A stretch of 64,000 bases of DNA. Source: Capillimicrobium parvum (GTDB lineage: Bacteria > Actinomycetota > Thermoleophilia > Solirubrobacterales > Solirubrobacteraceae). A program made the translations under genes and the position numbers. Shown piece after piece: positions 1 to 64,000 of the stretch. Every line of letters begins with the position of its first letter. Within the stretch, counting starts at the first letter, position 1. Under the pieces are notes generated by a model. That model was not told where the DNA came from. It was given only the letters and a program-made list of their open reading frames with translations, and searched no databases. The DNA lies in contig NZ_CP087164.1 of assembly GCF_021172045.1 (NCBI RefSeq), positions 1,240,001 to 1,304,000 on the forward strand. Reading direction: 5' to 3'.

Positions 1-251
1 GCGGGGACCGTGTGCGGCAGCCCGGCCAGGATCGCGACGTTGCGCCCGACGTTGTAGCCCTGCTCACCCCACGGAAAGCCGCACCCGCACGCGACGTCGT
101 CGATGGTCGCGGGATCGACGTCGGGGTGGCGCTCCAGCAGCCCGCGCACGACGAGGGCGGCGAGGTCGTCCGGGCGGACCGCGGTCAGCGAGCCCTTGTG
201 GGCGCGGCCAACAGGCGTGCGCAGGACGTCGACGATGACGGGGGTGCCCAT
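1..251 (-). CDS. Acetyl-CoA acyltransferase (thiolase), N-terminal part
   Basis: The first 83 residues of a thiolase are visible; the rest lies beyond the window start. The protein begins MGTPVIVDVLRTPVGRAHKG, the usual thiolase N-terminus, and carries a CGCGFPWGEQGYNVGRN stretch at about residues 58-74, just before where the catalytic Cys loop would follow. Thiolases cleave 3-ketoacyl-CoA in beta-oxidation or condense acetyl-CoA. The ATG lies at 249-251, directly downstream of the GntR gene on the same strand. A copy of the AGAGTGT motif lies 10 bases upstream, so the GntR regulator may control it. The active-site Cys is outside the window, so activity cannot be judged. Confidence 0.85.
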   Translation of the reverse strand, partial: MGTPVIVDVLRTPVGRAHKGSLTAVRPDDLAALVVRGLLERHPDVDPATIDDVACGCGFPWGEQGYNVGRNVAILAGLPHTVP

Positions 252-260
252 GAACGCAAA

Positions 261-277
261 AGAGTGTACTCAGTGTA
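261..277. promoter_or_regulatory. Candidate GntR-type operator, copy 1
   Basis: AGAGTGTACTCAGTGTA. The inner part GAGTGTACTC is a near palindrome (GAGT/ACTC). It overlaps the stop codon of the GntR gene and precedes the thiolase. The same motif recurs at 2075 and 3870. Function is inferred from repetition and position only. Confidence 0.45.
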
Positions 278-1112
278 GGTACTCGAGGATGGCGTCCAGG
301 TGCCGGCGCATCCGGTGCTGGGCCAGCGCGGCGTCGCCGCTGGCGATCGCGTCGACGATCGCGACATGGGCCTTGTGGTAGTCCGCGGCCGCCACGCTCA
401 GCACTTCGCGGTGGCCCGCCTCGATCTCCGCGAGGATCATCTCCTCGTTGAGCCGGTTGAGCACCTCGATGAACATCGCCATCGCCGGGTTGCCCGTCAG
501 CTCCGCGATGACGACGTGCAGGTGGTGGGTGTGGGCCTCGGCCACCGCACGCTCGCCCTCGCGCTCCTCCGTGTCGAGCACCTCGCGCAGGCGCGCGATG
601 CCCTCCTCGGTGATGCGCTCGGTCGCCGACGCCACCGCGGCGATCTCCAGCGCGGCGCGGGCCTCGAACAGCACCTCGCGGCCGACGCCCTTGTAGCGCA
701 GGTACAGGGCCATGGCGTTCTGGACCGCGCGCGGGTCGGGCTCGGTGACGATGAGCCCGCCGCCCGGCCCGCGGCGCATGCGGGCCACGTTGTGGTGCTC
801 GACGATGCGCACCGCCTCGCGGAACACGGCGCGGCTGACCCCGAAACGCTCGATGAGGTCGGCCTCGGAGCCGAGCACCTCGCCGACGGGCCACCCGCGG
901 GCGACGATGTCCTCCTCGATGCGGTCGGCGACGACCTCGGCCAGGCGGCGTCCCGGCTTGCGCGCGACGGCGCCGTCCGCCTTGTCCGCCCGGGCGCGGC
1001 CCTTGCCGGCTGCCTTCGGCTTCGGCTTCGGGGCGCCGTTCGCGGCGCCGGCTCTGGTTGCTCGTTGCACGTCGTTCCCCGGTTGCCGGATGACCGCGCG
1101 CAAGTGTTCCAC
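270..1112 (-). CDS. GntR family regulator, FCD (FadR) subfamily
   Basis: This 280-aa protein has a basic Ala/Lys-rich N-terminal tail (about residues 1-48). A GntR winged helix follows, with SEADLIERFGVSRAVFREAVR as the recognition helix region and the wing MRRGPGGGLIV. The C-terminal half is an all-helical FCD ligand domain containing the His-rich stretch HTHHLHVVIAELTGNP, where FCD proteins bind metal or acid ligands. FCD regulators usually sense carboxylates or acyl-CoAs and repress catabolic genes. Its neighbours (thiolase, SDR, P450) fit such a role. The ATG at 1112 was chosen; the long tail leaves room for a downstream start. The target site is probably the motif seen at 261, 2075 and 3870. 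Confidence 0.85.
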   Translation of the reverse strand: MEHLRAVIRQPGNDVQRATRAGAANGAPKPKPKAAGKGRARADKADGAVARKPGRRLAEVVADRIEEDIVARGWPVGEVLGSEADLIERFGVSRAVFREAVRIVEHHNVARMRRGPGGGLIVTEPDPRAVQNAMALYLRYKGVGREVLFEARAALEIAAVASATERITEEGIARLREVLDTEEREGERAVAEAHTHHLHVVIAELTGNPAMAMFIEVLNRLNEEMILAEIEAGHREVLSVAAADYHKAHVAIVDAIASGDAALAQHRMRRHLDAILEYLH

Positions 1113-1200
1113 ACGCGCAGGTCGATCAGGAGATCGGTATACGCTTTATCGCACGTGGCGTCGAGCGCCGGTCGCCCCCGGCCGGCGGGAGGAGTGGGCG

Positions 1201-2076
1201 ATGGGGATGCTGGCGGACAGGGCGATCGTGGTCACCGGGGCGGGCGGCGGGCTGGGCCGGGCCTACGCCATCGCGGCCGCGGCCGAGGGTGCGGCCGTCG
1301 TCGTCAACGACGTCGACGAGGGCGCCGCGTCGGCGGTGGCGGACCAGATCGCCGCCGACGGTGGGCGGGCCGTCGCGCACGCCGGTTCCGTGGCGGACTG
1401 GGCGGCCGCCGGGGCGGCGGTCGACCGTTGCACCCAGGCGTTCGGCCGCCTCGACGGGCTGATCAACAACGCCGGGATCTCGCACGTCGGCGATCCCTGG
1501 CGCGAGGAGGCCGGGGAGCGGGCCCGCGCGATCGTCGAGGTCAACCTGCTCGGCACGATGTACTGCGGCATCCACGCGCTGCGGGCGATGGTCGCCCAGC
1601 GGTCGGGGGCGATCCTCAACGTCACGTCCGGCGCGCTGCTCGGTCTGCTCGAGCACTCGCTCTACGGCGCGTCGAAGGGCGGCGTGGTCGCGCTGACCTG
1701 GGGCTGGGCCGTCGACGCCGCCCCATACGGCGTGCGCGTCAACGCGATCTCGCCGCTCGCGCGCACGGCCATGTCCGAGGTGTGGGTCAACCGCGACGCG
1801 GCCCACATGGATGAGCCGCCGCCGGAGTCGGTCGCTCCGCTGGCGGTGTTCCTGCTCAGCGACCGCGCCGCAGACGTCAACGGGCAGGTCGTCCGGCTCG
1901 ACGCCTGCGGGCTGTCGATCATGCGGCCGCCCGCCTTCCCGGAGCCGTTGCCCCTCGCCGACCGCAGCCTCGACGGGGTCGCGGCCGCCTTCGGCGAGTT
2001 GCGCCGCGACCTGCAGCCGGTGGGCTTCTCGCGCCTGGACCTGCGCGACGTCGGCACCGGCCGCGTCGTCAGGTAG
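1201..2076 (+). CDS. Short-chain dehydrogenase/reductase
   Basis: A classical NAD(P)-dependent SDR of 291 aa. It shows TGAGGGLG (residues 12-19) for the cofactor, NNAG at about 88-91 and the catalytic YGASK pair Tyr155/Lys159. The C-terminus is about 40 residues longer than a typical SDR after the VNGQVVRLDACG strand. The ATG at 1201 follows GGAGGAG at 1187-1193, a strong ribosome site, so the longer in-frame upstream sequence is not used. It diverges from the GntR gene and is followed 13 bases later by the P450. The likely role is oxidation of a hydroxyl or reduction of a ketone in the local catabolic pathway; the substrate is not evident. Confidence 0.9.
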   Translation: MGMLADRAIVVTGAGGGLGRAYAIAAAAEGAAVVVNDVDEGAASAVADQIAADGGRAVAHAGSVADWAAAGAAVDRCTQAFGRLDGLINNAGISHVGDPWREEAGERARAIVEVNLLGTMYCGIHALRAMVAQRSGAILNVTSGALLGLLEHSLYGASKGGVVALTWGWAVDAAPYGVRVNAISPLARTAMSEVWVNRDAAHMDEPPPESVAPLAVFLLSDRAADVNGQVVRLDACGLSIMRPPAFPEPLPLADRSLDGVAAAFGELRRDLQPVGFSRLDLRDVGTGRVVR

Positions 2077-2088
2077 AGTGTCCTCAAT
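2075..2088. promoter_or_regulatory. Candidate GntR-type operator/promoter, copy 2
   Basis: AGAGTGTCCTCAAT lies one base before the P450 ATG and overlaps the stop codon of the SDR. TAGAGT (2074-2079) could act as a -10 box, giving a leaderless P450 mRNA. It matches the copies at 261 and 3870. Confidence 0.45.
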
Positions 2089-2089
2089 T

Positions 2090-3334
2090 ATGGCGACCAC
2101 GCTCGAACGGGCCGAGCTGCCGTTCCTCGACATCCGCGACCCCCGCTACCTCGAGGATCCCATCCCGATCCTGCGCGACCTGCGCGCGCAGGGCGTCCTC
2201 GCGCGCAGCGAGCGCGGCGTCGAGGTGCTCTCCTACGAGCTGCTCGCATCCCTGCTCAACGACCGCCGGATGGCGACGCTGTCGTGGGAGCACTTCAACC
2301 GCAAGGGCGCGCCGCCGATCGTCCTCGAGTTCCTCGAGCAGGGGCTGCTGCTGAACATGAAGCGCGACCGCCACGACCGCGTGCGGCGCGTCATGCGCCA
2401 GGGCTTTCGGCCGCCGGACATCGCGGCCATGCGCCCGCGGCTCGAAGGGATCGCCCACCGGATCGCCGACGGCTGGGCCGGCGACGGCCGCTGCGACCTC
2501 ACACTCGACTTCAGCCACCAGTACTCGATCGAGGCGCTGTGCACGCTCATCGGGGTGCCGGCCGGCGACATCCCGGTCTTCGCAAAGGCGACGCTCGAGA
2601 TCGTCCACCTGCTCTCCGTGCCGTTCGAGCGCACCCAGTACCGGCTGGCCGCAGGACTGGAGGGGCTGCGCAACTACGCCGAGGACCTCGTGGCCCACCG
2701 CCGCGCGCTGCCGGCGGACCGGCGGCCGGGCGACTTCATCGACGCGCTCATCGCGGCCGAGGACGACGACCGCCTGATCGGCGACGAGCTGATCTGGGGC
2801 ATCGCGAACCTGCTGTTCGCCGGCCATGACACGACGCGCTACCAGATGGTCTCCAGCCTGCGCGGGCTCATCGAGACGGGGCAGTGGGAGGACGTCGCGG
2901 ACGATCCCCGGCTGGCCGGCGCGGTCGTGGAGGAGGGGATGCGCCTGTACGGCGTCGTCAACTTCCTCTCGCGTGAGGTGCAGGAGGACGTCGAGCTCGA
3001 GGGGATGCTGATCCCGGCGGGCACCGTGCTGTGTCTGAACATGCTCGCGTGCGGACGCGACCCCGAGCGCTTCGACGACCCGGACCGTTTCGACATCCAC
3101 CGCGAGCCGGGGCGCCGCGTGCCGTTCGGCCACGGGCTGCACAAGTGCCTGGGCGATCAGCTCGCCCGGCTGGAGATGGAGATCGCGGTCGAGGTCCTCA
3201 CCGCGCGCCTGCGCGAGCCGCGCCTGGACGGGCCGATCCGCATGACGCCGTGGACGCAGGGCATCCTCGGCGCCGAGGAGCTCCCGATCGCGTTCACCGC
3301 CCGCCCCCGGAGAGCGCCATCGGCGTCCGCCTGA
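2090..3334 (+). CDS. Cytochrome P450
   Basis: A soluble bacterial P450 of 414 aa. The I-helix oxygen-activation motif AGHDTT is at about 244-249, the K-helix ExxR is EGMR at about 281-284, and the heme loop FGHGLHKCLGDQLAR carries the Cys thiolate ligand at 353. It would hydroxylate a hydrophobic substrate using ferredoxin and a reductase, neither of which is encoded next to it. The ATG at 2090 sits directly behind the AGAGTGT motif with no room for a Shine-Dalgarno site, suggesting leaderless translation. It lies between two SDRs, so hydroxylation followed by alcohol oxidation is a reasonable order of events. The CYP family cannot be assigned by eye. Confidence 0.95.
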   Translation: MATTLERAELPFLDIRDPRYLEDPIPILRDLRAQGVLARSERGVEVLSYELLASLLNDRRMATLSWEHFNRKGAPPIVLEFLEQGLLLNMKRDRHDRVRRVMRQGFRPPDIAAMRPRLEGIAHRIADGWAGDGRCDLTLDFSHQYSIEALCTLIGVPAGDIPVFAKATLEIVHLLSVPFERTQYRLAAGLEGLRNYAEDLVAHRRALPADRRPGDFIDALIAAEDDDRLIGDELIWGIANLLFAGHDTTRYQMVSSLRGLIETGQWEDVADDPRLAGAVVEEGMRLYGVVNFLSREVQEDVELEGMLIPAGTVLCLNMLACGRDPERFDDPDRFDIHREPGRRVPFGHGLHKCLGDQLARLEMEIAVEVLTARLREPRLDGPIRMTPWTQGILGAEELPIAFTARPRRAPSASA

Positions 3335-3345
3335 CCGAGGACGAG

Positions 3346-3771
3346 ATGTGGGAGCTCGTCGCCGGCTCCCACACCGGCATCCTGTCGACGGTGCGCCGCG
3401 ACGGTGCCCCGGTGGCGGTGCCGATGTGGTTCGTCGTAGCCGATCGCACCGTGTTCGTGCGCACCCTGGCGGCCTCGGCGAAGGCCGCGAGCGTCCGCCG
3501 CGACCCCCGCGTGTGTTTCACGGTCGAGCACGGCCGGGCGTGGGCCGAGCTGCGCGCGGCCGTGATCCACGGCCGCGCCGCCATCGTCGGCGACGCCGAG
3601 CGGTGCGCGGGCATCGACGCGCTCTTCGACGCGAAGTACGCCGCGTTTCGCACGCCGCAGACCGTCCCCGACGCCACCCGCCGCCACTACGACCGCGCGC
3701 GCGTCCACATCGCGATCCATCCCGCGGGCCGCCCCCTGACCTGGGACAACGCCAAGATCCGGGCACGCTGA
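3346..3771 (+). CDS. PPOX-class (pyridoxamine-phosphate-oxidase fold) F420/FMN oxidoreductase
   Basis: A small split-barrel protein. Family similarity (RLTEDEMWELVAGSHTGILS, then VPMWFVVADRTVFVRT) starts slightly upstream, at about 3328, where no ATG, GTG or TTG is available. The true start may be an unusual codon, or GTG 3250 inside the P450 end; ATG 3346 is the conservative choice (141 aa). PPOX-fold F420 proteins reduce unsaturated or quinone-like compounds. The gene directly follows the P450 and is probably co-transcribed with it. Its stop codon lies inside the first unit of a 36-bp tandem repeat. Confidence 0.8.
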   Translation: MWELVAGSHTGILSTVRRDGAPVAVPMWFVVADRTVFVRTLAASAKAASVRRDPRVCFTVEHGRAWAELRAAVIHGRAAIVGDAERCAGIDALFDAKYAAFRTPQTVPDATRRHYDRARVHIAIHPAGRPLTWDNAKIRAR

Positions 3772-3837
3772 CGGCGCCCCCCGATCGGCCCGTTCCCGCC
3801 GCGCTGACGGCGCCCCCCGATCGGCCCGTTCCCGCCG
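3766..3837. repeat. 36-bp perfect tandem repeat (2 copies)
   Basis: Copies at 3766-3801 and 3802-3837 are identical, each starting CGCTGACGGCGCCCCCCGAT. The first copy holds the stop codon of the PPOX gene. The unit is GC-rich and could form weak stems, but no clear terminator is visible. Confidence 0.9.
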
Positions 3838-3869
3838 CGCTCCCTTGAGCGCGAGGGTGCGGTGAGAAT

Positions 3870-3883
3870 AGAGTGTCCTCAGT
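3870..3883. promoter_or_regulatory. Candidate GntR-type operator/promoter, copy 3
   Basis: AGAGTGTCCTCAGT, 22 bases before the TTG start of the SDR. TAGAGT at 3869-3874 could be a -10 box. It differs by one base from the copy at 2075. Confidence 0.45.
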
Positions 3884-3905
3884 CCACCCCGGAGAGGAGC
3901 TCGCC

Positions 3906-4673
3906 TTGGGCACGCTGGACAGCATGGCGGCCGTCGTGACGGGCGGCAGTCACGGCATCGGCCTGGCCACCGCGCGCGCGCTGCTGCGCGAGGGCGCATC
4001 GGTCACGATCTGTTCGCGCACGCAGGCCGACGTCGACGCGGCGGTGGCGCGGCTCGGCGCGTCCGGATCCGTGGAGGGCGTCGCCGCCGACGTGTCCCGG
4101 CGCGAGGACATGGAGCGACTGATCGCCCACGCCGAGGCGGCGCACGGGCCCGTCGACATCCTCGTCTGCTCGCACGGCGCCTTCTTCCACGCCCCCTTCA
4201 CCGAGCTGACCGACGAGGCCTGGGACGCCACGTTCGACATCAACGCGAAGGGCTGCTTCCTCGCCGGCCAGATCGCCGCGCGGCGGATGATCGCCAACGA
4301 CCGGCGCGGGCGCATCGTCCTCATCGGCTCGATGAACGCCGACCGCGTCGACCCGGGCTCCGCGCACTACTGCGCGAGCAAGGCGGCGGTGAACCTGCTC
4401 GCGGCCGGCATGGCGTGCGACCTGGGGCCCTACGGCATCACCGTCAACGCGATCTCACCGGGCTGGATCCGCACGCGCCTCACCGAGGCGGGCCTCGACG
4501 ACCGCACGGACGCCGACGGCCGCTTCATCCTCAACCCCGTCGGGCGCGTGGGCGAGGGCGACGACGTGGCCGCCGCCGTGCTGTACCTGGCGCAGCCCTC
4601 GACGGGCTTTGTCACCGCCCAGGTCTTGCGCGTCGACGGCGGGCAGTCCATGATGGGCGCCAACGGATTCTGA
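3906..4673 (+). CDS. Short-chain dehydrogenase/reductase
   Basis: A 255-aa classical SDR. The cofactor loop TGGSHGIGLA lies near the N-terminus, the NNAG element is replaced by CSHGAFF, and the catalytic YCASK gives Tyr155 and Lys159. The C-terminal signature QVLRVDGGQSMMGANGF is typical. TTG 3906 was chosen because GGAGAGGAG (3891-3899) lies at proper distance; the in-frame GTG 3873 falls inside the operator-like motif. The SHG in place of NNAG is unusual, since the Asn normally positions the catalytic helix. Its stop codon falls inside a copy of the island-wide palindrome. It probably oxidises or reduces a pathway intermediate. Confidence 0.88.
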   Translation: MGTLDSMAAVVTGGSHGIGLATARALLREGASVTICSRTQADVDAAVARLGASGSVEGVAADVSRREDMERLIAHAEAAHGPVDILVCSHGAFFHAPFTELTDEAWDATFDINAKGCFLAGQIAARRMIANDRRGRIVLIGSMNADRVDPGSAHYCASKAAVNLLAAGMACDLGPYGITVNAISPGWIRTRLTEAGLDDRTDADGRFILNPVGRVGEGDDVAAAVLYLAQPSTGFVTAQVLRVDGGQSMMGANGF

Positions 4674-4685
4674 CGCCAGGTTATC
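4666..4685. promoter_or_regulatory. Island palindromic operator, copy 1
   Basis: GATTCTGACGCCAGGTTATC, core CTGACGCCAG at 4670-4679. It overlaps the SDR stop codon and precedes the LLM gene start by 39 bases. Same element as at 10546, 15101, 15184, 18713, 23344, 24616, 34554 and 38129. Confidence 0.7.
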
Positions 4686-4724
4686 GTCGCTGACGTCGTC
4701 CCTCGATCACTGGAAGGTGCCTCG

Positions 4725-5744
4725 ATGCAGGTCGGGATCTACATGGACCTCCGCAATCCCCCGAAGTGGCAGCGCCCGTGGAAGGGCTTCTACGAGACGG
4801 CGCTCGAGCAGGTCGTGGAGGCTGAGCGGCTGGGCATCGCCGCCGCGTGGTTCTCGGAGCACCACTTCTGGGAGGACGGCTACCTGCCGCAGCCGCTGAC
4901 GTTCGCCGCCGCCGCCGCGGCGCGGACGAAGCGCATCCAGCTCGGTGCCGGGGTCGTGCTCGCGCCGCTGCGGCCCGCCGCCGACATCGCCGAGCAGGGC
5001 GCGGTCATCGACCTCATCAGCGACGGGCGCTTCGAGCTGGGCCTCGGCGCCGGCTACGTCGTGCCCGAGTTCAAGACCTACGGGGTGTCGCCGAAGGGTC
5101 GCTTCGAGGCGCTCGAAGAGCGGGCGATCGAGATCCGCCGGCTCTGGGAGGAGGGCGTCGCCACGCCCGCGCCCCTGCAGGAGCACATGCCGATCTGGAT
5201 CGGCGGGACCGGCCTGCGCGCCGCCCGCATCGCCGGTCGGCTGGGCGAGGGGCTGCTCTGGCCCGGGCCGGCGAGCCTGCCCGAGTACCGCAAGGCGCTG
5301 GCCGGCGCGGGCCACGACCCCGACTCGGCCCGCATGGGCGGCCTGGTCCAGATGGTGATCAACGACGACCCCGAGGCCGCCTGGCCGCGGATCTCCCCGC
5401 ACCTCACCTACCAATGGGGCAGCTATGCGTACTACGGCGGGCTGGACACCGTGGCGCCGGGGATGGCGCTGCTCCCCGACCTCGACCCGGAGTCGCTGCG
5501 TTCGGGCGAGTCGGTCCTGCTGGCGCCGAAGTTCGACGTCGTGACGCCCGACGAGGCGATCCGCCGGCTGACGGAGTGGATGGGCGACCTGCCGATCGAG
5601 CACATCCTCGTCTGGTCCTCGATCGCCGGCATGCCCGACGACCTCGTCGCCCGCCACATCGAGCTGCTCAGCACGAAGGTCACGCCGGCCCTGCGCGAGG
5701 TCGGACTGCCGTCGCCCGCGCCGCTCGCCGGCGCCGAAGCCTGA
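4725..5744 (+). CDS. Luciferase-like (LLM class) F420/FMN oxidoreductase
   Basis: A 339-aa TIM-barrel protein of the bacterial luciferase superfamily. It shows the N-terminal strand MQVGIYMDLRN, AERLGIAAAWFSEHHF (the His-containing cofactor loop), GRFELGLGAGY and PIWIGGTGLRAARIAGRLGEGLLW. Such enzymes use F420H2 or FMNH2 for hydride transfer or mono-oxygenation. GGAAGGTG at 4711-4718 is the ribosome site. It heads a probable operon with two SnoaL-like genes and lies under the palindromic operator. A Baeyer-Villiger-like or dehydrogenase step is possible; sequence alone does not decide. Confidence 0.9.
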   Translation: MQVGIYMDLRNPPKWQRPWKGFYETALEQVVEAERLGIAAAWFSEHHFWEDGYLPQPLTFAAAAAARTKRIQLGAGVVLAPLRPAADIAEQGAVIDLISDGRFELGLGAGYVVPEFKTYGVSPKGRFEALEERAIEIRRLWEEGVATPAPLQEHMPIWIGGTGLRAARIAGRLGEGLLWPGPASLPEYRKALAGAGHDPDSARMGGLVQMVINDDPEAAWPRISPHLTYQWGSYAYYGGLDTVAPGMALLPDLDPESLRSGESVLLAPKFDVVTPDEAIRRLTEWMGDLPIEHILVWSSIAGMPDDLVARHIELLSTKVTPALREVGLPSPAPLAGAEA

Positions 5745-5755
5745 GGGCCGCGGCG

Positions 5756-6259
5756 GTGGACCTCGCCGAGCTGATCGCGCGCCGGGAGATCGAGGACGTC
5801 CTCCTGCGCTACTACCGGGGGATCGACCGCCTGGACTGGCCGCTGGTCGAGTCCTGCTTTCACCCCGACGCCCACGCGGACTTCTCCGGGTTCGGCTTCA
5901 GCGGGGACCGCACCGCGTTCCTCGCTTTCCTTCAGGCGTCCGAGACGCTGCCTGCCTTCGAGCGCACGATGCATGTCGCGGGCAACATGCTCGTCGAGGT
6001 CGACGGCGATGTGGCGCACGCCGAGACGTACTGCGTCGCCCACCACCGCGGCACCACGGACCACGCGTGGGGCGAGTCGTTCGCCCTGAACTGGCTGCGC
6101 TACTGCGATCGCCTCGATCGCCGCGGCGGCCGCTGGGCCATCGCCCAGCGCGTCGTGGTCGTCGAGTGGGGAGCAAAGGTCGCGATCGACGAATGGCTGG
6201 CCTTCGCCCCCGAGACCCTGGGCCGGCGCGACCGGTCCGACCCCAGCTACCGGCGCTGA
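5756..6259 (+). CDS. SnoaL-like / NTF2-fold protein
   Basis: A 167-aa protein of the NTF2-like superfamily. The N-terminal helix ends ..IEDVLLRYYRGIDRLDW, followed by the conserved FHPDAHADFSGFGFSG and later strands with HVAGNMLVEVDGDVAHAETYC. Members include ketosteroid isomerases, dehydratases and hydroxylase small subunits. GTG 5756 is the only start near the ribosome site GAGGG, 12 bases after the LLM stop. The pairing with an LLM oxidoreductase and another NTF2 gene suggests an isomerase or dehydratase in the same pathway. The exact reaction is unknown. Confidence 0.85.
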   Translation: MDLAELIARREIEDVLLRYYRGIDRLDWPLVESCFHPDAHADFSGFGFSGDRTAFLAFLQASETLPAFERTMHVAGNMLVEVDGDVAHAETYCVAHHRGTTDHAWGESFALNWLRYCDRLDRRGGRWAIAQRVVVVEWGAKVAIDEWLAFAPETLGRRDRSDPSYRR

Positions 6260-6281
6260 GCCGAGACACCGAGGAGGCAGC

Positions 6282-6791
6282 ATGGCCGACATCGACAACG
6301 CCGGCGTGGACGTTCCGCCCGAGGACTGGATCGCCCTGCACGACGTGATCATGAAGTACGCCCAGTCCATCGACACGAAGGACTGCGACCTGTTCCGGAC
6401 CGTCTTCGTCGAGGAGATCCAGCTCACCTACGGCGAGCCGTGGGGGCCGTTCGACGGCATCGACGACGCGGTGTCGTTCATCGACCCGTTCCACGCGCCG
6501 CTCGACGGCAGCCGCCACAGCACGACGAACTTCCGCGTCGTCGGCTACGACGGCGACACCGCCGTCACACGCTGCAGCGTCGACGCGCTGCTCGTCAAGG
6601 AGGATCACCCTGAGGGCCCGTTCCTGCGCGTCATCGGCGACTACGTCGACGACTTCGTCCGCCGCGACGGCGTCTGGCGCATCCGCAACCGCGAGTTCAC
6701 CCGGCTGTGGGCCGAGGGCAACCCGAACGTCGCCTTCTACGGGTGGACCCGCGAGTGGGCGGAGAAGGAGTGGACCCCGGGCACGCGCTGA
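6282..6791 (+). CDS. SnoaL-like / NTF2-fold protein
   Basis: A second NTF2-like protein, 169 aa, with DWIALHDVIMKYAQSIDTKD at the N-terminus and the half-barrel strands HSTTNFRVVGYDGDTAV and YVDDFVRRDGVWRIRNREFTR. It has a ribosome site (GAGGAGG) and starts 22 bases after the previous NTF2 gene. The two proteins differ in sequence, so they are not a recent duplication; they may form a heteromer or act on different intermediates. It is the last gene of the LLM-NTF2-NTF2 unit and converges with the acyl-CoA synthetase gene. Confidence 0.85.
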   Translation: MADIDNAGVDVPPEDWIALHDVIMKYAQSIDTKDCDLFRTVFVEEIQLTYGEPWGPFDGIDDAVSFIDPFHAPLDGSRHSTTNFRVVGYDGDTAVTRCSVDALLVKEDHPEGPFLRVIGDYVDDFVRRDGVWRIRNREFTRLWAEGNPNVAFYGWTREWAEKEWTPGTR

Positions 6792-6803
6792 CCGCGTCGC
6801 GCG

Positions 6804-8330
6804 TCATGCCCCGGCCGGCTGCGGCCAGGTGCGCCGCAGGTCGCGCCGCAGCAGCTTGCCGGTCGGCGTGCGCGGCAGCGGCGCGTCGTGGAAGCGTACG
6901 AGCTTGGGCACCTTGTAGCCGGCGAGGCTGCCGCGGCAGTGGGCGACGATGTCGGACTCGTCGGCGCTCGCGCCGTCGTGCAGGACGACGACCGCGGTGA
7001 CCGCCTCGCCCCACGTCCGGTCCGGCACGCCGATCACGGCGACCTCGGCGACGGCGGGGTGGCTGAGGATGACGTTCTCGACCTCGCTGGGGAAGACGTT
7101 CTCGCCGCCGGTCACGATCTTGTCGTTGCGGCGGTCGACGAGGTACAGGTAGCCGTCCTCGTCGCGGTAGGCGAGGTCGCCCGTGTGCATCCAGCCGTCG
7201 CGCAGCGCCTCGGCCGTCGCCTCGGGGTTGCGCCAGTAGCCGCTCATGAGCGCCGGGCCGCGGCCGAGGACCTCGCCGACCTCCCCGGGCGCGGCGTCGC
7301 GGCCGTCCTCGCTCACGACGCGGCACGCCGACAGCGTGCTGCTGCGCCCGACGGACGCCAGGCGCTCGGGCGCGCCGTCGGGGTCGTGCTCGTGCGGGGC
7401 GAGGAACGAGATGCCCATCGCCTCCGTGCTGCCGTAGCCGTTGACGAACTCGCAGCCGAGGCTCTCGATCGCGGAGCGCAGCAGGGCCGGCGGCATGGGT
7501 GCGGCGCCGTAGAGCACCCGCTGCAGCGAGCTGGGCGGGCGGTCGCCCCAGCGGTCGACGACCATCTGGATCATCGCCGGCACGAGCTGGCAGTGCGTGG
7601 CCTGCGTGCGCTCGAGCGTGGCCAGGAAGCCGTCGGGGTCGAACTTGCGCATCTGCACGTGCGTGCCGCCGAGGTACACGCACGAGTAGCCGACCTGCGA
7701 GCCGACGTGAAACAGCGGGGTGGAGGCGAGGAAGACGGCCTGCGGATGCGAGCCGAGCTCGTGGCCCATCGCCATCGTGCCGTGGTGGATCGACCGGTTG
7801 GACAGCATCACGCCCTTGGGGCGCGCCGTCGTGCCGCTGGTGTAGCTGATGTGGCAGATGCGCTCGGGCGGGTAGCCGGCTGGGACCGGCATCGGGTCGG
7901 CAGCAGCGAGCGCGTCCTCGTAGGAGCGGTCGCCCAAGTGCAGCACCGCAGGCACGGGCATCCGGGCGGCGACGTCCGCGAAGTCCGGCCCGGCGATCAT
8001 CAAGCGGGGCGCGCAGTCCTCGACGCAGGCGTGCAACTCGGCTTCGGCGAGCCGGTAGTTGAGCGGCACGAGGATCGCGCCCGCCCGCTGCGCGCCGACC
8101 CGGATCTCGAGCGTCTCACGCTCGTTGAGCGCCAGCAGCGCGACCCGCTCGCCCTCGCCGATGCCGCGGTCCAGCAGCGCCCGGGCCAGCCGCGACGCCC
8201 GGTCCGAGAGCTCGGCGAACGTGAGCGTGTCGCCGTCGACGTCCACCGCGACCTTGCCGGGGAAGCGCAGCGTCGCGCACCCGATGAGGTCGGGCACGAG
8301 CGATCCTGAGACGTCCACGTCCGGCGGCAC
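6804..8330 (-). CDS. Acyl-CoA synthetase (AMP-forming, FadD-type)
   Basis: A 508-aa ANL-superfamily ligase that activates a carboxylic acid to its CoA thioester through an acyl-AMP. Visible motifs are the P-loop YTSGTTARPKGV, NGYGSTEA, the hinge region GWMHTGDLAYRDEDGYLYLVDR with NDKIVTGGENVFPSEVEN, and the C-terminal lysine motif PRTPTGKLLRRDL. Several GTG starts are possible (8330, 8318, 8297); 8330 was taken. It stands alone on the minus strand between the NTF2 and cupin genes. Given its neighbours it probably activates the substrate or a side-chain acid of the pathway. Confidence 0.9.
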   Translation of the reverse strand: MPPDVDVSGSLVPDLIGCATLRFPGKVAVDVDGDTLTFAELSDRASRLARALLDRGIGEGERVALLALNERETLEIRVGAQRAGAILVPLNYRLAEAELHACVEDCAPRLMIAGPDFADVAARMPVPAVLHLGDRSYEDALAAADPMPVPAGYPPERICHISYTSGTTARPKGVMLSNRSIHHGTMAMGHELGSHPQAVFLASTPLFHVGSQVGYSCVYLGGTHVQMRKFDPDGFLATLERTQATHCQLVPAMIQMVVDRWGDRPPSSLQRVLYGAAPMPPALLRSAIESLGCEFVNGYGSTEAMGISFLAPHEHDPDGAPERLASVGRSSTLSACRVVSEDGRDAAPGEVGEVLGRGPALMSGYWRNPEATAEALRDGWMHTGDLAYRDEDGYLYLVDRRNDKIVTGGENVFPSEVENVILSHPAVAEVAVIGVPDRTWGEAVTAVVVLHDGASADESDIVAHCRGSLAGYKVPKLVRFHDAPLPRTPTGKLLRRDLRRTWPQPAGA

Positions 8331-8490
8331 GGTGCGCGCAAGACTGTCGCGGATGGGCGCGGGCCGCGGAACGGCGCTCCGGCAACTCCCGCCGATCAGG
8401 GGGTCATCGCCGTCCGCGCCTGCATTCGCGCCCGCCCGCGGGGAGAATCGAACGTCAGGTCCCACCCCGGTTCGGAAGGAGAGCCTCACC

Positions 8491-9054
8491 GTGCAGAGCA
8501 TCCGCAGGGTCGTCACCGGCATCGACGAGTCCGGCAAGTCGATCTTCGTCTCCGACGAGGTCGTCGAGGCCAAGGTGCCGCCGACGCTCGGCGGCAACCA
8601 GATCCTCGATCTCTTCGGCAGCGACCAGACGCCCGTCGTGCCCAACGACGGCGCGGTCGAGCAGGGCCTGCGCTTCTTCCCGACGACCCCCGACGGCTAC
8701 CGCTTCATCGTCTTCACGTACCCGCCCGAGTCCGAGATCGTGGTCGCCGAGGACCCCGCCGCGGCGTGGGAGGAGACCGAGCGGCTGACGCCCGGCATGG
8801 GCGACGCCGTGTCGGACTCCGGCGGCATGCACTACACGGCGACCGTCGACATCGAGTACGTCATCGCCGGCGAGTTCACGCTGACGCTCGACGACGGCGT
8901 CAGCAAGGTCCTCAAGGCCGGCGACTGCCTCATCCAGTGCGGGGCCAAGCATTCGTGGGCCAACAAGAGCGACGCCCCCGCCACGCTGCTGCTCGTCTTC
9001 GTCGGCGCCGAGCTCGACGAGAGCCGCTTCGGCGCCTACGCGATGAAGCACTGA
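8491..9054 (+). CDS. Cupin-domain protein
   Basis: A 187-aa protein with a single C-terminal cupin barrel: YVIAGEFTLTLDDGVSKVLKAGDCLIQCGAKHSWANKSDAPATLLLVFVG matches both cupin motifs, with reduced metal-ligand sets (His in HSW, few others). The N-terminal 70 residues hold the VVTGIDESGKSIFVSDEV strand seen in cupins associated with aromatic and terpenoid catabolism. GTG 8491 follows GGAAGGAGAG, a strong ribosome site. It diverges from the acyl-CoA synthetase. It may be a small-molecule-binding or isomerase protein; the function is not known. Confidence 0.8.
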   Translation: MQSIRRVVTGIDESGKSIFVSDEVVEAKVPPTLGGNQILDLFGSDQTPVVPNDGAVEQGLRFFPTTPDGYRFIVFTYPPESEIVVAEDPAAAWEETERLTPGMGDAVSDSGGMHYTATVDIEYVIAGEFTLTLDDGVSKVLKAGDCLIQCGAKHSWANKSDAPATLLLVFVGAELDESRFGAYAMKH

Positions 9055-9057
9055 TCT

Positions 9058-9774
9058 TCAGGCCGCGTTGCCCGGCCGCAGGAACGGGATCTCGGGCACG
9101 ACGCACTGGGGCGACAGCGACAGCAGCCACGTCACCGCGCTCGCCACATCCTCGGGGCGGATCATGTCCCCGGCGGAGATCTCGCCCTGCAGCGGCACGG
9201 TCATCGCGGTCGCGACGATGCCCGGGCACAGCGCGCACGATTTGATCCCGGCCGCTCCGAGGTCGAGGTTCATCGCACGCGTGAAGCCGACCACGGCCGC
9301 CTTCGTCGCCGCGTAGATCGGCATGAGCGGCTCGGGCCGCTCGGCGGTCACCGACGCGGTGTTGACGACGAGCGCGGTGCCGTGCTCGGCGCCGGCCGCC
9401 CGCAGCAGCGGCACGGCGAACCGGTAGCCGAGGATGACCGCGCGGAGGTTGACGTCGAGTTGGAGGTCGATGTGCTTGACCGGCAGCTCGTCGATCTCGC
9501 CGCCGATGCCCATGCCGGCGTTGTTGACGAGCACGTCGAGCCGGCCGAACCGGGCCTTGTGGCGCTCGACGACCGCGGCGATGCCCTCCTCGTCGGCCGC
9601 GTTCGCGGCGACCGCCTCGACCGTCATGCCCTCCGCGCGCAGCCGCTGCGCCGCGGCCTGCAGGCGGTCGTCGCGCCGCGACGTCACCGTGAGTGCGTGC
9701 CCGACGCGCCCCAGTTCGCGCGCGATGGCGAACCCGATGCCCGAGGAGGCGCCGGTGACGAGAGCCGTGCGCAT
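9058..9774 (-). CDS. Short-chain dehydrogenase/reductase
   Basis: A 238-aa classical SDR with TGASSGIGFA near the start, NNAGMG in the middle and YAATK as the catalytic Tyr/Lys. ATG 9774 overlaps the last base of the enoyl-CoA hydratase upstream, so the two are translationally coupled. It probably acts as the 3-hydroxyacyl-CoA or alcohol dehydrogenase following hydration by that enzyme. Its end is 3 bases from the convergent cupin stop. Confidence 0.9.
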   Translation of the reverse strand: MRTALVTGASSGIGFAIARELGRVGHALTVTSRRDDRLQAAAQRLRAEGMTVEAVAANAADEEGIAAVVERHKARFGRLDVLVNNAGMGIGGEIDELPVKHIDLQLDVNLRAVILGYRFAVPLLRAAGAEHGTALVVNTASVTAERPEPLMPIYAATKAAVVGFTRAMNLDLGAAGIKSCALCPGIVATAMTVPLQGEISAGDMIRPEDVASAVTWLLSLSPQCVVPEIPFLRPGNAA

Positions 9775-10544
9775 CAGCAGCCGGTGAACGCGGGCGCGCG
9801 CCGCTCGCTGAACGCGGCGAGGCCCTCGCGCAGGTCGTCGGACGCGAGGACGTCCTCGAGCCGCCGCTCGGCGTCGGCGATCGCCGCGGCCAGCAGGCGC
9901 TCGTCCTGGGCGCGGACCAGGTCGCGGATGGCCCGCACCGCGAGCGGACCGTTGGCGGCGATCCGCTCGGCCAGGCGCACCGCCGCCGGCATCAGCTCGC
10001 CTGCCGGCACGATCTGGTCGACGAGCCCCATGCGCAGCGCCTCGGCCGCGCCGACCGGCTCGCCGGTCAGCAGGAGCAGCAGCGCACCGCCGCGCCCGGC
10101 GATGTGGGGCAGCCGCGACGTCCCGCCGCCGCCGGGGATCAGGCCGAGCCCGACCTCGGGGAACCCGAGCCGGGCGTCGTCGGACGCGATGCGCAGGCTG
10201 GCGCCGAGCGCGAGCTCGAGCCCGCCGCCGAGAGCGTGGCCGTGCAGCGCCGCCACCGAGGGGATCGGCAGGCGCTCGAGCTCGGCGGCCGCCTCGAGGA
10301 CGGCGCGGTTGTGGGCCAGCGTCTCGCTCGGGGACTGGCGCCGCAGGGCGGCGATGTCGCCTCCCGCCGAGAACGAGGCGCCGGCGCCGCTGAGCACGAG
10401 ACACCGGATTTCAGTTTCATGTGCCAAGGCCCGCACGGCCGCGCGCAGGGAGCGGATCGTCTCCGGCTCCAGCGCGTTGCGCCGCTCGGGTCGGGCGATC
10501 TCCACATGGCCGACCCGGCCCGCTGTCCACGACCTCACGCACAT
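9774..10544 (-). CDS. Enoyl-CoA hydratase
   Basis: A 256-aa crotonase with both canonical catalytic glutamates: Glu110 in GGGLEL and Glu130 in GFPEVGLG, and the oxyanion-hole pattern SAGGDI. It should therefore be a true hydratase of 2-enoyl-CoA. ATG 10544 has no Shine-Dalgarno site. The palindromic operator lies 1 base upstream, and the divergent IpdA-like gene starts only 20 bases away, so one operator probably controls both directions. It is the first gene of a two-gene operon with the SDR. Confidence 0.93.
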   Translation of the reverse strand: MCVRSWTAGRVGHVEIARPERRNALEPETIRSLRAAVRALAHETEIRCLVLSGAGASFSAGGDIAALRRQSPSETLAHNRAVLEAAAELERLPIPSVAALHGHALGGGLELALGASLRIASDDARLGFPEVGLGLIPGGGGTSRLPHIAGRGGALLLLLTGEPVGAAEALRMGLVDQIVPAGELMPAAVRLAERIAANGPLAVRAIRDLVRAQDERLLAAAIADAERRLEDVLASDDLREGLAAFSERRAPAFTGC

Positions 10545-10545
10545 T

Positions 10546-10564
10546 GATAATCTGACGCCAGTAT
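10546..10564. promoter_or_regulatory. Island palindromic operator, copy 2 (shared divergent promoter)
   Basis: GATAATCTGACGCCAGTAT, core CTGACGCCAG at 10552-10561. It fills almost the whole 20-bp space between two divergent start codons (10544 minus, 10565 plus). Confidence 0.75.
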
Positions 10565-11470
10565 ATGCCCGTGAACAAGATCACCCACCTCGAGCGGCTC
10601 CCGGAGCTCGTCGGCGACGGCGCGGTCGTCGCCTTCGGCGGGGGCTGGTTCGCCAACCATCCGATGGCGGCGGTCCGGGAGCTCGTCCGGGCTCGGCGGA
10701 CCGACATCCACGGCCTCGCGCTGCTCGGCTCCGTCGACGTCGACCTGATGGTCGGCGCCGGGGTCCTGCGCCACCTCACCTTCTCCATGGTCACGCTCGA
10801 GGCCATGGGCCTCGCCCAGAACTTCCGGCGCGCGGTGCAGGCCGGCGAGCTGCCGATCACCGAGATCCCGGCGCTGTCGCTGCAGGTCGCGCTGGAGGCC
10901 GGCGGGCAGTCCGTGCCGTTCATGCCGGTCCGCGGCCCGATCGGCTCGGACCTCGTCGCGCAGAACCCCGAGGTCTTCGGCACCGCGCGCACGAGCTTCG
11001 GCGACGAGGACGTCATGGTCGTCAAGGCGATCCGGCCCGACGTGGCGATCATCCACGCGCTGCGCTGCGACCGCCTCGGCAACGTCCAGTTCGACGGCAC
11101 CTACTCGCAGGACCCCGAGCTCGCCGCTGCCTCGGACACGGTGATCGTCACCTGCGAGGAGATCGTCGACAGCTCGGAGATCGCGGCGCAGTCGCACCTC
11201 ACGAAGATCCCGGGCTTCCTCGTCGACCACGTCATCGAGGCGCCGTTCGGCGCGCACCCGTGCTCGCACGTGCCGCGCTACGCGCAGGACGCGTGGGAGA
11301 TCCTCGAGTACCAGAAGGCCGCGATGGCCGGGGGCGACGCGTACGCCGCGTACGTCGACCGGATCCGCGGCGAAACGGAGGCGGAGTACCGCGAGCGCGT
11401 GCTCGCCGGCGACCGCGGCCGCGTTCTCGCCGCGCTCGCCGAGGCCGGCCCGACCCTGCAGGAGGCGTGA
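10565..11470 (+). CDS. CoA-transferase alpha subunit, IpdA-like (copy 1)
   Basis: A 301-aa class I CoA-transferase-fold subunit. It has the N-terminal AFGGGWFANHPMAAVRELVR glycine loop, FSMVTLEAMGLAQNFRRAV, and FLVDHVIEAPFGAHPCSHVP near the end. The family includes glutaconate CoA-transferase and IpdA, a ring-opening hydrolase of actinobacterial steroid C/D-ring catabolism. Glu100 in PITEIPAL may match the essential Glu of IpdA (alignment from memory). The beta subunit follows with a TGATG overlap. It starts directly on the palindromic operator. The second copy is at 24635. Which reaction it performs, CoA transfer or C-C hydrolysis, is not settled. Confidence 0.85.
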   Translation: MPVNKITHLERLPELVGDGAVVAFGGGWFANHPMAAVRELVRARRTDIHGLALLGSVDVDLMVGAGVLRHLTFSMVTLEAMGLAQNFRRAVQAGELPITEIPALSLQVALEAGGQSVPFMPVRGPIGSDLVAQNPEVFGTARTSFGDEDVMVVKAIRPDVAIIHALRCDRLGNVQFDGTYSQDPELAAASDTVIVTCEEIVDSSEIAAQSHLTKIPGFLVDHVIEAPFGAHPCSHVPRYAQDAWEILEYQKAAMAGGDAYAAYVDRIRGETEAEYRERVLAGDRGRVLAALAEAGPTLQEA

Positions 11471-12348
11471 TGGCCAAGTACGACGTCCACGAGGTGATGG
11501 TGTGCCGCATCGCCTCCGAGATGACCGAGGAGGGCGACTACGTCACGATCCTCGGCTCGTTCACGCCGCTGGCCTACGCGGCGTACATGCTGGCGAAGCT
11601 GACCCATGCGCCCGACGCCTGGCTCGTCGGCTACAACGCGATCGGCATGCCGCCGGTCGAGCTGAGCTTCACCGGCTCGGAGGCCGCCGCGTACCGCGGG
11701 TCGCTGGCGCGCAACTCGTTCACGCCCAACGGGCACCTCGTCCACCTCGGCACGCACGGCCTGCTCGAGTGCGTCTCGTCCGCGCAGATGGACGGCGACG
11801 GGGCGATCAACCTGTCGGCGATCGGCGACTACGACCATCCGAAGGTCCGCCTGCCGGGGGGCGCCGGCGCGCCCGAGGTCGTCCAGAACTACCGCAAGGT
11901 CGTCGCCTACTTCTCCAAGCACGACGCGCGCACGCTCTGCGCGAAGGTCGACTACGCGACCGGCAGGCGCACGCCGATCTCGCGCGACAAGCGCGAGGCG
12001 CTCGGCCTCGTCAGCGGCGGCCCGGTGACGATCGTCACTCCGCTGGCCGTGCTGGTCAAGGAGGACGACGAGCGGCCGTTCGCGATCGAGTCGGTCCATC
12101 CCGGCGTCTCCGTCGACGAGGTCGTGGCGGCCACGGGCTTCGCGGTCGACGTGCCCGCCGACGTGCCGACGACCGCCGAGCCGACCGCGGAGCAGATCGA
12201 CCTGCTGCGCAACCGGATCGACCCGCTCGGGACGGTGCGCTTCGACTTCCTCTCGGGCGAGGAGCGCCTGGCCTACCTCGAGGAGGTCCTGGCCAAGGAA
12301 TGGGCGCGCGCGGAAGAGCTCGTCCGCGTGACGGCGCCGGTGGGGTAG
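11470..12348 (+). CDS. CoA-transferase beta subunit, IpdB-like (copy 1)
   Basis: The 292-aa partner of the preceding subunit; the ATG at 11470 shares its A with the TGA of the alpha gene. Family features are LGSFTPLAYAAYMLAKLTHAPD, the MPPVELSFTGSEAAAYRG region, VRLPGGAGAPEV, and the C-terminal HPGVSVDEVVAATGF with PADVPTTAEPTAEQIDLLR. In true CoA-transferases a catalytic Glu of this subunit forms the acyl-enzyme; in IpdB it is absent. I see no obvious GxGE-type catalytic motif, which leans towards the IpdB type. It ends 6 bases before the convergent LLM stop codon. Confidence 0.85.
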   Translation: MAKYDVHEVMVCRIASEMTEEGDYVTILGSFTPLAYAAYMLAKLTHAPDAWLVGYNAIGMPPVELSFTGSEAAAYRGSLARNSFTPNGHLVHLGTHGLLECVSSAQMDGDGAINLSAIGDYDHPKVRLPGGAGAPEVVQNYRKVVAYFSKHDARTLCAKVDYATGRRTPISRDKREALGLVSGGPVTIVTPLAVLVKEDDERPFAIESVHPGVSVDEVVAATGFAVDVPADVPTTAEPTAEQIDLLRNRIDPLGTVRFDFLSGEERLAYLEEVLAKEWARAEELVRVTAPVG

Positions 12349-12354
12349 AACCGC

Positions 12355-13239
12355 TCAGTCCAGCAGCGCGGCGGCGAGCCGCCGCCACTCCGGCAGCGGC
12401 AGCTCGCCGCGCCGGCCGCTGAGGACCTGCAGCGTGACGTGGTCGGCGCCGGCGGCCCGGTGCTCGTCGAGTCGCGTGCGCACCGCGTCCTCGTCGCCCC
12501 AGCAGACGACGGCGTCGACGAGCCGGTCGCTGCCGCCGTCGCGCAGGTCGTCCTCGGTGAAGCCGAAGCGCAGCAGGTTGTTCGTGTAGTTCGGCAGGCC
12601 GAGGTAGACGTGCATGTGGGCGCGCGCGATCTCCCGCGCCCGCGCGGAGTCGCGCTCGAGGACGACCGCCTGCTCGGGCGCGAGCAGCGGCCCGTCACCG
12701 AGCGCCTCGCGGGCGAACCGCGTGTGCTCGGGCGTGACGAAGTACGGATGCGCGCCCGCGCTGCGGTCGCGCGCGAGCTCGAGCATGCGCGGGCCGAGCG
12801 CGGCGAGGACGCGCTCGCCGCGGAGGTCGCCCGCAGCGGCGGCGTCCAGCGCGTCGAGGTAGCGCAGCATCGCGGTGCGGGGCCTCGTGAGGAGTGCGTC
12901 CGCCGCCTCGCCCTCGACGAACGCCGCGTGGCTGATGCCGAGCCCGAGCAGGAAGCGGGCCCCGTACGCGTCGTGCAGGCGCTCGTGCCCGGCGGCGGCG
13001 CTCTGCGCGTCCTGCACCCAGATGCTGAGGATGCCGGTGGCCACCGTCGCGCGTCGCGTCGCGTCCAGCAGCTCGGCCGCCACGTCGAACAGCGGCAGGC
13101 CGGTGCCCGTGCCGCCGGGGATCCAGAGCGCGTCATAGCCGAGCTCGTCGAGCTCGGCCGCGGCCTCGGTCGCAGCGGCTCGGTCGCGCTTGAAGCGCAG
13201 CTCGCCGCTCCAGACGCCCGTCCCGCCCAGCGCGGTCAC
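12355..13239 (-). CDS. Luciferase-like (LLM class) F420-dependent oxidoreductase
   Basis: A 294-aa LLM protein. It starts VTALGGTGVWSGELRF, then has AAELDELGYDALWIPGG, TVATGILSIWVQDA, RFLLGLGIS and the C-terminal GADHVTLQVLSG strand, resembling the TIGR03620-type F420 family. GTG 13239 overlaps the NTF2-gene stop as GTGA; an ATG at 13275 would need a 40-base overlap and is less likely. It is the last gene of the LLM-NTF2-LLM operon running down from 15073. It probably carries out a hydride transfer with F420. Confidence 0.87.
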   Translation of the reverse strand: MTALGGTGVWSGELRFKRDRAAATEAAAELDELGYDALWIPGGTGTGLPLFDVAAELLDATRRATVATGILSIWVQDAQSAAAGHERLHDAYGARFLLGLGISHAAFVEGEAADALLTRPRTAMLRYLDALDAAAAGDLRGERVLAALGPRMLELARDRSAGAHPYFVTPEHTRFAREALGDGPLLAPEQAVVLERDSARAREIARAHMHVYLGLPNYTNNLLRFGFTEDDLRDGGSDRLVDAVVCWGDEDAVRTRLDEHRAAGADHVTLQVLSGRRGELPLPEWRRLAAALLD

Positions 13240-13664
13240 GAGGTGGTCGCGGCGGGGCGCCGGATCGGCTCCCATGGCAGCAGCAGGCAGCTGCGCCGCG
13301 ATGCGAACCGCCAGCCCTCGGGCGTGCGCGCGTAGCGGTCGTCGTAGTAGCCGCGCGCCTGGTTCTCGCGCCCGCCGCGGCGGGTGATCCCCATCGCGAG
13401 GTAGTACGCGGTGCCGGTCGCCGTGTCGCCGTCGACGTCGACGCGGTGGTTCGACGTCAGGTGCATCACATGGGAGAGCGCGCGCTTCTCGCGCTCGAAG
13501 AAGTCGCGGATCGCCGCGCGGCCCTCGTAGCGCTCCAGGCCGGCGGGCGCCATGTCGAAGAACGCGTCCTCGGTGAACAGCTCCACCAGGTCGTCGACGC
13601 GGAAGGTGTCGTTGTACAGCGCGTAGTCGTGGGTGAGGCGGACGATGGCCGCGACGTCGTCCAT
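13236..13664 (-). CDS. SnoaL-like / NTF2-fold protein
   Basis: A 142-aa NTF2-like protein of the SnoaL_4 type: LTHDYALYNDTFRVDDLVELFTEDAFFDM, then the RAAIRDFFE helix and HLTSNHRVDVDGDTATGTAYY strands, ending in RGYYDDRYARTPEGWRFASRR. Such proteins are often the small subunits of ring hydroxylases or act as isomerases or dehydratases. It sits between two LLM oxidoreductases, 23 bases after the upstream one, and overlaps the downstream one by 4 bases. This is the third NTF2 gene in the island. Confidence 0.87.
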   Translation of the reverse strand: MDDVAAIVRLTHDYALYNDTFRVDDLVELFTEDAFFDMAPAGLERYEGRAAIRDFFEREKRALSHVMHLTSNHRVDVDGDTATGTAYYLAMGITRRGGRENQARGYYDDRYARTPEGWRFASRRSCLLLPWEPIRRPAATTS

Positions 13665-13687
13665 CGCCCGCCTCGAACTCGACCGGG

Positions 13688-15073
13688 TCAGACCTTCGCC
13701 GCGACGGCGTCGGGCACGAGCTGCACCGTGCTCTCGGCGCGCTCGGGCGAGCCGCCGCAGTTGCGCCGCAGCTCGGGGATGATCTCCTCGCCGAAGAACT
13801 GGATCTGCTCCTCGACCGCCTCGTGCGGGGTGCCGCCGGACTCGAACCAGATGTTCGTGATGAAGTCGCCGTCGGCGTAGGCCGTCTCCTTCAGGCCCAT
13901 GAGCTTCTCGATGACGTGCTCCTTGCTGCCGACGATGAGCATCCCCTGCTGCTCGAGCACCTCGGCGGTGACGTCGACGTCCATGCGCGGCGTCTCGCCC
14001 GGCTCGGCGAGGATCGCCGTGAACCCGAACGGCTTGTAGAAGTCCCACTGGAACAGCTGCGACTCGCGCGCCAGGTCCGGGTTGCAGTGGCTGAGCGACG
14101 GGTCGACGATGTGCACGACGCGCCCGGAGCTCACGCCGCGGTGCTTCTCGGCGTCCCACCCGTACTTGAACTCGCCGCCGTTGGGCCAGCCGGAGGCCGC
14201 GGACTGCTCCATGTAGACGTCGAGCTTCGGCTTGAGCGCGCGGTCGCTCTCGAAGATGAAGTTGCCGTTGAGCCCCTTGCTGGCGGCCCAGCGGATGGTG
14301 CGCTCGCTGTTGAGCGGCTCCCACAGCGGCGGGTGCGGCTTCTGGAACGGCTGCGGCATGACCGAGAGCTGCTTGAGCGTGGTCCCCGACGCGCTGATCG
14401 GCGGGCCCATCATCGAGTACTGGTCCGGCGGGGCGATCTTGAAGACGTCGTTTACGTCCGGCCCGGCATCGCCTTCCTCGAAGAAGGCGATCGTCTGCGC
14501 GTGGTTCCACTTCGTGTAGTCGGGCGGGATGCTGAAGAACTGACCCGTGTGGCTGAAGCTCTCCTCGGTCCACGCCTTGATGAGGATCTCGTAGGCCTCG
14601 TGGTGGAAGGACCGGTTGCGCTCCTGGTCCTGGATGCCGGCGCCGTAGGTCTTGCCGAACATCTCGGCCTCGCGGCCCTGGTAGCCGCGCCCGAGTCCGA
14701 CCTCGGCGCGCCCGCCGCTGAGGTTGTCGAGGATCGCGATCTGCTCGGCGAGCCGGATCGGGTGGTGGAATGCGACGATGTTGGCGAGCTGGCCGATGCG
14801 GATGGTGCGCGTGAGCGCGGCGATCGCAGTGCCGATCTGCAGCGGGTTCGTGGAGAGCTCGGCGCCCTCCGTGCCGAAGTGGTGCTCGGTGAGCCAGTAG
14901 TAGTCGAAGCCGACGCTCTCGGCGAGGACCGCACGACGGACCTGCGCGGCCTGCGTGCGGCGCGCGGCGTCGTGGACGTCGGCCAGGGTGCCGTCGACTA
15001 TCCGCTGACCGGACGCGGTCTTGCGGAAGGGCAGATCGCTGGACCCGCCGTCGAAAATGCCAACCTCGATCAT
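13688..15073 (-). CDS. Long luciferase-like monooxygenase (461 aa)
   Basis: A luciferase-superfamily protein of 461 aa, about 100 longer than usual. It has MIEVGIFDGGS, ESVGFDYYWLTEHHFG, GQLANIVAFHHPIRLAEQIAILDNLSGGRAEVGLGRGY and GMLIVGSKEHVIEKLMGL. The extra length is an insertion between about residues 165 and 265, rich in Asp/Pro and aromatic residues, probably a substrate lid. ATG 15073 was chosen over 15157 because GAGGAGTACGAG lies before it and the N-terminus then matches the family. It is controlled by the palindromic operator at 15101. A flavin-dependent mono-oxygenation is the most likely role. Confidence 0.88.
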   Translation of the reverse strand: MIEVGIFDGGSSDLPFRKTASGQRIVDGTLADVHDAARRTQAAQVRRAVLAESVGFDYYWLTEHHFGTEGAELSTNPLQIGTAIAALTRTIRIGQLANIVAFHHPIRLAEQIAILDNLSGGRAEVGLGRGYQGREAEMFGKTYGAGIQDQERNRSFHHEAYEILIKAWTEESFSHTGQFFSIPPDYTKWNHAQTIAFFEEGDAGPDVNDVFKIAPPDQYSMMGPPISASGTTLKQLSVMPQPFQKPHPPLWEPLNSERTIRWAASKGLNGNFIFESDRALKPKLDVYMEQSAASGWPNGGEFKYGWDAEKHRGVSSGRVVHIVDPSLSHCNPDLARESQLFQWDFYKPFGFTAILAEPGETPRMDVDVTAEVLEQQGMLIVGSKEHVIEKLMGLKETAYADGDFITNIWFESGGTPHEAVEEQIQFFGEEIIPELRRNCGGSPERAESTVQLVPDAVAAKV

Positions 15074-15100
15074 CGGCTCGTACTCCTCGTGCTCCTCGGG

Positions 15101-15119
15101 AACCTGACACCAGCTTATC
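15101..15119. promoter_or_regulatory. Island palindromic operator, copy 3
   Basis: AACCTGACACCAGCTTATC, core CTGACACCAG at 15104-15113, 28 bases upstream of the minus-strand LLM start at 15073. Confidence 0.65.
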
Positions 15120-15183
15120 AGCGCCTCCCAGTGCGGGTGACACCTGGGGAACACCACCGAAAGGTGGGGGGATCACCGCTCAG

Positions 15184-15203
15184 TAACCTGACACCGGATT
15201 AGC
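15184..15203. promoter_or_regulatory. Island palindromic operator, copy 4
   Basis: TAACCTGACACCGGATTAGC, core CTGACACCGG at 15188-15197, 23 bases upstream of the acyl-CoA dehydrogenase ATG. Copies 3 and 4 share the variant CTGACACC and lie 65 bases apart in one divergent promoter region (15074-15226). Confidence 0.6.
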
Positions 15204-15226
15204 AGCAGTGCGAGGAGCAACCCGCC

Positions 15227-16435
15227 ATGTTCGACCCCCTGAGCGACCCATCGGACACCCCCGAGCAGCGCCAGATCCGCCAGACGCTGCGGGCGTTCTT
15301 CGAGCGCGAGGCACCGATCTCCCGCATCGCCGATCTCGACGCGACGGAGACCTATCCGGCCGAGATCCTCGACGGGATGGCCGAGCTGGGCCTGTGGGGC
15401 ATCGCCATCGACGAGGACCACGGCGGCTCCCCCGCGGACGCACGCACGCGGTGCATCGTCATCGAGGAGATCCAGCGCGCGGGCGCCTGCCTCGCCTACG
15501 CGTATGTGCCCACCGCGCTGTTCTGCGCGGAGGCCATCGGGCGCTTCGGCACCGGCGACCAGCAGCGCGCCCACCTGCCCGCGCTGGCCGCGGGCCGGCT
15601 GCGCATGGCGATGGCGCTCAGCGAGCCGGACTGCGGCTCGGACCTCATGGGCCTGGCGACCCGGGCGATCCCCGACGGCGACGGCTTCGTCATCCGGGGC
15701 CAGAAGATCTTCACGACCGGCGCCGACGCCGCCGACGTCATCCTCACGCTGGTGCGCACGACGCCGGGGGCGTCGCCCCGCCGCGCGCTGACGTTCGTGC
15801 TGATCCCGCGCCGCGACCCGCGGGTCGCCGTGCAGCCGCTGCGCAAGCTCGCCGGCCAGGCGACGCACACCTGTGAGGTGTTCTTCGACGACGTGCGCCT
15901 CGGGCCGGAGGCGATCGTCGGCGAGGTCGATGCCGGTGCCGCGATCGTCATGGACCTGCTCGACGCCGACCGCGTGTACACGGCCGCGCAGAGCCTCGGC
16001 ACCGCGCAGGGCGCGTTCGACCTCGCCCGCCGGTACGCCCTCGAGCGTCGCCAGTTCGGCACCGAGATCATCAACCATCAGGCCGTGGGGCACATGCTCG
16101 CCGACATGGCGATCGCACTCGAAGGGGCGCGGGCGCTCACGCGGCTGGCGGCCGACCGCCTCGACGCCGGTCTGCCCTGCCACGCCGAGTCGGCCGTGGC
16201 GAAGATCGCCGCCTCGGAGACCGCGACGCAGTGCGCGCTGCACGGCATGCAGATCCTCGGCGGCTACTCGTACATGGTCGAGTACGGGATGGAGCGCTAC
16301 CACCGCGAGGCGAAGGTGCAGGAGATCTTCGGCGGCACGAACCAGATCCTGCGCAACGTGCTCGTGCGCGAGCTCGGCGGCGGGCGCAGCTCCCCTCAGG
16401 CGCCGGCCAGCGGGGCGATGACCTCCCCCGCGTAG
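15227..16435 (+). CDS. Acyl-CoA dehydrogenase family protein (atypical catalytic position)
   Basis: A 402-aa acyl-CoA dehydrogenase fold: N-terminal helices, the MALSEPDCGSDL and KIFTTGADAADV beta-domain, the C-terminal flavin-binding RRQFGTEIINHQAVGHMLADM and LHGMQILGGYSY. Most relatives have a catalytic Glu either in the loop IYEGT or in the helix QERL. Here these are IFGGT (Gly at 369) and DADR (Asp near 248), so the usual Glu is missing from both. It may use Asp, or be the non-catalytic half of a heterotetramer as in actinobacterial steroid FadE pairs. Ribosome site GAGGAG. Its end overlaps the convergent LLM gene by 40 bases. Confidence 0.88.
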   Translation: MFDPLSDPSDTPEQRQIRQTLRAFFEREAPISRIADLDATETYPAEILDGMAELGLWGIAIDEDHGGSPADARTRCIVIEEIQRAGACLAYAYVPTALFCAEAIGRFGTGDQQRAHLPALAAGRLRMAMALSEPDCGSDLMGLATRAIPDGDGFVIRGQKIFTTGADAADVILTLVRTTPGASPRRALTFVLIPRRDPRVAVQPLRKLAGQATHTCEVFFDDVRLGPEAIVGEVDAGAAIVMDLLDADRVYTAAQSLGTAQGAFDLARRYALERRQFGTEIINHQAVGHMLADMAIALEGARALTRLAADRLDAGLPCHAESAVAKIAASETATQCALHGMQILGGYSYMVEYGMERYHREAKVQEIFGGTNQILRNVLVRELGGGRSSPQAPASGAMTSPA

Positions 16436-17268
16436 CGCTCGAGCGCCGCCCGGCGCTCGTCGAGGGTCAGCCCGCCGTAGCGGCGCACGTAGAGCGCGAA
16501 CGGGTCCACGTGGACCGACTCGACCCCGAGCGCCCCGATCTCCGCGATGCCGTCGGGCGTGCCGACACCGGCCGCCGCGGCGACATAGTCGAACGGGCCG
16601 GTGCGGCCGTGCTCGGCGCGCAGGCCGGCGATCGTCTCCAGGTGCTCGGCGGTTCGGCGCTGGCTGTTGAGCGGCGGCAGGATGCCGTCGGCGAGCAGGG
16701 CGGCCCGGCGCAGCGCGGGGCGCGCGTCGCCGCCGACGTAGATCGGGATCGGCATGGGCGGCGCCGGGCGCATCGTCACGTCGCGGCCGCGGTGGCTGAC
16801 GCGCTCGCCGGTCCAGAGCGCCCGCAGCGCCCCGATCGCCTCGTCGCTGCGCGGGCCGCGGGTGTCGAAGTCGAAGCCGAGGATCTCGAACTCCTCGCGC
16901 AGCCACCCGGCGCCGGCGCCGAGGATGAAGCGGCCGGGGCTCAGCGCGGCGACCGTCGAGGCGGCCTTGGCCACGAGCAGCGGGTCGCGCATCGGCAGGA
17001 CGAAGATGCCGGTCAGGATGGTCAGCCGCTCGGTGGCGGCGAGCATCGCGCCCGCCGACACCATCGGGTCCGGCCAGTCGCACGTCTCGTCCCACGGTGT
17101 CCGGCCGGTTTCCGGGTCGGGCGCGTAGGGATACGCGGTCGCCGTGTCGTGCGGGTACACCACGTGGTCGGGGATCGTGATCCCGTGGAAGCCGCAGGCC
17201 TCCGCCGCGCGCGCGACCGCGACGAGCTGGTTGGCCGGAATGTACGTGCCGTAGAGGAAGAACCTCAC
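16396..17268 (-). CDS. Luciferase-like (LLM class) F420-dependent oxidoreductase
   Basis: A 290-aa LLM protein resembling the TIGR03619 F420 family. It has IPDHVVYP after strand 1, LTILTGIFVLPMRDPLLVAKAASTVAALSPGR, LGAGAGWLREEFEILGFDF and PIPIYVGGDARPALRRAALLADG. GTG 17268 follows AGAGGAGGC and overlaps the ligase stop as GTGA. It is the second gene of a ligase-LLM operon. This suggests that a CoA-activated substrate is oxidised or reduced next, though LLM enzymes acting on CoA esters are not well described. Confidence 0.88.
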   Translation of the reverse strand: MRFFLYGTYIPANQLVAVARAAEACGFHGITIPDHVVYPHDTATAYPYAPDPETGRTPWDETCDWPDPMVSAGAMLAATERLTILTGIFVLPMRDPLLVAKAASTVAALSPGRFILGAGAGWLREEFEILGFDFDTRGPRSDEAIGALRALWTGERVSHRGRDVTMRPAPPMPIPIYVGGDARPALRRAALLADGILPPLNSQRRTAEHLETIAGLRAEHGRTGPFDYVAAAAGVGTPDGIAEIGALGVESVHVDPFALYVRRYGGLTLDERRAALERYAGEVIAPLAGA

Positions 17269-18692
17269 GATGCCTCCTCTGAGGTCGCGGCGATCGTGTG
17301 CAGCGTCTGCAGCGAGACCTTGCCGGAGCTGTCGACCGGGAGATCGGCGATGCGGCGCACGGTGCGCGGCACCTTGTAGGCCGGATGGCGCTCGCCCATC
17401 CAGTCCCGCAGCTCGTCGGTCTGGATCTCGGCCCCGGTCATCACGACGAAGGCCACGAGCCTGCTCGTCCACGTCGGGTCGTCGACCGCGATGACCGCCG
17501 CCTGCGCGACGGCGGGATGGCGGCGCAGCTCCGCCGCGACCTCCTCGGTCGACACGCGGTTGCCGGCGACCTTCACGACGCTCGACGCGCGGCCGGTGAT
17601 GTAGAGGTAGCCGTCCTCGTCCAGCCGGCCGAGGTCCCCCGTGCGGTACCAATCCCCCGCGGGCTCCTGGCCGAGATAGCCGGCGAACAGGTCCGGGCCC
17701 GTGACGAGCACCTCGCCCTCCTCGCCGACGGGCAGGTCCGCGTCGCCGCCGACCTCCGCGATGCGCACCTGCCGGAACGGGATCGCGCGGCCGACCGTGC
17801 CCGGCCGGGCGGCGATCTCCTCGAACGTCGCCTCGGTGGGGCGGGGGATCTCGGTCATGCCGTACGCGCAGTAGACCCGCCCCTCGAAGCGCTCGAGCAG
17901 GACCTCGGCGGTCGGCGCGTCGAGCTTCTCGCCGCCGGTCATGAGCGCGCGCAGCGCGCGCCAGCCGGGACCGTCGAGCCCGCCGTGCTCGCGCGCCAGG
18001 CGCAGCATCGTCGGCACGAGATACACGCTCGAGATCCGGCGCTCGGCGAGGAAGGCGTCGACCGACTCGCGCGCGAACGGTGCGAAGACGACGGTGGCGC
18101 GGGCCAGGAGGGCGCCCATCACGAGGCTGTGGAACGGTGCGGCCGCGTAGGGCACGCAGAGCCAGTGGCGGTCGCCGGGCTCGATCGGGAAGTTCGCGAG
18201 GCGCAGGCACATCGCGGCGTGCAGGTCGGCGCCGCGGGCGCGCTGGACGAGCTTCGGCATCCCGGTCGAGCCGGAGGTGAGCAGGATCGAGCCGATCGCT
18301 TCGGGCGGCCGGGGAAGGGGCGAGGCGGGCGGCGCGGCGACCAGTCGCGCCCGGTCGAGGTGCGCGACGCCGTCGACGGGGCGTCCGACGACGGTGGTCG
18401 CGCCGGCGCGCTCGACGACGTCGTCCAGGACCGCCTGGGGATGCTTCGGGTCGACGAGCATCGCCGGGCGCCCGGCGCACACCGCGCCCAGGACGGCCAC
18501 GGTGTGCGAGATCGGGTCGGCCTCGCTCACCGCGACGGGGCCGTCGCCCCGGAGCGCGCCCGCGGCGGCGAGCATGGCGGACGCGAGCTGCTTGATCGTC
18601 ATCTGCTCGTCGCCGTGCTCGAGCGCCACCCAGTCCCCCTGCGACGGCGCGGCGAGGTGCAACACGAGCTCGGTCCAGTCCTGCGGCCCCAC
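17265..18692 (-). CDS. AMP-dependent acyl-CoA ligase
   Basis: A 475-aa ANL ligase, on the short side. It shows LLTSGSTGMPKLV (P-loop), YCAYGMTEIPRP, GDWYRTGDLGRLDEDGYLYITG with the SSVVKVAGNRVSTEEV hinge, and the catalytic-lysine motif PVDSSGKVSLQ at the C-terminus. GTG 18692 follows GGAGGGAGAGG and fits the family start; the longer reading to 18737 runs through the operator. It diverges from the crotonase/mutase operon across the palindrome at 18713 and precedes the LLM gene with a 4-base overlap. The acid it activates is unknown. Confidence 0.88.
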   Translation of the reverse strand: MGPQDWTELVLHLAAPSQGDWVALEHGDEQMTIKQLASAMLAAAGALRGDGPVAVSEADPISHTVAVLGAVCAGRPAMLVDPKHPQAVLDDVVERAGATTVVGRPVDGVAHLDRARLVAAPPASPLPRPPEAIGSILLTSGSTGMPKLVQRARGADLHAAMCLRLANFPIEPGDRHWLCVPYAAAPFHSLVMGALLARATVVFAPFARESVDAFLAERRISSVYLVPTMLRLAREHGGLDGPGWRALRALMTGGEKLDAPTAEVLLERFEGRVYCAYGMTEIPRPTEATFEEIAARPGTVGRAIPFRQVRIAEVGGDADLPVGEEGEVLVTGPDLFAGYLGQEPAGDWYRTGDLGRLDEDGYLYITGRASSVVKVAGNRVSTEEVAAELRRHPAVAQAAVIAVDDPTWTSRLVAFVVMTGAEIQTDELRDWMGERHPAYKVPRTVRRIADLPVDSSGKVSLQTLHTIAATSEEAS

Positions 18693-18712
18693 GGGCCTCT
18701 CCCTCCGAAGTC

Positions 18713-18731
18713 GATAAGCTGCCGTCAGATT
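18713..18731. promoter_or_regulatory. Island palindromic operator, copy 5
   Basis: GATAAGCTGCCGTCAGATT, core CTGCCGTCAG at 18719-18728. It abuts the ATG of the crotonase at 18732 and is 20 bases from the divergent ligase start. Identical to the copy at 24616. Confidence 0.78.
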
Positions 18732-19538
18732 ATGCACGCCGATCCCGTCACGTCACCACCCGCCTCCGCGGTGGCGCTCAGCGAGCGCCGCGAAGGGGTC
18801 CTCATCCTCACGCTCAACCGCCCGGAAGCGCTCAACGCGTTCAACCGGGCGCTGTTCGACGCCGTCCGCGAAGGCCTCGAAGCGGCGGCCGCTGACCCCC
18901 AGGTCGGCTGCGTCCTCGTGACCGGATCCGGGCGCGCGTTCACCGCCGGGTCGGATATCTCCGACGACGCGGGGCCCGAGCCGGAGCCCGGCGGGAAGGA
19001 TCCCTACGACGCGTTCATCGAGTGCGTCGAGACCTTCCCGAAGCCCCTCGTCGCCGCCGTCAACGGCCTCGCGGTCGGTATCGGCACGACCATGCTCGGC
19101 CACTGCGAGCTCGTGCTCGCGGGCGCGTCCGCGCGCTTTCGCATGCCGTTCACGTCGCTCGGCCTCGTCCCGGAGGCGGGCAGCACCTCGACGATCCCAT
19201 CGCTCATGGGCCGTCAGCCGGCGGTGCACGCGCTGCTGACGTCGAGCTGGATCCCCGCCGAGGAAGCGGCGCGCACCGGCCTCGTCTGGCAGCTGACCTC
19301 CGACGAGGAACTGCTCGCCGAGGCGCTCGCGGTGTGCGAGCAGATCGCCGCCCAGCCGCTCGAATCGCTCATGTCGACGAAGCGGCTGCTGCTCGACGCC
19401 CGGCTGCCCGCGGCGCGTGCCGCGCGCGACCGCGAGGAGCCCGAGTTCCGCCGGCTCACCGAGCGCCCCGCCCATCTCGAAGCGCTGGCCGCGTTCCGCG
19501 AGCGCCGGCCGCCGGACTTCCGGAGCCTGCTCGGGTGA
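18732..19538 (+). CDS. Enoyl-CoA hydratase/isomerase family protein (isomerase-like)
   Basis: A 268-aa crotonase. The oxyanion motif is TAGSDI, but the first hydratase Glu is absent (VGIGTTML) and so is the second (MPFTSLG). Instead a Glu lies in LVPEAGSTS, the position used by delta3-delta2-enoyl-CoA isomerases (PECI type). A double-bond isomerase is therefore more likely than a hydratase. The ATG touches the operator with no Shine-Dalgarno site, suggesting a leaderless message. It leads the operon with the acyl-CoA mutase and epimerase genes. Confidence 0.87.
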   Translation: MHADPVTSPPASAVALSERREGVLILTLNRPEALNAFNRALFDAVREGLEAAAADPQVGCVLVTGSGRAFTAGSDISDDAGPEPEPGGKDPYDAFIECVETFPKPLVAAVNGLAVGIGTTMLGHCELVLAGASARFRMPFTSLGLVPEAGSTSTIPSLMGRQPAVHALLTSSWIPAEEAARTGLVWQLTSDEELLAEALAVCEQIAAQPLESLMSTKRLLLDARLPAARAARDREEPEFRRLTERPAHLEALAAFRERRPPDFRSLLG

Positions 19539-19605
19539 CCGTGGCCGCTAGGGGTGCCGATGCCGGCCCCGGGCTGACCACGGTGGGCTTCCGAAAGGTG
19601 CCGGC

Positions 19606-21222
19606 GTGAGGCGGGCCCCCGTGGGTTCTCCCACGCGCCCGGAGCGGGCGCTGTTCTACACGCCCGCGTCGGTCTCGGTCGACTACGAACGCGACCTCGG
19701 CGACCCGGGCAGCTTCCCCTACACGCGCGGCACCCGCGCGCCGCGCACGCGCGCGCCCGGCGAGGGCCACGAGCTCATCGTCCGCGAGCTGTCCGGCGAG
19801 GGCCCTCCGGAGCGCTCCAACGAGCAGTTCCACTACCTGCTCGAGCACGGAGCGACCGGCCTCGACGTCATCGGCGACACACCCACCCAGTGCTTCATGG
19901 ATCCCGACCATCCCTACGCCCGGCACGCGGTCGGCAACCAGGGCGTGTCGGTCTGCCGCGGGGCCGACTTCGCCGCGCTGTACGAGGGCATCCCGCTCGA
20001 CCGCGTCAGCTGCGACCACTCGCTGCCCGGCGGGTTCGCCGCCGCGGGGCTGTTCCTCGCCGCCGAGGCGCACGGCCACGACCCGGCGCGCCTGCGCGGG
20101 TCCGCCATCCTGCCGCCGCTGTTCGCCGAGGACACCGGCTACTCGTCGAACCTGCCGATCGAGCTGCACATGCGCCTGGCCACGGACTCGATCGAGTTCT
20201 GCAGCGAGCACATGCCGCGCTTCCATCCCTTCGTCGAGGACACCTACTACATCTCCGACGGCAGCGTGGACGTCGTCGACGAGATGGCGCTCGGGTTCGT
20301 CGAGCTTCGCGAGGTCGTGCGGCGGCTGATCGCACGGGGCGTCGACGTCGACCGCTTCGCGCCGCGCATCGCGCTGCTCGTCAACTGCCGGATGGACTTC
20401 TTCGCCGAGATCGCGAAGATCCGCGCGTCGCGGCGCCTGTACGCGCGGATGATGCGCGACGAGTTCGGCGCGCGCGATCCCCGGTCGCTGGCGATCAACG
20501 TCGCCGCGCACACGTCCGGCGCGACGATGACCTCGCGCCAGATCGCCAACAACATCGCGCGCGGGGCGATCCAGGCGGTCGCGCTCACGCTCGCGGGCGT
20601 GCGCGCCATGGAGATCTCGGCGTTCGACGAGGCGATCCGCACGCCGTCGCGCGACGCGCACATCGTCGGGCTCGGCACGCAGCACGTCGTGGCGCTCGAG
20701 ACGGGCGCCGCCGACGTCGCGGACCCCCTCGGCGGAGCCTGGTACGTCGAGGCGCTGACCGACGAGCTCGAGGCCCGCATCGCGCAGCGCATCGCGTTCA
20801 TCGAGGGGCTGGGTGACGTCGTCCGTCTCGCCGAGGACGGGTTCTTCCGCGCGATCTTCGCCGAGGCGATGGTCGATCGCGCGCAGGAGGTCGCCGACGG
20901 CACCCGCCCGGTCGTGGGCGTCAACGTCAACGAGATCGCGCCCGCGCGCGACACGCTGCTGCGCGACCTCACCGAGAAGCGCATCGCGCCCGCCTACGAG
21001 CGCATCGACGAGATCGCGGCGTGGCGGGCGGCGCGCGAGCCGGGCGCGGTCGTGGCCGGGCTGGACCGTCTCGAGACCGACTGCCGCGGGGGCGCGAACG
21101 TCATGCCCGCGCTCGTGGGCGCGCTGCGGGCGCAGGCGTCGATGGGCGAGTGCATCGGCGTGCTGCGCGAGTGCTACGACCGCCCGTACGACCCGCTCGG
21201 ATGCGTGGAGCGACCGCGGTGA
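19606..21222 (+). CDS. Acyl-CoA mutase large subunit (methylmalonyl-CoA mutase family, divergent)
   Basis: A 538-aa TIM-barrel subunit of a B12-dependent acyl-CoA mutase. Family traits are PYTRG near residue 40, RLYARMMRDEFGARDPRSLAINVAAHTSGATMTSRQIANNIARGA, and THIVGLGT-like plus DPLGGAWYVE blocks. The substrate-gating stretch that reads YATMY...RPWTIRQYAGF in methylmalonyl-CoA mutase is replaced by TRAPRTRAPGEGHELIVREL here. The substrate is therefore probably not methylmalonyl-CoA. The B12 domain is a separate gene downstream, as in isobutyryl- and 2-hydroxyisobutyryl-CoA mutases. It would move a branch in a CoA-bound intermediate that blocks beta-oxidation. Confidence 0.87.
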   Translation: MRRAPVGSPTRPERALFYTPASVSVDYERDLGDPGSFPYTRGTRAPRTRAPGEGHELIVRELSGEGPPERSNEQFHYLLEHGATGLDVIGDTPTQCFMDPDHPYARHAVGNQGVSVCRGADFAALYEGIPLDRVSCDHSLPGGFAAAGLFLAAEAHGHDPARLRGSAILPPLFAEDTGYSSNLPIELHMRLATDSIEFCSEHMPRFHPFVEDTYYISDGSVDVVDEMALGFVELREVVRRLIARGVDVDRFAPRIALLVNCRMDFFAEIAKIRASRRLYARMMRDEFGARDPRSLAINVAAHTSGATMTSRQIANNIARGAIQAVALTLAGVRAMEISAFDEAIRTPSRDAHIVGLGTQHVVALETGAADVADPLGGAWYVEALTDELEARIAQRIAFIEGLGDVVRLAEDGFFRAIFAEAMVDRAQEVADGTRPVVGVNVNEIAPARDTLLRDLTEKRIAPAYERIDEIAAWRAAREPGAVVAGLDRLETDCRGGANVMPALVGALRAQASMGECIGVLRECYDRPYDPLGCVERPR

Positions 21223-21629
21223 GCGCCCGGCTGCGCGTCCTCGTGACCGTGCTCGGCCTCGACCAGCACGAGGCCGGCTCGCTCGCCGTGACGCGCCTGC
21301 TGCGCGACGCGGGCGCCGAGGTCATCTACGCCGGCCGCTTCCAGATCCCGGGGACGATCGCGACCGTGGCGGTCCAGGAGGACGTCGACGTCGTGGGGGT
21401 CAGCGCGCATTCGTGGGAGGTCCTGCACTACGCCGCCGAGCTGGCCGAGCGGCTGGGCCGGGCGGACCCGCCGATCCCGGTCGTGGTCGGCGGCTCGGTC
21501 ATCACCGAGGCCGACCGCGCCCAGATCGTGCGGCTCGGCATCGACGCCGCGGTCGCACCGGGGACCAGCGCCGAGGACATCGTCGCCACCTTCCGGGCGC
21601 TGGCTGAAGGCCGCCGGGCCCTGGCATGA
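21219..21629 (+). CDS. Acyl-CoA mutase small subunit, cobalamin-binding
   Basis: A 136-aa stand-alone B12-binding domain. The DxHxxG motif is DQHEAG (Asp15, His17, Gly20), with His17 the lower cobalt ligand; GVSAHSW and VVGGSV supply the other two nucleotide-loop motifs. GTG 21219 overlaps the large-subunit stop as GTGA, with GGAG shortly before; ATG 21201 is a less likely start. It completes the mutase with the upstream large subunit. No MeaB/ArgK-type G-protein chaperone is visible in the window. Confidence 0.92.
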   Translation: MSARLRVLVTVLGLDQHEAGSLAVTRLLRDAGAEVIYAGRFQIPGTIATVAVQEDVDVVGVSAHSWEVLHYAAELAERLGRADPPIPVVVGGSVITEADRAQIVRLGIDAAVAPGTSAEDIVATFRALAEGRRALA

Positions 21630-22111
21630 GCGCGGCGCTGCCCGCCGGTCTTCAGGCCTACTTCGACCACGCCGCCCACGCGGCGCCGAGCATCCGCGAC
21701 CTGCTGCCGCTCTACGCCGAGCAGCTGGGCGGGCGGTTCCTCTACGGCGGCGACAACCCGCGGGTCGGCTACCGGGGCGTCGTGCTCGGCTTCGCCGGCG
21801 GCGGCAAGGTCGAGCTGCTCGAGCCGCTGCCGGGCTCGTCGTTCTTCGACAGCTTCTTCGCGCGCCACCCGGCGGGCGGGCTGCACCACCTGACCTTCCG
21901 CGTGGCCGACGTGCGCGGGGCGATCGACCGGGCGCGCGCGGCCGGCTTCGAGATCGTCGGGGTCAACTACGACGAGCCCGAGTGGCAGGAGGCGTTCGTG
22001 CACCCGCGCTCGGGGCACGGTGTGCTCGTGCAGTTCGTCGAGTCCAACCCGGACTACCCGCGGCTCGCGCCCGGGCAAACGCTCGAGTCGACGCTCGCCG
22101 GCGAGGCCTGA
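21626..22111 (+). CDS. VOC-superfamily protein, acyl-CoA epimerase-like
   Basis: A 161-aa vicinal-oxygen-chelate protein. It has a His in the opening strand, a Glu in GGGKVELLEPL, HHLTFRVADVRGAIDRARAAGF in the second half and a final VQFVE strand, giving a plausible His/Glu metal set. Methylmalonyl-CoA epimerases belong to this family. Its ATGA overlap with the B12 subunit strongly suggests it epimerises the product or substrate of the mutase. It is the last gene of the operon, followed by a hairpin. Confidence 0.85.
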   Translation: MSAALPAGLQAYFDHAAHAAPSIRDLLPLYAEQLGGRFLYGGDNPRVGYRGVVLGFAGGGKVELLEPLPGSSFFDSFFARHPAGGLHHLTFRVADVRGAIDRARAAGFEIVGVNYDEPEWQEAFVHPRSGHGVLVQFVESNPDYPRLAPGQTLESTLAGEA

Positions 22112-22126
22112 CCTCGGGGCGGCCGC

Positions 22127-22143
22127 CGGGGCTTCGCGCCCCG
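22127..22143. terminator. Hairpin between convergent genes
   Basis: CGGGGC-TTCGC-GCCCCG, a 6-bp GC stem with a TTCGC loop, between the VOC gene and the convergent acyl-CoA dehydrogenase. There is no T-run, as usual in high-GC actinobacteria. Confidence 0.55.
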
Positions 22144-22195
22144 CCCCTGCGTGCGCGGCGGGCTCGGCCCGAGTAGGTCCTGATCGCGCGAGGGG

Positions 22196-23341
22196 CTAGA
22201 GCCCGAGCCCGCGGCCGACGATCTCCCACATGATCTCGGTGGACCCGCCGTAGATCCGCTGGACGCGGGCGTCGCGCCACTGCCGGGAGATCTCGTACTC
22301 GTTCATGTAGCCGTACCCGCCGTGCAGCTGCAGACAGCGGTCGACGACGCGCCACTGCAGCTCGGTCGTCAGCGCCTTGAGCCCCGCGGCCTCGACGGGG
22401 TCGAGATCGCCGGCGACCTCGGCCTCGATGCAGCGGTCCGTGTAGAGGCGGGCCGAGCGCAGCTCGGTGGCGAGTTGGGCGAGGTGATGGCGGCTGACCT
22501 GGAAGCTGCCGATCGGGGTGCCGAACGCCTTGCGGTCCTTGACGTACTCGAGCGTGATCTCGAGCGCGAACTCCGCGCCCGCCACCGCCGCGACGGCGAC
22601 CGCCAGCCGCTCGCGCGCGAGGTTGCGCATGAGGTTGCGCAGGCCGCTGCCCTCGTCGCCGAGGAGGTTCTCGACCGGGACCCGGACGTCGTTGAAGAAC
22701 AGCTCGGCCGTGTCCTGGCTGCCGCGCCCGATCTTCTCGAGCTTGCGGCCGCGCTCGAAGCCCTCCATGCCGCCCTCGACCATCAGCAGGCTGAACGCGC
22801 CGCTCGCGCGCGCTTCGCTCGACGTGCGCGCCGCGACGACGACGAGGTCGGCCTGCGTGCCGGAGCTGATGAACGTCTTGGAGCCGTTGAGGACGTAGTG
22901 GTCGCCGTCGCGCTTGGCGGTCGTGGAGATCCCGCGCAGGTCGGAGCCGGCGCCGGGCTCGCTCATGCCGATGGCCGCGATCAGGTCGCCGGACGTGAAG
23001 CCGGGCAGCCAGCGCGCCTGCTGCTCGGCATTGGCGAGGTCGATCAGGTAGGGCCCCAGGACGTCGTTCTGGAGCATGAAGTGGTCGGGCAGCAGCCCGA
23101 GCCGGCAGCACTCCTCGACGAGGATCGCGTTGAAGCGATAGTCGCGCAGGCCGAGGCCACCGAGCTCCTCCGGGGCCTCGAAGCCCACGAAGCCCTGAGC
23201 GGCCGCCTTCTTCCAGAACGCGCGGTCGAGCTTGCCGTCGCTCTCCCAGGCGTCATGATGCTGGACGGCTTCGCGCTGAAGGAAGCCACTGACCGACTGA
23301 CGAAAGTCGTCATGCTCCGGTGCAAAGATGGTTCGTCTCAC
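22196..23341 (-). CDS. Acyl-CoA dehydrogenase
   Basis: A 381-aa acyl-CoA dehydrogenase of the long-chain/isovaleryl type. The catalytic base is the Glu of NLARERLAVA (helix G), while the C-terminal loop reads IYGGSTEIM without Glu. AIGMSEPGAGSDL and KTFISSGTQADL form the flavin/substrate domain; LQLHGGYGYMNEYEI is near the end. GTG 23341 (VRRTIFAPEHDDF) was chosen because the homologue at 35191 begins MRRTIFDDEHDDF. The longer reading would run through the operator at 23344. It diverges from the TetR pair. Confidence 0.93.
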   Translation of the reverse strand: MRRTIFAPEHDDFRQSVSGFLQREAVQHHDAWESDGKLDRAFWKKAAAQGFVGFEAPEELGGLGLRDYRFNAILVEECCRLGLLPDHFMLQNDVLGPYLIDLANAEQQARWLPGFTSGDLIAAIGMSEPGAGSDLRGISTTAKRDGDHYVLNGSKTFISSGTQADLVVVAARTSSEARASGAFSLLMVEGGMEGFERGRKLEKIGRGSQDTAELFFNDVRVPVENLLGDEGSGLRNLMRNLARERLAVAVAAVAGAEFALEITLEYVKDRKAFGTPIGSFQVSRHHLAQLATELRSARLYTDRCIEAEVAGDLDPVEAAGLKALTTELQWRVVDRCLQLHGGYGYMNEYEISRQWRDARVQRIYGGSTEIMWEIVGRGLGL

Positions 23342-23343
23342 GA

Positions 23344-23363
23344 GAATCTGACGGCAGCTTATC
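23344..23363. promoter_or_regulatory. Island palindromic operator, copy 6
   Basis: GAATCTGACGGCAGCTTATC, core CTGACGGCAG at 23348-23357. It lies 2 bases from the acyl-CoA dehydrogenase GTG and 15 bases before the TetR ATG, so it could serve autoregulation. Confidence 0.75.
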
Positions 23364-23378
23364 GCCTCCACGACCGAC

Positions 23379-23918
23379 ATGGAATCGCTCCCCACGCGGG
23401 ACGCGCTGCTCGCGGCGGGCCGCCGGGCCTTCGCCGACCGCGGCTACGCGGGCGCCCGCCTGGCCGACATCGCGGCCGACACGGGCATGACGACCGGCGC
23501 GTTCTACCGCCATTTCGCCAGCAAGAACGACTTCTTCGCGGCGATGTTCGCCGACTACGGCGAGGCGCTGATCGCCGCGCTGACCCGGGCGCGGACCCTG
23601 AAGGCCCAGCTCGAGGCCTGGCTGCTCGCCGCACGCGAGCACCGCGGCGTCGTACGCGCGGCCCAGGAGCTCTCACGCGCCGGCAGCCCGGAGGCGGACC
23701 TGCGCCGCGAGCTGCGCCTGCGCGCCAGCGCGCTGCTCGGCGAGCGGCTCGAACCGATCGTCGGCGAGGACCAGACCCGGGCGGCCGCCGACATGGTGGC
23801 CGACATCGTCGCCCAGTACGTGCTGATGGAGTCGGCGGGCTGGATCCCGGAGCGCGACGCGCGCGCGGTGGCGAGCGAGCTCGACCGCCTCGTGCGCAAG
23901 GGGCTGTACAAGCGATGA
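23379..23918 (+). CDS. TetR family regulator (candidate regulator of the palindrome)
   Basis: A 179-aa TetR/AcrR protein. The helix-turn-helix is ARLADIAADTGMTTGAFYRHF (residues about 27-47), followed by a helical ligand domain. It overlaps the next TetR gene as ATGA, an unusual tandem of two TetR genes in one transcript. The palindromic operator lies immediately upstream in the space shared with the divergent dehydrogenase. That is the classic arrangement of an autoregulated TetR repressor, so it is one of the two best candidates for recognising the nine-site palindrome. Confidence 0.9.
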   Translation: MESLPTRDALLAAGRRAFADRGYAGARLADIAADTGMTTGAFYRHFASKNDFFAAMFADYGEALIAALTRARTLKAQLEAWLLAAREHRGVVRAAQELSRAGSPEADLRRELRLRASALLGERLEPIVGEDQTRAAADMVADIVAQYVLMESAGWIPERDARAVASELDRLVRKGLYKR

Positions 23919-24565
23919 GCCCGCGAACCGAGGCCCCGGAGCGCTGGCAGCCGGCGCGCGGCCGGTCGGACGCCACGTCCGTTCGTGGCAAGCGCACGCG
24001 CGACAGGATCCTGCGCTCCGCGATCGCCGTCTTCGGCGAGCGTGGCTTCGCCGACTCGACCGTGCTCGACATCGCCGAGGACGCGGGCATGGCCTCGGGG
24101 ACCGTCTACCAGTACTTCGAGGACAAGGGCGACATCTTCCGCTGCCTCCTGCAGGACCTGACCGACCGTCTGCACCGCGAGACGCGGATGCCGGCGGGGC
24201 CGGACGGGCGTCTGATGGTGCGCGACAGCGTCCTCGCCTACCTCGAGGTGTACCGCGAGTACTCGTCGATCTTCCGCGCGTGGTGGGAGCTGCTCGAGCC
24301 GCCCACGGAGTTCACCGACGTGTGGGTCGCGATCCACGAGCGGTCGCGCCGTGAGCTCGCCGCCGTGATCGAGGACGGCCAGCGGCGGGGGATCGTCGAC
24401 AAGCGGGTCGATCCGGAGATCACGGCCGACCTCATCGTGGCCGTCTTCGAGCGGCCGGTCTACGTGAAGATCGTCCTCGGCTGGAGCGACGGCTCCAGCG
24501 ACGAGGACCTCGCCGACCTGATCAGCCGCCTGCTCGGCCACGGGCTCGCCGCGCCCGCCGGCTAG
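23915..24565 (+). CDS. TetR family regulator
   Basis: A 216-aa TetR protein. Its N-terminal 27 residues are basic and disordered-looking, then RDRILRSAIAVFGERGFADSTVLDIAEDAGMASGTVYQYFEDKGDIF is the DNA-binding domain. The C-terminal domain (FRAWWELLEPPTEFTDVW) resembles regulators of acyl-CoA or steroid catabolism such as the KstR class, though this is an impression only. It is co-transcribed with the previous TetR and ends 50 bases before the operator of the IpdAB-2 operon. It may act as a heteromer with its neighbour or sense a different ligand. Confidence 0.9.
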   Translation: MSPRTEAPERWQPARGRSDATSVRGKRTRDRILRSAIAVFGERGFADSTVLDIAEDAGMASGTVYQYFEDKGDIFRCLLQDLTDRLHRETRMPAGPDGRLMVRDSVLAYLEVYREYSSIFRAWWELLEPPTEFTDVWVAIHERSRRELAAVIEDGQRRGIVDKRVDPEITADLIVAVFERPVYVKIVLGWSDGSSDEDLADLISRLLGHGLAAPAG

Positions 24566-24615
24566 TCGCCCAAAACCACCCCCAGATCGGCGGGTGGCGC
24601 CCGGGCGGACCCGTG

Positions 24616-24634
24616 GATAAGCTGCCGTCAGATT
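24616..24634. promoter_or_regulatory. Island palindromic operator, copy 7
   Basis: GATAAGCTGCCGTCAGATT, core 24622-24631, directly touching the ATG at 24635. Identical over 19 bases to copy 5 at 18713. Confidence 0.78.
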
Positions 24635-25534
24635 ATGGCTGCGAACAAGGTCGTCCCCCTCGCCGAGCTGCCGTCGCTCGTCCCACCCGGCGCGTCCGTC
24701 GGGCTCGGCGGCGCGTGGATGGCGAACCATCCCATGGCCGCGGTGCGCCAGCTCATCCGCGACCGCATCGGCGACCTGCACGTCATCGGATCGCTGAGCT
24801 CGATCGACGTCGACCAGCTCATCGCGGCCGGCCTGGTGCGCGAGCTGACGTTCTCGATGGTGTCGCTGGAGGCCTACGGCCTGGCGCCGCACTTCCGGCG
24901 CGCGGTGCAGGACGGCACGCTGCGCATCAACGAGGTCAGCGGCGTCGCGATGAACGTCGCGCTCGACGCGGGCGCGCGCAATCTGCCGTTCCTGCCGATG
25001 CGCGACATCGGTGCCTCCGAGCTGCCCGAGGTCACGCCCGGCGCGTACGCCGAGATCGAGTGCCCGTTCACCGGCGAGCGGCTGCTCGGCATCCGCGCGC
25101 TGAACCCCGACGTCGCGCTCGTCCACGTGCTGCGTGCCGACGCGGCGGGCAACGCCCAGGTCGAGGGCCCCATGGGCTGCGACCCCGAGCTGGCCCGCGC
25201 CGCCCGGCGTCTCGTCGTCACCTGCGAGGAGCTCGTCGACACGGAGACGATCGCCGCGAACCCGGCGAGCACGCACATCCCCGGCTTCATCGTCGACGCG
25301 GTCATCGAGGCGCCCTTCGGCGCGCACCCGACGACCCACGTGCCCCGCTACGGCCTCGACGCCTGGGCCGTCATGGCCTACGCCGACGCCTGCGGCGAGG
25401 GGCGGGGCGCCGAGGTCCTCGCCGAGCTCGCCTCCGAGACCGAGGAGGGCTACCGCGAGCGCGCGCTGGACGAGGACCGCCGCGTGGTGCTCGAAACCGT
25501 GGCCCGCGAAGCGCCCACCCTGGAGACCGCATGA
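24635..25534 (+). CDS. CoA-transferase alpha subunit, IpdA-like (copy 2)
   Basis: A 299-aa paralogue of the protein at 10565. It has LGGAWMANHPMAAVRQLIRD, FSMVSLEAYGLAPHFRRAVQ and FIVDAVIEAPFGAHPTTHVPRYG, and keeps the Glu in RINEVSGV that may match the essential IpdA Glu. It starts the seven-gene operon that contains a KstD-like flavoprotein and the extradiol dioxygenase. Two IpdAB-like pairs in one regulon suggest either two ring-opening steps or one hydrolase and one CoA-transferase. Confidence 0.85.
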   Translation: MAANKVVPLAELPSLVPPGASVGLGGAWMANHPMAAVRQLIRDRIGDLHVIGSLSSIDVDQLIAAGLVRELTFSMVSLEAYGLAPHFRRAVQDGTLRINEVSGVAMNVALDAGARNLPFLPMRDIGASELPEVTPGAYAEIECPFTGERLLGIRALNPDVALVHVLRADAAGNAQVEGPMGCDPELARAARRLVVTCEELVDTETIAANPASTHIPGFIVDAVIEAPFGAHPTTHVPRYGLDAWAVMAYADACGEGRGAEVLAELASETEEGYRERALDEDRRVVLETVAREAPTLETA

Positions 25535-26394
25535 CCGAGTACCGCATCGAGGAGCTCATGGTCTGCCGGATCGCGTCGGAGGTCGACGACTCCGGCGTCA
25601 CGGTCCTCGGATCGTTCACGCCGCTGGCCTACGCCTCCTACATGCTCGCCAAGCTGACGCACGCGCGCGACGCGTACCTCGTCGGCTTCAACGCGATCGG
25701 GATGCCCCCGGTCGAGCTGAACCTCACCGGTACCGAGGCCGCGGCCTACCGCGGCGCGCTCGCCCGGTGGAGCTTCCTGACCACGACGCAGACCGTCCAC
25801 CTGGGCAAGCGCGGCCTCGTGGAGTGCGTGTCGCCGGCGCAGATCGACGGCACCGGCGCCTTCAACCTCGCATGCATCGGCGACTACGCGCACCCGAAGG
25901 TGCGCATGCCCGGCGGCGCGGGCTCGCCCGAGGTCGTCCAGCACTACGAGCGCATCCTCGTGTACTTCGGCCGCCACGACCGGCGCACGCTCGTCGAGCA
26001 GGTTTCGTTCCGCACCGGGCAGCGCGCGCCGCTGAGCGCCGAGGAGCGCCGCCGCCGCGGCCTGCTCGCCGGGCCGGTGCGGATCATCACGCCGCTCGCG
26101 GTCCTCATCAAGGACGACGACGAGCGCCCGTTCCGGATCGAGTCGCTCAACCCGGGGGTCGCGGCCGAGCAGGTCGTCGAGAACACGGGCTTCGAGCTCG
26201 AGGTTCCGGCGGACATCCCCACGACCGCCGAGCCGACGGCCGACCAGGTCGCGCTGCTGCGCGAGCGCATCGACCCGCACGGGACGACCCGCTTCGACTT
26301 CCTGGACGCGCAGGAGCGCAAGCAGATGCTGCGCGACCTGCTGCAGGACGAATGGGACCGCGCGCTGGCCGCCTCGCGCGTGGCGGCCCGGTAG
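25531..26394 (+). CDS. CoA-transferase beta subunit, IpdB-like (copy 2)
   Basis: A 287-aa partner of the alpha subunit, overlapping it as ATGA. It matches copy 1 block for block: LGSFTPLAYASYMLAKLTHA, MPPVELNLTGTEAAAYRG, VRMPGGAGSPEVVQHY, LNPGVAAEQVVENTGFELEVPADIPTTAEPTADQ. The two copies look clearly diverged (for example RWSFLTTTQTVHL against RNSFTPNGHLVHL), so this is an old duplication with possible change of function. The flavoprotein gene follows 29 bases later. Confidence 0.85.
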   Translation: MTEYRIEELMVCRIASEVDDSGVTVLGSFTPLAYASYMLAKLTHARDAYLVGFNAIGMPPVELNLTGTEAAAYRGALARWSFLTTTQTVHLGKRGLVECVSPAQIDGTGAFNLACIGDYAHPKVRMPGGAGSPEVVQHYERILVYFGRHDRRTLVEQVSFRTGQRAPLSAEERRRRGLLAGPVRIITPLAVLIKDDDERPFRIESLNPGVAAEQVVENTGFELEVPADIPTTAEPTADQVALLRERIDPHGTTRFDFLDAQERKQMLRDLLQDEWDRALAASRVAAR

Positions 26395-26423
26395 ACACGA
26401 CCAGCAGGTGGAGAGGAGACCGC

Positions 26424-28100
26424 ATGATCACCGCACGGCCTGAGCGCTGGGACCGCGTCGTCGACGTCGTCGTGATGGGCAGCGGCGCCGCCGGGCTGAG
26501 CGCCGCGACGACCGCGCACGACGCGGGCGCCGAGGTGCTCGTCCTCGAGAAGGCGCCGATGATCGGCGGCACTGCTGGGGTCTCCGGCGGGATCATCTGG
26601 GCACCCCTGAACCGGCAGGCCGCCGAGGCGGGCATCGCCGACTCCCGCGAAGAGGCGCTCGAGTACGTGCGCCGCCTCACCCTCGGGCGCGAGCCTGACC
26701 CGGCGCTCGTCGAGGTCTTCGTCGACCGCGCCCACGAGGCGCTCGAGTACCTCGAGGACAACACGCCGCTGAAGCTGACGCTCTCGCGCCCATTCACCGA
26801 CTACTACGCCAACCTGCCCGGCGGCAAGCCCCAGGGCGGCCGCTCGCTGGAGTGCGAGCCGTTCGACGCCCGCAACGAGCTGGGCGAGTGGGCGGCGAAG
26901 GTCCGCACCAGCCCGCACCTGGCGCCGCTGACGATGGCCGAGGGCGCGCAGGTCCTGCTGGGCGGCGAGCTGCCGGCCGGGCTGGTCGAGGAACGCGAGG
27001 CGGCCGACATCCGCGTGCTCGGGCCGGGTCTTGTCGCCGCGCTGTTCAAGGGGCTGCTGGACCGCGGCGTCCCGGTCGAGACCGAGACCCCGGTCGACGA
27101 GCTGGTCGTCGTCGACGGGCAGGTGATCGGCGTGCGCACGCGCGGCGGCTCGCCCGAGCTCATCGGCGCCCGCCGCGGCGTCGTGCTCGCCTGCGGCGGC
27201 TTCGAGTGGAACCCCGCGATGGTGCGGGCGTTCATCGGCGAGGAGATCGTCCCGATGAGCCCGCCGCACAACGAGGGCGACGGCCACCGGATGGCGATGG
27301 AGGCCGGTGCGGAGCTCGGCAACATGACCTCGTTCTGGGGCCAGCCGGCGATCCTCGACCCGGACGTCGAGTTCGAGGGCAAGCCGATGATCCAGATGGG
27401 CGGCTCGCGCGCCTTCCCGGGGATCATCGTCGTCAACCGCAACGGCCGGCGGTTCGTCAACGAGGCGGCCAGCTACCAGGACTTCCCGAAGGTGGTCGGC
27501 GCCTTCGACCCCGTCGCGGTCGAGCATCCCAACGAGGACCACTGGATGGTCTTCGACCAGAGCGTCAAGGACGCCGCCACGATCCTGCCGTCGCTGCCAC
27601 CGGGCTCGCCGGCGCCCGACTGGATCGCTCGCGGCGACACCCTGCGCGAGCTCGCGGCGAACGCCGGGATCGACCCGGACGGGCTCGAGGAGGCAGTCGC
27701 GCGCTGGAACGCCGCCGTCGACGCCGGCGACGACCCGGACTTCGCCCGCGGCACGCTCTGGTACGAGGCCTACATGACCGGCGGCCCCGACAAGGCGGCC
27801 TGCCTGGCCAAGGTGCAGAGCGGTCCGTACTACGCGGTCAAGATGGTGCACGGGGCGCTCGGGACGAACGGCGGCTCGCGCATCGACGGCGACGGGCGCG
27901 TGCTCCGCATGCGCGGGGGCGTCATCGGCGGCCTCTACGCGGCCGGCAACACGACCGCGAACGTGCTCGGCTCGTCGTACCCCGGCGGCGGGGCGACGCT
28001 GGGCCCGGCGCTGACGTTCGGCTACCTGGCCGGGCGCCACGCCGGCGGCCAGGCGCCGCGCGCGATCGGCGAGACCGCGGCCGAGCACGCCGGTGTCTGA
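26424..28100 (+). CDS. KstD-like FAD-dependent dehydrogenase
   Basis: A 558-aa flavoprotein of the fumarate reductase/3-ketosteroid dehydrogenase family. The dinucleotide motif is VVVMGSGAAGLSAA (about 15-28), with PMIGGTAGVSGGIIWAP following. Near the C-terminus SSYPGGGATLGPALTFGYLAG places Tyr519 where 3-ketosteroid delta1-dehydrogenases have the catalytic YPGxGxT tyrosine. It would introduce a ring double bond next to a ketone. The ribosome site GGTGGAGAGGAG precedes ATG 26424. Together with the dioxygenase downstream, this suggests aromatisation of a ring before cleavage. Confidence 0.87.
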   Translation: MITARPERWDRVVDVVVMGSGAAGLSAATTAHDAGAEVLVLEKAPMIGGTAGVSGGIIWAPLNRQAAEAGIADSREEALEYVRRLTLGREPDPALVEVFVDRAHEALEYLEDNTPLKLTLSRPFTDYYANLPGGKPQGGRSLECEPFDARNELGEWAAKVRTSPHLAPLTMAEGAQVLLGGELPAGLVEEREAADIRVLGPGLVAALFKGLLDRGVPVETETPVDELVVVDGQVIGVRTRGGSPELIGARRGVVLACGGFEWNPAMVRAFIGEEIVPMSPPHNEGDGHRMAMEAGAELGNMTSFWGQPAILDPDVEFEGKPMIQMGGSRAFPGIIVVNRNGRRFVNEAASYQDFPKVVGAFDPVAVEHPNEDHWMVFDQSVKDAATILPSLPPGSPAPDWIARGDTLRELAANAGIDPDGLEEAVARWNAAVDAGDDPDFARGTLWYEAYMTGGPDKAACLAKVQSGPYYAVKMVHGALGTNGGSRIDGDGRVLRMRGGVIGGLYAAGNTTANVLGSSYPGGGATLGPALTFGYLAGRHAGGQAPRAIGETAAEHAGV

Positions 28101-28578
28101 CCCCCAGGCCGGCGGGATGGCCGGGCTCGTCGGCATCCAGCACGTCTCGAGCACGGTCCGCGACCTCGGCGAGACGCTCGGCTGGTACCGGGACGTGCTC
28201 GGCGTCGAGCCGTTCATGACCATGGAGGCCGAGGGCCCCGAGCTCTCGGCCGGCCTGCGGGTGCCGGGCGCCGCGCTCGACGTCGCGTTCCTGAAGGTCG
28301 GCGGGGCGTGGATCGAGCTCATCGAGTACGTCAAGCCCGACGACACGAACGACGACGTCGTGCTGCGCCGGTGCGACCACGGGGCGGCGCACATCTGCTT
28401 CGAGGTCGAGGACATCCAGGCCGCCTACCAGCACCTGCTCGCCCACGACGTCGACTGCTACAACGAGCCGACCTACGTCCCGGCCGGGCCGCTCGAGGGT
28501 GCTTGGTTTCTGTACTTCGACGGCCCCGAGGGCCTGAAGTACGAGCTGCACCAGATGCCCGAGGGCTGGGCGGAGTGA
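28093..28578 (+). CDS. VOC-superfamily protein (glyoxalase/epimerase-like)
   Basis: A 161-aa VOC protein: HVSSTVRDLGETLGWYRDVLG in the first half, VGGAWIELIEYVKP and HICFEVEDIQAAYQHLL in the second, ending LYFDGPEGLKYELHQ. His and Glu positions fit a metal site like that of methylmalonyl-CoA epimerase. GTG 28093 overlaps the flavoprotein stop by 8 bases, and its own stop overlaps the dioxygenase GTG. A paralogue lies at 34623, flanking the opposing operon. The reaction is unknown. Confidence 0.83.
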   Translation: MSDPQAGGMAGLVGIQHVSSTVRDLGETLGWYRDVLGVEPFMTMEAEGPELSAGLRVPGAALDVAFLKVGGAWIELIEYVKPDDTNDDVVLRRCDHGAAHICFEVEDIQAAYQHLLAHDVDCYNEPTYVPAGPLEGAWFLYFDGPEGLKYELHQMPEGWAE

Positions 28579-29519
28579 TCCTGCGGCTCGCCCACGTCGA
28601 GATCTCCGCTCCGGATCTCGACGAGGCGCGCGCGTTCTACGTCGGCCTGCTCGGCTTCGTCGAGCAGGCCGCCGACGAGCGGGCGTGCTACCTGCGCGGC
28701 GCGGAGGAGTTCGATGCGTGGTCGCTGAAGATCTCCCGGGGCGACGGCGGCGGGCTCGTGCACAGCGGATTTCGCGTGTCCGAGCCGGGGGACCTGGACC
28801 GCCTCGAGGCGATCCACGCCGATCGCGGCCTGCCGGTCGTGCGCGTCGCCGCCGGGACGGAGCCCGGCCAGGGCGACGCCCTGCGCACGGTCACCCCCGA
28901 CGGGCACCGGGTGGAGTTCTTCCACGACTTCGACGAGGTCGAGCTCTATCCGGAGGGGCGGCTGCGGATGCCGATGCGCGACAGCCATCGCCTCACCGGC
29001 GTGCCGCCCGGGCGCATCGACCACGTCAGCATGCGCGTGCCGGACATGGCGGCGGCGCTCGGCTACTGGGCCGGCGATCTGGACTTCAGCACCGCCGAGA
29101 TCTGGCTCGACGACGACGGCGAGACGCCGCGGGTGGCGTGGGTGCGGCGCACGCCGCGCTCGCACGACGTCGCGCTCGGCCGCAACGACGTGCCGGCGTT
29201 TCACCACGTCGCGTACGCGGTCAGCGACGCGGCCGCGCTGCTACGGGCCGCCGACCTGCTCGGCGACGCGCGGATCCAGGGCCGCCTCGAATGGGGGCCG
29301 AGCCGGCACGGGGCGACCAACGCGTTCGCGATGTACATCCGTGATCCGGCGGGCAACCGCCTGGAGCTCTATACGGGCGACTACGTCCGCGACCTCGACC
29401 GGCCCGCGCTGCTGTGGCGCCCGGACGACTACGACCAGCAGGGGCATTCATGGTGGGGGAACGCGCCGCCGCCGACGTTCGGCGAGACGCAGCCGCTGGC
29501 CGGGGAGTGGATCGCGTGA
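28575..29519 (+). CDS. Extradiol ring-cleavage dioxygenase, HpaD (homoprotocatechuate 2,3-dioxygenase) type
   Basis: A 314-aa type I extradiol dioxygenase with two VOC modules. Predicted Fe(II)/Mn(II) ligands are His150 (RIDHVSM), His210 or 211 (FHHVAY) and Glu264 (RLELYTGDY). The C-terminal LLWRPDDYDQQGHSWWGNAPPPTFG closely resembles the lid of homoprotocatechuate 2,3-dioxygenase. It cleaves a catechol next to the diol. The next gene is a C-C hydrolase, so the ring-fission product is probably a ketone. That differs from the aldehyde of the true homoprotocatechuate pathway, so the substrate is a different, substituted catechol. GTG 28575 overlaps the upstream stop. Confidence 0.9.
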   Translation: MILRLAHVEISAPDLDEARAFYVGLLGFVEQAADERACYLRGAEEFDAWSLKISRGDGGGLVHSGFRVSEPGDLDRLEAIHADRGLPVVRVAAGTEPGQGDALRTVTPDGHRVEFFHDFDEVELYPEGRLRMPMRDSHRLTGVPPGRIDHVSMRVPDMAAALGYWAGDLDFSTAEIWLDDDGETPRVAWVRRTPRSHDVALGRNDVPAFHHVAYAVSDAAALLRAADLLGDARIQGRLEWGPSRHGATNAFAMYIRDPAGNRLELYTGDYVRDLDRPALLWRPDDYDQQGHSWWGNAPPPTFGETQPLAGEWIA

Positions 29520-30388
29520 GCGCGGACGGCGCACCGGCGCTCTGGCCTCAGCTCATGGACGTCGCCTTCTCGCAACGGTTCGTGGACGCGGGGGGGATCC
29601 GCACGCGCATCGTCGAGGCCGGTGACGGCCCGCCGCTCGTCCTGCTGCACGGAACGGGCGGCCACGCCGAGGCCTACCTGCGCAACGTCCGCGCCCTGTC
29701 GGCGCACTTCCGGCTGGTGATCTGCGACATGGTCGGCCATGGCTTCACCGGCAAGCCCGACCGCCCCTACACGCTCGACGTCTACGCCGAGCACCTCGCC
29801 GGCCTGCTTGACGCGCTGGGACTCGAGCGGGCGCACCTGTCGGGAGAGTCGCTCGGCGGGTGGGTGGCGGCGTGGTTCGCGGCGCAGCGCCCCGAGCGCG
29901 TCGACCGGCTGGTGCTCACGACGCCGGGCAACGTGACGAGCAAGCCCGAGACGATGCGCCGCGTCTACGAGAGCACGCTGCGGGCGGTCACCGAGGCGTC
30001 GGTCGAGACGGTCCGCTCGCGTCTCGAGTGGCTGTTCGCGCCGGCGACGAAGCATCTCGTCTCGGACGAGCTCGTCGCGGTGCGCCTGGCGATCTACACG
30101 CAGCCGGGCGCCGAGGCGGCGATGCGCAACGTCCTCGTGCTCCAGGAGCCGGAGGTTCGCGCCCGGTACGGCTGGAACGCCGAGTGGACCGGGCGCATCC
30201 GCGCGCCGACGCTCATCATCTGGACCTCGGACGACCCGACCGGGACGTACGACGAGGGCGAGCTGCTCGCCCGCTGGATCCCCGGCTCGCGACTCGTCAA
30301 CATCGACGGTGCGGGGCACTGGCCGCAATGGGAGCGCCCCGAGGACTTCGACCGCCTCCACCGGGAGTTCCTGCTCGCCTCATGCTGA
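29516..30388 (+). CDS. Alpha/beta hydrolase, meta-cleavage product C-C hydrolase (MhpC/BphD/HsaD-like)
   Basis: A 290-aa alpha/beta hydrolase. The triad is Ser112 in the nucleophile elbow GESLGGW, an Asp near 239 (TSDDPTG) and His268 in GAGHWPQWERP; LLHGTGGHAE is the oxyanion strand. PETMRRVYESTLRAVTEAS marks the lid, like that of 2-hydroxymuconate-type C-C hydrolases. It would split the ring-opened product from the preceding dioxygenase into an acid and a 2-hydroxypentadienoate. GTG 29516 overlaps the dioxygenase stop as GTGA. A 2-keto-pentenoate hydratase, the next enzyme, is encoded at 33748. Confidence 0.9.
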   Translation: MSADGAPALWPQLMDVAFSQRFVDAGGIRTRIVEAGDGPPLVLLHGTGGHAEAYLRNVRALSAHFRLVICDMVGHGFTGKPDRPYTLDVYAEHLAGLLDALGLERAHLSGESLGGWVAAWFAAQRPERVDRLVLTTPGNVTSKPETMRRVYESTLRAVTEASVETVRSRLEWLFAPATKHLVSDELVAVRLAIYTQPGAEAAMRNVLVLQEPEVRARYGWNAEWTGRIRAPTLIIWTSDDPTGTYDEGELLARWIPGSRLVNIDGAGHWPQWERPEDFDRLHREFLLASC

Positions 30389-31005
30389 CCCTGTACGACC
30401 ACCCCAACTCGTCCAACGCGCTGAAGGTGCGCTTCCTGCTCGCCGAGCTGGGCCTGGAGCACGAGCGCCGCACCGTCTCCATGGCGACCCCGCGCCCGGC
30501 GGACTACCTGGCGCTCAACCCGCTGGGTGGGATCCCGGTGCTCGACGACGACGGGTTCGTCCTCGCCGAATCGCAGGCGATCCTGCGTTACCTGGCCGGC
30601 CGCGAGCACCGGGACGACCTCTATCCGCGCGACGTGCGCGACCGCGCTCGCGTGGACGAGTTCCTCGACCGGTTCGCCACGCGGCTGCGCACCCCGTTCT
30701 TCCGCCGCGAGGCGGTCATGCTCGGGTGGACGCTCGCGCGGGGCATGTCCGCCGAGGACGCCGAGCCGGAGAAGGCGGCGGGGATCGAGCCGGAGATCGC
30801 GGGCAACACGGCCCTGCTGGACTCGCTCGTGGGCGAGGGCGGCGCGGTGCTCGGGCGCTTCACGATCGCCGACTGCGCGCTCGCGCCGGTGCTCTTCCGC
30901 GCCCGGACCACGGGCTACGACCTCGCGCCGTACCCGCGCCTGGACGCCCTCGCCGACGCGCTCCTGGCGCGCCCCGCGTGGGCGGCGGCGGATCCGGCGC
31001 TCTAG
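30382..31005 (+). CDS. Glutathione S-transferase family protein
   Basis: A 207-aa GST: an N-terminal thioredoxin-like half ([43 protein letters not shown]) and a helical C-terminal half. The ESQAI glutathione gamma-Glu site and cis-Pro (IPVL) are intact, with Ser10/Ser11 as candidate catalytic residues. It overlaps the hydrolase by 7 bases and is the last gene of the operon. GSTs in aromatic clusters act as isomerases or dehalogenases. Most actinobacteria make mycothiol rather than glutathione, so the thiol cofactor is an open question. Confidence 0.87.
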
Positions 31006-32027
31006 CCGGAGGCGGCGGCCGGGCCGGCTGCCAGCGACAGCGCCACGTCGATGATCATGTCCTCCTGGCCACCGACGTAGCCGCGGCGACCGACCTCGAT
31101 GAGGATCTCGTGAGCGGGCACGCCGTAGCGTTCGGCGGCGCGCTCGGCGTGGATGAGGAAACTCGAGTACGCGCCCGCGTAGCCGAGCATGATCGAGCTG
31201 CGGTCCATGATCGGCGTGCGCCGGATGTACGGGGCGACCACCTCCTCGGCGGCGGCGAGGATCGCCGGCAGGTCGATGCCGGTCTCCACGCCGAGCCGGT
31301 CGAAGACCGCCGTGAGGACCTCGGTGGGGGAGTTGCCGGCGCCGGCGCCGAGCGCGCGGGTCGAGCCGTCGATCTGGCGGGCGCCCGCCCGGTAGGCGAG
31401 GACGGAGTTCGCCACGCCCATCGCCAGGTTGTTGTGGCCGTGGTAGCCGACCTGCGCCTCGTCGCCCACCTCGGCGAGGATCGCCTCGACGCGCGCGACC
31501 GCGTCGTCGAGGATCAGCGCCCCGGCCGAGTCGACGACGTAGGGGCACTGGCAGCCGGCGTCGACCATGATCCGTGCCTGCCGCGCCAGCTCGTCGGGCG
31601 AGGTCATGTGGCTGAGCATGAGGAAGCCGACGGTCTCCATGCCGAGCTCGCGCGCGGCGCCGAAGTGCTGGACCGCGACGTCGGCCTCGGTGCAGTGCGT
31701 CGCGACGCGCACGATCTGCACCCCGGCGGCCGCGGCGCGCTTGAGATCCTCGACGGTGCCGACGCCCGGCACGAGCAGGGCGGCGATGCGCGCGCGCGTG
31801 GCCTCCTCGGCGGCGGCGGCGATGAGCGTGAGCTCGTCCGTGGCCGAGAAGCCGTAGTTGAACGTCGCGCCGCCGAGCCCGTCGCCGTGGGCGACCTCGA
31901 TGACCGGCACGCCGGCGTCGTCGAGCGCGCGGACGGTGTCGCGCACCTGGCGCTCGGTGAACTGGTGCGACATCGCGTGGCTGCCGTCGCGCAGCGTCGT
32001 GTCGGTGATGCGGACGTCCGGCGTCAT
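31002..32027 (-). CDS. mhpE: 4-hydroxy-2-oxovalerate aldolase
   Basis: A 341-aa aldolase of the DmpG/MhpE/HsaF family. It cleaves 4-hydroxy-2-oxoacids to pyruvate and an aldehyde. The active-site stretch is [11 protein letters not shown], giving Arg13, Asp14 and His17, and [11 protein letters not shown] holds the two metal-binding histidines. The C-terminal domain ([16 protein letters not shown]) contacts the aldehyde dehydrogenase so the toxic aldehyde is channelled. ATG 32027 overlaps the dehydrogenase stop as ATGA, keeping the two subunits co-translated. It is the last gene of the minus-strand operon and converges with the GST gene with a 4-base overlap. Confidence 0.95.
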
Positions 32028-32932
32028 GCCGCCCTCCCGAGCCGGGCCTCGGCCAGGCGCTCCCCGACCGCGCTCGCCGCCGCGGTCATGATGTCCAGGT
32101 TGCCGGCGTGCGGCGCCAGGAAGTCCCCGGCGCCCTCGACGCTGAGCAGCACGGTCACGCGGGCGCGGCCGTCCCAGCCGGGCTGGGGGTCGTCGAACTG
32201 AGGCTCGGCGACGAGCCGGTAGCCGGGCACGTACTCGGCGACCCGGGCGACCTGGTCGACGATCGAGGCGGCGACGGCGTCGCGGTCGGCCGCCGGGTCG
32301 ATCGCCGCCATGACCGTGTTGCGCATCGTGATCGGGGGCTCCGCCGGATTGAGGATGATGATCGCGCGGCCCCGCCGGGCGCCGCCGACCGCCTCGACGC
32401 CGCGCGCCGTGGTCTGCGTGAACTCGTCGATGTTCGCCCGCGTGCCCGGGCCGGCGGAGTCCGAGGAGACCGACGCGACGATCTCGCCGTACGGGACACC
32501 GGTGACGCGGCTGACCGCGGCGACGATCGGGATCGTGGCCTGGCCGCCGCAGGAGATGAGGTTGACGTTCGGCGTGTCGAGGTGCTCGCCGATGTTGACG
32601 ACCGGCACGACCGCCGGGCCCAGCGCGGCGGGGGTCAGGTCGATCGCCTGGATGCCGGCCTCCCGGTAGCGCGGCGCGTTGGCGCGGTGGGCGTGGGCCG
32701 AGGTCGCCTCGAAGACGAGCTGCGGCAGCTCGGCCCGGTCGAGCAGCCAGTCGACGCCCTCGGCGCTCGTCTCGATGCCCATCTCGCGCGCGCGGCGCAG
32801 ACCCTCGGACGCCGGGTCGACGCCGACCATCCAGCGCAGCTCCATGTGCCGGCTGCGGTGCAGCTTGATCGCCAGGTCGGTGCCGATGTTGCCCGACCCG
32901 ACGATCGCCACCGGGACCTTCGCCTCGCCCAC
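32024..32932 (-). CDS. mhpF: Acetaldehyde dehydrogenase (acylating)
   Basis: A 302-aa enzyme of the DmpF/MhpF/HsaG family that turns acetaldehyde or propionaldehyde plus CoA into acyl-CoA with NAD. It has the Rossmann loop [10 protein letters not shown] (residues 11-20), catalytic Cys128 in [10 protein letters not shown], and [22 protein letters not shown] 32932 is the start, 3 bases past the upstream crotonase stop. It forms a channelling complex with the aldolase gene that it overlaps. Confidence 0.95.
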
Positions 32933-32935
32933 CGC

Positions 32936-33730
32936 TCAGCTCCCCGTGAACTCGGGCTCGCGCTTCTCCTGGAACGCGGCCAGCGCCTCCTCGAAGTCGC
33001 GCGTGCGGGTGCACAGGATCTGCGTCCGGTTCTCGAGCTCGACCGCGGCGCGCAGCGACGGCGCGTCGACGTTCTGGGCGAGGACCTGCTTGGTCATGCG
33101 CACCGCGAACGGCGAGTTGCGCGCGATGTCGGCCGCCATCTCGATCGCGGCGTCGAGCAGCTCGTCCGCCGGCACGACGCGGTTGACGAGCCCGCGGCGC
33201 TCGGCCTCCTCGGCGCCCATGAAGCGGCCGGTCAGCATGAGCTCCGAGGCCAGCCCGAGGCCCAGCACGCGCGGCAGCCAGTACGACGAGCCGAGGTCGC
33301 AGCCGGAGAAGCCGATGCGCACGTTGGCCATGTTGAAGCGCGCCTCCGGGACCGCCAGGCGGATGTCGGACGCAACGGAGAACACGAGCCCCGCGCCGGA
33401 GGCGGCGCCGTTGACCGCGGCGATGATGGGCTGGGGCACCTCGGCGAGGTGCGTGCACATCCGCCCGAACATCTCCTGCAGGTCATAGGCGTGGACCGTG
33501 TTCTCCTGGTCGAACGAGTTGGGGTCCTTGATGTCGAGCCCGGCGCAGAACGCCCGGCCGGCACCGGTGAGCACGATGGCGCGGACGTCCTGGGCGGCGG
33601 CCAGGCCGCGGAAGCACTCCTCGAGCTCGGAGACCATCCGCCAGTTGACCGCGTTGAGCCGGTCGGGCCGGTCGAGCGTGAGCAGCTTGACGCCGGCTGC
33701 GGCGTCCTCGAAGCGAAACGTCGTGGGCAT
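32936..33730 (-). CDS. Enoyl-CoA hydratase/isomerase family protein
   Basis: A 264-aa crotonase. The oxyanion motif CAGLDI is present but both hydratase glutamates are missing: the first site reads ASGAGLVF and the second NMANVRIG. An Asp follows in [15 protein letters not shown], similar to crotonases that hydrolyse or dehalogenate (for example 4-chlorobenzoyl-CoA dehalogenase with Asp). It may be a CoA-ester hydrolase or ring-opening enzyme rather than a hydratase. ATG 33730 was chosen for its AAGGAG site; ATG 33751, overlapping the hydratase stop, is also possible. It is embedded in the meta-cleavage operon. Confidence 0.87.
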
Positions 33731-33747
33731 CGGGTCGGGCTCCTTCG

Positions 33748-34551
33748 TCATGGCGTCATCCGGACGGTCAGCGGCGGGCGGCCGGGGGTCGATACGACGA
33801 ACTCGTCGCCGGGCTGCGCCGGGACCGCGCGGCCGAACGAGCCCGACAGGACGACGTCGCCGGCACGGATGCCCGCGCCGAACGAGCCGAGCTTGTTCGC
33901 CAGCCACGCGACCGCGGTCAGCGGCGAGCCGAGGACCGCGCGGCCGAGCTCCTGCACGCACGGCTCGCCGTTGCGCTCGAGGGTGAATGGGGTGGACGGC
34001 AGGTCCGCGTGCAGGAGCTCCTCCGACCAGGCGCCGCAGGCGAAGCCGCCGAACGACGCGTCGTCGGCGACCGTGTCGACGAGCGTGATGCGCCAGCCGG
34101 CGATGCGGCTGTCGACGATCTCGACGGCGAGCGCGGCCGCGTCCGCCGCCGCGAGCACGTCGGCCTCCGTCACGCCCGGGCCCTGCAGCGGCGCGCGAAT
34201 GCGCAGCGCGAGCTCGCCCTCGACACGCGGCGCGATGAACACGCCGGCCGGGATGTCGGCTGCGCCGCCGGGCGCGTCGAAGCGCCGTGAGCCCCACAGA
34301 TCCCCGAAGTCCGGCTCGCCGACGCCCATCTGCTCCTGCATGCCGGGGCTGGTGAGGCCGATCTTGCGCCCGACGGTCGTCTCGCCGGCGGCGGCGCGCA
34401 GGGCGGCCCACGCTTGCTGCACGGCATAGGCGTCCTCGACCGTGCGCAGCGCTCCGCGCTCGCCGAATGGCTCGACGGTGGTGCGCCCGGTCCATGCGGC
34501 CTCGAGCTCGGCGGCCAATGGAGCGGGGTCGAAGGGCGAGGCGTCGGACAT
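33748..34551 (-). CDS. mhpD: 2-keto-4-pentenoate hydratase
   Basis: A 267-aa enzyme of the MhpD/HsaE/BphH family, adding water to 2-hydroxypenta-2,4-dienoate to give 4-hydroxy-2-oxovalerate. The metal ligands Glu111 and Glu113 lie in APRVEGELALRI and Glu144 in AVEIVDSR; KIGLTSPGMQEQMGV is the conserved substrate loop. It is the first gene of the operon, with the palindromic operator 2 bases before its ATG and no Shine-Dalgarno site. Its substrate would come from the C-C hydrolase at 29516 in the opposing operon. Confidence 0.94.
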   Translation of the reverse strand: MSDASPFDPAPLAAELEAAWTGRTTVEPFGERGALRTVEDAYAVQQAWAALRAAAGETTVGRKIGLTSPGMQEQMGVGEPDFGDLWGSRRFDAPGGAADIPAGVFIAPRVEGELALRIRAPLQGPGVTEADVLAAADAAALAVEIVDSRIAGWRITLVDTVADDASFGGFACGAWSEELLHADLPSTPFTLERNGEPCVQELGRAVLGSPLTAVAWLANKLGSFGAGIRAGDVVLSGSFGRAVPAQPGDEFVVSTPGRPPLTVRMTP

Positions 34552-34553
34552 GG

Positions 34554-34574
34554 TTATTCTGACGCCACGTTATC
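34554..34574. promoter_or_regulatory. Island palindromic operator, copy 8
   Basis: TTATTCTGACGCCACGTTAT followed by C, core CTGACGCCAC at 34559-34568, between the divergent hydratase operon and the VOC gene at 34623. Confidence 0.7.
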
Positions 34575-34622
34575 GTACTGGCGGAGCGGCGCGGACGGTC
34601 GCCGCAGCGAGAGGAGAAGCAC

Positions 34623-35078
34623 ATGCGGGCAACGGCGATGGGCGTGCACCACACCGGCGTCACCGTGCGGGACATCGATCGCTCGCTGGAGTGGTACCGG
34701 ACCATGTTCGGCTTCGAGCCGGCGGTCCTGGTGCGCGGCGACGAGCCGCTGGCGCCGGAGATCGGCGAGGCGATCGGCGTCCCCGGCGCCCGCATGCACT
34801 ACGCGTTCCTGCCCGTCGGCGACGGGGGCGACCAGATCGAGCTGCTGCAGTACCTCGATCCCGTCGGCGCCGACTTCACGCTGTCCAACAAGGATGTCGG
34901 GGCCACGCACATCGCGATCCGCGTCGACGACTGCGTCGCGCAGTACGAGCACATGACGGCCAACGGCGCGAGCTTCCGGCGCCCGCCGATCGTCCTCGAG
35001 GGCGACCTCGCCGGCGTCGCGTTCGCCTACGCCACCGATCCCGACGGGATGCAGGTCGAGATCTGGCAGCAGCCCTGA
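34623..35078 (+). CDS. VOC-superfamily protein
   Basis: A 151-aa VOC protein: GVHHTGVTVRDIDRSLEWYRTMFGF, QIELLQYLDPVG, GATHIAIRVDDCVAQYEHM and a final DPDGMQVEIWQQ strand. His9/His10, Glu in IELLQ, His in THIAI and Glu in QVEIW form a complete set of four possible metal ligands, so it is likely an active epimerase, isomerase or dioxygenase-like enzyme. GAGAGGAG is the ribosome site. It diverges from the hydratase operon and is followed by a strong hairpin. It is similar in kind to the VOC protein at 28093. Confidence 0.84.
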   Translation: MRATAMGVHHTGVTVRDIDRSLEWYRTMFGFEPAVLVRGDEPLAPEIGEAIGVPGARMHYAFLPVGDGGDQIELLQYLDPVGADFTLSNKDVGATHIAIRVDDCVAQYEHMTANGASFRRPPIVLEGDLAGVAFAYATDPDGMQVEIWQQP

Positions 35079-35083
35079 GCGGC

Positions 35084-35103
35084 GGCGGGGGGCGAGCCCC
35101 GCC
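35084..35103. terminator. Hairpin terminator after VOC gene
   Basis: GGCGGGG-GGCGAG-CCCCGCC, a perfect 7-bp GC stem with a 6-base loop, 5 bases after the stop codon, separating the gene from the next promoter. Confidence 0.65.
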
Positions 35104-35129
35104 ACAAGGGGGGAAAACCGGTGGGCCGA

Positions 35130-35158
35130 TTGAGCCCGCCCGAGACGCGATCTAGCGT
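35130..35158 (+). promoter_or_regulatory. Sigma-70-type promoter of the acyl-CoA dehydrogenase
   Basis: TTGAGC (35130-35135) and TAGCGT (35153-35158) with a 17-base spacer, 32 bases before the ATG at 35191. This promoter lacks the palindrome. Confidence 0.55.
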
Positions 35159-35190
35159 CCGGCCGGCCGCAGCGACCGGCCCATCTCCCG

Positions 35191-36351
35191 ATGCGCAGAA
35201 CGATCTTCGACGACGAGCACGACGACTTCCGCGATGCGGTGAAGACCTTCATCGCCCGCGAGGTCGTGCCCCACCACGAGCGCTGGCGCGAGGATCGACT
35301 GGTCAGCCGCGACATGTGGCTCGCGGCAGGACGCCAGGGGCTGCTCGGGATCTCCATCCCCGCCGAGCACGGCGGCGCGGGGACCGAGGACTTCCGCTTC
35401 AACGCCGTCCTCACCGAGGAGTTGGCCCGGGCGGGGCTGGCCCTCGCGTCGAGCGTCGGCATCCACACCGATGTCGTCGCCCCCTACCTCGTCGAGTGCA
35501 CGACCGAGGAGCAGCGCGGCCGCTGGCTGCCGGGGTTCTGCTCGGGTGAGATCGTCACGGCGATCGGGATGACCGAGCCCGGTGCCGGCTCCGACCTGGC
35601 CAGCATGCGCACGACCGCCCGGCGCGACGGCGACGGCTGGGTGCTCAACGGCTCGAAGACGTTCATCACCAACGGGACGGCGGCGGACCTCGTCGTCGTC
35701 GCCGCGCGGACGGGCTCGGGGCCCCGCGAGATCACGCTCTTCGCGATCGAGGAGGGTGTCGAGGGGTTCACCCGCGGGCGCAAGCTGCACAAGGTCGGTC
35801 AGCCCGAGGCGGACACCGCCGAGCTCTTCTTCGAGGACGTCCACCTGGGCGGCGAGCAGGTCGTCGGCGAGCTGCACGGCGGCTTCACCACGATGATGCG
35901 CCACCTGCCCCAGGAGCGGTTGCACAGCGCCTGCGCGAACATCGCGCACGCCGCGGGCGCGCTCGAGCAGACGCTCGAGTACGCCAAGGAGCGCCAGGCG
36001 TTCGGCCAGGCCATCGGGACCTTCCAGCACAGCCGGTTCCTGCTCGCCGAGCTCGTCACGGAGATCGAGGTGACGCAGACCTTCATCGACCGCTGCGTCG
36101 CCGAGTACGTCACAGGCACCCTGCCCGACGTCGAGACCGCCAAGGCGAAGTGGTGGAGCGCGCAGGTCCAGAACCGCGTCATCGACGCGTGCGTGCAGCT
36201 GCACGGCGGCTACGGCTACATGGACGAGTACCCGGTGGCGCGCGCATGGGCCGACGCCCGCGTGACGAAGATCTGGGCGGGCTCCAACGAGATCATGAAG
36301 GAGGTCATCGGCCGCTCACTCGGGCTCGGGCAGGCCCGTCGGGTCAGCTGA
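35191..36351 (+). CDS. Acyl-CoA dehydrogenase
   Basis: A 386-aa acyl-CoA dehydrogenase of the long-chain/isovaleryl class. The catalytic Glu242 is in LPQERLHSA, and the C-terminal loop is IWAGSNEIM without Glu. AIGMTEPGAGSDL and KTFITNGTAADL hold the flavin. The N-terminus MRRTIFDDEHDDF closely matches the enzyme at 22196, so the two are paralogues. It has its own promoter without the island palindrome. Its end overlaps the convergent response-regulator gene by 8 bases. It removes hydrogens from an acyl-CoA, passing electrons to electron-transfer flavoprotein. Confidence 0.93.
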   Translation: MRRTIFDDEHDDFRDAVKTFIAREVVPHHERWREDRLVSRDMWLAAGRQGLLGISIPAEHGGAGTEDFRFNAVLTEELARAGLALASSVGIHTDVVAPYLVECTTEEQRGRWLPGFCSGEIVTAIGMTEPGAGSDLASMRTTARRDGDGWVLNGSKTFITNGTAADLVVVAARTGSGPREITLFAIEEGVEGFTRGRKLHKVGQPEADTAELFFEDVHLGGEQVVGELHGGFTTMMRHLPQERLHSACANIAHAAGALEQTLEYAKERQAFGQAIGTFQHSRFLLAELVTEIEVTQTFIDRCVAEYVTGTLPDVETAKAKWWSAQVQNRVIDACVQLHGGYGYMDEYPVARAWADARVTKIWAGSNEIMKEVIGRSLGLGQARRVS

Positions 36352-36982
36352 GCAACCCGAGGCGCTGCGCGCGCTGGACCGCATCGGCGCGGTTGCGCGC
36401 GCCGAGCTTGCGGTAGAGGGAGCTCAGATGCTCCTTGACCGTGTGCGGCGAGAGGTGGATACGGTCGGCGATCTCGCGGTTCGTCGCGCCGGAGGCGACG
36501 AGCTCGAGGACGTTGCGCTCGCGCTGCGAGAGTCCCGCGCCGACGGTCTCGGCCCGCGGCAGGAACATCGTGCCGCCGGTGCCCACCGTGTACACGGCGC
36601 GCAGGATGTCCGCGGTCGCCCAGTCCTTCGGCACGAAGCCCGACGCGCCGATCGCCTGGGCGGTGCTCGTGCCGATCCGGCCGCTGCCGGACATGAGCAG
36701 CACCCGGGTCTTCGGGCACGCAGCGCGGACCGCCTCGCAGGCGTCGGCGCCCGACGCCTCGCCGAGCATGAGGTCGACGAGCGCCACGTGCGGCTCGTAA
36801 CGGCACGCGAGCGCGACGGCCTCGTCGATCGTACGCGCGCTCACCAGCCGGGAGATCCACGCGGTGCGCGTGAGCATGAGGCGAAAGCCGAGGTGGACGA
36901 CCTCGTGGTCGTCGACGAGCAGGACGGCCAGCTTGCGCCGGTCGACCTCGGGGTCACTGGTCGCTGCGAGCTCGGCGGTCAT
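36344..36982 (-). CDS. NarL/LuxR-type response regulator
   Basis: A 212-aa two-domain response regulator. The receiver has the acidic pocket DDH (Asp24-Asp25) and phospho-acceptor Asp70 (VALVDLML); Lys in FVPKD completes it. The C-terminal LuxR-type helix-turn-helix is LSQRERNVLELVASGATNREIADRIHLSPHTVKEHLSSLYRKLGARN. Its ATG overlaps the kinase stop as ATGA, so it is the partner of that kinase. It may control an energy or aromatic-response set; no target is visible. Confidence 0.92.
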   Translation of the reverse strand: MTAELAATSDPEVDRRKLAVLLVDDHEVVHLGFRLMLTRTAWISRLVSARTIDEAVALACRYEPHVALVDLMLGEASGADACEAVRAACPKTRVLLMSGSGRIGTSTAQAIGASGFVPKDWATADILRAVYTVGTGGTMFLPRAETVGAGLSQRERNVLELVASGATNREIADRIHLSPHTVKEHLSSLYRKLGARNRADAVQRAQRLGLLS

Positions 36983-38085
36983 ACGGTCTCCGGCTGGTTG
37001 GGGAGGGTGAGGCGCACGCGCCAGCGGCCGGCGGCGGTGGGGCCGTGCTCGAGCAGCCCGTCGGCGTGCAGCGCCTCCGTGGCGGCGAGGCGCAGGCCGA
37101 GGCCGGGTTCGCCCGCGGGGACGGCGGGCGCGCCGTCGTTCTCGACGGTCAGCGTGATGAGGTCGGGCCGGATGCGCGCCGTGACGGTGATCTGCGGATC
37201 GACGGCGTGCTTGCGGGCGTTGCGCACCGCCTCGGCGAGGACGGAGCGCGCGACCGCGTCCTGGTCAGCGGCCACGTCCTGCGCACAGCCATCGCAGATC
37301 GCCACGACGTCGGGCTCGTTGCCGAGCGCGCGCAGCTTCGCGGCGAGGCTGCCGGCAGGGGGGGCCACGGGGGCGCGCAACGACTCGCCGAGGATGGAGC
37401 GCAGGTCGCGCAGGGCGCCCTGGACCTCGGTGCAGCACAGCTCCAGGTCCGCGCTGCCCAGCGGTGCGTCGGACGAGAGCACCAGCGACGCGCCGAAGAG
37501 CCGCTGGACGACCTCCTCGTGAATCGTGCGGGCGAGCTCGACGCGGGCCCGCACGAGGCGCTCCTCGTCCGCGGCGACGGTCTGCGCCTGCAGGAGGGCG
37601 GCCGCGGTGATCTCGGCCACGGCCTGCAGCGCGCGGCGCGGGGCGCCGTCGGGCCGGCGGTCGCCGCGGTGCGGCATGGCGACGATGACGCCGAGGCGGC
37701 GCCCACCGCTCGCCACGGGGACGAGGACGAGCGGGTGCGGCGTGGGGCCGGCGGGTTCACCGGCCGTCAGCGCGTCGTGAACGAGGCGCGCGAGCGCAGG
37801 GCGGCCCAGCCGGGCGTGCAGCTCGGCGGTGGCCGGGCCGTGGCCGCCGACGACGACCGGCCGGCCGCCGACGCGGTCCGCCACCAGCAGAAGCGCGCCG
37901 CGCAGCGCGGCCGTGCGGCAAGCGGTCCGGCAGGCGGTGTCGGCGAGGTCGCGCAGCGTCGATCCGACGGCCGGCGCGGCTGGCGGTTCGGCGCGGTCGA
38001 GCGTGCTCGCGAAACCGGCCTCGGGGCGGGTCAACAGCAGATTCATCGGTCCGTGGGACGGCAGTGGACGTGTTCGGTCACCCAA
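36979..38085 (-). CDS. Histidine kinase, GAF plus HisKA_3 type
   Basis: A 368-aa cytoplasmic kinase without membrane segments. A GAF-like sensor (about 40-165, with LVPVASGGRRLGVIVAMPHRGD) precedes the dimerisation helix ELARTIHEEVVQRLFGASLVL with the phospho-His. The ATPase domain follows with VLAEAVRNARKHA and GEPGLGLRLAATEALHADG. It signals to the NarL regulator just downstream. TTG 38085 was chosen because AGGAGGAGAGGAG lies about 10 bases upstream; ATG 38046 is an alternative. Its promoter contains a palindrome copy and a KstR2-like site, linking it to the catabolic regulon. Confidence 0.88.
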   Translation of the reverse strand: MGDRTRPLPSHGPMNLLLTRPEAGFASTLDRAEPPAAPAVGSTLRDLADTACRTACRTAALRGALLLVADRVGGRPVVVGGHGPATAELHARLGRPALARLVHDALTAGEPAGPTPHPLVLVPVASGGRRLGVIVAMPHRGDRRPDGAPRRALQAVAEITAAALLQAQTVAADEERLVRARVELARTIHEEVVQRLFGASLVLSSDAPLGSADLELCCTEVQGALRDLRSILGESLRAPVAPPAGSLAAKLRALGNEPDVVAICDGCAQDVAADQDAVARSVLAEAVRNARKHAVDPQITVTARIRPDLITLTVENDGAPAVPAGEPGLGLRLAATEALHADGLLEHGPTAAGRWRVRLTLPNQPETV

Positions 38086-38111
38086 CGCACAGACACTCCT
38101 CTCCTCCTGTG

Positions 38112-38125
38112 ACTAAGCGCTTGCT
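38112..38125. promoter_or_regulatory. KstR2-like inverted repeat
   Basis: ACTAAGCGCTTGCT, part of the inverted repeat CTAAGC-GCTT-GCTTAG (38113-38128). Read on the minus strand, AGCAAGCGCTTAGT fits the KstR2 consensus AnCAAGnnCTTGnT (as I remember it) with one mismatch. It lies in the histidine-kinase promoter. Confidence 0.45.
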
Positions 38126-38128
38126 TAG

Positions 38129-38147
38129 ATTATCTGGCGTCAGGTTT
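38129..38147. promoter_or_regulatory. Island palindromic operator, copy 9
   Basis: ATTATCTGGCGTCAGGTT-type element, core CTGGCGTCAG at 38134-38143, adjacent to the CTAAGC inverted repeat and upstream of the minus-strand kinase gene. Confidence 0.65.
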
Positions 38148-38236
38148 GCATGTCAAGCGACGGCGCGCGCCGGTTAGGCAGCAGGGCCCGGCGGGGCCTC
38201 CGGGCGGGGGCGGGGGCGGCGCCGGGCGCGCCGGCG

Positions 38237-38896
38237 TCAGGAGTGCGCGGTGGCGGCGACAGGGTCGCGCGGGAGCACCATGCGCAGCACGAGATCGGCG
38301 TAGATCGTCGCCAGCTCCTCCGGGGTCCGCCGGCCCGACGTGCGGTACCAGCGTGCGATGTCAATGCCCAGCGAGAGGATCGCGCGCACCGACTCGTGCA
38401 GCTCGGCGATCTCGAACTCGCCGTCGCGGACGCCGCGCTCGGCCTCCGCCTCCAGCGTCCGCGCCACGGCGTGGCGCAGGTCGAGGATCTCGGGCAGCCG
38501 GTCCCGCGGCACCGAGTTGAGCTCGTACTGCGCGACGCGGGCGAGCAGGTGATGGCGCGCGTGCCATTCGGCGAACCCGCGCACGAGCCGCCACAGCCGC
38601 GGGCGGGCGTCGTCCTCGTCGTCGGCCGCCTCCTCGAGCGTCGCGCGCAACGCGTCGGCGTGGCCGAGCCGGCTGAGCCGGTACAGCAGCTCGCCCTTGG
38701 ACGGGTAGTGCACGTACATCGCCGCCGGACTCATCTCGGCCCGGGTGGCGATATCGCGGGTCGTCGTCGCGTGGAACCCGCGGTCGGCGAAGCACTCCAG
38801 GCCGGCCACGAGCAGCCGATATGGGGCGCCAGATCCTGCGTCCTGCTGGAGCAGCTCCCGGTCCGCCGGCCCGGCGGCCATGCGCGGCGTCCGCAT
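38237..38896 (-). CDS. TetR family regulator
   Basis: A 219-aa TetR protein. The DNA-binding domain is AGLECFADRGFHATTTRDIATRAEMSPAAMYVHYPSKGELLYRL, with a C-terminal domain of the TetR_C_33-like kind (LPEILDLRHAVARTLEAEAERGVRDGEFEI) common in regulators of acyl-CoA genes (KstR2-like group). It starts 5 bases after the oxidoreductase stop and is probably co-transcribed with it. The KstR2-like inverted repeat 110 bases downstream is a natural candidate target. Confidence 0.88.
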   Translation of the reverse strand: MRTPRMAAGPADRELLQQDAGSGAPYRLLVAGLECFADRGFHATTTRDIATRAEMSPAAMYVHYPSKGELLYRLSRLGHADALRATLEEAADDEDDARPRLWRLVRGFAEWHARHHLLARVAQYELNSVPRDRLPEILDLRHAVARTLEAEAERGVRDGEFEIAELHESVRAILSLGIDIARWYRTSGRRTPEELATIYADLVLRMVLPRDPVAATAHS

Positions 38897-38901
38897 CCGG
38901 C

Positions 38902-39918
38902 CTAGGCCTCCGGCGCGTCGAGCCGGACGAGCATCTTGCCGGTGTTCTCGCCGCGCAGCAGCCCGATGAACGCGCGCGGCGCGGCGTCCAGGCCGTCGAC
39001 GACGGTCTCGCGCCACGCGACGCGCCCGTCCTTCAGCCACGCGGCCATCTCCTGCACGTAGTCGCGCATGCGCCGGCCGTGGTCGGTCACGAGGAACCCG
39101 CGCAGCGTGAGGCGCTTGCCGATGGCGAGGGCGAGGTTTCGCGGCGCGCACGTGCCGTCCGGCGAGTTGTAGCCGGCCACGGCGCCGCACATCGCGATGC
39201 GCCCGTGGTCGTTCATGCACGCGATCGCGGCCTCGAGATGCTCCGCCCCGACGTTGTCGAAGTACACGTCGATCCCGTCGGGGGCCGCCCCGGCGAGCAA
39301 CGCGGTGATGTCGCCGTCGCGGTAGTTGAACGCAGCGTCGAAGCCGAGCTTGCCGACGAGGTACGCGACCTTCTCGGCCGATCCCGCGCTGCCGATCACG
39401 CGGTGGCCCCGCAGCTTGGCGATCTGGCCGGCGATCGAGCCCACGGCTCCCGCGGCGCCGGAGACGAACACGACGTCGCCCTCCTGCAGCCCCGCGACGT
39501 CGAGCAGCCCGGCGTACGCGGTCAGGCCGGGCATGCCGAGGATGCCGAGGTACGCCGGCTCTGGCGCCGCGTCCGGGTCCACGGCACGGGCGCCGCGTGC
39601 ATCGAGGACCGCGACGTCGCGCCAGCCGAGGCCGTGCAGGACCGTGTCGCCCTCCGCGAAGCGCTCTGACGTGCTGGCGACGACCCGGCCGACGGCGCCT
39701 CCGTCGAGCGGGGCGTCCAGCGCGAACGGCGGGATGTAGGACTCCGCGTCGTTCATGCGCCCGCGCATGTACGGGTCCACCGACATCCAGCGGTTGCGCA
39801 CCAGGATCTGGTCGGGCTCGAGGTCGGGGACGGCGGTCTCGACGACGCGGAAGTCCGTCTCCCGCGGCTCTCCCGAGGGACGGGCCACGAGCTGGACCTG
39901 GCGACTTACGGGCGACAT
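38902..39918 (-). CDS. NADP-dependent oxidoreductase, CurA / leukotriene B4 12-hydroxydehydrogenase type
   Basis: A 338-aa medium-chain reductase lacking zinc ligands. It shows NRWMSVDPYMRGRM, the nucleotide loop VSGAAGAVGSIAGQIAKLRG, FDAAFNYRD, and GIDVYFDNVGAEHLEAAI, all typical of enone or prostaglandin reductases. It would reduce an alpha,beta-unsaturated ketone using NADPH. ATG 39918 follows GGAGATCC. It starts the operon with the TetR gene and diverges from the LOG gene. Confidence 0.92.
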   Translation of the reverse strand: MSPVSRQVQLVARPSGEPRETDFRVVETAVPDLEPDQILVRNRWMSVDPYMRGRMNDAESYIPPFALDAPLDGGAVGRVVASTSERFAEGDTVLHGLGWRDVAVLDARGARAVDPDAAPEPAYLGILGMPGLTAYAGLLDVAGLQEGDVVFVSGAAGAVGSIAGQIAKLRGHRVIGSAGSAEKVAYLVGKLGFDAAFNYRDGDITALLAGAAPDGIDVYFDNVGAEHLEAAIACMNDHGRIAMCGAVAGYNSPDGTCAPRNLALAIGKRLTLRGFLVTDHGRRMRDYVQEMAAWLKDGRVAWRETVVDGLDAAPRAFIGLLRGENTGKMLVRLDAPEA

Positions 39919-40026
39919 GGATCTCCTCGCATCAGACAACGCGCACAGGACTAATGGGGGCCGCGAGCGATGGTCAAGAGCGGGCCGCGAGAGTCCAGAC
40001 GGTTGGCGGCTGGGGATACTCAATCC

Positions 40027-40752
40027 ATGACCGAGCACGACACCGGTGTCCGCATCCCGCTCACGCCGGACGAGGAGCTGCTGGGCGCGGACCGCCCGAC
40101 GATCGAGTCGCTGCACACCGACGCCGAGCGCCTCGAGCGCATGCGCGCCGACCTCGAGATGGGCTTCCGCGCGCTCGAGGGCACCAGCGGGGTCTCCGTG
40201 TTCGGCTCGGCCCGCGTGGGCCCCAACGAGCCCGACTACGCGCTCGGGCGAGCGGTCGGCGCCGCGCTCGGCCGGGCCGGCTTCAGCGTCATCACCGGCG
40301 GCGGGCCCGGGCTCATGGAGGCGGCCAACCGCGGCGCGCGCGACGCCGGTGCGCGCTCGATCGGGCTGAACATCGAGCTGCCGTTCGAGCAGTTCGCCAA
40401 CCGGTACCTCGACCTCTCGCTCACGTTCCGCTACTTCTTCGCGCGCAAGGTCTGCTTCGTCCGCTACGCGACCGGCTTCGTCGTGCTGCCCGGCGGGTTC
40501 GGCACGCTGGACGAGCTGTTCGAGGCGCTCGTGCTCATCCAGACGGGCAAGGTGCGCCACTTCCCCGTCGTGCTCGTCGGCCGCCACCACTGGGGGCCGC
40601 TGTGGGACTGGGTCGGCGACCGCCTGGTCTCGGGCGGCTACGTCTCGCCCGAGGAGCTCGAGCTCGTCACGCTCTGCGACGAGCCGGAGGACGCCGTGGA
40701 GCGGCTCGTCTCCGGAGCGCGCGCCCAGGGGCTGGCTCCCGAGGCCGCGTAG
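40027..40752 (+). CDS. LOG family protein (TIGR00730-like nucleotide 5'-monophosphate phosphoribohydrolase)
   Basis: A 241-aa Rossmann-fold protein of the LOG family. It has SVFGSARVGPNEPDYALGR, the GGGPGLMEAANRGARDAG loop and the active-site PGGFGTLDELFEAL with its catalytic Glu/Arg context. These enzymes split the base from nucleoside monophosphates, in plants and some bacteria giving cytokinin. The -10-like GATACT lies at 40014-40019 only 7 bases before the ATG, so the message may be leaderless. Its last 115 bases overlap the convergent PLD gene. Confidence 0.9.
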   Translation: MTEHDTGVRIPLTPDEELLGADRPTIESLHTDAERLERMRADLEMGFRALEGTSGVSVFGSARVGPNEPDYALGRAVGAALGRAGFSVITGGGPGLMEAANRGARDAGARSIGLNIELPFEQFANRYLDLSLTFRYFFARKVCFVRYATGFVVLPGGFGTLDELFEALVLIQTGKVRHFPVVLVGRHHWGPLWDWVGDRLVSGGYVSPEELELVTLCDEPEDAVERLVSGARAQGLAPEAA

Positions 40753-41765
40753 CGCGCGCGGACCGCGTCGATCCACGCGGCCAGGCGGCCGGCCAGCGCG
40801 GGATCCTCGATCTCGAGGACGTTCTCGGCGTTCTGCTCGCCGGAGTGCGAGTGGTTGAACGAGCCGGCGAAGACGACGTCGTCGCACACGCAGACCTTCG
40901 CGTGAAGGAAGTCGTGGACGGTGCCCGCCGCCCACGGGGTCGAGCGCTTGCCGGTGAAGCCGTGGCGCTCGAGGACCCGCTCGAGGACCGGCGCCTTCCA
41001 GCCCGCGGTGGGGCTGGAGCGCCACTGGTGCAGCACCTCGCGCACCTGGGTGGCGTCCACGACGCCGGTGACGTCGACCTCGACGCAGTCGAGCGCGCGC
41101 AGGATCGGGCCCGCGGTCAGCAGCGGGCTGGCGATGCGCACCCGGCGGCGGGCGCGGGCGATCGCGGTGCCGATGCGCCTCGACAGGTCAGGGCCGTGGC
41201 CGGGACAGAACCACGGGCGGACCGGGACGCCGCCGACGCCGTGGGTGCGCACCGGATCCGCGCCCGAGCCGTCGACGCGGCCGCGCCGCCACAGGTCGTC
41301 GAAGTCCGCGCGGTAGGCGGCGGCGACGCCGGCATCCTGCACGCGCAGGATGACGTTCTCCTGGCGCTCCCAGGAGTCGAGCGTCCAGTTCGTCGAGCCG
41401 GTCAGCACGGACGTGCCGTCGCGCACGGCGAACTTGTGGTGCATGAGGTCCGGCTCGCCGGGGATCGCGCGCGTCGGCAGCGGGAGCGACTCGATCAGGG
41501 TCGGCTCCGTCCTCGGCGGCGGGGAGTCCTCGGGGTTGCGGGGGCAGTCGTGGTTGTAGGCCAGGCGCACGTCCACGCCGCGTCCGGCGGCGCCGACGAG
41601 CGCGCCCCGGATGCGGTCGCCGACCTCGCCCGGCAGACGGATGTCGTACAGCGCGAGGACGAGCGACTCGCGGGCGCGGTCGATGAAGCCGGCGACCAGC
41701 TCTCCGATCTGCGCCGCGTCCTGGGCGCCGTCCTCGAGCGTCGTGAGCTCGATGCCCTCGCCCAC
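40638..41765 (-). CDS. Phospholipase D-family protein
   Basis: A 375-aa PLD-superfamily protein with two HKD motifs: H109-x-K111 in HHKFAVRDGTSVLTGSTNW and a second LHAKVCVCDDVVFAGSFNHSHSGEQN around residue 310. Such proteins hydrolyse phosphodiesters, often in lipids or nucleic acids. There is no signal peptide, so it is cytoplasmic. The C-terminal 38 residues (rich in Ser and Thr) are read from the strand opposite the LOG gene, so the tail is probably not conserved. GTG 41765 lies 2 bases downstream of the ArfB stop. It follows arfB in one operon. Confidence 0.85.
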   Translation of the reverse strand: MGEGIELTTLEDGAQDAAQIGELVAGFIDRARESLVLALYDIRLPGEVGDRIRGALVGAAGRGVDVRLAYNHDCPRNPEDSPPPRTEPTLIESLPLPTRAIPGEPDLMHHKFAVRDGTSVLTGSTNWTLDSWERQENVILRVQDAGVAAAYRADFDDLWRRGRVDGSGADPVRTHGVGGVPVRPWFCPGHGPDLSRRIGTAIARARRRVRIASPLLTAGPILRALDCVEVDVTGVVDATQVREVLHQWRSSPTAGWKAPVLERVLERHGFTGKRSTPWAAGTVHDFLHAKVCVCDDVVFAGSFNHSHSGEQNAENVLEIEDPALAGRLAAWIDAVRARYAASGASPWARAPETSRSTASSGSSQSVTSSSSSGET

Positions 41766-41767
41766 CG

Positions 41768-42169
41768 TCAGTCCTCGCGGTCGGGTCGGCGCCGGGCCCG
41801 CTTGCGGTCGGCCTGCCGGCGCTTGGCCTCCAGGCGCCGCGCCCGGGCGGCCGCGCCCGCGGTGGTCGGCTTGCGCGGCCGGCGGACGGCGAGCGCGCGC
41901 GCCAGGCGCTCGCGCAGCCGGTCGAGCGCGAGCTCGCGGTTGCGGTGCTGGGAGCGCGCGTCCTGCGACGTCGCGGTCACCCGCGGGCCGAACCGGTGCA
42001 GCAGCCGCGCCCGCTGCCCGTCGGTCAGGGTGCGGGACGCGTGCACGTCGAAGACGGCCTCGATGCGCGAGGCGGTGACGTTCGCGTGCTGGCCGCCCGG
42101 ACCGGACGAGCGCGACGCGCGCAGCTCGATCTCGGCCAGCGGCAGGGCCAGGTCGCGGGAGATGCGCAT
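41768..42169 (-). CDS. arfB: Alternative ribosome-rescue factor ArfB (peptidyl-tRNA hydrolase-like release factor)
   Basis: A 133-aa release-factor-like protein. The GGQ motif at residues 25-27 (SGPGGQHAN) hydrolyses peptidyl-tRNA on stalled ribosomes. The C-terminal tail is strongly basic (ARRLEAKRRQADRKRARRRPDRED), as needed to enter the empty mRNA channel. ATG 42169 follows GGAGG at 5 bases; GTG 42181 would add MEDP. It diverges from the OmpR gene across about 44 bases and is followed by the PLD gene. Confidence 0.93.
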   Translation of the reverse strand: MRISRDLALPLAEIELRASRSSGPGGQHANVTASRIEAVFDVHASRTLTDGQRARLLHRFGPRVTATSQDARSQHRNRELALDRLRERLARALAVRRPRKPTTAGAAARARRLEAKRRQADRKRARRRPDRED

Positions 42170-42204
42170 CGGGTCCTCCACACCCGGCAGTCTGACGCGA
42201 CTGG

Positions 42205-42210
42205 TATAGA
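42205..42210 (+). promoter_or_regulatory. -10 element of orphan response regulator
   Basis: TATAGA, three bases before GTG 42214. This implies transcription starts at or near the start codon (leaderless). A weak CTGACG stands 7 bases upstream and is unlikely to be a -35 box. Confidence 0.4.
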
Positions 42211-42213
42211 CAA

Positions 42214-42906
42214 GTGGTGCCCGTAGCCCGTGTGCTGGTCTGCGACGACGATCCGGACATCCGCGCGCTGCTGCGTGCGCTGCTCGAGCGCGCCGGAATG
42301 GCGGTCAGCGAGGCAACCGACGGCCGGGAGGCGCTGCGCCTCGTCCACCAGGAGCATCCCGCGCTCGTCGTGCTCGACGTCAACATGCCATCGCTGGACG
42401 GGTGGCAGACGCTCGAGCGGCTGCGCGACTTCAGCGCCGTGCCCGTCCTCATGCTCACGGGCCGTGACGCCGAGCTCGAGAAGGTGCGCGGGCTGCGTTC
42501 CGGCGCCGATGACTACGTCACGAAGCCGTTCGGCCGCCAAGAGCTGCTGGCGCGCGTGCAGGCGCTGCTGCGCCGGGCGCCCCCGCCGGGCGACGGCGCG
42601 GCGGCGGACGTCTACGACGACGGCTACGTGCGCATCGACGACGGCAACGCCGAGGTGTCCGTCCTCGGCCGCCCGGTTGCGGTGACGCCGCTCGAGCTCC
42701 GGCTGCTGCGCACGCTCGTCCGCAACCGCGGCCACGTCCTCAGCCGCGACCAGATCCTCGACGCGGTGTGGGGAGAGGGCGCGTCGGCGTCGCAGGTCAA
42801 GCTCTACGTGGGCTACCTGCGCCGCAAGCTCGAGCCGGCGTCCGGCGACGTGCCCGTCCCGATCGAGACCGTGCGCGGGTTCGGCTACCGCTACCGGACG
42901 CCATAG
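42214..42906 (+). CDS. OmpR/PhoB-type response regulator (orphan)
   Basis: A 230-aa regulator with receiver (Asp11-Asp12-Asp13 acidic pocket, phospho-acceptor Asp55 in VVLDVNMP, Lys in DDYVTKPFG) and a C-terminal winged helix (VTPLELRLLRTLVRNRGHVLSRDQILDAVWG and VKLYVGYLRRKLE). No histidine kinase gene is next to it. GTG 42214 and GTG 42217 are both possible. It may be phosphorylated by a kinase elsewhere. Its target genes are not visible. Confidence 0.92.
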   Translation: MVPVARVLVCDDDPDIRALLRALLERAGMAVSEATDGREALRLVHQEHPALVVLDVNMPSLDGWQTLERLRDFSAVPVLMLTGRDAELEKVRGLRSGADDYVTKPFGRQELLARVQALLRRAPPPGDGAAADVYDDGYVRIDDGNAEVSVLGRPVAVTPLELRLLRTLVRNRGHVLSRDQILDAVWGEGASASQVKLYVGYLRRKLEPASGDVPVPIETVRGFGYRYRTP

Positions 42907-42946
42907 TGGTTCGTCTCGATGGTTGCCGGACGGGCCACTAGCGCCG

Positions 42947-43417
42947 ATGCGGCCGATCACCGCCCACCGCGTCGTGGCGGCGCCGCGGGAGGCGATCTTC
43001 TTCGTGCTCGCCGACCTGGCCGCGCACTGGTCGCTGTCGAACCAGTGGACCGAGGTGCGCGAGCTCGGCCCCGACGGCGGGGTCATCCGCCTGCAGGGCC
43101 CGTTCGGCATCCGCCGCACCGCCCAGGTCCGGGTGCGCCGGCGCGAGGCTCCGTGGCTCGTCGCGGGCGAGGCGCGCCTCGGCGCGGGCACGCGGGCGCG
43201 CGTGGCTTGGGAGCTTGCTCCGGACGGCGGCGCACGGACCGCCGTGAGGCTCAGCGCCTGGGTCGAGGCCGCGGCGTGGCACGACCGGCTGCTGCTGGAG
43301 GCGGGCGGCCGGCGGTGGCTGGCGTGGCGCTTCGCGGTGACGCTCGGCCGCCTGGAGGCGGCGGTCGGGGCCGCGGCGCCTCAGCCGTCGGCGGTGTGCC
43401 CGTCGCGCTCGACGTAG
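42947..43417 (+). CDS. SRPBCC-family protein (polyketide cyclase-like)
   Basis: A 156-aa START/Bet v1-fold protein of the SRPBCC superfamily. It has RPITAHRVVAAPREAIFFVLADLAAHWSLSNQWTEV at the N-terminus and the long C-terminal helix LLLEAGGRRWLAWRFAVTLGRLEAAVG. The cavity could bind a hydrophobic ligand; no enzyme activity is shown. ATG 42947 was chosen; TTG 42923 is less likely. Its 3' end overlaps the convergent cupin gene by 37 bases. Confidence 0.8.
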   Translation: MRPITAHRVVAAPREAIFFVLADLAAHWSLSNQWTEVRELGPDGGVIRLQGPFGIRRTAQVRVRRREAPWLVAGEARLGAGTRARVAWELAPDGGARTAVRLSAWVEAAAWHDRLLLEAGGRRWLAWRFAVTLGRLEAAVGAAAPQPSAVCPSRST

Positions 43418-43761
43418 CCGCCCTGGCCGCCGACGCAAACGTAGATCGCCTCGCCCTCGCCGACGTTGCGCAGCGAGCGCACGGTCGCGGCATCGACCCG
43501 CGCGAACCCGCCCGCGGGCAGCCGGTGGGTGGTCCCGTCGCCGAAGGCGAACTCGATCTCACCGCGGTGCACGAAGTACAGCTCCTGCTGGCGGTCGTGG
43601 AAGTGGCGGCCCGTCTGGTAGCCCTCGGGGAGCACGATGGCGTTGACGCCGAACTCGGTCACCCCGAGCGCGCGGCGCACTTTACGGAAACCCGGTCCGT
43701 CGCCGAGGTCGTCGACGGTCGCGACGGCCCACCCGTCGCCGCTGATGAGATTCTCCCCCAT
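43381..43761 (-). CDS. Cupin-domain protein
   Basis: A 126-aa single cupin: [66 protein letters not shown]. The first motif has His-x-His and Glu, so a metal site is possible. Similar small cupins often bind metals or act as pathway isomerases. It diverges from the cold-shock gene. ATG 43761 has weak upstream purine content. Confidence 0.82.
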
Positions 43762-43843
43762 GGCGGCGATCGTACTGGTACGTTGCGCCCGTCGGCCGGG
43801 GGGAGGACCCCGGGGAGAGGAAGCATCGGAGGAACCGGCTGCT

Positions 43844-44047
43844 ATGGCCACGGGAACCGTGAAGTGGTTCAGCGACGAGAAGGGGTTCGGCTTCATCACG
43901 CCGGACGAGGGCTCGCGCGACCTCTTCGTGCATCACAGCTCGATCGTCGCGGACGGGTATCGCACCCTCGCCGAGGGATCGAAGGTCTCGTACGAGGAGG
44001 AGGCGGGCGACAAGGGCCCGAAGGCCATCAACGTGCAGAAGCTCTGA
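43844..44047 (+). CDS. cspA: Cold-shock domain protein
   Basis: A 67-aa single-stranded RNA/DNA-binding protein. RNP1 is KGFGFI at about 13-18, and RNP2 reads LFVHHS (usual VFVHFS). It acts as an RNA chaperone. The ribosome site is GGAGGAA at 43828-43834. The sequence is typical and full length. Confidence 0.97.
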
Positions 44048-44091
44048 GCGGGCCGGTCCGGGGGCTCTGACCGGGCTCCCGGCCCAGCGCA

Positions 44092-45207
44092 TCAGCCCGT
44101 CGTCCGCGGCGCGCCGCCGGCGGCGGTCGCCGCCCGGACGGTCCCGCCGTACCAGCGGGCGAGCACGGCCTGCGCGGGCTTGCCCTGCGGGCTGTAGTCG
44201 CCCGCGCTCTGGCGCCCGTCGGCCGACCAGTCCCAGATCGCGATGCCCGACACCCAGTCGCGGTGTCCGAGCTGCGAGAACGCGGCTTCGTAGGCGTTGG
44301 CCTGGGCAGTGAGGCTGACCGCGCCATCGCCCTGCTCGGCGGGTGCCTGCGCGGTGCCGACGCGGCTCGTGTAGCCGAGCTCCGTGACGAGCACCGGCTT
44401 GCCTGTGCGGTCATGCAGCGCCTGCATGCGCGTGATCCACGGCTGCCAGCCGGCCTCGAGCTGCGTCACCGACGGGTCCGCGTCCTTCGGCGTGAGCGGC
44501 ATGTACGCGTCGATGCCGACCGCGTCGAGGACGTCCCAGAACGGCACCTTCTCGGCCTCCTGCACCCAGTTCGCGGCGTACGTGATCTGGCCGTCGAAGC
44601 GCCCGCGCACGTCGGCGATCAGCGATCGCCAGGCCGCGTCGTCGCCGCTCATCGACGCGAGCTCCGAGCCGACGACGAAGAGATCGGCGTGGACCTGCTG
44701 GGCGAGGTCGGCGTAGTGCTCGACCATCCGGCGGTACGCCGCCATCCACTCGCCGCGCGAGGCGGGGGCGATGTCGCCGCGGAAGGTCCCGTCGCGCACG
44801 TTGAGATGGGGCGCGATGCCGACCTGCATCCCGTCGCCGCGGGCGGTGGCGGCCGCGGCGACGATGCTCGCGTCCGACGGCGTCTCGTGCGGGTCGGGCG
44901 CGATGGCGGTCGAGTCGCGGGCCGCCTGGAACCAGAGGACCGGGAAGGTCGCCTGATCGGCGCCGGCCGCGCGCAGGTCGCGCAGCGCGTCGGCGGCGGT
45001 CGGGGCCGAGAGGGCGTCGGCGAGGTATGCGGTGACGTTCGCGCCGCGCAGCATCCCGTCGCGCACCGGTGGGACGTTGCGCCCCGTCGGGGTGGCCGGC
45101 GCCGCCGCGGGGAGAGATGCGGCGCCGTCGCCGTCGCCGTCGCCGGAGCCGGGCACGGCGACCCACACGGCGAGGCCGGCGAGCAGGGCGAGCGCGGCCG
45201 CTCCCAT
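44092..45207 (-). CDS. Membrane-anchored TIM-barrel glycosidase-like protein (GH113-like)
   Basis: A 371-aa protein with an N-terminal membrane segment (ALALLAGLAVWVAVPG) and a short Gly/Asp linker, then a (beta/alpha)8 barrel. Likely catalytic Glu182 lies in VVGSELASMSGDD and a second Glu near residue 275 in VTELGYTSRVG, matching the acid/base and nucleophile of GH113-type mannanases. It would act outside the membrane on a polysaccharide. ATG 45207 was chosen; a basic stretch upstream has no standard start. It follows the rhodanese gene. The family assignment is from pattern only. Confidence 0.75.
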   Translation of the reverse strand: MGAAALALLAGLAVWVAVPGSGDGDGDGAASLPAAAPATPTGRNVPPVRDGMLRGANVTAYLADALSAPTAADALRDLRAAGADQATFPVLWFQAARDSTAIAPDPHETPSDASIVAAAATARGDGMQVGIAPHLNVRDGTFRGDIAPASRGEWMAAYRRMVEHYADLAQQVHADLFVVGSELASMSGDDAAWRSLIADVRGRFDGQITYAANWVQEAEKVPFWDVLDAVGIDAYMPLTPKDADPSVTQLEAGWQPWITRMQALHDRTGKPVLVTELGYTSRVGTAQAPAEQGDGAVSLTAQANAYEAAFSQLGHRDWVSGIAIWDWSADGRQSAGDYSPQGKPAQAVLARWYGGTVRAATAAGGAPRTTG

Positions 45208-45262
45208 GACGAGCAGCGGGGCGCGCCGCCGCCCGGGTCGCCCCGCGCGCCGCGGCCGCTTC

Positions 45263-45607
45263 CTAGTGATCCGCGACGCGGCCGTCCTCGGGCTCGAGCG
45301 GCAGGCCGCCGGCCTCCCAGTCCAGCAGCCCGCCCGCCAGCGACCAGGCGTCGTAACCGGCGCCGCGGAAGGCCTGCGCCGCCATCGCCGAGCGGCCGCC
45401 GACGCGGCAGACGAACACCACCGGCCGGTCGCGGTCGATCGTCCCGGCCGCCCCGGTGAGGTCGCCGAGCGGGATGAGGCGGTCGCCGGCGATGTGCCCC
45501 TCCTCGTGCTCGCTGGGTTCGCGCACGTCGACGATCTGCGCGCCTTCGCGCTGCATCTCGGCAGCGCGCTGCGCCGTGACCTCGAGCTCGGAGCGCTGGC
45601 TCGCCAT
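45263..45607 (-). CDS. Rhodanese-domain protein
   Basis: A 114-aa single rhodanese domain. The catalytic loop VFVCRVGGRS carries Cys67; VDVREPSEHEEGHIAGDRLIPLGDL is the typical N-terminal half. It transfers sulfur from thiosulfate or a persulfide to acceptors. It diverges from the CapA gene and precedes the glycosidase-like gene. Confidence 0.92.
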   Translation of the reverse strand: MASQRSELEVTAQRAAEMQREGAQIVDVREPSEHEEGHIAGDRLIPLGDLTGAAGTIDRDRPVVFVCRVGGRSAMAAQAFRGAGYDAWSLAGGLLDWEAGGLPLEPEDGRVADH

Positions 45608-45760
45608 GGGGGCGCAGCGTAGTGCGTGGCCCATGACCGACGTGCTGATCGGCCCGCGCCGCAGCGCGGCCTGCGAGACTGGGCGGGCCGCAGGAGGGCG
45701 GGGGCCACCGCCGAATGGGGCACGGACGCACCACCACGCGGCAACGGAGGCCGCCCGAGG

Positions 45761-47026
45761 ATGGACCGCCGGGCCCGCGAGCCCACCCGCAGACCACGCG
45801 CACCGCACGCGCGCCCCGCCGCGATCACGGCGGGGCTGCGACGCGTGCCGCATTCGCCGCCCGCCGCGATCACGGCGGGGCTGCGACGCGTGCCGCATTC
45901 GCCGCCCGTCGCGATCTCGGCCGGCCTGGTCGTCCTCGCGGCCGTCATCGTCGTCCTCACGCTGGTCCTGCGCAGCGGCGGCGAGCACCCGGCCGTGGCC
46001 CAGGCGAGCGTGCCGAGCTCGACGATCATCACCGTCGCCTGGGTGGGCGACACGATGCTCGGCCACGACGGCGCGCTGCCGCCGCAGGGCGGCCGCGAGC
46101 TGTTCGCCCCGATGCGCCCGTGGCTGCGCTCGGCCGACCTGATGCTCGGCAACCTCGAAGGCGTCCTGGCGACCACCGGAGGCTCGAAGTGCGCGGGCTC
46201 GAAGAGCGGCAACTGCTTCGCCTTCCGCGCCCCGCCGTCCAGCGCGGCCGCGCTGCGCTGGGCGGGCTTCGACGCGATGAACCTGGCCAACAACCATGCG
46301 ATGGACTACGGCGCCGGCGGCCTGGAGGAGACGGCGGTCGCGCTGCGCGACAACGGGATCGCGTCGACCGGGCGGCCGGGGGAGATCACCCTCATGCGCG
46401 TCCGCGGCACGCGGATCGCGCTCATCGGGCTGGCGCCGTATCCGTGGGCGCAGAGCTCGCTGGACCTGGCCGGCGCCGCCGCGCTCGTGCGGACCGCCCG
46501 CACCCGCGCCGACGTCGTCATTGCGATGATCCACGCGGGCGCCGAAGGCAGCGGGCAGACGCACACGCCGGCGGGCCGCGAGGTGGCGTTCGGCGAGGAC
46601 CGCGGCGACACGCGCGCGCTGGCGCACACGCTCGTCGATGCGGGCGCCGCCCTCGTGCTCGGCTCGGGGCCCCATGTCGTCCGCGGGCTCGAGCGGCGCA
46701 ACGGCCGGCTGATCGCCTACTCGCTCGGCAACTTCGCGGGCTGGCACAACTTCGCCGGAGGGCCGGTGCTCGACCAGACCGGCGTGCTGCGCCTGCGGAT
46801 CACGCCCGACGGCCGCGTGCAGGGCGGCCGCTGGGTCTCGGCGCAGATGACACCGCCGGGGATCCCGCAGCGGCAGCGGTCGAACATCAGCGCGCAGCTC
46901 GCGCGCAGCGTGTCGCTCACGGACTTCGGCGCGACGGCGTGGCCGATGACGGGCCGGGGCCGGCTCGGCGCGTGGAACGCCGCCGAGGCGGGCGCGCGTT
47001 CAGGAACCAGTCAGGTCGGGCGGTAA
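45761..47026 (+). CDS. capA: CapA-family protein (poly-gamma-glutamate synthesis/metallophosphatase fold)
   Basis: A 421-aa protein with a basic cytoplasmic tail and a transmembrane segment (VAISAGLVVLAAVIVVLTLVL, about 49-70). An extracytoplasmic metallophosphatase-like domain follows with VAWVGDTMLG, GNLEGVLA, NLANNHAMDYG, MIHAG and LVLGSGPHVVRGLE. CapA helps make or attach poly-gamma-glutamate in Bacillus; in actinobacteria its role is unclear. ATG 45761 was chosen after GGAGG; GTG 45626 would add 45 Arg-rich residues. The N-terminal tail contains a perfect 15-residue tandem duplication. Confidence 0.85.
   Translation: MDRRAREPTRRPRAPHARPAAITAGLRRVPHSPPAAITAGLRRVPHSPPVAISAGLVVLAAVIVVLTLVLRSGGEHPAVAQASVPSSTIITVAWVGDTMLGHDGALPPQGGRELFAPMRPWLRSADLMLGNLEGVLATTGGSKCAGSKSGNCFAFRAPPSSAAALRWAGFDAMNLANNHAMDYGAGGLEETAVALRDNGIASTGRPGEITLMRVRGTRIALIGLAPYPWAQSSLDLAGAAALVRTARTRADVVIAMIHAGAEGSGQTHTPAGREVAFGEDRGDTRALAHTLVDAGAALVLGSGPHVVRGLERRNGRLIAYSLGNFAGWHNFAGGPVLDQTGVLRLRITPDGRVQGGRWVSAQMTPPGIPQRQRSNISAQLARSVSLTDFGATAWPMTGRGRLGAWNAAEAGARSGTSQVGR
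45818..45907. repeat. 45-bp perfect tandem repeat inside capA
   Basis: Two identical copies (45818-45862, 45863-45907), coding AAITAGLRRVPHSPP twice in the CapA N-terminal tail, with a degenerate third start. It is in frame, so the protein is lengthened but not broken. Confidence 0.9.
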
Positions 47027-47089
47027 GGAAGATCCGGGGCGCGGCGTCCTTCTGGAGCGACAGTCTCTCCAACCCGGAAGGAGCCCGTC

Positions 47090-47557
47090 GTGAAGACTCG
47101 GCTCGCATCGGCCGCCGCCGCGGCCGCCATCATCGGTTCGCTGGCCCTCGTTCCCGCCTCCGCGCTCGCCCAGCCCGCGCATGCGGCGGCGAACCGGGCC
47201 GCGCTGAAGCTGCACACGAACAAGCTCGGGACGTTCCTCGTCGACGGCAAGGGCATGAGCCTGTATCTGTTCGAGAAGGACAAGGGCGGCAAGAGCGCGT
47301 GCTTCGGCGCCTGCGCTCAGGCGTGGATGCCGTACCTGACCTCCGGCAAGGCCACGGCCGGCAAGGGTGTCGCCGCCGCGAAGATCGGCACGACGAAGCG
47401 CAAGGGCGGCGGGACGCAGGTCACGTACGCCGGCCACCCGCTCTACCACTACATCGGCGACAAGTCCGCCGGGCAGACCACGGGCGAAGGCTCGAAGGCG
47501 TTCGGCGCCGAGTGGTACCTCGTGTCGCCGGCCGGCAAGACGGTCGAGGGCCACTGA
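47090..47557 (+). CDS. Secreted lipoprotein-like repeat protein (COG4315 type)
   Basis: A 155-aa exported protein. The signal peptide is MKTRLASAAAAAAIIGSLALVPASALAQPAHA, cleaved near 32. Two repeats follow of the PF03640 kind: LGTFLVDGKGMSLYLFEKD with CFGACAQAWMPYL, then VTYAGHPLYHYIGDKSAGQTTGEG with FGAEWYLVSPAG. The Cys pair in CFGAC is conserved in the family, whose function is unknown. GTG 47090 follows GGAAGGAG. Confidence 0.88.
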   Translation: MKTRLASAAAAAAIIGSLALVPASALAQPAHAAANRAALKLHTNKLGTFLVDGKGMSLYLFEKDKGGKSACFGACAQAWMPYLTSGKATAGKGVAAAKIGTTKRKGGGTQVTYAGHPLYHYIGDKSAGQTTGEGSKAFGAEWYLVSPAGKTVEGH

Positions 47558-47575
47558 CCGGGTAGACATGGGCGC

Positions 47576-47956
47576 ATGACCGCGCTCTGGCTCGTCGACG
47601 GCATGAACGTGATCGGGTCGCGCCCCGACGGATGGTGGCGCGACCGGCGCGGCGCGCAGGGGCGCCTGGCCCGGGAGCTGGCGGGCTGGGCGCAGCGGGA
47701 CGGCGCGCGCGTCGAGGTGATCTTCGACGGCGCGCCGCACGCGATCTCCGGCGCCGGCGGTGTGGGAGTCGCTTTCGCCTCGCGGCGGGGGCGCAACGCC
47801 GCCGACGACGACATCGCCGCGCGCGTCGAGGCGGCGGACGAGCCGGGCGCGATCCGGGTCGTCACGTCCGATCGCGAGCTGGCCGCGCGGGTGCGCGCGG
47901 CGGGCGGCGACGTGGTCGGGCCGAGCGAGCTGCGGGCGCGGATGGACGCGGGCTAG
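47576..47956 (+). CDS. NYN (YacP-like) domain protein
   Basis: A 126-aa PIN-like nuclease fold of the YacP/NYN type: ALWLVDGMNVIGSRPDGWW at the start, IFDGAPH in the middle and VVTSDRELAARVRAAGG near the end. Asp residues at these three sites would bind metal for RNA cleavage. TAGACAT and the ATG lie close, so it may be weakly expressed. It converges with the carboxylase gene with a 4-base overlap. Confidence 0.87.
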   Translation: MTALWLVDGMNVIGSRPDGWWRDRRGAQGRLARELAGWAQRDGARVEVIFDGAPHAISGAGGVGVAFASRRGRNAADDDIAARVEAADEPGAIRVVTSDRELAARVRAAGGDVVGPSELRARMDAG

Positions 47957-49515
47957 GGGCGCATGCCGCGCGCCTTCGGCCCGTCGCCGCGCTCGTGCTC
48001 GAGCAGCTCGTAGGCGCGGGCCGCCCAGTCGCACAGCAGCGGTCGGGTGTCGCGCGGGTCGATGATCTCCTCGACGGCAAAGCGCTCGGCGGTGCGGAAC
48101 GGCGAGCGCACGGCGTTCAGCCGGCCCTCGATCTCGGCGCGCAGCGCGGCCGGGTCGACGGCCGCTTCGAGCTCGCGCCGGTACGCGGCCTCCAGGCCGC
48201 CGGCGATGGGCAGCGACCCCCAGTCGCCGGACGGCCACGCGTAGCGCAGGTTCAGCCGGGAGTGGTCGCCGTGACCCGCGCCCGCGACGCCGTAGACCTT
48301 GCGCACGAGCACCGACACCCACGGGACCGTGGCCTGGAACGAGGCGACGAGCGCGCGCGTCCCGCGGCGGATCGTCCCCGCGCGCTCCGACGCCGTGCCG
48401 ATGAGGAACCCGGGCTGGTCGACCAGGTTGACGACCGGCAGGCGGAACGTGTCGCACAGGTCGACGAACCGGGTGAGCTTGTCCGACGCGTCGGCGGTCA
48501 GGCCGCCCGCGTAGTGGTTGGGGTCGCTCGCCAGCACGCCCACCGGTCGCCCGTCGAGCCGCGCCAGCATCGTGATCAGCGAGCGGCCGTATCGGGGGCC
48601 GGTCTCGAACGTCGAGCCGACGTCGAGCACCGCCTCGAGGACCCGGCGCATCTGGTACGGCCGGCGTGCGTCGCGCGGGACGATGCTCAGCAGCTCCTCC
48701 TCGCGGCGGTCCGCGGGATCGGCCGCGACGGCCGTCGGCGGCGGCTCCCAGACGTTGTCGGGCAGGTAGCTCAGGAACCGCCGCAGCTGGGCGAGCGCGT
48801 CGTCCTCGTCGGCCGCCTCGTTGTCGACCGCGCCGGCCTGCGTCTGCGTGCGGGCGCCGCCGAGCTCCTGCTTGTCGGGTGTCTCGCCCATCGCCGCCGC
48901 CACGACCGGCGGGCCGGCGACGAACAGCTGCGCGGTGTCGCGCACGATGACGCTGAAGTGGCTGGCGACGACGCGCGCCGCGCCGAGGCCGGCGCACGGG
49001 CCCAGGGCGGCGGACACCACCGGCACGCGGCTGAGGTTCGCCCCCATCAGCTCGAAGCCGGGCACCCACGGCACGTACGTGAAGCCCATCGTCTCCAGCG
49101 ACTTCACGCTGCCGCCGCCGCCCGTTCCGTCGACGAGCCGGACGAGCGGCTGGCGCAGGTCGTGCGCGGCGCGCTCGGCCCAGACCATCTTCTGATGGAT
49201 CGCGGCGTCGGCGGCACCGCCGCGCACCGTGAAGTCGTCGCCCTGCACCACCACCCGGCGGCCGGCGATCCGACCCCGGCCGATCACCATGTTCGCCGGC
49301 ACGAAGTCCTCAAGCTCGCCGTCGTCGCCGTAGCGGCCGGCGCCCGCCAGCTCGCCGGTCTCGTGGAACGTTCCGTCGTCGAGCAGGCGCGCGATGCGCT
49401 CGCGCACGGTCAGGCGGCCGGAGGCGTGCTGGCGCGCGACGCGCTCCTCGCCGCCCATGCGGTGCGCGAGCTCGCGGCGGCGGCGCAGTTCGCCGAGCTC
49501 AGGCTCCCAGGTCAT
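47953..49515 (-). CDS. Acyl-CoA carboxylase, carboxyltransferase (beta) subunit
   Basis: A 520-aa carboxyltransferase of the propionyl-/acetyl-CoA carboxylase beta type. The acyl-CoA and biotin-site glycine pairs lie in VDGTGGGGSVKSLETMG and LGPCAGLGAARVVASHFS (N domain) and in LVDQPGFLIGTASERAGTIRRG and VYGVAGAGHGDHSRLNLRYAWPSGDWGSLP (C domain). It needs a biotin-carboxylase alpha subunit not present in the window. The ATG overlaps the upstream acetyltransferase stop as ATGA. The exact acyl-CoA specificity cannot be read. Confidence 0.92.
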   Translation of the reverse strand: MTWEPELGELRRRRELAHRMGGEERVARQHASGRLTVRERIARLLDDGTFHETGELAGAGRYGDDGELEDFVPANMVIGRGRIAGRRVVVQGDDFTVRGGAADAAIHQKMVWAERAAHDLRQPLVRLVDGTGGGGSVKSLETMGFTYVPWVPGFELMGANLSRVPVVSAALGPCAGLGAARVVASHFSVIVRDTAQLFVAGPPVVAAAMGETPDKQELGGARTQTQAGAVDNEAADEDDALAQLRRFLSYLPDNVWEPPPTAVAADPADRREEELLSIVPRDARRPYQMRRVLEAVLDVGSTFETGPRYGRSLITMLARLDGRPVGVLASDPNHYAGGLTADASDKLTRFVDLCDTFRLPVVNLVDQPGFLIGTASERAGTIRRGTRALVASFQATVPWVSVLVRKVYGVAGAGHGDHSRLNLRYAWPSGDWGSLPIAGGLEAAYRRELEAAVDPAALRAEIEGRLNAVRSPFRTAERFAVEEIIDPRDTRPLLCDWAARAYELLEHERGDGPKARGMRP

Positions 49516-50345
49516 CCCCAGAACAGGTTGAAGAGGCCGAACACGCGGGCGGGATCGTAGGCGGGCGGCGGTCCCAGGCGCATGCGGGTCGCGGCGTTGA
49601 TCGGTTGGAAGCCCCAGGCGCGCAGCGCGCGCACCGCGCCCGCGTTCGCATCCGGCAGGCTCACCGTCAGCGGCGCGCCCGGCACGCGCCGCAGGACCGA
49701 CAGCAGCGCGACCCCCGCCTCGCGGTCGGTGGCGACGACGCTCGGCCCCAGCCCCCACGGCGAGCGCAGGGCGCTGCCGCAGACGCTGCCCGCGCGCTCG
49801 ACGACGAGCCCCGTCAGCGTGCCGTTCATCGCGGCGAACACGGGCCCGCGGTCCTCGCCGGTGGCGGCGGCGTCGAGCGCGCGGACCGTCGGCAGGTCGC
49901 CGTGCTCGATCGCGCGGACGCCGTCGCCGCGGGCGCGGGTGCGGGGCGGAGACAGGTCGCGCCAGGCCTGCGCGACGCCATCGGGGGCGAAGCCGACGCG
50001 CTCGTAGACCGGGCGCCCGGCAGCGGTCGCATAGAGCAGGACGGTCTGCGCGCCGCGCGCGCGCAGGTGCGTCACACAGCCCTCGGTGAGCGCGGTTCCG
50101 GCGCCGCGGCGGCGGGCGTGGGCGGCGACGCCGAGCGCGCCGATCCATCCGGTCGCGCCGAACGACGCGACGGCCGCGCCGCCGACGATCTCGTCACCCG
50201 ACCTCGCGACGAGCACCTCGCCGCACGCATCGCGCAGCGGGAACTCGAGCAGCCGCGCCACGTTCGCGCCCAGGCCGGCGGCGCGCAGGACGGTCACCGT
50301 GGGGTCGATCTCACCGGCGCGGACGGGGTGGACCTCGAAGCTCAT
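49512..50345 (-). CDS. GNAT family acetyltransferase (two-domain)
   Basis: A 277-aa protein. The N-terminal GNAT domain has the acetyl-CoA loop AHARRRGAGTALTEGCVTHLRARG and LYATAAGRPVYERVGF. The C-terminal domain (residues about 150-277) is of the Acetyltransf_18 kind. It sits upstream of the carboxylase gene with an ATGA overlap. Substrate unknown. Confidence 0.87.
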   Translation of the reverse strand: MSFEVHPVRAGEIDPTVTVLRAAGLGANVARLLEFPLRDACGEVLVARSGDEIVGGAAVASFGATGWIGALGVAAHARRRGAGTALTEGCVTHLRARGAQTVLLYATAAGRPVYERVGFAPDGVAQAWRDLSPPRTRARGDGVRAIEHGDLPTVRALDAAATGEDRGPVFAAMNGTLTGLVVERAGSVCGSALRSPWGLGPSVVATDREAGVALLSVLRRVPGAPLTVSLPDANAGAVRALRAWGFQPINAATRMRLGPPPAYDPARVFGLFNLFWG

Positions 50346-50424
50346 TCGGCCCGCGAGGTTACCCCGCCCGTCGCGGCGCGCTCGCGCTCTTGCCGCCCGG
50401 GCGGCCGCGGGGGATCATCGGGCG

Positions 50425-50973
50425 ATGCGGCTCGCCCTGGCGTGTGCGATCTGCGCCTCGCTGGCGATGGGGGCGTGCGGGGGCGGCGGTGGCTCCGGGA
50501 CCTCCGCGACCTCGTCGGCGCGCACCCCCACGACGCCGGCGACCCCTGCGCCGCTGACGACCCCCGCGCCGCCGCCGGGATCCCCGAAGGCCCGGCCCGC
50601 GCCCGCCGCGGACACGCGCGTGATCCGCGCGTGGGTCGACACCCTGCGCCGCGGCGACATCGCCGGCGCCGCGCGGCTGTTCGCGCTGCCCGCACTCGTC
50701 CAGTACGCGCCCGGCGACCGGCCGCTGCGGCTCACGCTGCGGCGCCACGCGCGAACGTTCAACCGGCTGCTGCCCTGTGGGGCGGAGTTGCTGCGCACGG
50801 AGCGCCGCGGCCGCTACACGGTCGGGATCTTCCGGCTGGTCGAGCGCCGCGGGGCGAACTGTGACGGCCCGGGCGCGGTCGTCGAGACGGCGTTCGTCAT
50901 CCGCGGCGGGCTGATCGCCGAATGGCGGCGGTTGCCCGACCCCGATCAGGCCGGCGAGGCGCCCGTCGTCTGA
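50425..50973 (+). CDS. Predicted lipoprotein of unknown function
   Basis: A 182-aa protein with a lipoprotein-like signal (ALACAICASLAMGACGGGG, lipidated Cys near 18) and a Pro/Thr/Ser-rich linker to about residue 60. A small alpha/beta domain (VIRAWVDTLRRGDIAGAARLFALPALVQY, VETAFVIRGGLIAEWRRLP) resembles SnoaL/NTF2-like secreted domains. Two Cys (LLPCG, ANCDG) may form a disulfide. The function is unknown. Confidence 0.8.
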   Translation: MRLALACAICASLAMGACGGGGGSGTSATSSARTPTTPATPAPLTTPAPPPGSPKARPAPAADTRVIRAWVDTLRRGDIAGAARLFALPALVQYAPGDRPLRLTLRRHARTFNRLLPCGAELLRTERRGRYTVGIFRLVERRGANCDGPGAVVETAFVIRGGLIAEWRRLPDPDQAGEAPVV

Positions 50974-50978
50974 GCTTC

Positions 50979-50996
50979 GCGCTCCGCGCGGAGCGC
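50979..50996. terminator. Bidirectional hairpin terminator
   Basis: GCGCTCC-GCGC-GGAGCGC, a perfect 7-bp stem between the convergent lipoprotein and DUF6458-like genes. Confidence 0.6.
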
Positions 50997-50997
50997 C

Positions 50998-51210
50998 CTA
51001 GGCGTAGGGATCGACGCGCGGGTCGCGCACCGTCGTCCGCCGGTCGCGGGCCGTCGCGATGAGGAACAGCGAGATGAGCAGTCCGATCACGCCGACGATC
51101 ATGAGGATCACGCCGACCGTCGCCAGTTCGATGCCCGAGACCGACGCGGTGACCGCGAACTTCAGGATCGCGCCGACCGCGATGAGAAAGATGGAGGTTC
51201 CAATGCCCAT
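50998..51210 (-). CDS. DUF6458-like small membrane protein
   Basis: A 70-aa protein with two transmembrane helices: GTSIFLIAVGAILKFAVTA and ATVGVILMIVGVIGLLISLFLIA, then a short charged tail ARDRRTTVRDPRVDPYA. It resembles small membrane proteins common in actinobacteria (DUF6458). It diverges from the acyl-CoA dehydrogenase gene. The role is unknown. Confidence 0.82.
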   Translation of the reverse strand: MGIGTSIFLIAVGAILKFAVTASVSGIELATVGVILMIVGVIGLLISLFLIATARDRRTTVRDPRVDPYA

Positions 51211-51241
51211 GGATGACCTCTACCCGACTAGCATCAGGTCG

Positions 51242-52387
51242 ATGCAGACGGCGACGGACGTGTACGCGATTCCTCGGGAGTTGTTGGATTTTCGTGACTC
51301 GATCCGGCAGATCGTGGTGGAGCGGATTGCGCCGCGGGCGGCGGAGATCGATGCGTCGGGGGAGTATCCGTGGGATGTGCGGCGGTTGTTGGCCGAGCAG
51401 GATGTGTTGGGGTTGCCGTTTGCCGAGGAGTACGGGGGCACGGGGACGGGGACGTTGATGTTGCAGATGGCGGTCGAGGAGATCGCCAAGGCGTGTGCGT
51501 CGAGCGCGCTGATCCTGATGATCCAGGAGCTGGGGACGCTGCCGATCGCGCTCTATGGCTCCGATGAGCTCAAGGCGCGCGTGCTGCCGAAGTGCGCGTC
51601 GGGGGAGTGGTCGCCGGCGTTTGCGCTGTCGGAGCCCGAGGCGGGGTCCGATCCGGGGGCGATGCGCACGACCGCGGTGCGCGATGGCGACGAGTGGGTC
51701 ATCAACGGCGCCAAGAACTGGATCACCAACTCGGGCATCGCCGACTTCTACGTCGTGTTCGCGGTCACCGATCGTGAGCGCCGGCGGATCACGGCGTTCG
51801 TGGTTGAGCAGGATCGGCCCGGGCTGTCGATCGGCAAGCTCGAGCACAAGCTGGGGATCAAGGGCTCGCCGACCGGCTCACCGGTGTTCGACGATGTGCG
51901 GGTGCCGCACGAGAACGTGATCGGCGAGGTCGGCCGGGGGTTGGGCGTGGCGTTGGGGACGTTGCAGCGCACGCGGTTGGGGGCGGCGGCGCAGGCGGTC
52001 GGGATCGCGCAGGGCGCGACCGACTACGCCAACGCGTACGCGGCCGAGCGGATCGCGTTCGGGGCGCCGATCAACGAGCTGCAGGCGATCCAGTTCAAGC
52101 TGGCCGACATGGAGACCGGGACCGCCGCCGCGCGCGAGCTGCTCTACAAGGCGTGCACGCTGGCCGACCGCGCAGACCCGCAGGCCGCGAAGTACAGCTC
52201 GATGGCCAAGCTGTTCGCGTCCGACAACGCGATGAAGGTCACCGTCGAGGCCGTCCAGGTCCTCGGCGGCTACGGCTACGTGACCGAGTACCCGGTCGAG
52301 CGCATGATGCGCGACGCCAAGATCACCCAGATCTACGAAGGAACCAACGAGATCCAGCGGGTCGTCATCGCCCGCGCCATGCGCTGA
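51242..52387 (+). CDS. Acyl-CoA dehydrogenase (butyryl/short-chain type)
   Basis: A 381-aa acyl-CoA dehydrogenase. The catalytic Glu366 is in IYEGTNEIQR, the standard position, with FALSEPEAGSDPGAM and KNWITNSGIADF in the flavin domain. ATG 51242 was chosen; ATG 51209 would add 11 residues. The first two thirds of the gene use many TTG, GTG and GGG codons and CG-poor thirds, unlike its neighbours; from about 52000 the codons return to the C-ending pattern of the window. This suggests a mosaic or an acquired sequence. It is far from the catabolic island and probably serves general fatty-acid oxidation. Confidence 0.92.
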   Translation: MQTATDVYAIPRELLDFRDSIRQIVVERIAPRAAEIDASGEYPWDVRRLLAEQDVLGLPFAEEYGGTGTGTLMLQMAVEEIAKACASSALILMIQELGTLPIALYGSDELKARVLPKCASGEWSPAFALSEPEAGSDPGAMRTTAVRDGDEWVINGAKNWITNSGIADFYVVFAVTDRERRRITAFVVEQDRPGLSIGKLEHKLGIKGSPTGSPVFDDVRVPHENVIGEVGRGLGVALGTLQRTRLGAAAQAVGIAQGATDYANAYAAERIAFGAPINELQAIQFKLADMETGTAAARELLYKACTLADRADPQAAKYSSMAKLFASDNAMKVTVEAVQVLGGYGYVTEYPVERMMRDAKITQIYEGTNEIQRVVIARAMR

Positions 52388-52398
52388 ACCCGGAGACC

Positions 52399-53022
52399 AT
52401 GCCCAACGGCCGCCGCATCGCCTTCGCCGCTCTCGTCGCCGCCAGCGTCGGACTCGCCGTGGTGGCGCTGGCCCAGGGGATGAGCCCGTCGCTGCCGATC
52501 CGCCTGCTCGAGGCGGCCGGCATCGCGGTCGTGGCGATCGCCGTGCTCGGGGGCGTCGTGACGTTCGTCATGGGGCGCCTGGCCGACTGGCAGAACCCGC
52601 AGTCGGAGGCCGAGTTCGAGCAGGTCGTCCGCCGCTCCGAGCGGCTCGCCCGCGAGGGCCTGGCCGTCGAGCCCGACGAGGTCGACTTCCTCGCCCTCGA
52701 CCCGCTCGACGACGCGGACTTCGAGGAGCTCGTGCGCGACGCCCTCGACGACCTGCCCGACCTGCTGCGCAACGCGCTCGAGCACGTCGCGGTGGTCATC
52801 TCCGACGGCGGCCGGCGCGCCGGCGCCTACGGGCTCTACCACGGCGACGGCGCGCACCGCGACGACTTCCCCGACCGGATCGTCATCTACCGCGACACGC
52901 TGCGCCGCGACTTCGGGCACGACCCCGAGATGCTGCGCGACCAAGTGGTGCGCACCGTGCGCCATGAGCTCGCGCACCACGTCGGCTTCGACGAGATGGG
53001 CGTCCAGGGGCTCGGCCTCTGA
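52399..53022 (+). CDS. Membrane-anchored zincin (PF06262-like metallopeptidase)
   Basis: A 207-aa protein. Two N-terminal transmembrane helices (IAFAALVAASVGLAVVAL and AAGIAVVAIAVLGGVVTFVM) precede a small peptidase domain with an HExxH zinc motif, HELAHH (His189, Glu190, His193), followed by GFDE. The 90-residue PF06262 proteins are usually soluble, so the membrane anchor is a less usual arrangement. ATG 52399 starts 11 bases after the dehydrogenase stop. Confidence 0.88.
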   Translation: MPNGRRIAFAALVAASVGLAVVALAQGMSPSLPIRLLEAAGIAVVAIAVLGGVVTFVMGRLADWQNPQSEAEFEQVVRRSERLAREGLAVEPDEVDFLALDPLDDADFEELVRDALDDLPDLLRNALEHVAVVISDGGRRAGAYGLYHGDGAHRDDFPDRIVIYRDTLRRDFGHDPEMLRDQVVRTVRHELAHHVGFDEMGVQGLGL

Positions 53023-53064
53023 CCCGGCCGAGGAGCGCGTCCGTCCCGGCGGCTTCCTGGAGCC

Positions 53065-54177
53065 TCAGCGCCTGCTCCGCCGGCGCACGCCGAGCACCGT
53101 CGCTTGGGCGCGCGCCGGCAGCCGGCGCATGACGGCGCGCGCGACGCGCCGTGCGAACCCCACGCTCGGCTGCGCGATCGCCGTGTCGTAGGGCACGAGC
53201 TTGACCTTGCGCGGGTTGAACGGCAGCTCGGGCAGGCCGGGCTCGGGGCGCGTGCGCAGGCCGAGGTCCGGGAAGCGGTCGATCCGCCTGCGCACGTCCA
53301 TCCCGCTCATGAGCAGCGCGCCTTTGCGCAGCGGACGCGCGGGCAGCGGCTGGTCGACGTCGTAGCCGTAGAAGGTCGCGATGCGCGACAGCTGCGTGCG
53401 GACGATCTCGCGCGTCGGCTCGTCGATGGTCTTCGTCCAGCGCGTGATGCGCGAGACGTCCACCGGCTCGTCCACCCGCGTGCGGCCCTCGACCTGGACC
53501 TGGGTCGCGCGGCTTGCCTGAACCGCGTGGTGCTCGAGCACGCTGTCGGACCACGGCTCGCCGAGCCACTGCAGCAGCTCGCGCATCACCGGCTCGGGCT
53601 GCCGAACGAGGTCCTCGTAGCGCAGGAAGACGAAACGCCGCGGCCGGCGCGCCGCCTGGCGGGCCAGCTCGTGGTTGTTGCGCAGGTACTGGTTCGCGGT
53701 CCAGTTCGCGCTGCCCCACTTCGGGTTCTGGGCGAAGCGCCGGACGTTGGACGCCACGCTCGCGCCCGGGTGGCGCACGATCGCCACGAAGACGGCATCC
53801 GGGAACAGCCGCGCGATGTGGTCGACGTGCCACGTGTGCAGCGGCGTCTTCTCGCCCCAGCGCGCCTTGCCGTGCTCCGTGGCGTAGCGGGTGAAGATCG
53901 TGTCGTAGAAGTCGCGGCAGAGCGCGTCGAACTCGTCGCGGCTCCAGCCCATTCGCGTGGCCCAGTTGGCGCCGCTGAACTTCAGCGGGATGTAGCGCTG
54001 GGCGTTGTAGGCGCGCATGAACCCGGTCTCGTGCGGGATCGCGATGCGCTCGTGGCTGTCGAGCATGAGTCGCAGCAGCGTGGTGCCCGAGCCCATCGCG
54101 CCGAGGATGAAGATCGGCCCGTGGAACGGGGCGGGCGCGGGCCCGCCGGCGGATGGCGAAGCGTCGGCGCCCTGCAC
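53065..54177 (-). CDS. Sulfotransferase family protein
   Basis: A 370-aa PAPS-dependent sulfotransferase. The 5'-phosphosulfate loop is ILGAMGSGTTLLRLMLDSH (about 23-43) and the 3'-phosphate motif IVRHPGASVASNVRRF. Conserved WGEKTPLHTWHVDHIARLFPDA follows the first helix pair, and RYEDLVRQPEPVMRELLQWLG matches the family. It would sulfate a carbohydrate or small molecule. There is no signal peptide. It stands alone. Confidence 0.9.
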   Translation of the reverse strand: MQGADASPSAGGPAPAPFHGPIFILGAMGSGTTLLRLMLDSHERIAIPHETGFMRAYNAQRYIPLKFSGANWATRMGWSRDEFDALCRDFYDTIFTRYATEHGKARWGEKTPLHTWHVDHIARLFPDAVFVAIVRHPGASVASNVRRFAQNPKWGSANWTANQYLRNNHELARQAARRPRRFVFLRYEDLVRQPEPVMRELLQWLGEPWSDSVLEHHAVQASRATQVQVEGRTRVDEPVDVSRITRWTKTIDEPTREIVRTQLSRIATFYGYDVDQPLPARPLRKGALLMSGMDVRRRIDRFPDLGLRTRPEPGLPELPFNPRKVKLVPYDTAIAQPSVGFARRVARAVMRRLPARAQATVLGVRRRSRR

Positions 54178-54236
54178 GAGGAGGCAGAAGCAATATCACC
54201 TCGCTCACGGCGCTTGAACTCCGGTTTGCCCACCGA

Positions 54237-54695
54237 TCAAGTCGACAAAGGGCGCAGCTCCTCGGTCTCCGACAGCACGAACCGGCGCAGCGTGCCGTCG
54301 GGCTCGACGAGGTATGCGCCCTGACGGCGCAGCGGCGGCGAGTAGACGTGGATCGTCACGGCCGGCGGCCCGCCGGCGTGCCGGACGCGGTGGATGTCGT
54401 CGGGGCCGAAGCCGAAGGTGTCGCCCGGGCCGGCGACCCGCTCGGACGGCGTGCCGTTGAGGCGCAGCCGCTCCTCGACGACGTGTCCCTGGACGACGGC
54501 CACGGCACCCGACGGGACGTCGTGGTCGTGGAAGCCGGTGTCGTGGTCGTCCATCCAGCAGATGACCCAGGCGGTGACCTCGTCGTCGTCGCGCAGCAGC
54601 TCGAACGTCCGCTGCTCGGGGTCGTGGTGGACGTGGGCGCGCCAGACGCCGGGCTCGGCGGCGAGCTCGCGGGCGAGGGCGAGGGGATCGATCAT
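54237..54695 (-). CDS. Cysteine dioxygenase family protein
   Basis: A 152-aa cupin thiol dioxygenase. Iron ligands are predicted as His56 and His58 (GFHDHDVPSGAV) and His116 (VTIHVYSPPLRRQ). The SPPL motif and Arg in RRQGAY are typical of cysteine dioxygenase, which oxidises cysteine to cysteine sulfinate. ATG 54695 overlaps the amidohydrolase stop as ATGA, so both are in one operon. Confidence 0.88.
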   Translation of the reverse strand: MIDPLALARELAAEPGVWRAHVHHDPEQRTFELLRDDDEVTAWVICWMDDHDTGFHDHDVPSGAVAVVQGHVVEERLRLNGTPSERVAGPGDTFGFGPDDIHRVRHAGGPPAVTIHVYSPPLRRQGAYLVEPDGTLRRFVLSETEELRPLST

Positions 54696-55609
54696 GCGTG
54701 GGAGGGGACGGGCGCGAGCAGTCGCGCGGGGTTGGCTCCGGTCAGGGCCTGCCAGGCCTCGGGGCCGAGCGGTCCCGGCGCGGGCGCCGGGTCGAGGACC
54801 GGGCGATCCGAGCCGTGGACGAGCTGGCCGAGGCCGACGACCTGCGTCATGGCCGACATGGCCGTGAGGCCGTACGACGACGTCTCGTAGAAGACGAGCG
54901 GGTCGGCGGTCGCGGACGCCGGGCCGCCGCGGGCGGCGATCCGCTCGACATGCAGGGGCGCGAGACCGGCCAGCGCGCCGAACACGACGCGCAGCCGCGG
55001 GTGGGCGGACCGTCCGGCGTGGCCGAAGCTCAGCCAGGCGGCCTGCTGGACGGCGACGTAGTCGGCCAGCGCCGGCCACCACGCCGGCGCGCGGGGTGGG
55101 GCGGTCGCGGGGCCGGGGTGCACGAAGAGGGGCGCGCCGGCGTCCTCGAGCGCCGCCAGCAGCGGCCCGAGCCGTTCGACCGCCGCCGGCGTGGCGAGCG
55201 CCGCCGCCGGGACGCACAACCCCGCGCAGCCGTCGAGCCGGGAGGAGGCCTGCGCGGCCGCGTCCTCGGGGTCGGTCAGCGCCACCGCCGCCCAGGTGCC
55301 GAGCTCGTCCGGCAGCTCGGCCCCCATCGCCGCGTGGGCGTCGAGGAGCCGCTCGGCCTCGGCCGGCGGAAGCCATTCGACGCCGAGCGCGGACGAGAGG
55401 GCCACGAGCGCCTGGTCGAGCCCGTCGAGGTGGACGAGCGCCGCGCGTGCCACGGGCTGCTCGGGTTCGATCCGGCTGGGCGGCTCGCCGTCGAGCTCCA
55501 GCCGCCACGCACCGCCCTCGCGACGCAGGCGCGGCGGGGTGGCGCGAGCGGAGAGCACGCCGAGCAGGGGGTCGGTCCACAGGTGCTGATGTACGTCCAC
55601 GCGCCGCAT
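54692..55609 (-). CDS. Amidohydrolase family protein
   Basis: A 305-aa TIM-barrel metal-dependent hydrolase of the amidohydrolase_2 kind. It has the N-terminal VDVHQHLW (two His), PLFVHPGP (third His) and SDRPVLDPAPA near the end with the catalytic Asp. Members hydrolyse or decarboxylate carboxylic acids. It is co-transcribed with the cysteine dioxygenase. An inverted repeat lies just upstream. Confidence 0.88.
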   Translation of the reverse strand: MRRVDVHQHLWTDPLLGVLSARATPPRLRREGGAWRLELDGEPPSRIEPEQPVARAALVHLDGLDQALVALSSALGVEWLPPAEAERLLDAHAAMGAELPDELGTWAAVALTDPEDAAAQASSRLDGCAGLCVPAAALATPAAVERLGPLLAALEDAGAPLFVHPGPATAPPRAPAWWPALADYVAVQQAAWLSFGHAGRSAHPRLRVVFGALAGLAPLHVERIAARGGPASATADPLVFYETSSYGLTAMSAMTQVVGLGQLVHGSDRPVLDPAPAPGPLGPEAWQALTGANPARLLAPVPSHA

Positions 55610-55618
55610 GGCCGTAAA

Positions 55619-55635
55619 CTACACAAACTCTGTAG
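55619..55635. promoter_or_regulatory. Inverted repeat upstream of amidohydrolase operon
   Basis: CTACA-CAAACTC-TGTAG, 9 bases before the amidohydrolase ATG. It may be an operator; no cognate regulator is visible nearby. Confidence 0.45.
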
Positions 55636-55696
55636 CATTTAGGCAGATTACCGTCCGGCAGGGTCCGGACGCCGGCGCGGCGGGCCCCCGCGGCGC

Positions 55697-56164
55697 TCAG
55701 TCCTCGCCCTCGTAGTAGCCGACCGCGTCGGACTTGCGCACCATCACGTCGTCGTCGCGGTTGCCGGTCCAGACTCCCACCTTGCCGCTGTCGGGATACA
55801 CCGTCGCGGTGGGGTGCGTGATCTCGGACCAGAGCAGGACGCGCACGCTCTCCTCGGAGTCGTTGCGGATCTGGTGGGCGCCCTCCGGCCCGCGCGGGAA
55901 GCACACGACGTCCAGCGGCTCGAGCTCGTCGGCGCCGTCCGGGTGGCGGACGGTGGGCCGCCCGCTGAGCACGAGCAGCCACTCCTCCTCGCCGTACTCG
56001 TAGTGGTACGGGCAGAGCGCCTGGCCGGGAGGCAGCTCGTAGAGGCTCGCGCCCAGCCGCGCCGCGCCCAGCAGCGGTCCCATCCGGAACATCCCGGCGC
56101 GGTAGCCGTCGGGGTCCTGGTCGTCGTAGGCGAACTCGGGGGCGGAGAGGTTCACGCGGCGCAT
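55697..56164 (-). CDS. Cupin-domain protein
   Basis: A 155-aa cupin: LYELPPGQALCPYHYEYGEEEWLLVLSGRPTVRHPDGADELEPLDVVCFPRGPEGAHQIRNDSEESVRVLLWSEI, with His in PYHYEYGEE and His in GAHQI as possible metal ligands. The C-terminal tail SDAVGYYEGED is typical of a family of actinobacterial cupins. ATG 56164 starts 8 bases after no clear SD. It precedes the amidohydrolase operon on the same strand with a 87-base gap holding the inverted repeat. Confidence 0.82.
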   Translation of the reverse strand: MRRVNLSAPEFAYDDQDPDGYRAGMFRMGPLLGAARLGASLYELPPGQALCPYHYEYGEEEWLLVLSGRPTVRHPDGADELEPLDVVCFPRGPEGAHQIRNDSEESVRVLLWSEITHPTATVYPDSGKVGVWTGNRDDDVMVRKSDAVGYYEGED

Positions 56165-56226
56165 GGCGGCAGCGTACGCGTGGGTGCGAGGGCGCGGATC
56201 GCCGCCATCACCGTGCAGTGGAAGAG

Positions 56227-56329
56227 GGCCGGCGGCGGCCGCACCGGGCGAACGGACGTGAGACAGCGGGGCTGACTGGAGGAGGGCCCAACTGGGTGTT
56301 CCGTTCGCCCGGTGCCGCCGCCGCCGGCC
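56227..56329. repeat. 30-bp inverted repeat (1 mismatch) in intergenic region
   Basis: Arms at 56227-56256 and 56300-56329 match in reverse complement except one base, with a 43-base loop. It lies between two minus-strand genes (56341 end and 56164 start). The long stem could terminate transcription or be a small mobile-element relic. Confidence 0.85.
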
Positions 56330-56340
56330 GGGCCGCGCGA

Positions 56341-56661
56341 TCAGGCGGCGACCGCGGCCCGCAGCCACGCGGCGGGCTCGAACGCCGGCTGCGTGCCGGG
56401 CCGGCGCCGCAGCTGTCGCGCGCGGGCGTCGAGCAGCGCGAGCGCGTCGGCCGACCGCCGGAAGGGGTCGGCGATCGCGCCCTCGGCCGTCACCGACAGG
56501 GCCGCCCACAGCTCGTCGCCGACCTGGGCGACGAGGAGGACGCCCTCGGGCAGCGCCTGCGAGTCGAGCACGGCGAGGCGGGCGAGCGCCGGGGCGTCGT
56601 CCTCCGTCGCGTAGCGGATCGTCACGTCGGGGGGAAAGGGGGTGGGGGTGTTGTGTGACAT
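56341..56661 (-). CDS. Small GNAT-like protein
   Basis: A 106-aa protein: VTIRYATEDDAPALARLAVLDSQALPEGVLLVAQVGDELWAALSV is the N-terminal strand-helix-strand of a GNAT fold, but the acetyl-CoA loop that should follow is absent, and a DPFRRSADALALLDARARQLR helix takes its place. It may be a truncated or non-catalytic GNAT relative. It diverges from the MocR regulator over 57 bases, a layout that suggests regulation by it. Confidence 0.75.
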   Translation of the reverse strand: MSHNTPTPFPPDVTIRYATEDDAPALARLAVLDSQALPEGVLLVAQVGDELWAALSVTAEGAIADPFRRSADALALLDARARQLRRRPGTQPAFEPAAWLRAAVAA

Positions 56662-56664
56662 TGG

Positions 56665-56695
56665 TTGACTCCTGTACTGCGGTGACGAGTAGGAT
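56665..56695 (+). promoter_or_regulatory. Promoter of MocR-family gene
   Basis: TTGACT (56665-56670) and TAGGAT (56690-56695), a 19-base spacer, 23 bases before the ATG at 56719. The divergent GNAT-like gene starts at 56661 next to it. Confidence 0.5.
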
Positions 56696-56718
56696 GGCGG
56701 GCAGGAGGAGGGTCCGCA

Positions 56719-58215
56719 ATGTCCTACAAGCTTGATTTGAGTGACATCGACCGAGGGGCGCAGGCCTCGCTCACGGCGCAGATCGCCGAGCGCCTGCAGC
56801 ACGCGATCGACACCGGCGCGCTCGCTCCGGGTGAGAAGCTGCCCACGACGCGGGCGCTCGCCGAGCAGGCCGGCATCAACCACCTGACGGCCGTGCGCGT
56901 GTACCGGCGTCTGGCCGAGCAGGGCTACGTGACGGCCAGCGTGGGGCGCGGGACGTTCGTGCGCGCGGTCCCGCCCGCGCTCGACCGCGATCCCATCGAC
57001 TGGCAGACCGCCGTCCTGCCGGAGCTGCGGCCCTCGTACTCGCACGAGACGTTCGCCGCGACGTACCTCATCCCGTCTGACCCCGACATCGTCTCCCTGG
57101 CCGCGGGGGCGCCCGACTCCGTGATCTACCCGGCAGCCGCACTGGGCCGGATCGCCGGCGAGGTGCTCGACGAGGTCGGGGGCGACGCGCTCGGCTATCT
57201 CGACCCCGACGGCCTCTACGAACTGCGCGAGGAGATCGCCAAGCGCGGCCGCCGGCTCGGCTTCGCGCAGACCGCCGAGGAGATCATGGTCACCTCGGGC
57301 GCGCGGCAGGCCATCGACCTCGTCTGCCGCGGGGTCGTCGCGCCGGGAGACGTCGTCGTGTGCGAGTCGCCGACGTTCATCGGCATCCTGAGCTCGCTGC
57401 AGGTCACCGGCGCGCGGGTGATCGGCGTGCCGGTCGACGAGAACGGCATGGACGTCGACGCGCTCGAGCGCATCCTCGCCCGCCACGAGGTCAAGCTGGT
57501 GGCCGTCCAGCCGGGCTGCCAGAACCCGACGGGGCAGGACCTGTCGGCGGCGCGCTCGCAGCGGCTCGTCGAGCTCGCGCGGGAGCGCTCGTTCTTCATT
57601 CTCGAGGACGGCGTCTACGCGACGGTGCGTTTCGACGGCGACGACCATCCGCGCCTGCGCCACTTCGCGCCCGACCACGTCATCTACGTCGACTCGCTGT
57701 CGAAGACGATCGGCGGCGGCCTGCGGCTCGGGTGGGTGGCGGCCAGCGGGCCGGTGCGCCAGCGCGTGAGCTGGCTCAAGCTCCACAACGACACGCACAC
57801 CTCGAGCCTGGTCCAGTACATCGCGCACCGCTGGCTGCGCAGCGGCGACCACGAGGACCTCCTGCACGACTCCAACCCGATGTACGCGCTCCGCTGCGAC
57901 GCGCTGCGCGCAAGCCTGGAGCGCTACCTCGGCGACGAGGTCACGGTGCGCCGGCCCGTCGGCGGCCACCACCTGTGGGTCACGTTCCGGCGGCCGATCG
58001 ACGAGCGCGCGCTGCTCAGCGAGGCCATCCGCTGCGGCGTCACGTTCGTCCCGGGCGGGGCGATGCTCGCGGAGCCGCCGACGGCCACGTCGATGCGGCT
58101 CTCGTTCGCGCGCCTGGAACCGGAGGAGCTCGACGAGGGCGTGCGCCGGCTGGCGAAGGCGGTGCTGGCCGTCCGCCACCGGGCCTCGCGTCCCGGGCGC
58201 GTGCAGTTCTCGTGA
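56719..58215 (+). CDS. MocR-type regulator (GntR DNA-binding plus aminotransferase domain)
   Basis: A 498-aa two-domain regulator. The N-terminal winged helix (ALAPGEKLPTTRALAEQAGINHLTAVRVYRRLAEQGYV) is joined to a fold-type I aminotransferase domain. PLP would bind Lys329 in YVDSLSKTIGGGLRLGW; VTSGARQAIDLVCRGVV and CQNPTGQDLS are other typical motifs. MocR regulators commonly sense PLP or amino acids. The membrane protein downstream overlaps it as GTGA. Confidence 0.93.
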   Translation: MSYKLDLSDIDRGAQASLTAQIAERLQHAIDTGALAPGEKLPTTRALAEQAGINHLTAVRVYRRLAEQGYVTASVGRGTFVRAVPPALDRDPIDWQTAVLPELRPSYSHETFAATYLIPSDPDIVSLAAGAPDSVIYPAAALGRIAGEVLDEVGGDALGYLDPDGLYELREEIAKRGRRLGFAQTAEEIMVTSGARQAIDLVCRGVVAPGDVVVCESPTFIGILSSLQVTGARVIGVPVDENGMDVDALERILARHEVKLVAVQPGCQNPTGQDLSAARSQRLVELARERSFFILEDGVYATVRFDGDDHPRLRHFAPDHVIYVDSLSKTIGGGLRLGWVAASGPVRQRVSWLKLHNDTHTSSLVQYIAHRWLRSGDHEDLLHDSNPMYALRCDALRASLERYLGDEVTVRRPVGGHHLWVTFRRPIDERALLSEAIRCGVTFVPGGAMLAEPPTATSMRLSFARLEPEELDEGVRRLAKAVLAVRHRASRPGRVQFS

Positions 58216-58631
58216 GCGACGTCGCCGCGGCCGGGCTCGCCGCCGCGGTGCTGTCGGGCGCGCCGTCGACCGCCTGGGCCCTCGCGCGCGGCGGCGACCC
58301 GCTCGACGCCGGCCGCGCCGCCGGCGCGATGGTGGTCGGCGAGCGGGCGGGCGCCGCGGTCCAGTTCGCCGCCGCGATCCCCGTGCACCTGGCGCTGTCG
58401 CTCGGCTGGACCGCGGTGCTGGCGCGCGTGCTGCCGGCGCGCCGGACCGCCGCATGGGGCGCCGCGGCGGGGCTGGCGATCGCGGTGCTCGACCTCGGCG
58501 TGATCGGCCGCCGCTTCCCGGCGATCCGCCGGCTGCCCGCCGGCCCGCAGCTCGCCGACCACGTCGCGTTCGGCGCCGTGGCCGGCGCCGTGCTGGCGCG
58601 CCGAGCGTCGAGTTCCTCAGCCTGGCGCTGA
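58212..58631 (+). CDS. Small membrane protein of unknown function
   Basis: A 139-aa protein with three or four hydrophobic segments (AAAGLAAAVLSGAPSTAWAL; AAVQFAAAIPVHLALSLGWTAVLARVL; AAWGAAAGLAIAVLDLGVIG; LADHVAFGAVAGAVLA). GTG 58212 overlaps the MocR stop as GTGA, so it is probably co-regulated. No family is recognised with confidence. The end overlaps a hairpin. Confidence 0.75.
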   Translation: MSDVAAAGLAAAVLSGAPSTAWALARGGDPLDAGRAAGAMVVGERAGAAVQFAAAIPVHLALSLGWTAVLARVLPARRTAAWGAAAGLAIAVLDLGVIGRRFPAIRRLPAGPQLADHVAFGAVAGAVLARRASSSSAWR

Positions 58632-58645
58632 GGAAGTCGACGCTC
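58603..58645. terminator. Bidirectional hairpin terminator
   Basis: Arms 58603-58620 and 58628-58645 pair over 18 bases with one mismatch and a 7-base loop. It covers the stop codon of the membrane protein and lies before the convergent 465-aa gene end. Confidence 0.75.
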
Positions 58646-58675
58646 GATGCCGAGCGCGCGGGGGCGAGTGACCGG

Positions 58676-60073
58676 CTAGTGCCAGTGGTCCATGTGGCCC
58701 CGGATGTCGGCCGTCACGCTCGAGCCGTCGTAGTACTGCTCGTAGAACGCGGTGTCGACGTGGTGGATCACCGCGCCGAAGTTGCACTGCAGCGGGTTGT
58801 AGTAGACCGGCGACTGCCCGTAGTGCTCGACGCAGTAGTCGACGTACGCGGTGACCGCCTCGACCGCCCAGTCGCTGATCTGCACGACGTCGGAGTTGAC
58901 GATGCTCTTGACGATGTCGGCGCTCCATGGGCCCTTCTTCTGGAGCATCCAGTTGTCCTCGCCCTTGGACATCGTGCGCCCGAAGCCGTACTTCTCCTCC
59001 ATCATCGCGTCGACGACGGCCTTGCCGTCCTTGTAGCGCGGCGACGGCACGTACGTGCCCTCCTTGACGCCCTCCACCCCGAAGGTCTTCAGCGCGCCGC
59101 TGGCCGCCGGCGCTTTCTCGTTGAGCGGCTCGTGCCGGAACTTCAGGCCCTTGGCGACGTCCGGGAACGCGCCCATGAGCACGTCGTCGAAGAAGCCGCA
59201 GAAGATCCAGTTTCCGAGGCCCATCGACTCGGCGGCGAGGCGCATGTTCTGCACCATCGAGCCGGGCGCGTAGGTCTCGACCTGGAAGATGAACTGCTCG
59301 ATCTGGCTGATGGTGATCGGGAACTCGAGCTTGCCCTCGCCGACCCACTGCGCGGTGCCGCAGGGCTCGCCCGTCCTGTCGTCGGTGACGTAGATGTGCC
59401 ACGCGTCGAAGATGTTCAGCAGGACGCTGAAGTACAGCCAGCCGTGGTCGGTGATCGGGATGAACCAGGTGGTCCCGGGGCGGTTGACGTTGTACTGGTA
59501 CGGGCCGAACAGCGAGGCGTTCGGCGCGCCGGGCGCGCGCGTGGCCCAGTCGATGTCGGGCCGGCCGTCGAGGACCTTCGTCATCCCCTCGCGGTACCAG
59601 TCGACGACCTTGTGGTAGTCCTCGGGCCCCTGGATCTCGACCAGGCGGTCGCGGTGGTCGCCCGGGTTGTAGATGAACGTGCCCTCGTCCTTGATGACCA
59701 GCAGGTCGGTGGCGAAGGAGTTGCCGGCCGCGGCGGCGGTGCGCCCCGCGATGCCGACGAGCTCGTGGAAGCCGCCGGACGTTGCGATGTCCCAGTGCGC
59801 CATGCCGTTGGGCCCGCAGGCCGACCAGGCGATGATCGCCTCCTCGGTCTCGGTCAGCGGCACGACCGGGTGCTGCGAGGAGAACGCGAGCGGCCCCTTG
59901 GGCTGGTGCAGCGTGCGGCCGGCGGCGGAGACCTCCTCCTCGCCGCTCTCGATCTGGTAGCCCATCGCCACGCGGCGGCTGCGCAGCGTGGCGAGCAGCG
60001 AGCCGACCGAGCGGCCGTCCTCGAAGAAGGCCTTGAGCTGGCGCTGGGCGACGTCGTCCGGGGCAATCGTCAT
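58676..60073 (-). CDS. Conserved-looking protein of unknown function (nitroreductase-like?)
   Basis: A 465-aa soluble protein that I do not recognise. Near the N-terminus it has LLATLRSRRVAMGYQIESGEE and later VVPLTETEEAIIAWSACGPNG, and GIAGRTAAAAGNSFATDLLVIKDEGTFIYNPG. The RSRR opening and the Ser/Ala/Gly-rich loop vaguely resemble nitroreductase-fold proteins, and TWFIPITDHGWLYFSVLLNIFDAWHIYVTDD looks like a second domain. No signal peptide or membrane segment. Strong ribosome site (GGAGGAGAG before ATG 60073). It is alone on its strand. Confidence 0.72.
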   Translation of the reverse strand: MTIAPDDVAQRQLKAFFEDGRSVGSLLATLRSRRVAMGYQIESGEEEVSAAGRTLHQPKGPLAFSSQHPVVPLTETEEAIIAWSACGPNGMAHWDIATSGGFHELVGIAGRTAAAAGNSFATDLLVIKDEGTFIYNPGDHRDRLVEIQGPEDYHKVVDWYREGMTKVLDGRPDIDWATRAPGAPNASLFGPYQYNVNRPGTTWFIPITDHGWLYFSVLLNIFDAWHIYVTDDRTGEPCGTAQWVGEGKLEFPITISQIEQFIFQVETYAPGSMVQNMRLAAESMGLGNWIFCGFFDDVLMGAFPDVAKGLKFRHEPLNEKAPAASGALKTFGVEGVKEGTYVPSPRYKDGKAVVDAMMEEKYGFGRTMSKGEDNWMLQKKGPWSADIVKSIVNSDVVQISDWAVEAVTAYVDYCVEHYGQSPVYYNPLQCNFGAVIHHVDTAFYEQYYDGSSVTADIRGHMDHWH

Positions 60074-60163
60074 GGAGCTCTCCTCCGCCGTGGTGGACTC
60101 GGGCGAGCGTCCCACCCGCAGATCGCGCCGTGCAACCGCGCCCGGCCCGCGGCGTTGTGGGGT

Positions 60164-61177
60164 TCACAGCGGGTGGCGCAGCGCCGCGCGGGCGCGCTCG
60201 GGCGGCCAGACGACGCGCCGCGCGCCGTCCTGCCACTGCACCGTGAGGACCCGGTGGCCGGTCTGGACGCCGCTGCTCGGATCGAGCCGGAAGCGCGCGA
60301 ACAGCGTCGTGCAGTCCAGCGACCGGGCGGCGGCGAGGAGGGCGGCGTCGCTGCGCTCCCCGGCGTCGCGCACGCAGCGCCCGGCGACGACGCCGGCGGC
60401 GAACGCCTGCGCGGCCGGGTAGGGCGGCTCGGCGCCGGCCCGCTCGCGGTAGGCGGCGACGAAGCGGCCGGCCGGCGGGCCCTCGTCGGGCTCGGGCGCG
60501 GCCTCGGCCAGCCACTGCGCCGGGCCGAGCAGCCCCTCGCGCAGGGGACCCAGCTCCGCGAGCACCTCGTCGACGCCGGCGCCGACGAACCCGGCCGCTC
60601 GCCACGGGCCCGGGAGCAGCCGGCGGGCGGCGTCGCGCTCGTCCGCGAATGCGCCCGCGACGAGCAGCAGGTCGCCCGCGGGCGGCGCGGCGGGCAGCGC
60701 CGTCGTCGAGACCGCCAGCCCCGCTCGCCGTCCCGCCGCCGCCGCGCCCGCCGCGACCGTGTCGGCGAACCCCGTCCGCGCGTGGGCGACCCGCAGCGTG
60801 CGCACGCCGGGGTCGGCCGCATGCACGACCTCCACCGCGCCCTCGAAGTACGTCTCCGCCGGCGCAAGGACGTCGATGAGGTTGGGCGCCGGTCCGACCC
60901 GTGCGCCGCCGTGGTTGAACACGAGCCGCGACGTCGCCGCCACCACCGCCCGCGCCGGGCCGCTCCCGTACGGGCCGAACAGGATGTCGGGCCGCTCGCG
61001 TTCGGCGGCCGCCGCCGCCGCGGCCGCATCGGGGTGCGCGTCATGGACGGTCAGCCGCGCGCCCGACCACCCCGCCCACAGCTCGAGCGCGACGGCACCC
61101 GCCCGTCCGTACTCGGCGAGCGGGCCGGACAGGGGCGTGACGAGCGCGGCGCGCGTCAGCGCAGCCCCACGTCCCAC
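60164..61177 (-). CDS. Substrate-binding-protein-like (periplasmic-binding fold) protein without signal peptide
   Basis: A 337-aa protein with a Peripla_BP_6-like fold: LVTPLSGPLAEYGRAGAVALELWAGW is the first ligand strand, and GPYGSGPARAVVAATSRLVFNHGG a sugar/amino-acid loop. The start GTG 61177 overlaps the nitroreductase gene by 22 bases. No signal peptide or lipobox is visible, so the protein should stay in the cytoplasm as a sensor or enzyme-like binding protein, unlike normal ABC transport partners. It is the last gene of the cofD-nitroreductase operon. Confidence 0.78.
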   Translation of the reverse strand: MGRGAALTRAALVTPLSGPLAEYGRAGAVALELWAGWSGARLTVHDAHPDAAAAAAAAERERPDILFGPYGSGPARAVVAATSRLVFNHGGARVGPAPNLIDVLAPAETYFEGAVEVVHAADPGVRTLRVAHARTGFADTVAAGAAAAGRRAGLAVSTTALPAAPPAGDLLLVAGAFADERDAARRLLPGPWRAAGFVGAGVDEVLAELGPLREGLLGPAQWLAEAAPEPDEGPPAGRFVAAYRERAGAEPPYPAAQAFAAGVVAGRCVRDAGERSDAALLAAARSLDCTTLFARFRLDPSSGVQTGHRVLTVQWQDGARRVVWPPERARAALRHPL

Positions 61178-61800
61178 GCGCCGTCGTAGAAGACCTCGTC
61201 CAGCGGAGGCTTCGGCGCCCGGGTCGCACCGCCCTCGTCGGCCGGATACCCGAGCGCGAGCACGCCGGCGGGCGCGATCCGCACGCCCTTCGGCAGGTCG
61301 AGCGCGGCCGACAGCGAGGCCGGATTGCAGCCCGACAGCGCGGTGCCGAGCCCGGCATCGATCCCGGCCAGCAGCACGCCGCCGACCGCCATCATCGCCT
61401 CGCCGATCAGGACGGGCAGCATCACGTCGGGGTCCGGCGCGGTGGACATCCGGTCGAGCAGCGTGCCGGCCCGGTCGGCCTCGACGAGCCCCAGGTCGAG
61501 GAGGCGCTGCAGGTTGCCGCCGTAGTGCTCCACCCACCAGCGTGGGTTCACCGTCCACACGACGAGCACCGCCGCCTCGGCCAGGTACTCCTGGCGCATG
61601 ACCGACTCGAAGATGGCGTCCCAGCGCGGATGCGTCTCGCGCGGCCGGCGCAGCACGACGCCGCGCCAGGCGTACGTGTTGCCGCCGTGCGGCATCGCCA
61701 GACCGGCGGCGAGCACGCGGCGCAGCACGTCGTCGGGGATGTTCCGGTCGGCGAAGCGGCGCACGGTGCGGCGCTCGGTCAGGACGTCGGTCAGCTCCAT
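61156..61800 (-). CDS. Nitroreductase family protein
   Basis: A 214-aa FMN-dependent nitroreductase: LTDVLTERRTVRRFADRNIPDDVLRRVLAAGLAMPHGGNTYAW is the FMN-phosphate site, and GLGTALSGCNPASLSAALDLPKGVRIAPAGVLALGYPAD the dimer and FMN-ring region. It begins 10 bases before the CofD stop. The C-terminal half of FbiB, needed in F420 synthesis, is a nitroreductase, so this could be a related FMN enzyme for F420 (dehydro-F420-0 reduction). It could also be a separate reductase. Confidence 0.88.
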   Translation of the reverse strand: MELTDVLTERRTVRRFADRNIPDDVLRRVLAAGLAMPHGGNTYAWRGVVLRRPRETHPRWDAIFESVMRQEYLAEAAVLVVWTVNPRWWVEHYGGNLQRLLDLGLVEADRAGTLLDRMSTAPDPDVMLPVLIGEAMMAVGGVLLAGIDAGLGTALSGCNPASLSAALDLPKGVRIAPAGVLALGYPADEGGATRAPKPPLDEVFYDGAWDVGLR

Positions 61801-62762
61801 GGGGCCTCCGCTGGGACGGTCAGCAGGGTGTCGAGCAGCGGCTGGGCCGGCGCCCCGCGGTGCAGGAGCGTCGGGACGGCGACCGCGTCGAGCCCGAGCT
61901 CGCGCACGGCGGGCAGTTCGGCGTCGTCGGCCGTGTCGAGGACGAAGCGGTCGCAGAGGTGGCGGTACACGCCGGCGACGCCGGTGGCGGTCGGCGCGAC
62001 CCCGGCGCAGCCCAGCAGCGCCGCCCGCGCCTCGGCGCGGCCGCGGTCGCCCGGATCCTCGAGCGGGACGCCGGAGACGATGGGCGAGACCGCGACGACC
62101 GGCGCGCGGGCGGCGCAGATCGCGTCGCGGACGCCCGGCACCGCCAGCACCGGCGCGATGCTCGCGGGCGGGCTGCTGGGGGCGAGCACGATGAGGTCGG
62201 CGCCGGCGATCGCGTCGAGAACGCCGGGCGCCGGCCTGGCGGCGTCCGCGCCGTCGTAGACCACGGCCCGGACCGGCGGCCGGACCTGCTCGCGCACGAG
62301 GAACTCCTCGTAGTGCAGCCGCCTCCCGTCGGCGGTCTCGATCGTCGTGACGACCTCCTGCTCGGTCGCCGGCAGCACGCGCGCCGCCACGCCCATCGCC
62401 GCGGCCAGGCGCGCCGTCACCTCCGCCAGGCCGGCGCCGTCGCGCAGCAGCTCCGTGCGCAGCAGGTGCGTGGCGAGGTCGCGGTCGCCGAGGTTGAACC
62501 AGACCTCCTCGCCGAGCGCTCGCAGCTCCTCCATGCAGCGGAACGTCTCGTCGCGCAGCCCCCACCCGCGCTCCACGTCCTGGCGGTCCGACAGCGCATA
62601 GAGCGTCGTGTCGAGGTCCGGGCAGATCCGCAGCCCGCGGTGCCAGATGTCGTCGCCCGTGTTGACGACGAGCGTGAGCCGTGACGGGTCGGTCGCCGCC
62701 GCCAGGACCCGCCACAGCCGCGACGCCCCGATGCCGCCGCCGATGCCGACGATCGCCGTCAC
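61791..62762 (-). CDS. cofD: 2-phospho-L-lactate (or phosphoenolpyruvate) transferase, F420 biosynthesis
   Basis: A 323-aa CofD/FbiA enzyme joining the 7,8-didemethyl-8-hydroxy-5-deazariboflavin (Fo) to an activated phospho-acid to give F420-0 or its dehydro form. The N-terminus GIGGGIGASRLWRVLAA and NTGDDIWHRGLRICPDLDTTLYALS, with GWGLRDETFRCMEEL and WFNLGDRDLATHLLRT, are diagnostic; LAPSSPPASIAPVLAVPGVRDAI is the nucleotide-loop region. GTG 62762 is the first start after a short intergenic region. It explains how the many F420-type proteins in the island get their cofactor. Confidence 0.94.
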   Translation of the reverse strand: MTAIVGIGGGIGASRLWRVLAAATDPSRLTLVVNTGDDIWHRGLRICPDLDTTLYALSDRQDVERGWGLRDETFRCMEELRALGEEVWFNLGDRDLATHLLRTELLRDGAGLAEVTARLAAAMGVAARVLPATEQEVVTTIETADGRRLHYEEFLVREQVRPPVRAVVYDGADAARPAPGVLDAIAGADLIVLAPSSPPASIAPVLAVPGVRDAICAARAPVVAVSPIVSGVPLEDPGDRGRAEARAALLGCAGVAPTATGVAGVYRHLCDRFVLDTADDAELPAVRELGLDAVAVPTLLHRGAPAQPLLDTLLTVPAEAPWS

Positions 62763-62875
62763 GGAGCAAGCATATGGCGCCGCGCAGCGGGCGCCGGACG
62801 GCCACTGTGTACTCCTCCAAGCGGCGTCCGCGACGGCCTGTGCGGCCCTCCGGGGCCCTGCGATAGTCGCCCTCC

Positions 62876-64000
62876 ATGGCGCGCGCACAAGGTCCCATCG
62901 AGCAGCTCATCCGCACGCGGGTCGCAGACCATCCGGACGCCACGTGGCTGAAGTGGAAGGACGAGGAGTTCTCCTGGGCGCAGGTGCTCTCGCACAGCCA
63001 GCGCGCGGCCAACGGGCTCCTCGAGCTCGGCGTGCGCCCCGGAGAGCGGGTGGCGCTGATGATGGCCAACCGCCCCGAGTTCCTGTGGGTGCACTTCGGC
63101 ATCCTGCTCATCGGCGCGCACTCCGTGCCGGTGAACATCTCCCAGCGCGGCAGGACGCTCGCCTACATCCTCGCCGACTGCGATGCGACCGCGGTCGTCT
63201 TCCAGGAGGACCTGCGCGAGGCGGTGCTCGGCGTGCGCGACGAGGTGCCGACGCTGCGCCATCTCGTCGTGGCCGACGGGCCGGTGGGCGGCGGCGTCGA
63301 CTGGGACCTCGAGCGGCTGCTGTCGGCCGACGACCGCGAGCCGGACGTCGATGTCGAGGAGGGCGCCACCGGCGGCGTGGGGATGATGTACACCTCGGGC
63401 ACGACGGGCCCGCCGAAGGGCGTCGTCGCCACGAACTACGACCTGACCCCGCTCGTCAAGCTGCTCGAGTCCTCGGGCGTCCAGGCCGGCGAGACGATGT
63501 ACACCGGCCTGCCGCTGTTCCACGGCAACGCGCTGCTGGCGTCCGCGATCGGCTCGATCTTCCTCGACGCGAAGCTCGCCCTCGCCCCGCGCTTCACGGC
63601 GTCAGGACTCTTCGACCAGTGCCGCCGCTACGACGCGGTCGAGTTCAACGCGCTCGGCGGCATGATCTCGATCCTGCTCAAGCAGCCGCCGCGCCCCGAC
63701 GACCGCGACCACCCGGTGCGCACCGTGCTGTCGGCCGGCTGCCCGCCGGACCGCTGGCGCGAGTTCGAGGAGCGCTTCGGCGTGAAGATCATCGAGTGGT
63801 TCGGCATGGTCGACGCGCCGGGCATCCTCCTCAACGACGAGGGCAAGGTCGGCTCGATGGGCAAGTCCGGCATCTCGGGCGTCGAGTTCCGCGTCGTCGG
63901 CGACGACGATCAGCCGCTGCCGCCGGGGCAGATCGGCGAGCTCGTCTTCCGCCACCCGATGGGCCAGCTGACCCACTACCACAAGCTCTCCGAGGCGACC
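62876..64000 (+). CDS. AMP-dependent acyl-CoA ligase, cut at window end
   Basis: The first 375 residues of an ANL ligase are present and the reading frame is open at the window edge. It starts MARAQGPIEQLIRTRVADHP, has the P-loop YTSGTTGPPKGV at about residue 170, and the A5-like IIEWFGMVDAPG. The C-terminal catalytic lysine lies beyond the edge. It resembles crotonobetaine/carnitine CoA ligases in type. It diverges from cofD over 113 bases. Its substrate is unknown. Confidence 0.88.
   Translation, partial: MARAQGPIEQLIRTRVADHPDATWLKWKDEEFSWAQVLSHSQRAANGLLELGVRPGERVALMMANRPEFLWVHFGILLIGAHSVPVNISQRGRTLAYILADCDATAVVFQEDLREAVLGVRDEVPTLRHLVVADGPVGGGVDWDLERLLSADDREPDVDVEEGATGGVGMMYTSGTTGPPKGVVATNYDLTPLVKLLESSGVQAGETMYTGLPLFHGNALLASAIGSIFLDAKLALAPRFTASGLFDQCRRYDAVEFNALGGMISILLKQPPRPDDRDHPVRTVLSAGCPPDRWREFEERFGVKIIEWFGMVDAPGILLNDEGKVGSMGKSGISGVEFRVVGDDDQPLPPGQIGELVFRHPMGQLTHYHKLSEAT

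Follow-up and report, generated by a model that had tools for sequence, protein, structure and literature searches.

The acyl-CoA dehydrogenase gene (acd) at 51242–52387 of the analyzed window, a stretch of 64,000 nucleotides, changes its codon usage sharply within one intact reading frame, and the same genome carries a second copy that is identical to it through both the aberrantly and the natively spelled part. Ectopic gene conversion of this pair is very probable. Elsewhere in the genome, the same keto-rich codon dialect recurs in other pairs with similar tracts of near identity, and a single reading of all of them, in which identity arises by ectopic gene conversion and is tied to the dialect, is on balance probable.

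Codon shift within an acyl-CoA dehydrogenase gene

The features of the locus, in window positions, are as follows.

51242–52387, + strand: acyl-CoA dehydrogenase gene, copy A; intact ORF with family-level matches, followed by the gene of an HExxH protein
51242–52006, + strand: keto-rich codon dialect (TTG/GTG/GGG/CGG/GCG and GAT/TTT/TAT), strongest at 51242–51421 and weak at 51737–51871
51242–52383, + strand: tract of 1142 bp, 100% identical to copy B (C1:2387054-2388195, minus strand)
52007–52384, + strand: 3′ part in native spelling, the same in copy B up to 52383
52349–52383, + strand: 35-bp tract end, which recurs within a 46-bp tandem array downstream of copy B
52402–53022, + strand: downstream gene for a HELAHH-motif protein, native codons; marker of the conserved copy A locus

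In the 5′ part of acd (249 codons), TTG accounts for 12 of 23 Leu codons, GAT for 10 of 15 Asp, GTG for 14 of 20 Val, GGG for 14 of 25 Gly and CGG for 12 of 19 Arg. The 3′ part (133 codons) uses TTG for 0/7 Leu, GAT for 0/6 Asp and GTG for 1/9 Val; across 275 genes taken as the genome background, Leu is spelled TTG in 3.3% of cases and Asp is spelled GAT in 13%. A cumulative test placed the best change point at 52007, with the deviation matched in 0/5000 synonymous-codon permutations. The codon shift that the first-pass annotation had reported inside this gene is therefore real and extreme, and its descriptions of an intact ORF and of native spelling 3′ of ~52000 were borne out as well. When the codon matrix was trained solely on two genes other than acd, acd scored ~110 for the dialect, compared to a 99th percentile of 26.6 among the 1339 sampled genes, and it is in the top 10 of these genes. 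The change is not one clean step: 51242–51421 is strongest, 51737–51871 near neutral and 51872–52006 strong again, after which the spelling is native. The genes neighboring copy A use native codons.

The encoded protein matched 23 NCBIfam families, all under their equivalog cut-offs, with acryloyl-CoA reductase as the best match (417 bits versus a cut-off of 640). We refer to the product as a putative acyl-CoA dehydrogenase, an assignment at superfamily level. The dialect was not clear in any best match from 29 other relatives, with L009 and L012 mild. As the orthologues of relatives lack the pattern, a conserved orthologue trait, the outcome that would have told against mosaicism, is ruled out.

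A second copy identical over the coding sequence

Searching the genome at the protein level located a second acd copy encoding the same protein (copy B) at C1:2387053-2388195 on the minus strand. Identity between the copies extends from the ATG to 4 bp short of the ORF end in the window, and beyond this tract the flanks are unrelated, nothing aligning except a 46-bp tandem array. Because identity covers the odd 5′ part as well as the natively spelled 3′ part, the point where codon usage changes does not coincide with the point where identity ends: tract and dialect share their start at the ATG, and the dialect stops near codon 255 but the tract only near codon 381. The copies are 100% identical, compared to protein identities of at most 85% to relatives. 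Both settings have counterparts in those relatives, as acd followed by the HExxH-protein gene (copy A type) was found at 11 of 25 relative loci examined and acd beside an acyl-CoA mutase gene (copy-B-like) at 4 of the 25. Two old loci therefore exist, and locus types A and B intermix in trees. The tandem array after copy B (L031:9855-10036; C1:2386907-2387088) comprises 4.0 copies, each unit combining the terminal 35 bp of the shared tract with 11 bp from the flank. That the unit spans the tract edge suggests slippage or template switching there.

In the favored account, ectopic (non-allelic) gene conversion would maintain the identity of the two paralogues, and it would not extend past the coding sequence since the flanks share no homology. 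The first-pass annotation had proposed that a foreign 5′ part was joined to a native 3′ part by recombination. Recombination stands, and its demonstrable partner is the second copy in the same genome, which matches the odd 5′ and the native 3′ part alike; a foreign origin of the 5′ part was not shown. Identical repeats are where assemblies err, and the genome assembly is one contig, so we considered that assembly or polishing could have made different paralogues look identical. Such an artefact is highly improbable, as other pairs keep real differences (UDP-glucose dehydrogenase, 96.8% identity; FtsH, 99.5%) and as it would not generate a codon dialect.

Composition of the dialect

The dialect was characterized over 2955 codons in eight genes. 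At fourfold third positions, C falls from 0.50 to 0.23 and G rises from 0.43 to 0.71; at twofold pyrimidine sites, T rises from 0.095 to 0.50, and at twofold purine sites, A falls from 0.056 to 0.011. The TTG share of Leu increases from 2% to 38%, and Ile ATC is almost unchanged (98% to 95%). These third-position shifts amount to a loss of A and C and a gain of G and T on the coding strand, and in some dialect stretches C occupies only 3–7% of third positions. A short motif as the target was considered and rejected: k-mers were only mildly enriched compared to synonymous shuffles, with no single motif prominent.

Dialect genes across the genome occur in pairs

A codon log-odds score was computed for 1094 genes (1.68 Mb) and then for 1339 predicted genes of at least 120 codons, covering 2.08 of 5.95 Mb (35%) of the genome; gene selection relied on GC frame instead of a trained gene finder. 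With a matrix trained on FtsH and acd, nearly all of the 1339 genes scored below 25 and 16 exceeded 30. To counter circularity, the matrix was retrained on UDP-glucose and alanine dehydrogenase only, and 13 of the 1339 genes then scored above 50: UDP-glucose dehydrogenase (2), alanine dehydrogenase (1), sugar-ABC ATPase (2), FtsH (2), a tandem molybdenum-hydroxylase-type large subunit (2), acyl-CoA dehydrogenase (2), RibBA and a GlcD-type oxidase. Except for acyl-CoA dehydrogenase, these names were read off the sequences and are putative. The molybdopterin pair fell below 30 with the retrained matrix.

Eleven of the 13 strong dialect genes have a near-identical or close partner (87.6–100% DNA identity). 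With a partner defined by an identity of 85% or more across 300 bp or more, dialect (score above 30) was present in 12 of 20 partnered genes versus 4 of 1319 others (Fisher P = 3e-21, a value that treats paired genes as independent and uses the matrix trained on FtsH and acd). Leaving out the four FtsH and acd training genes, the counts were 8 of 16 versus 4 of 1319. Among 66 genes with paralogues less than 85% identical, the score never exceeded 16.1. The association also appears with no codon model: when the 1339 genes were ranked by their GT-richest 300-nt coding window, 10 of the first 12 belonged to pairs, and few coding stretches in the sampled genome are as rich in GT as the 5′ ends of the tracts. 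For UDP-glucose and alanine dehydrogenase, near-identical partners were found as predicted from the dialect.

The correspondence is incomplete in both directions. RibBA (C1:2242306-2243997) and the GlcD-type gene (C1:864779-866407) show the dialect less strongly and, when searched for, yielded no partner in the genome; they are perhaps relics of lost partners, or perhaps evidence against the link between dialect and pairing. Conversely, the dialect is missing from one weak pair, from a pair of ABC permeases and from a cupin pair at 94% identity, as it is from the 97% identical acd copies of another genus (G011). Two 100% identical copies of a putative IS481-type element (C1:987495-988558 and 3707269-3708332) are likewise without it, and a relaxase-like gene at 2562346 scored 32. 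Among 525 genes in relatives' loci, moderate dialect was seen only in the UDP-glucose dehydrogenase of the genus mate (39.9); a further match among these genes scored 31.4 and looks like a false reading frame. The mild to moderate dialect in UDP-glucose dehydrogenase of genus mate G003 comes with no visible second copy.

Tract edges in the other pairs

The acd, FtsH, UDP-glucose dehydrogenase and alanine dehydrogenase pairs lie in different contexts with non-homologous flanks, and in all four the dialect has a sharp 5′ onset at, or at most about eight codons from, the tract edge and fades towards 3′. The alanine dehydrogenase copies (98% DNA identity) are diverged in codons 1–29 (~70–76% DNA identity), which have native spelling, and are 100% identical over codons 30–372, reaching the stop. 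Their dialect begins at codon 30 and is native again by about codon 285–300; codons 16–30 of copy y are slightly less native. Past the stop, a 51-bp stretch is identical in L336 and L337, at ~44 versus 171 nt from the stop. As in acd, identity runs through the native 3′ part, so that tract and dialect are not coextensive. For UDP-glucose dehydrogenase (96.8% identical; 96% protein identity versus at most 85% to relatives), identity starts at codon 16 and the dialect at about codon 24, fading past about codon 360. Identity drops to 0.60–0.93 over an interior patch at codons 105–150, and in the least similar part of this patch copy y is without dialect.

The two FtsH copies share 44–58% DNA identity ahead of the tract and 99.5% over 1251 bp within it. 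The tract begins at codons 154 and 171 and the dialect at codons 151 and 171 of the respective copies; the dialect is confined to the tract, with native flanks on the same mRNA. In both alanine dehydrogenase and FtsH, an identical interior is thus enclosed by homologous sequence that has diverged, a layout that is the mark of gene conversion and not of recent duplication. In the acd pair, the identical stretch is bounded by the coding sequence itself. In the sugar-ABC and molybdopterin-oxidoreductase pairs, identity extends into the next gene, so their flanks are not non-homologous as in the four pairs above. Within the tandem xdh pair, similarity is lower in the 5′ part that carries the dialect, which tells against a tie between dialect and conversion.

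Transcription-linked mutation or selection could in principle produce the dialect alone, if strong transcription depletes C and A from the exposed coding strand and the genes concerned are also those duplicated for dosage. The joint rise of T/C, G/C and G/A on the coding strand and the 5′ to 3′ fading fit this explanation. We nevertheless consider it quite improbable. Dialect and native parts of FtsH share one mRNA, and the restriction of the dialect to the tract cannot be put down to expression level; the expression controls, which were GroEL and two ATP-synthase-type genes only, are native. High expression as the sole cause was rejected on these grounds.

Search for a donor

Import offers another explanation, in which an unsampled relative using G/T-ending codons donated the dialect segments through homologous recombination and the resulting mosaic was then copied to the second locus. 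The sharp 5′ junctions in alanine dehydrogenase and FtsH are what import would produce, and some of the trees lean the same way. The FtsH flanks support a genus clade (99/99) in which the FtsH tract is not included, and a grouping of the tract with G003 alone was rejected (p-AU 0.044). The best DNA match of the tract among 399 class genomes (86%) is in another genus, compared to 84% for genus mates. Separate trees of the two halves of acd, which the first-pass annotation had suggested as a check, gave a split answer: the 3′ part is sister to the genus mate (91/94), and the 5′ part did not group with it, its placement being undecided.

Several results weigh against import. No close donor was found, with best matches of 80% outside the genome's own copies for acd 51242–51990 (146 family genomes) and the above 86% for the FtsH tract, and a close donor genome was rejected on these values. 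Neither a genus clade for the FtsH core (p-AU 0.45) nor a grouping of the acd 5′ part with the genus mate (p-AU 0.29) was rejected; as the AU tests do not reject agreement, half-gene trees were dismissed as proof of foreign origin. The UDP-glucose dehydrogenase tree holds the genus together, weakly (58/78). In 72,556 plasmid records, none covered 80% of the UDP-glucose dehydrogenase query, and the best matches listed were ~68% identical. C at 3–7% of third positions would be an unusual composition for the entire genome of a GC-rich organism, and import leaves the pairing of the imported genes without explanation. We therefore regard import as rather unlikely.

A proposed link between gene conversion and codon rewriting

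Returning to gene conversion, the class would comprise the acyl-CoA, alanine and UDP-glucose dehydrogenases and the FtsH core, together with the tandem molybdenum-hydroxylase and sugar-ABC ATPase pairs; the coding strand of its members would have changed from A/C to G/T at synonymous sites. From the identity of the copies, the tract edges, the dialect and their co-occurrence, we infer that conversion has been recurrent and that the dialect is made or kept up by recombination itself. The tie between dialect and conversion rests on their association and on the shared 5′ edges, and the case for a causal link is evenly poised. Two mechanisms could provide one. GT-rich DNA may be favored by RecA-type pairing, so that exchange re-initiates, or the coding strand may be repeatedly single-stranded (in an R-loop or D-loop) while transcription or recombination proceeds, and lose C and A; each of them is unlikely taken singly. 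More generally, ectopic conversion coupled to codon rewriting in this actinobacterial lineage, with a fixed 5′ edge and fading over ~250–400 codons, is a tentative possibility. If it holds, the rewritten coding DNA would be of the GT-rich type that RecA pairs best, and converted paralogues would be self-reinforcing recombination hot spots, recognizable by codon use alone. Odd codon use inside a gene is routinely taken as horizontal transfer, and here it predicts a twin in the same genome. Were the link causal, bacterial gene-conversion tracts could be recognized from sequence alone by their dialect, and these genes would offer a natural setting for asking whether recombination or strand exposure can reshape codon use.

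Relation to known systems

Concerted evolution of paralogues is the known part of these results; here the pairs additionally share a strand-specific codon dialect. Gene conversion among prokaryotic paralogues leading to long-lasting concerted evolution was described by Wang and Chen 2018 (PMC6053082), and ftsH, in Deinococcales, is among their 26 genes. As in the present pairs, the copies there exceed orthologues in similarity, at synonymous sites too, and occupy different genomic settings. That study concerned conversion over the full gene length, in contrast to tracts with a strand-specific dialect and a sharp 5′ edge, and its main text makes no mention of skew, GC content, nucleotide composition or biased gene conversion and mentions codon usage once. 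The homogenization of tufA and tufB in bacteria (PMC6053082) similarly involves two copies with homogenized coding sequence in different contexts, but tuf is a translation factor gene, whereas the present pairs comprise genes of metabolism and the core of a protease, and their codons are non-native.

A preference of RecA/Rad51 for GT-rich DNA is given in PMC5948810, citing Tracy et al. 1997. It parallels the GT-rich 5′ ends of the tracts but is in vitro biochemistry, and no tie to codon use in paralogue pairs was found in the literature searched. Compositional strand asymmetry with an excess of G and T on one strand, as given in PMC2031905 and PMC3174206, has the same amino-to-keto direction; that asymmetry is chromosome-wide and linked to replication, whereas the dialect affects few tracts and the coding strand only. 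In open-access literature, as represented by titles and the beginnings of abstracts, a codon or strand signature of bacterial gene-conversion tracts was not found.

Other acd loci

In G011, a genome of another genus, two acd copies (L154/L155) share 97% identity in a stretch that hardly exceeds the coding sequence; they are most alike at the 3′ end and without dialect. An acyl-CoA dehydrogenase gene 78% identical and beside a mutase gene was present in L048, labelled as a Bifidobacterium breve MAG, a label that looks wrong. Similar palindromes of the form CCGATA...TATCGG lie upstream of copy B (L031 ~11210–11240) and of icmF (~9780–9815), so that one regulator may perhaps serve both.
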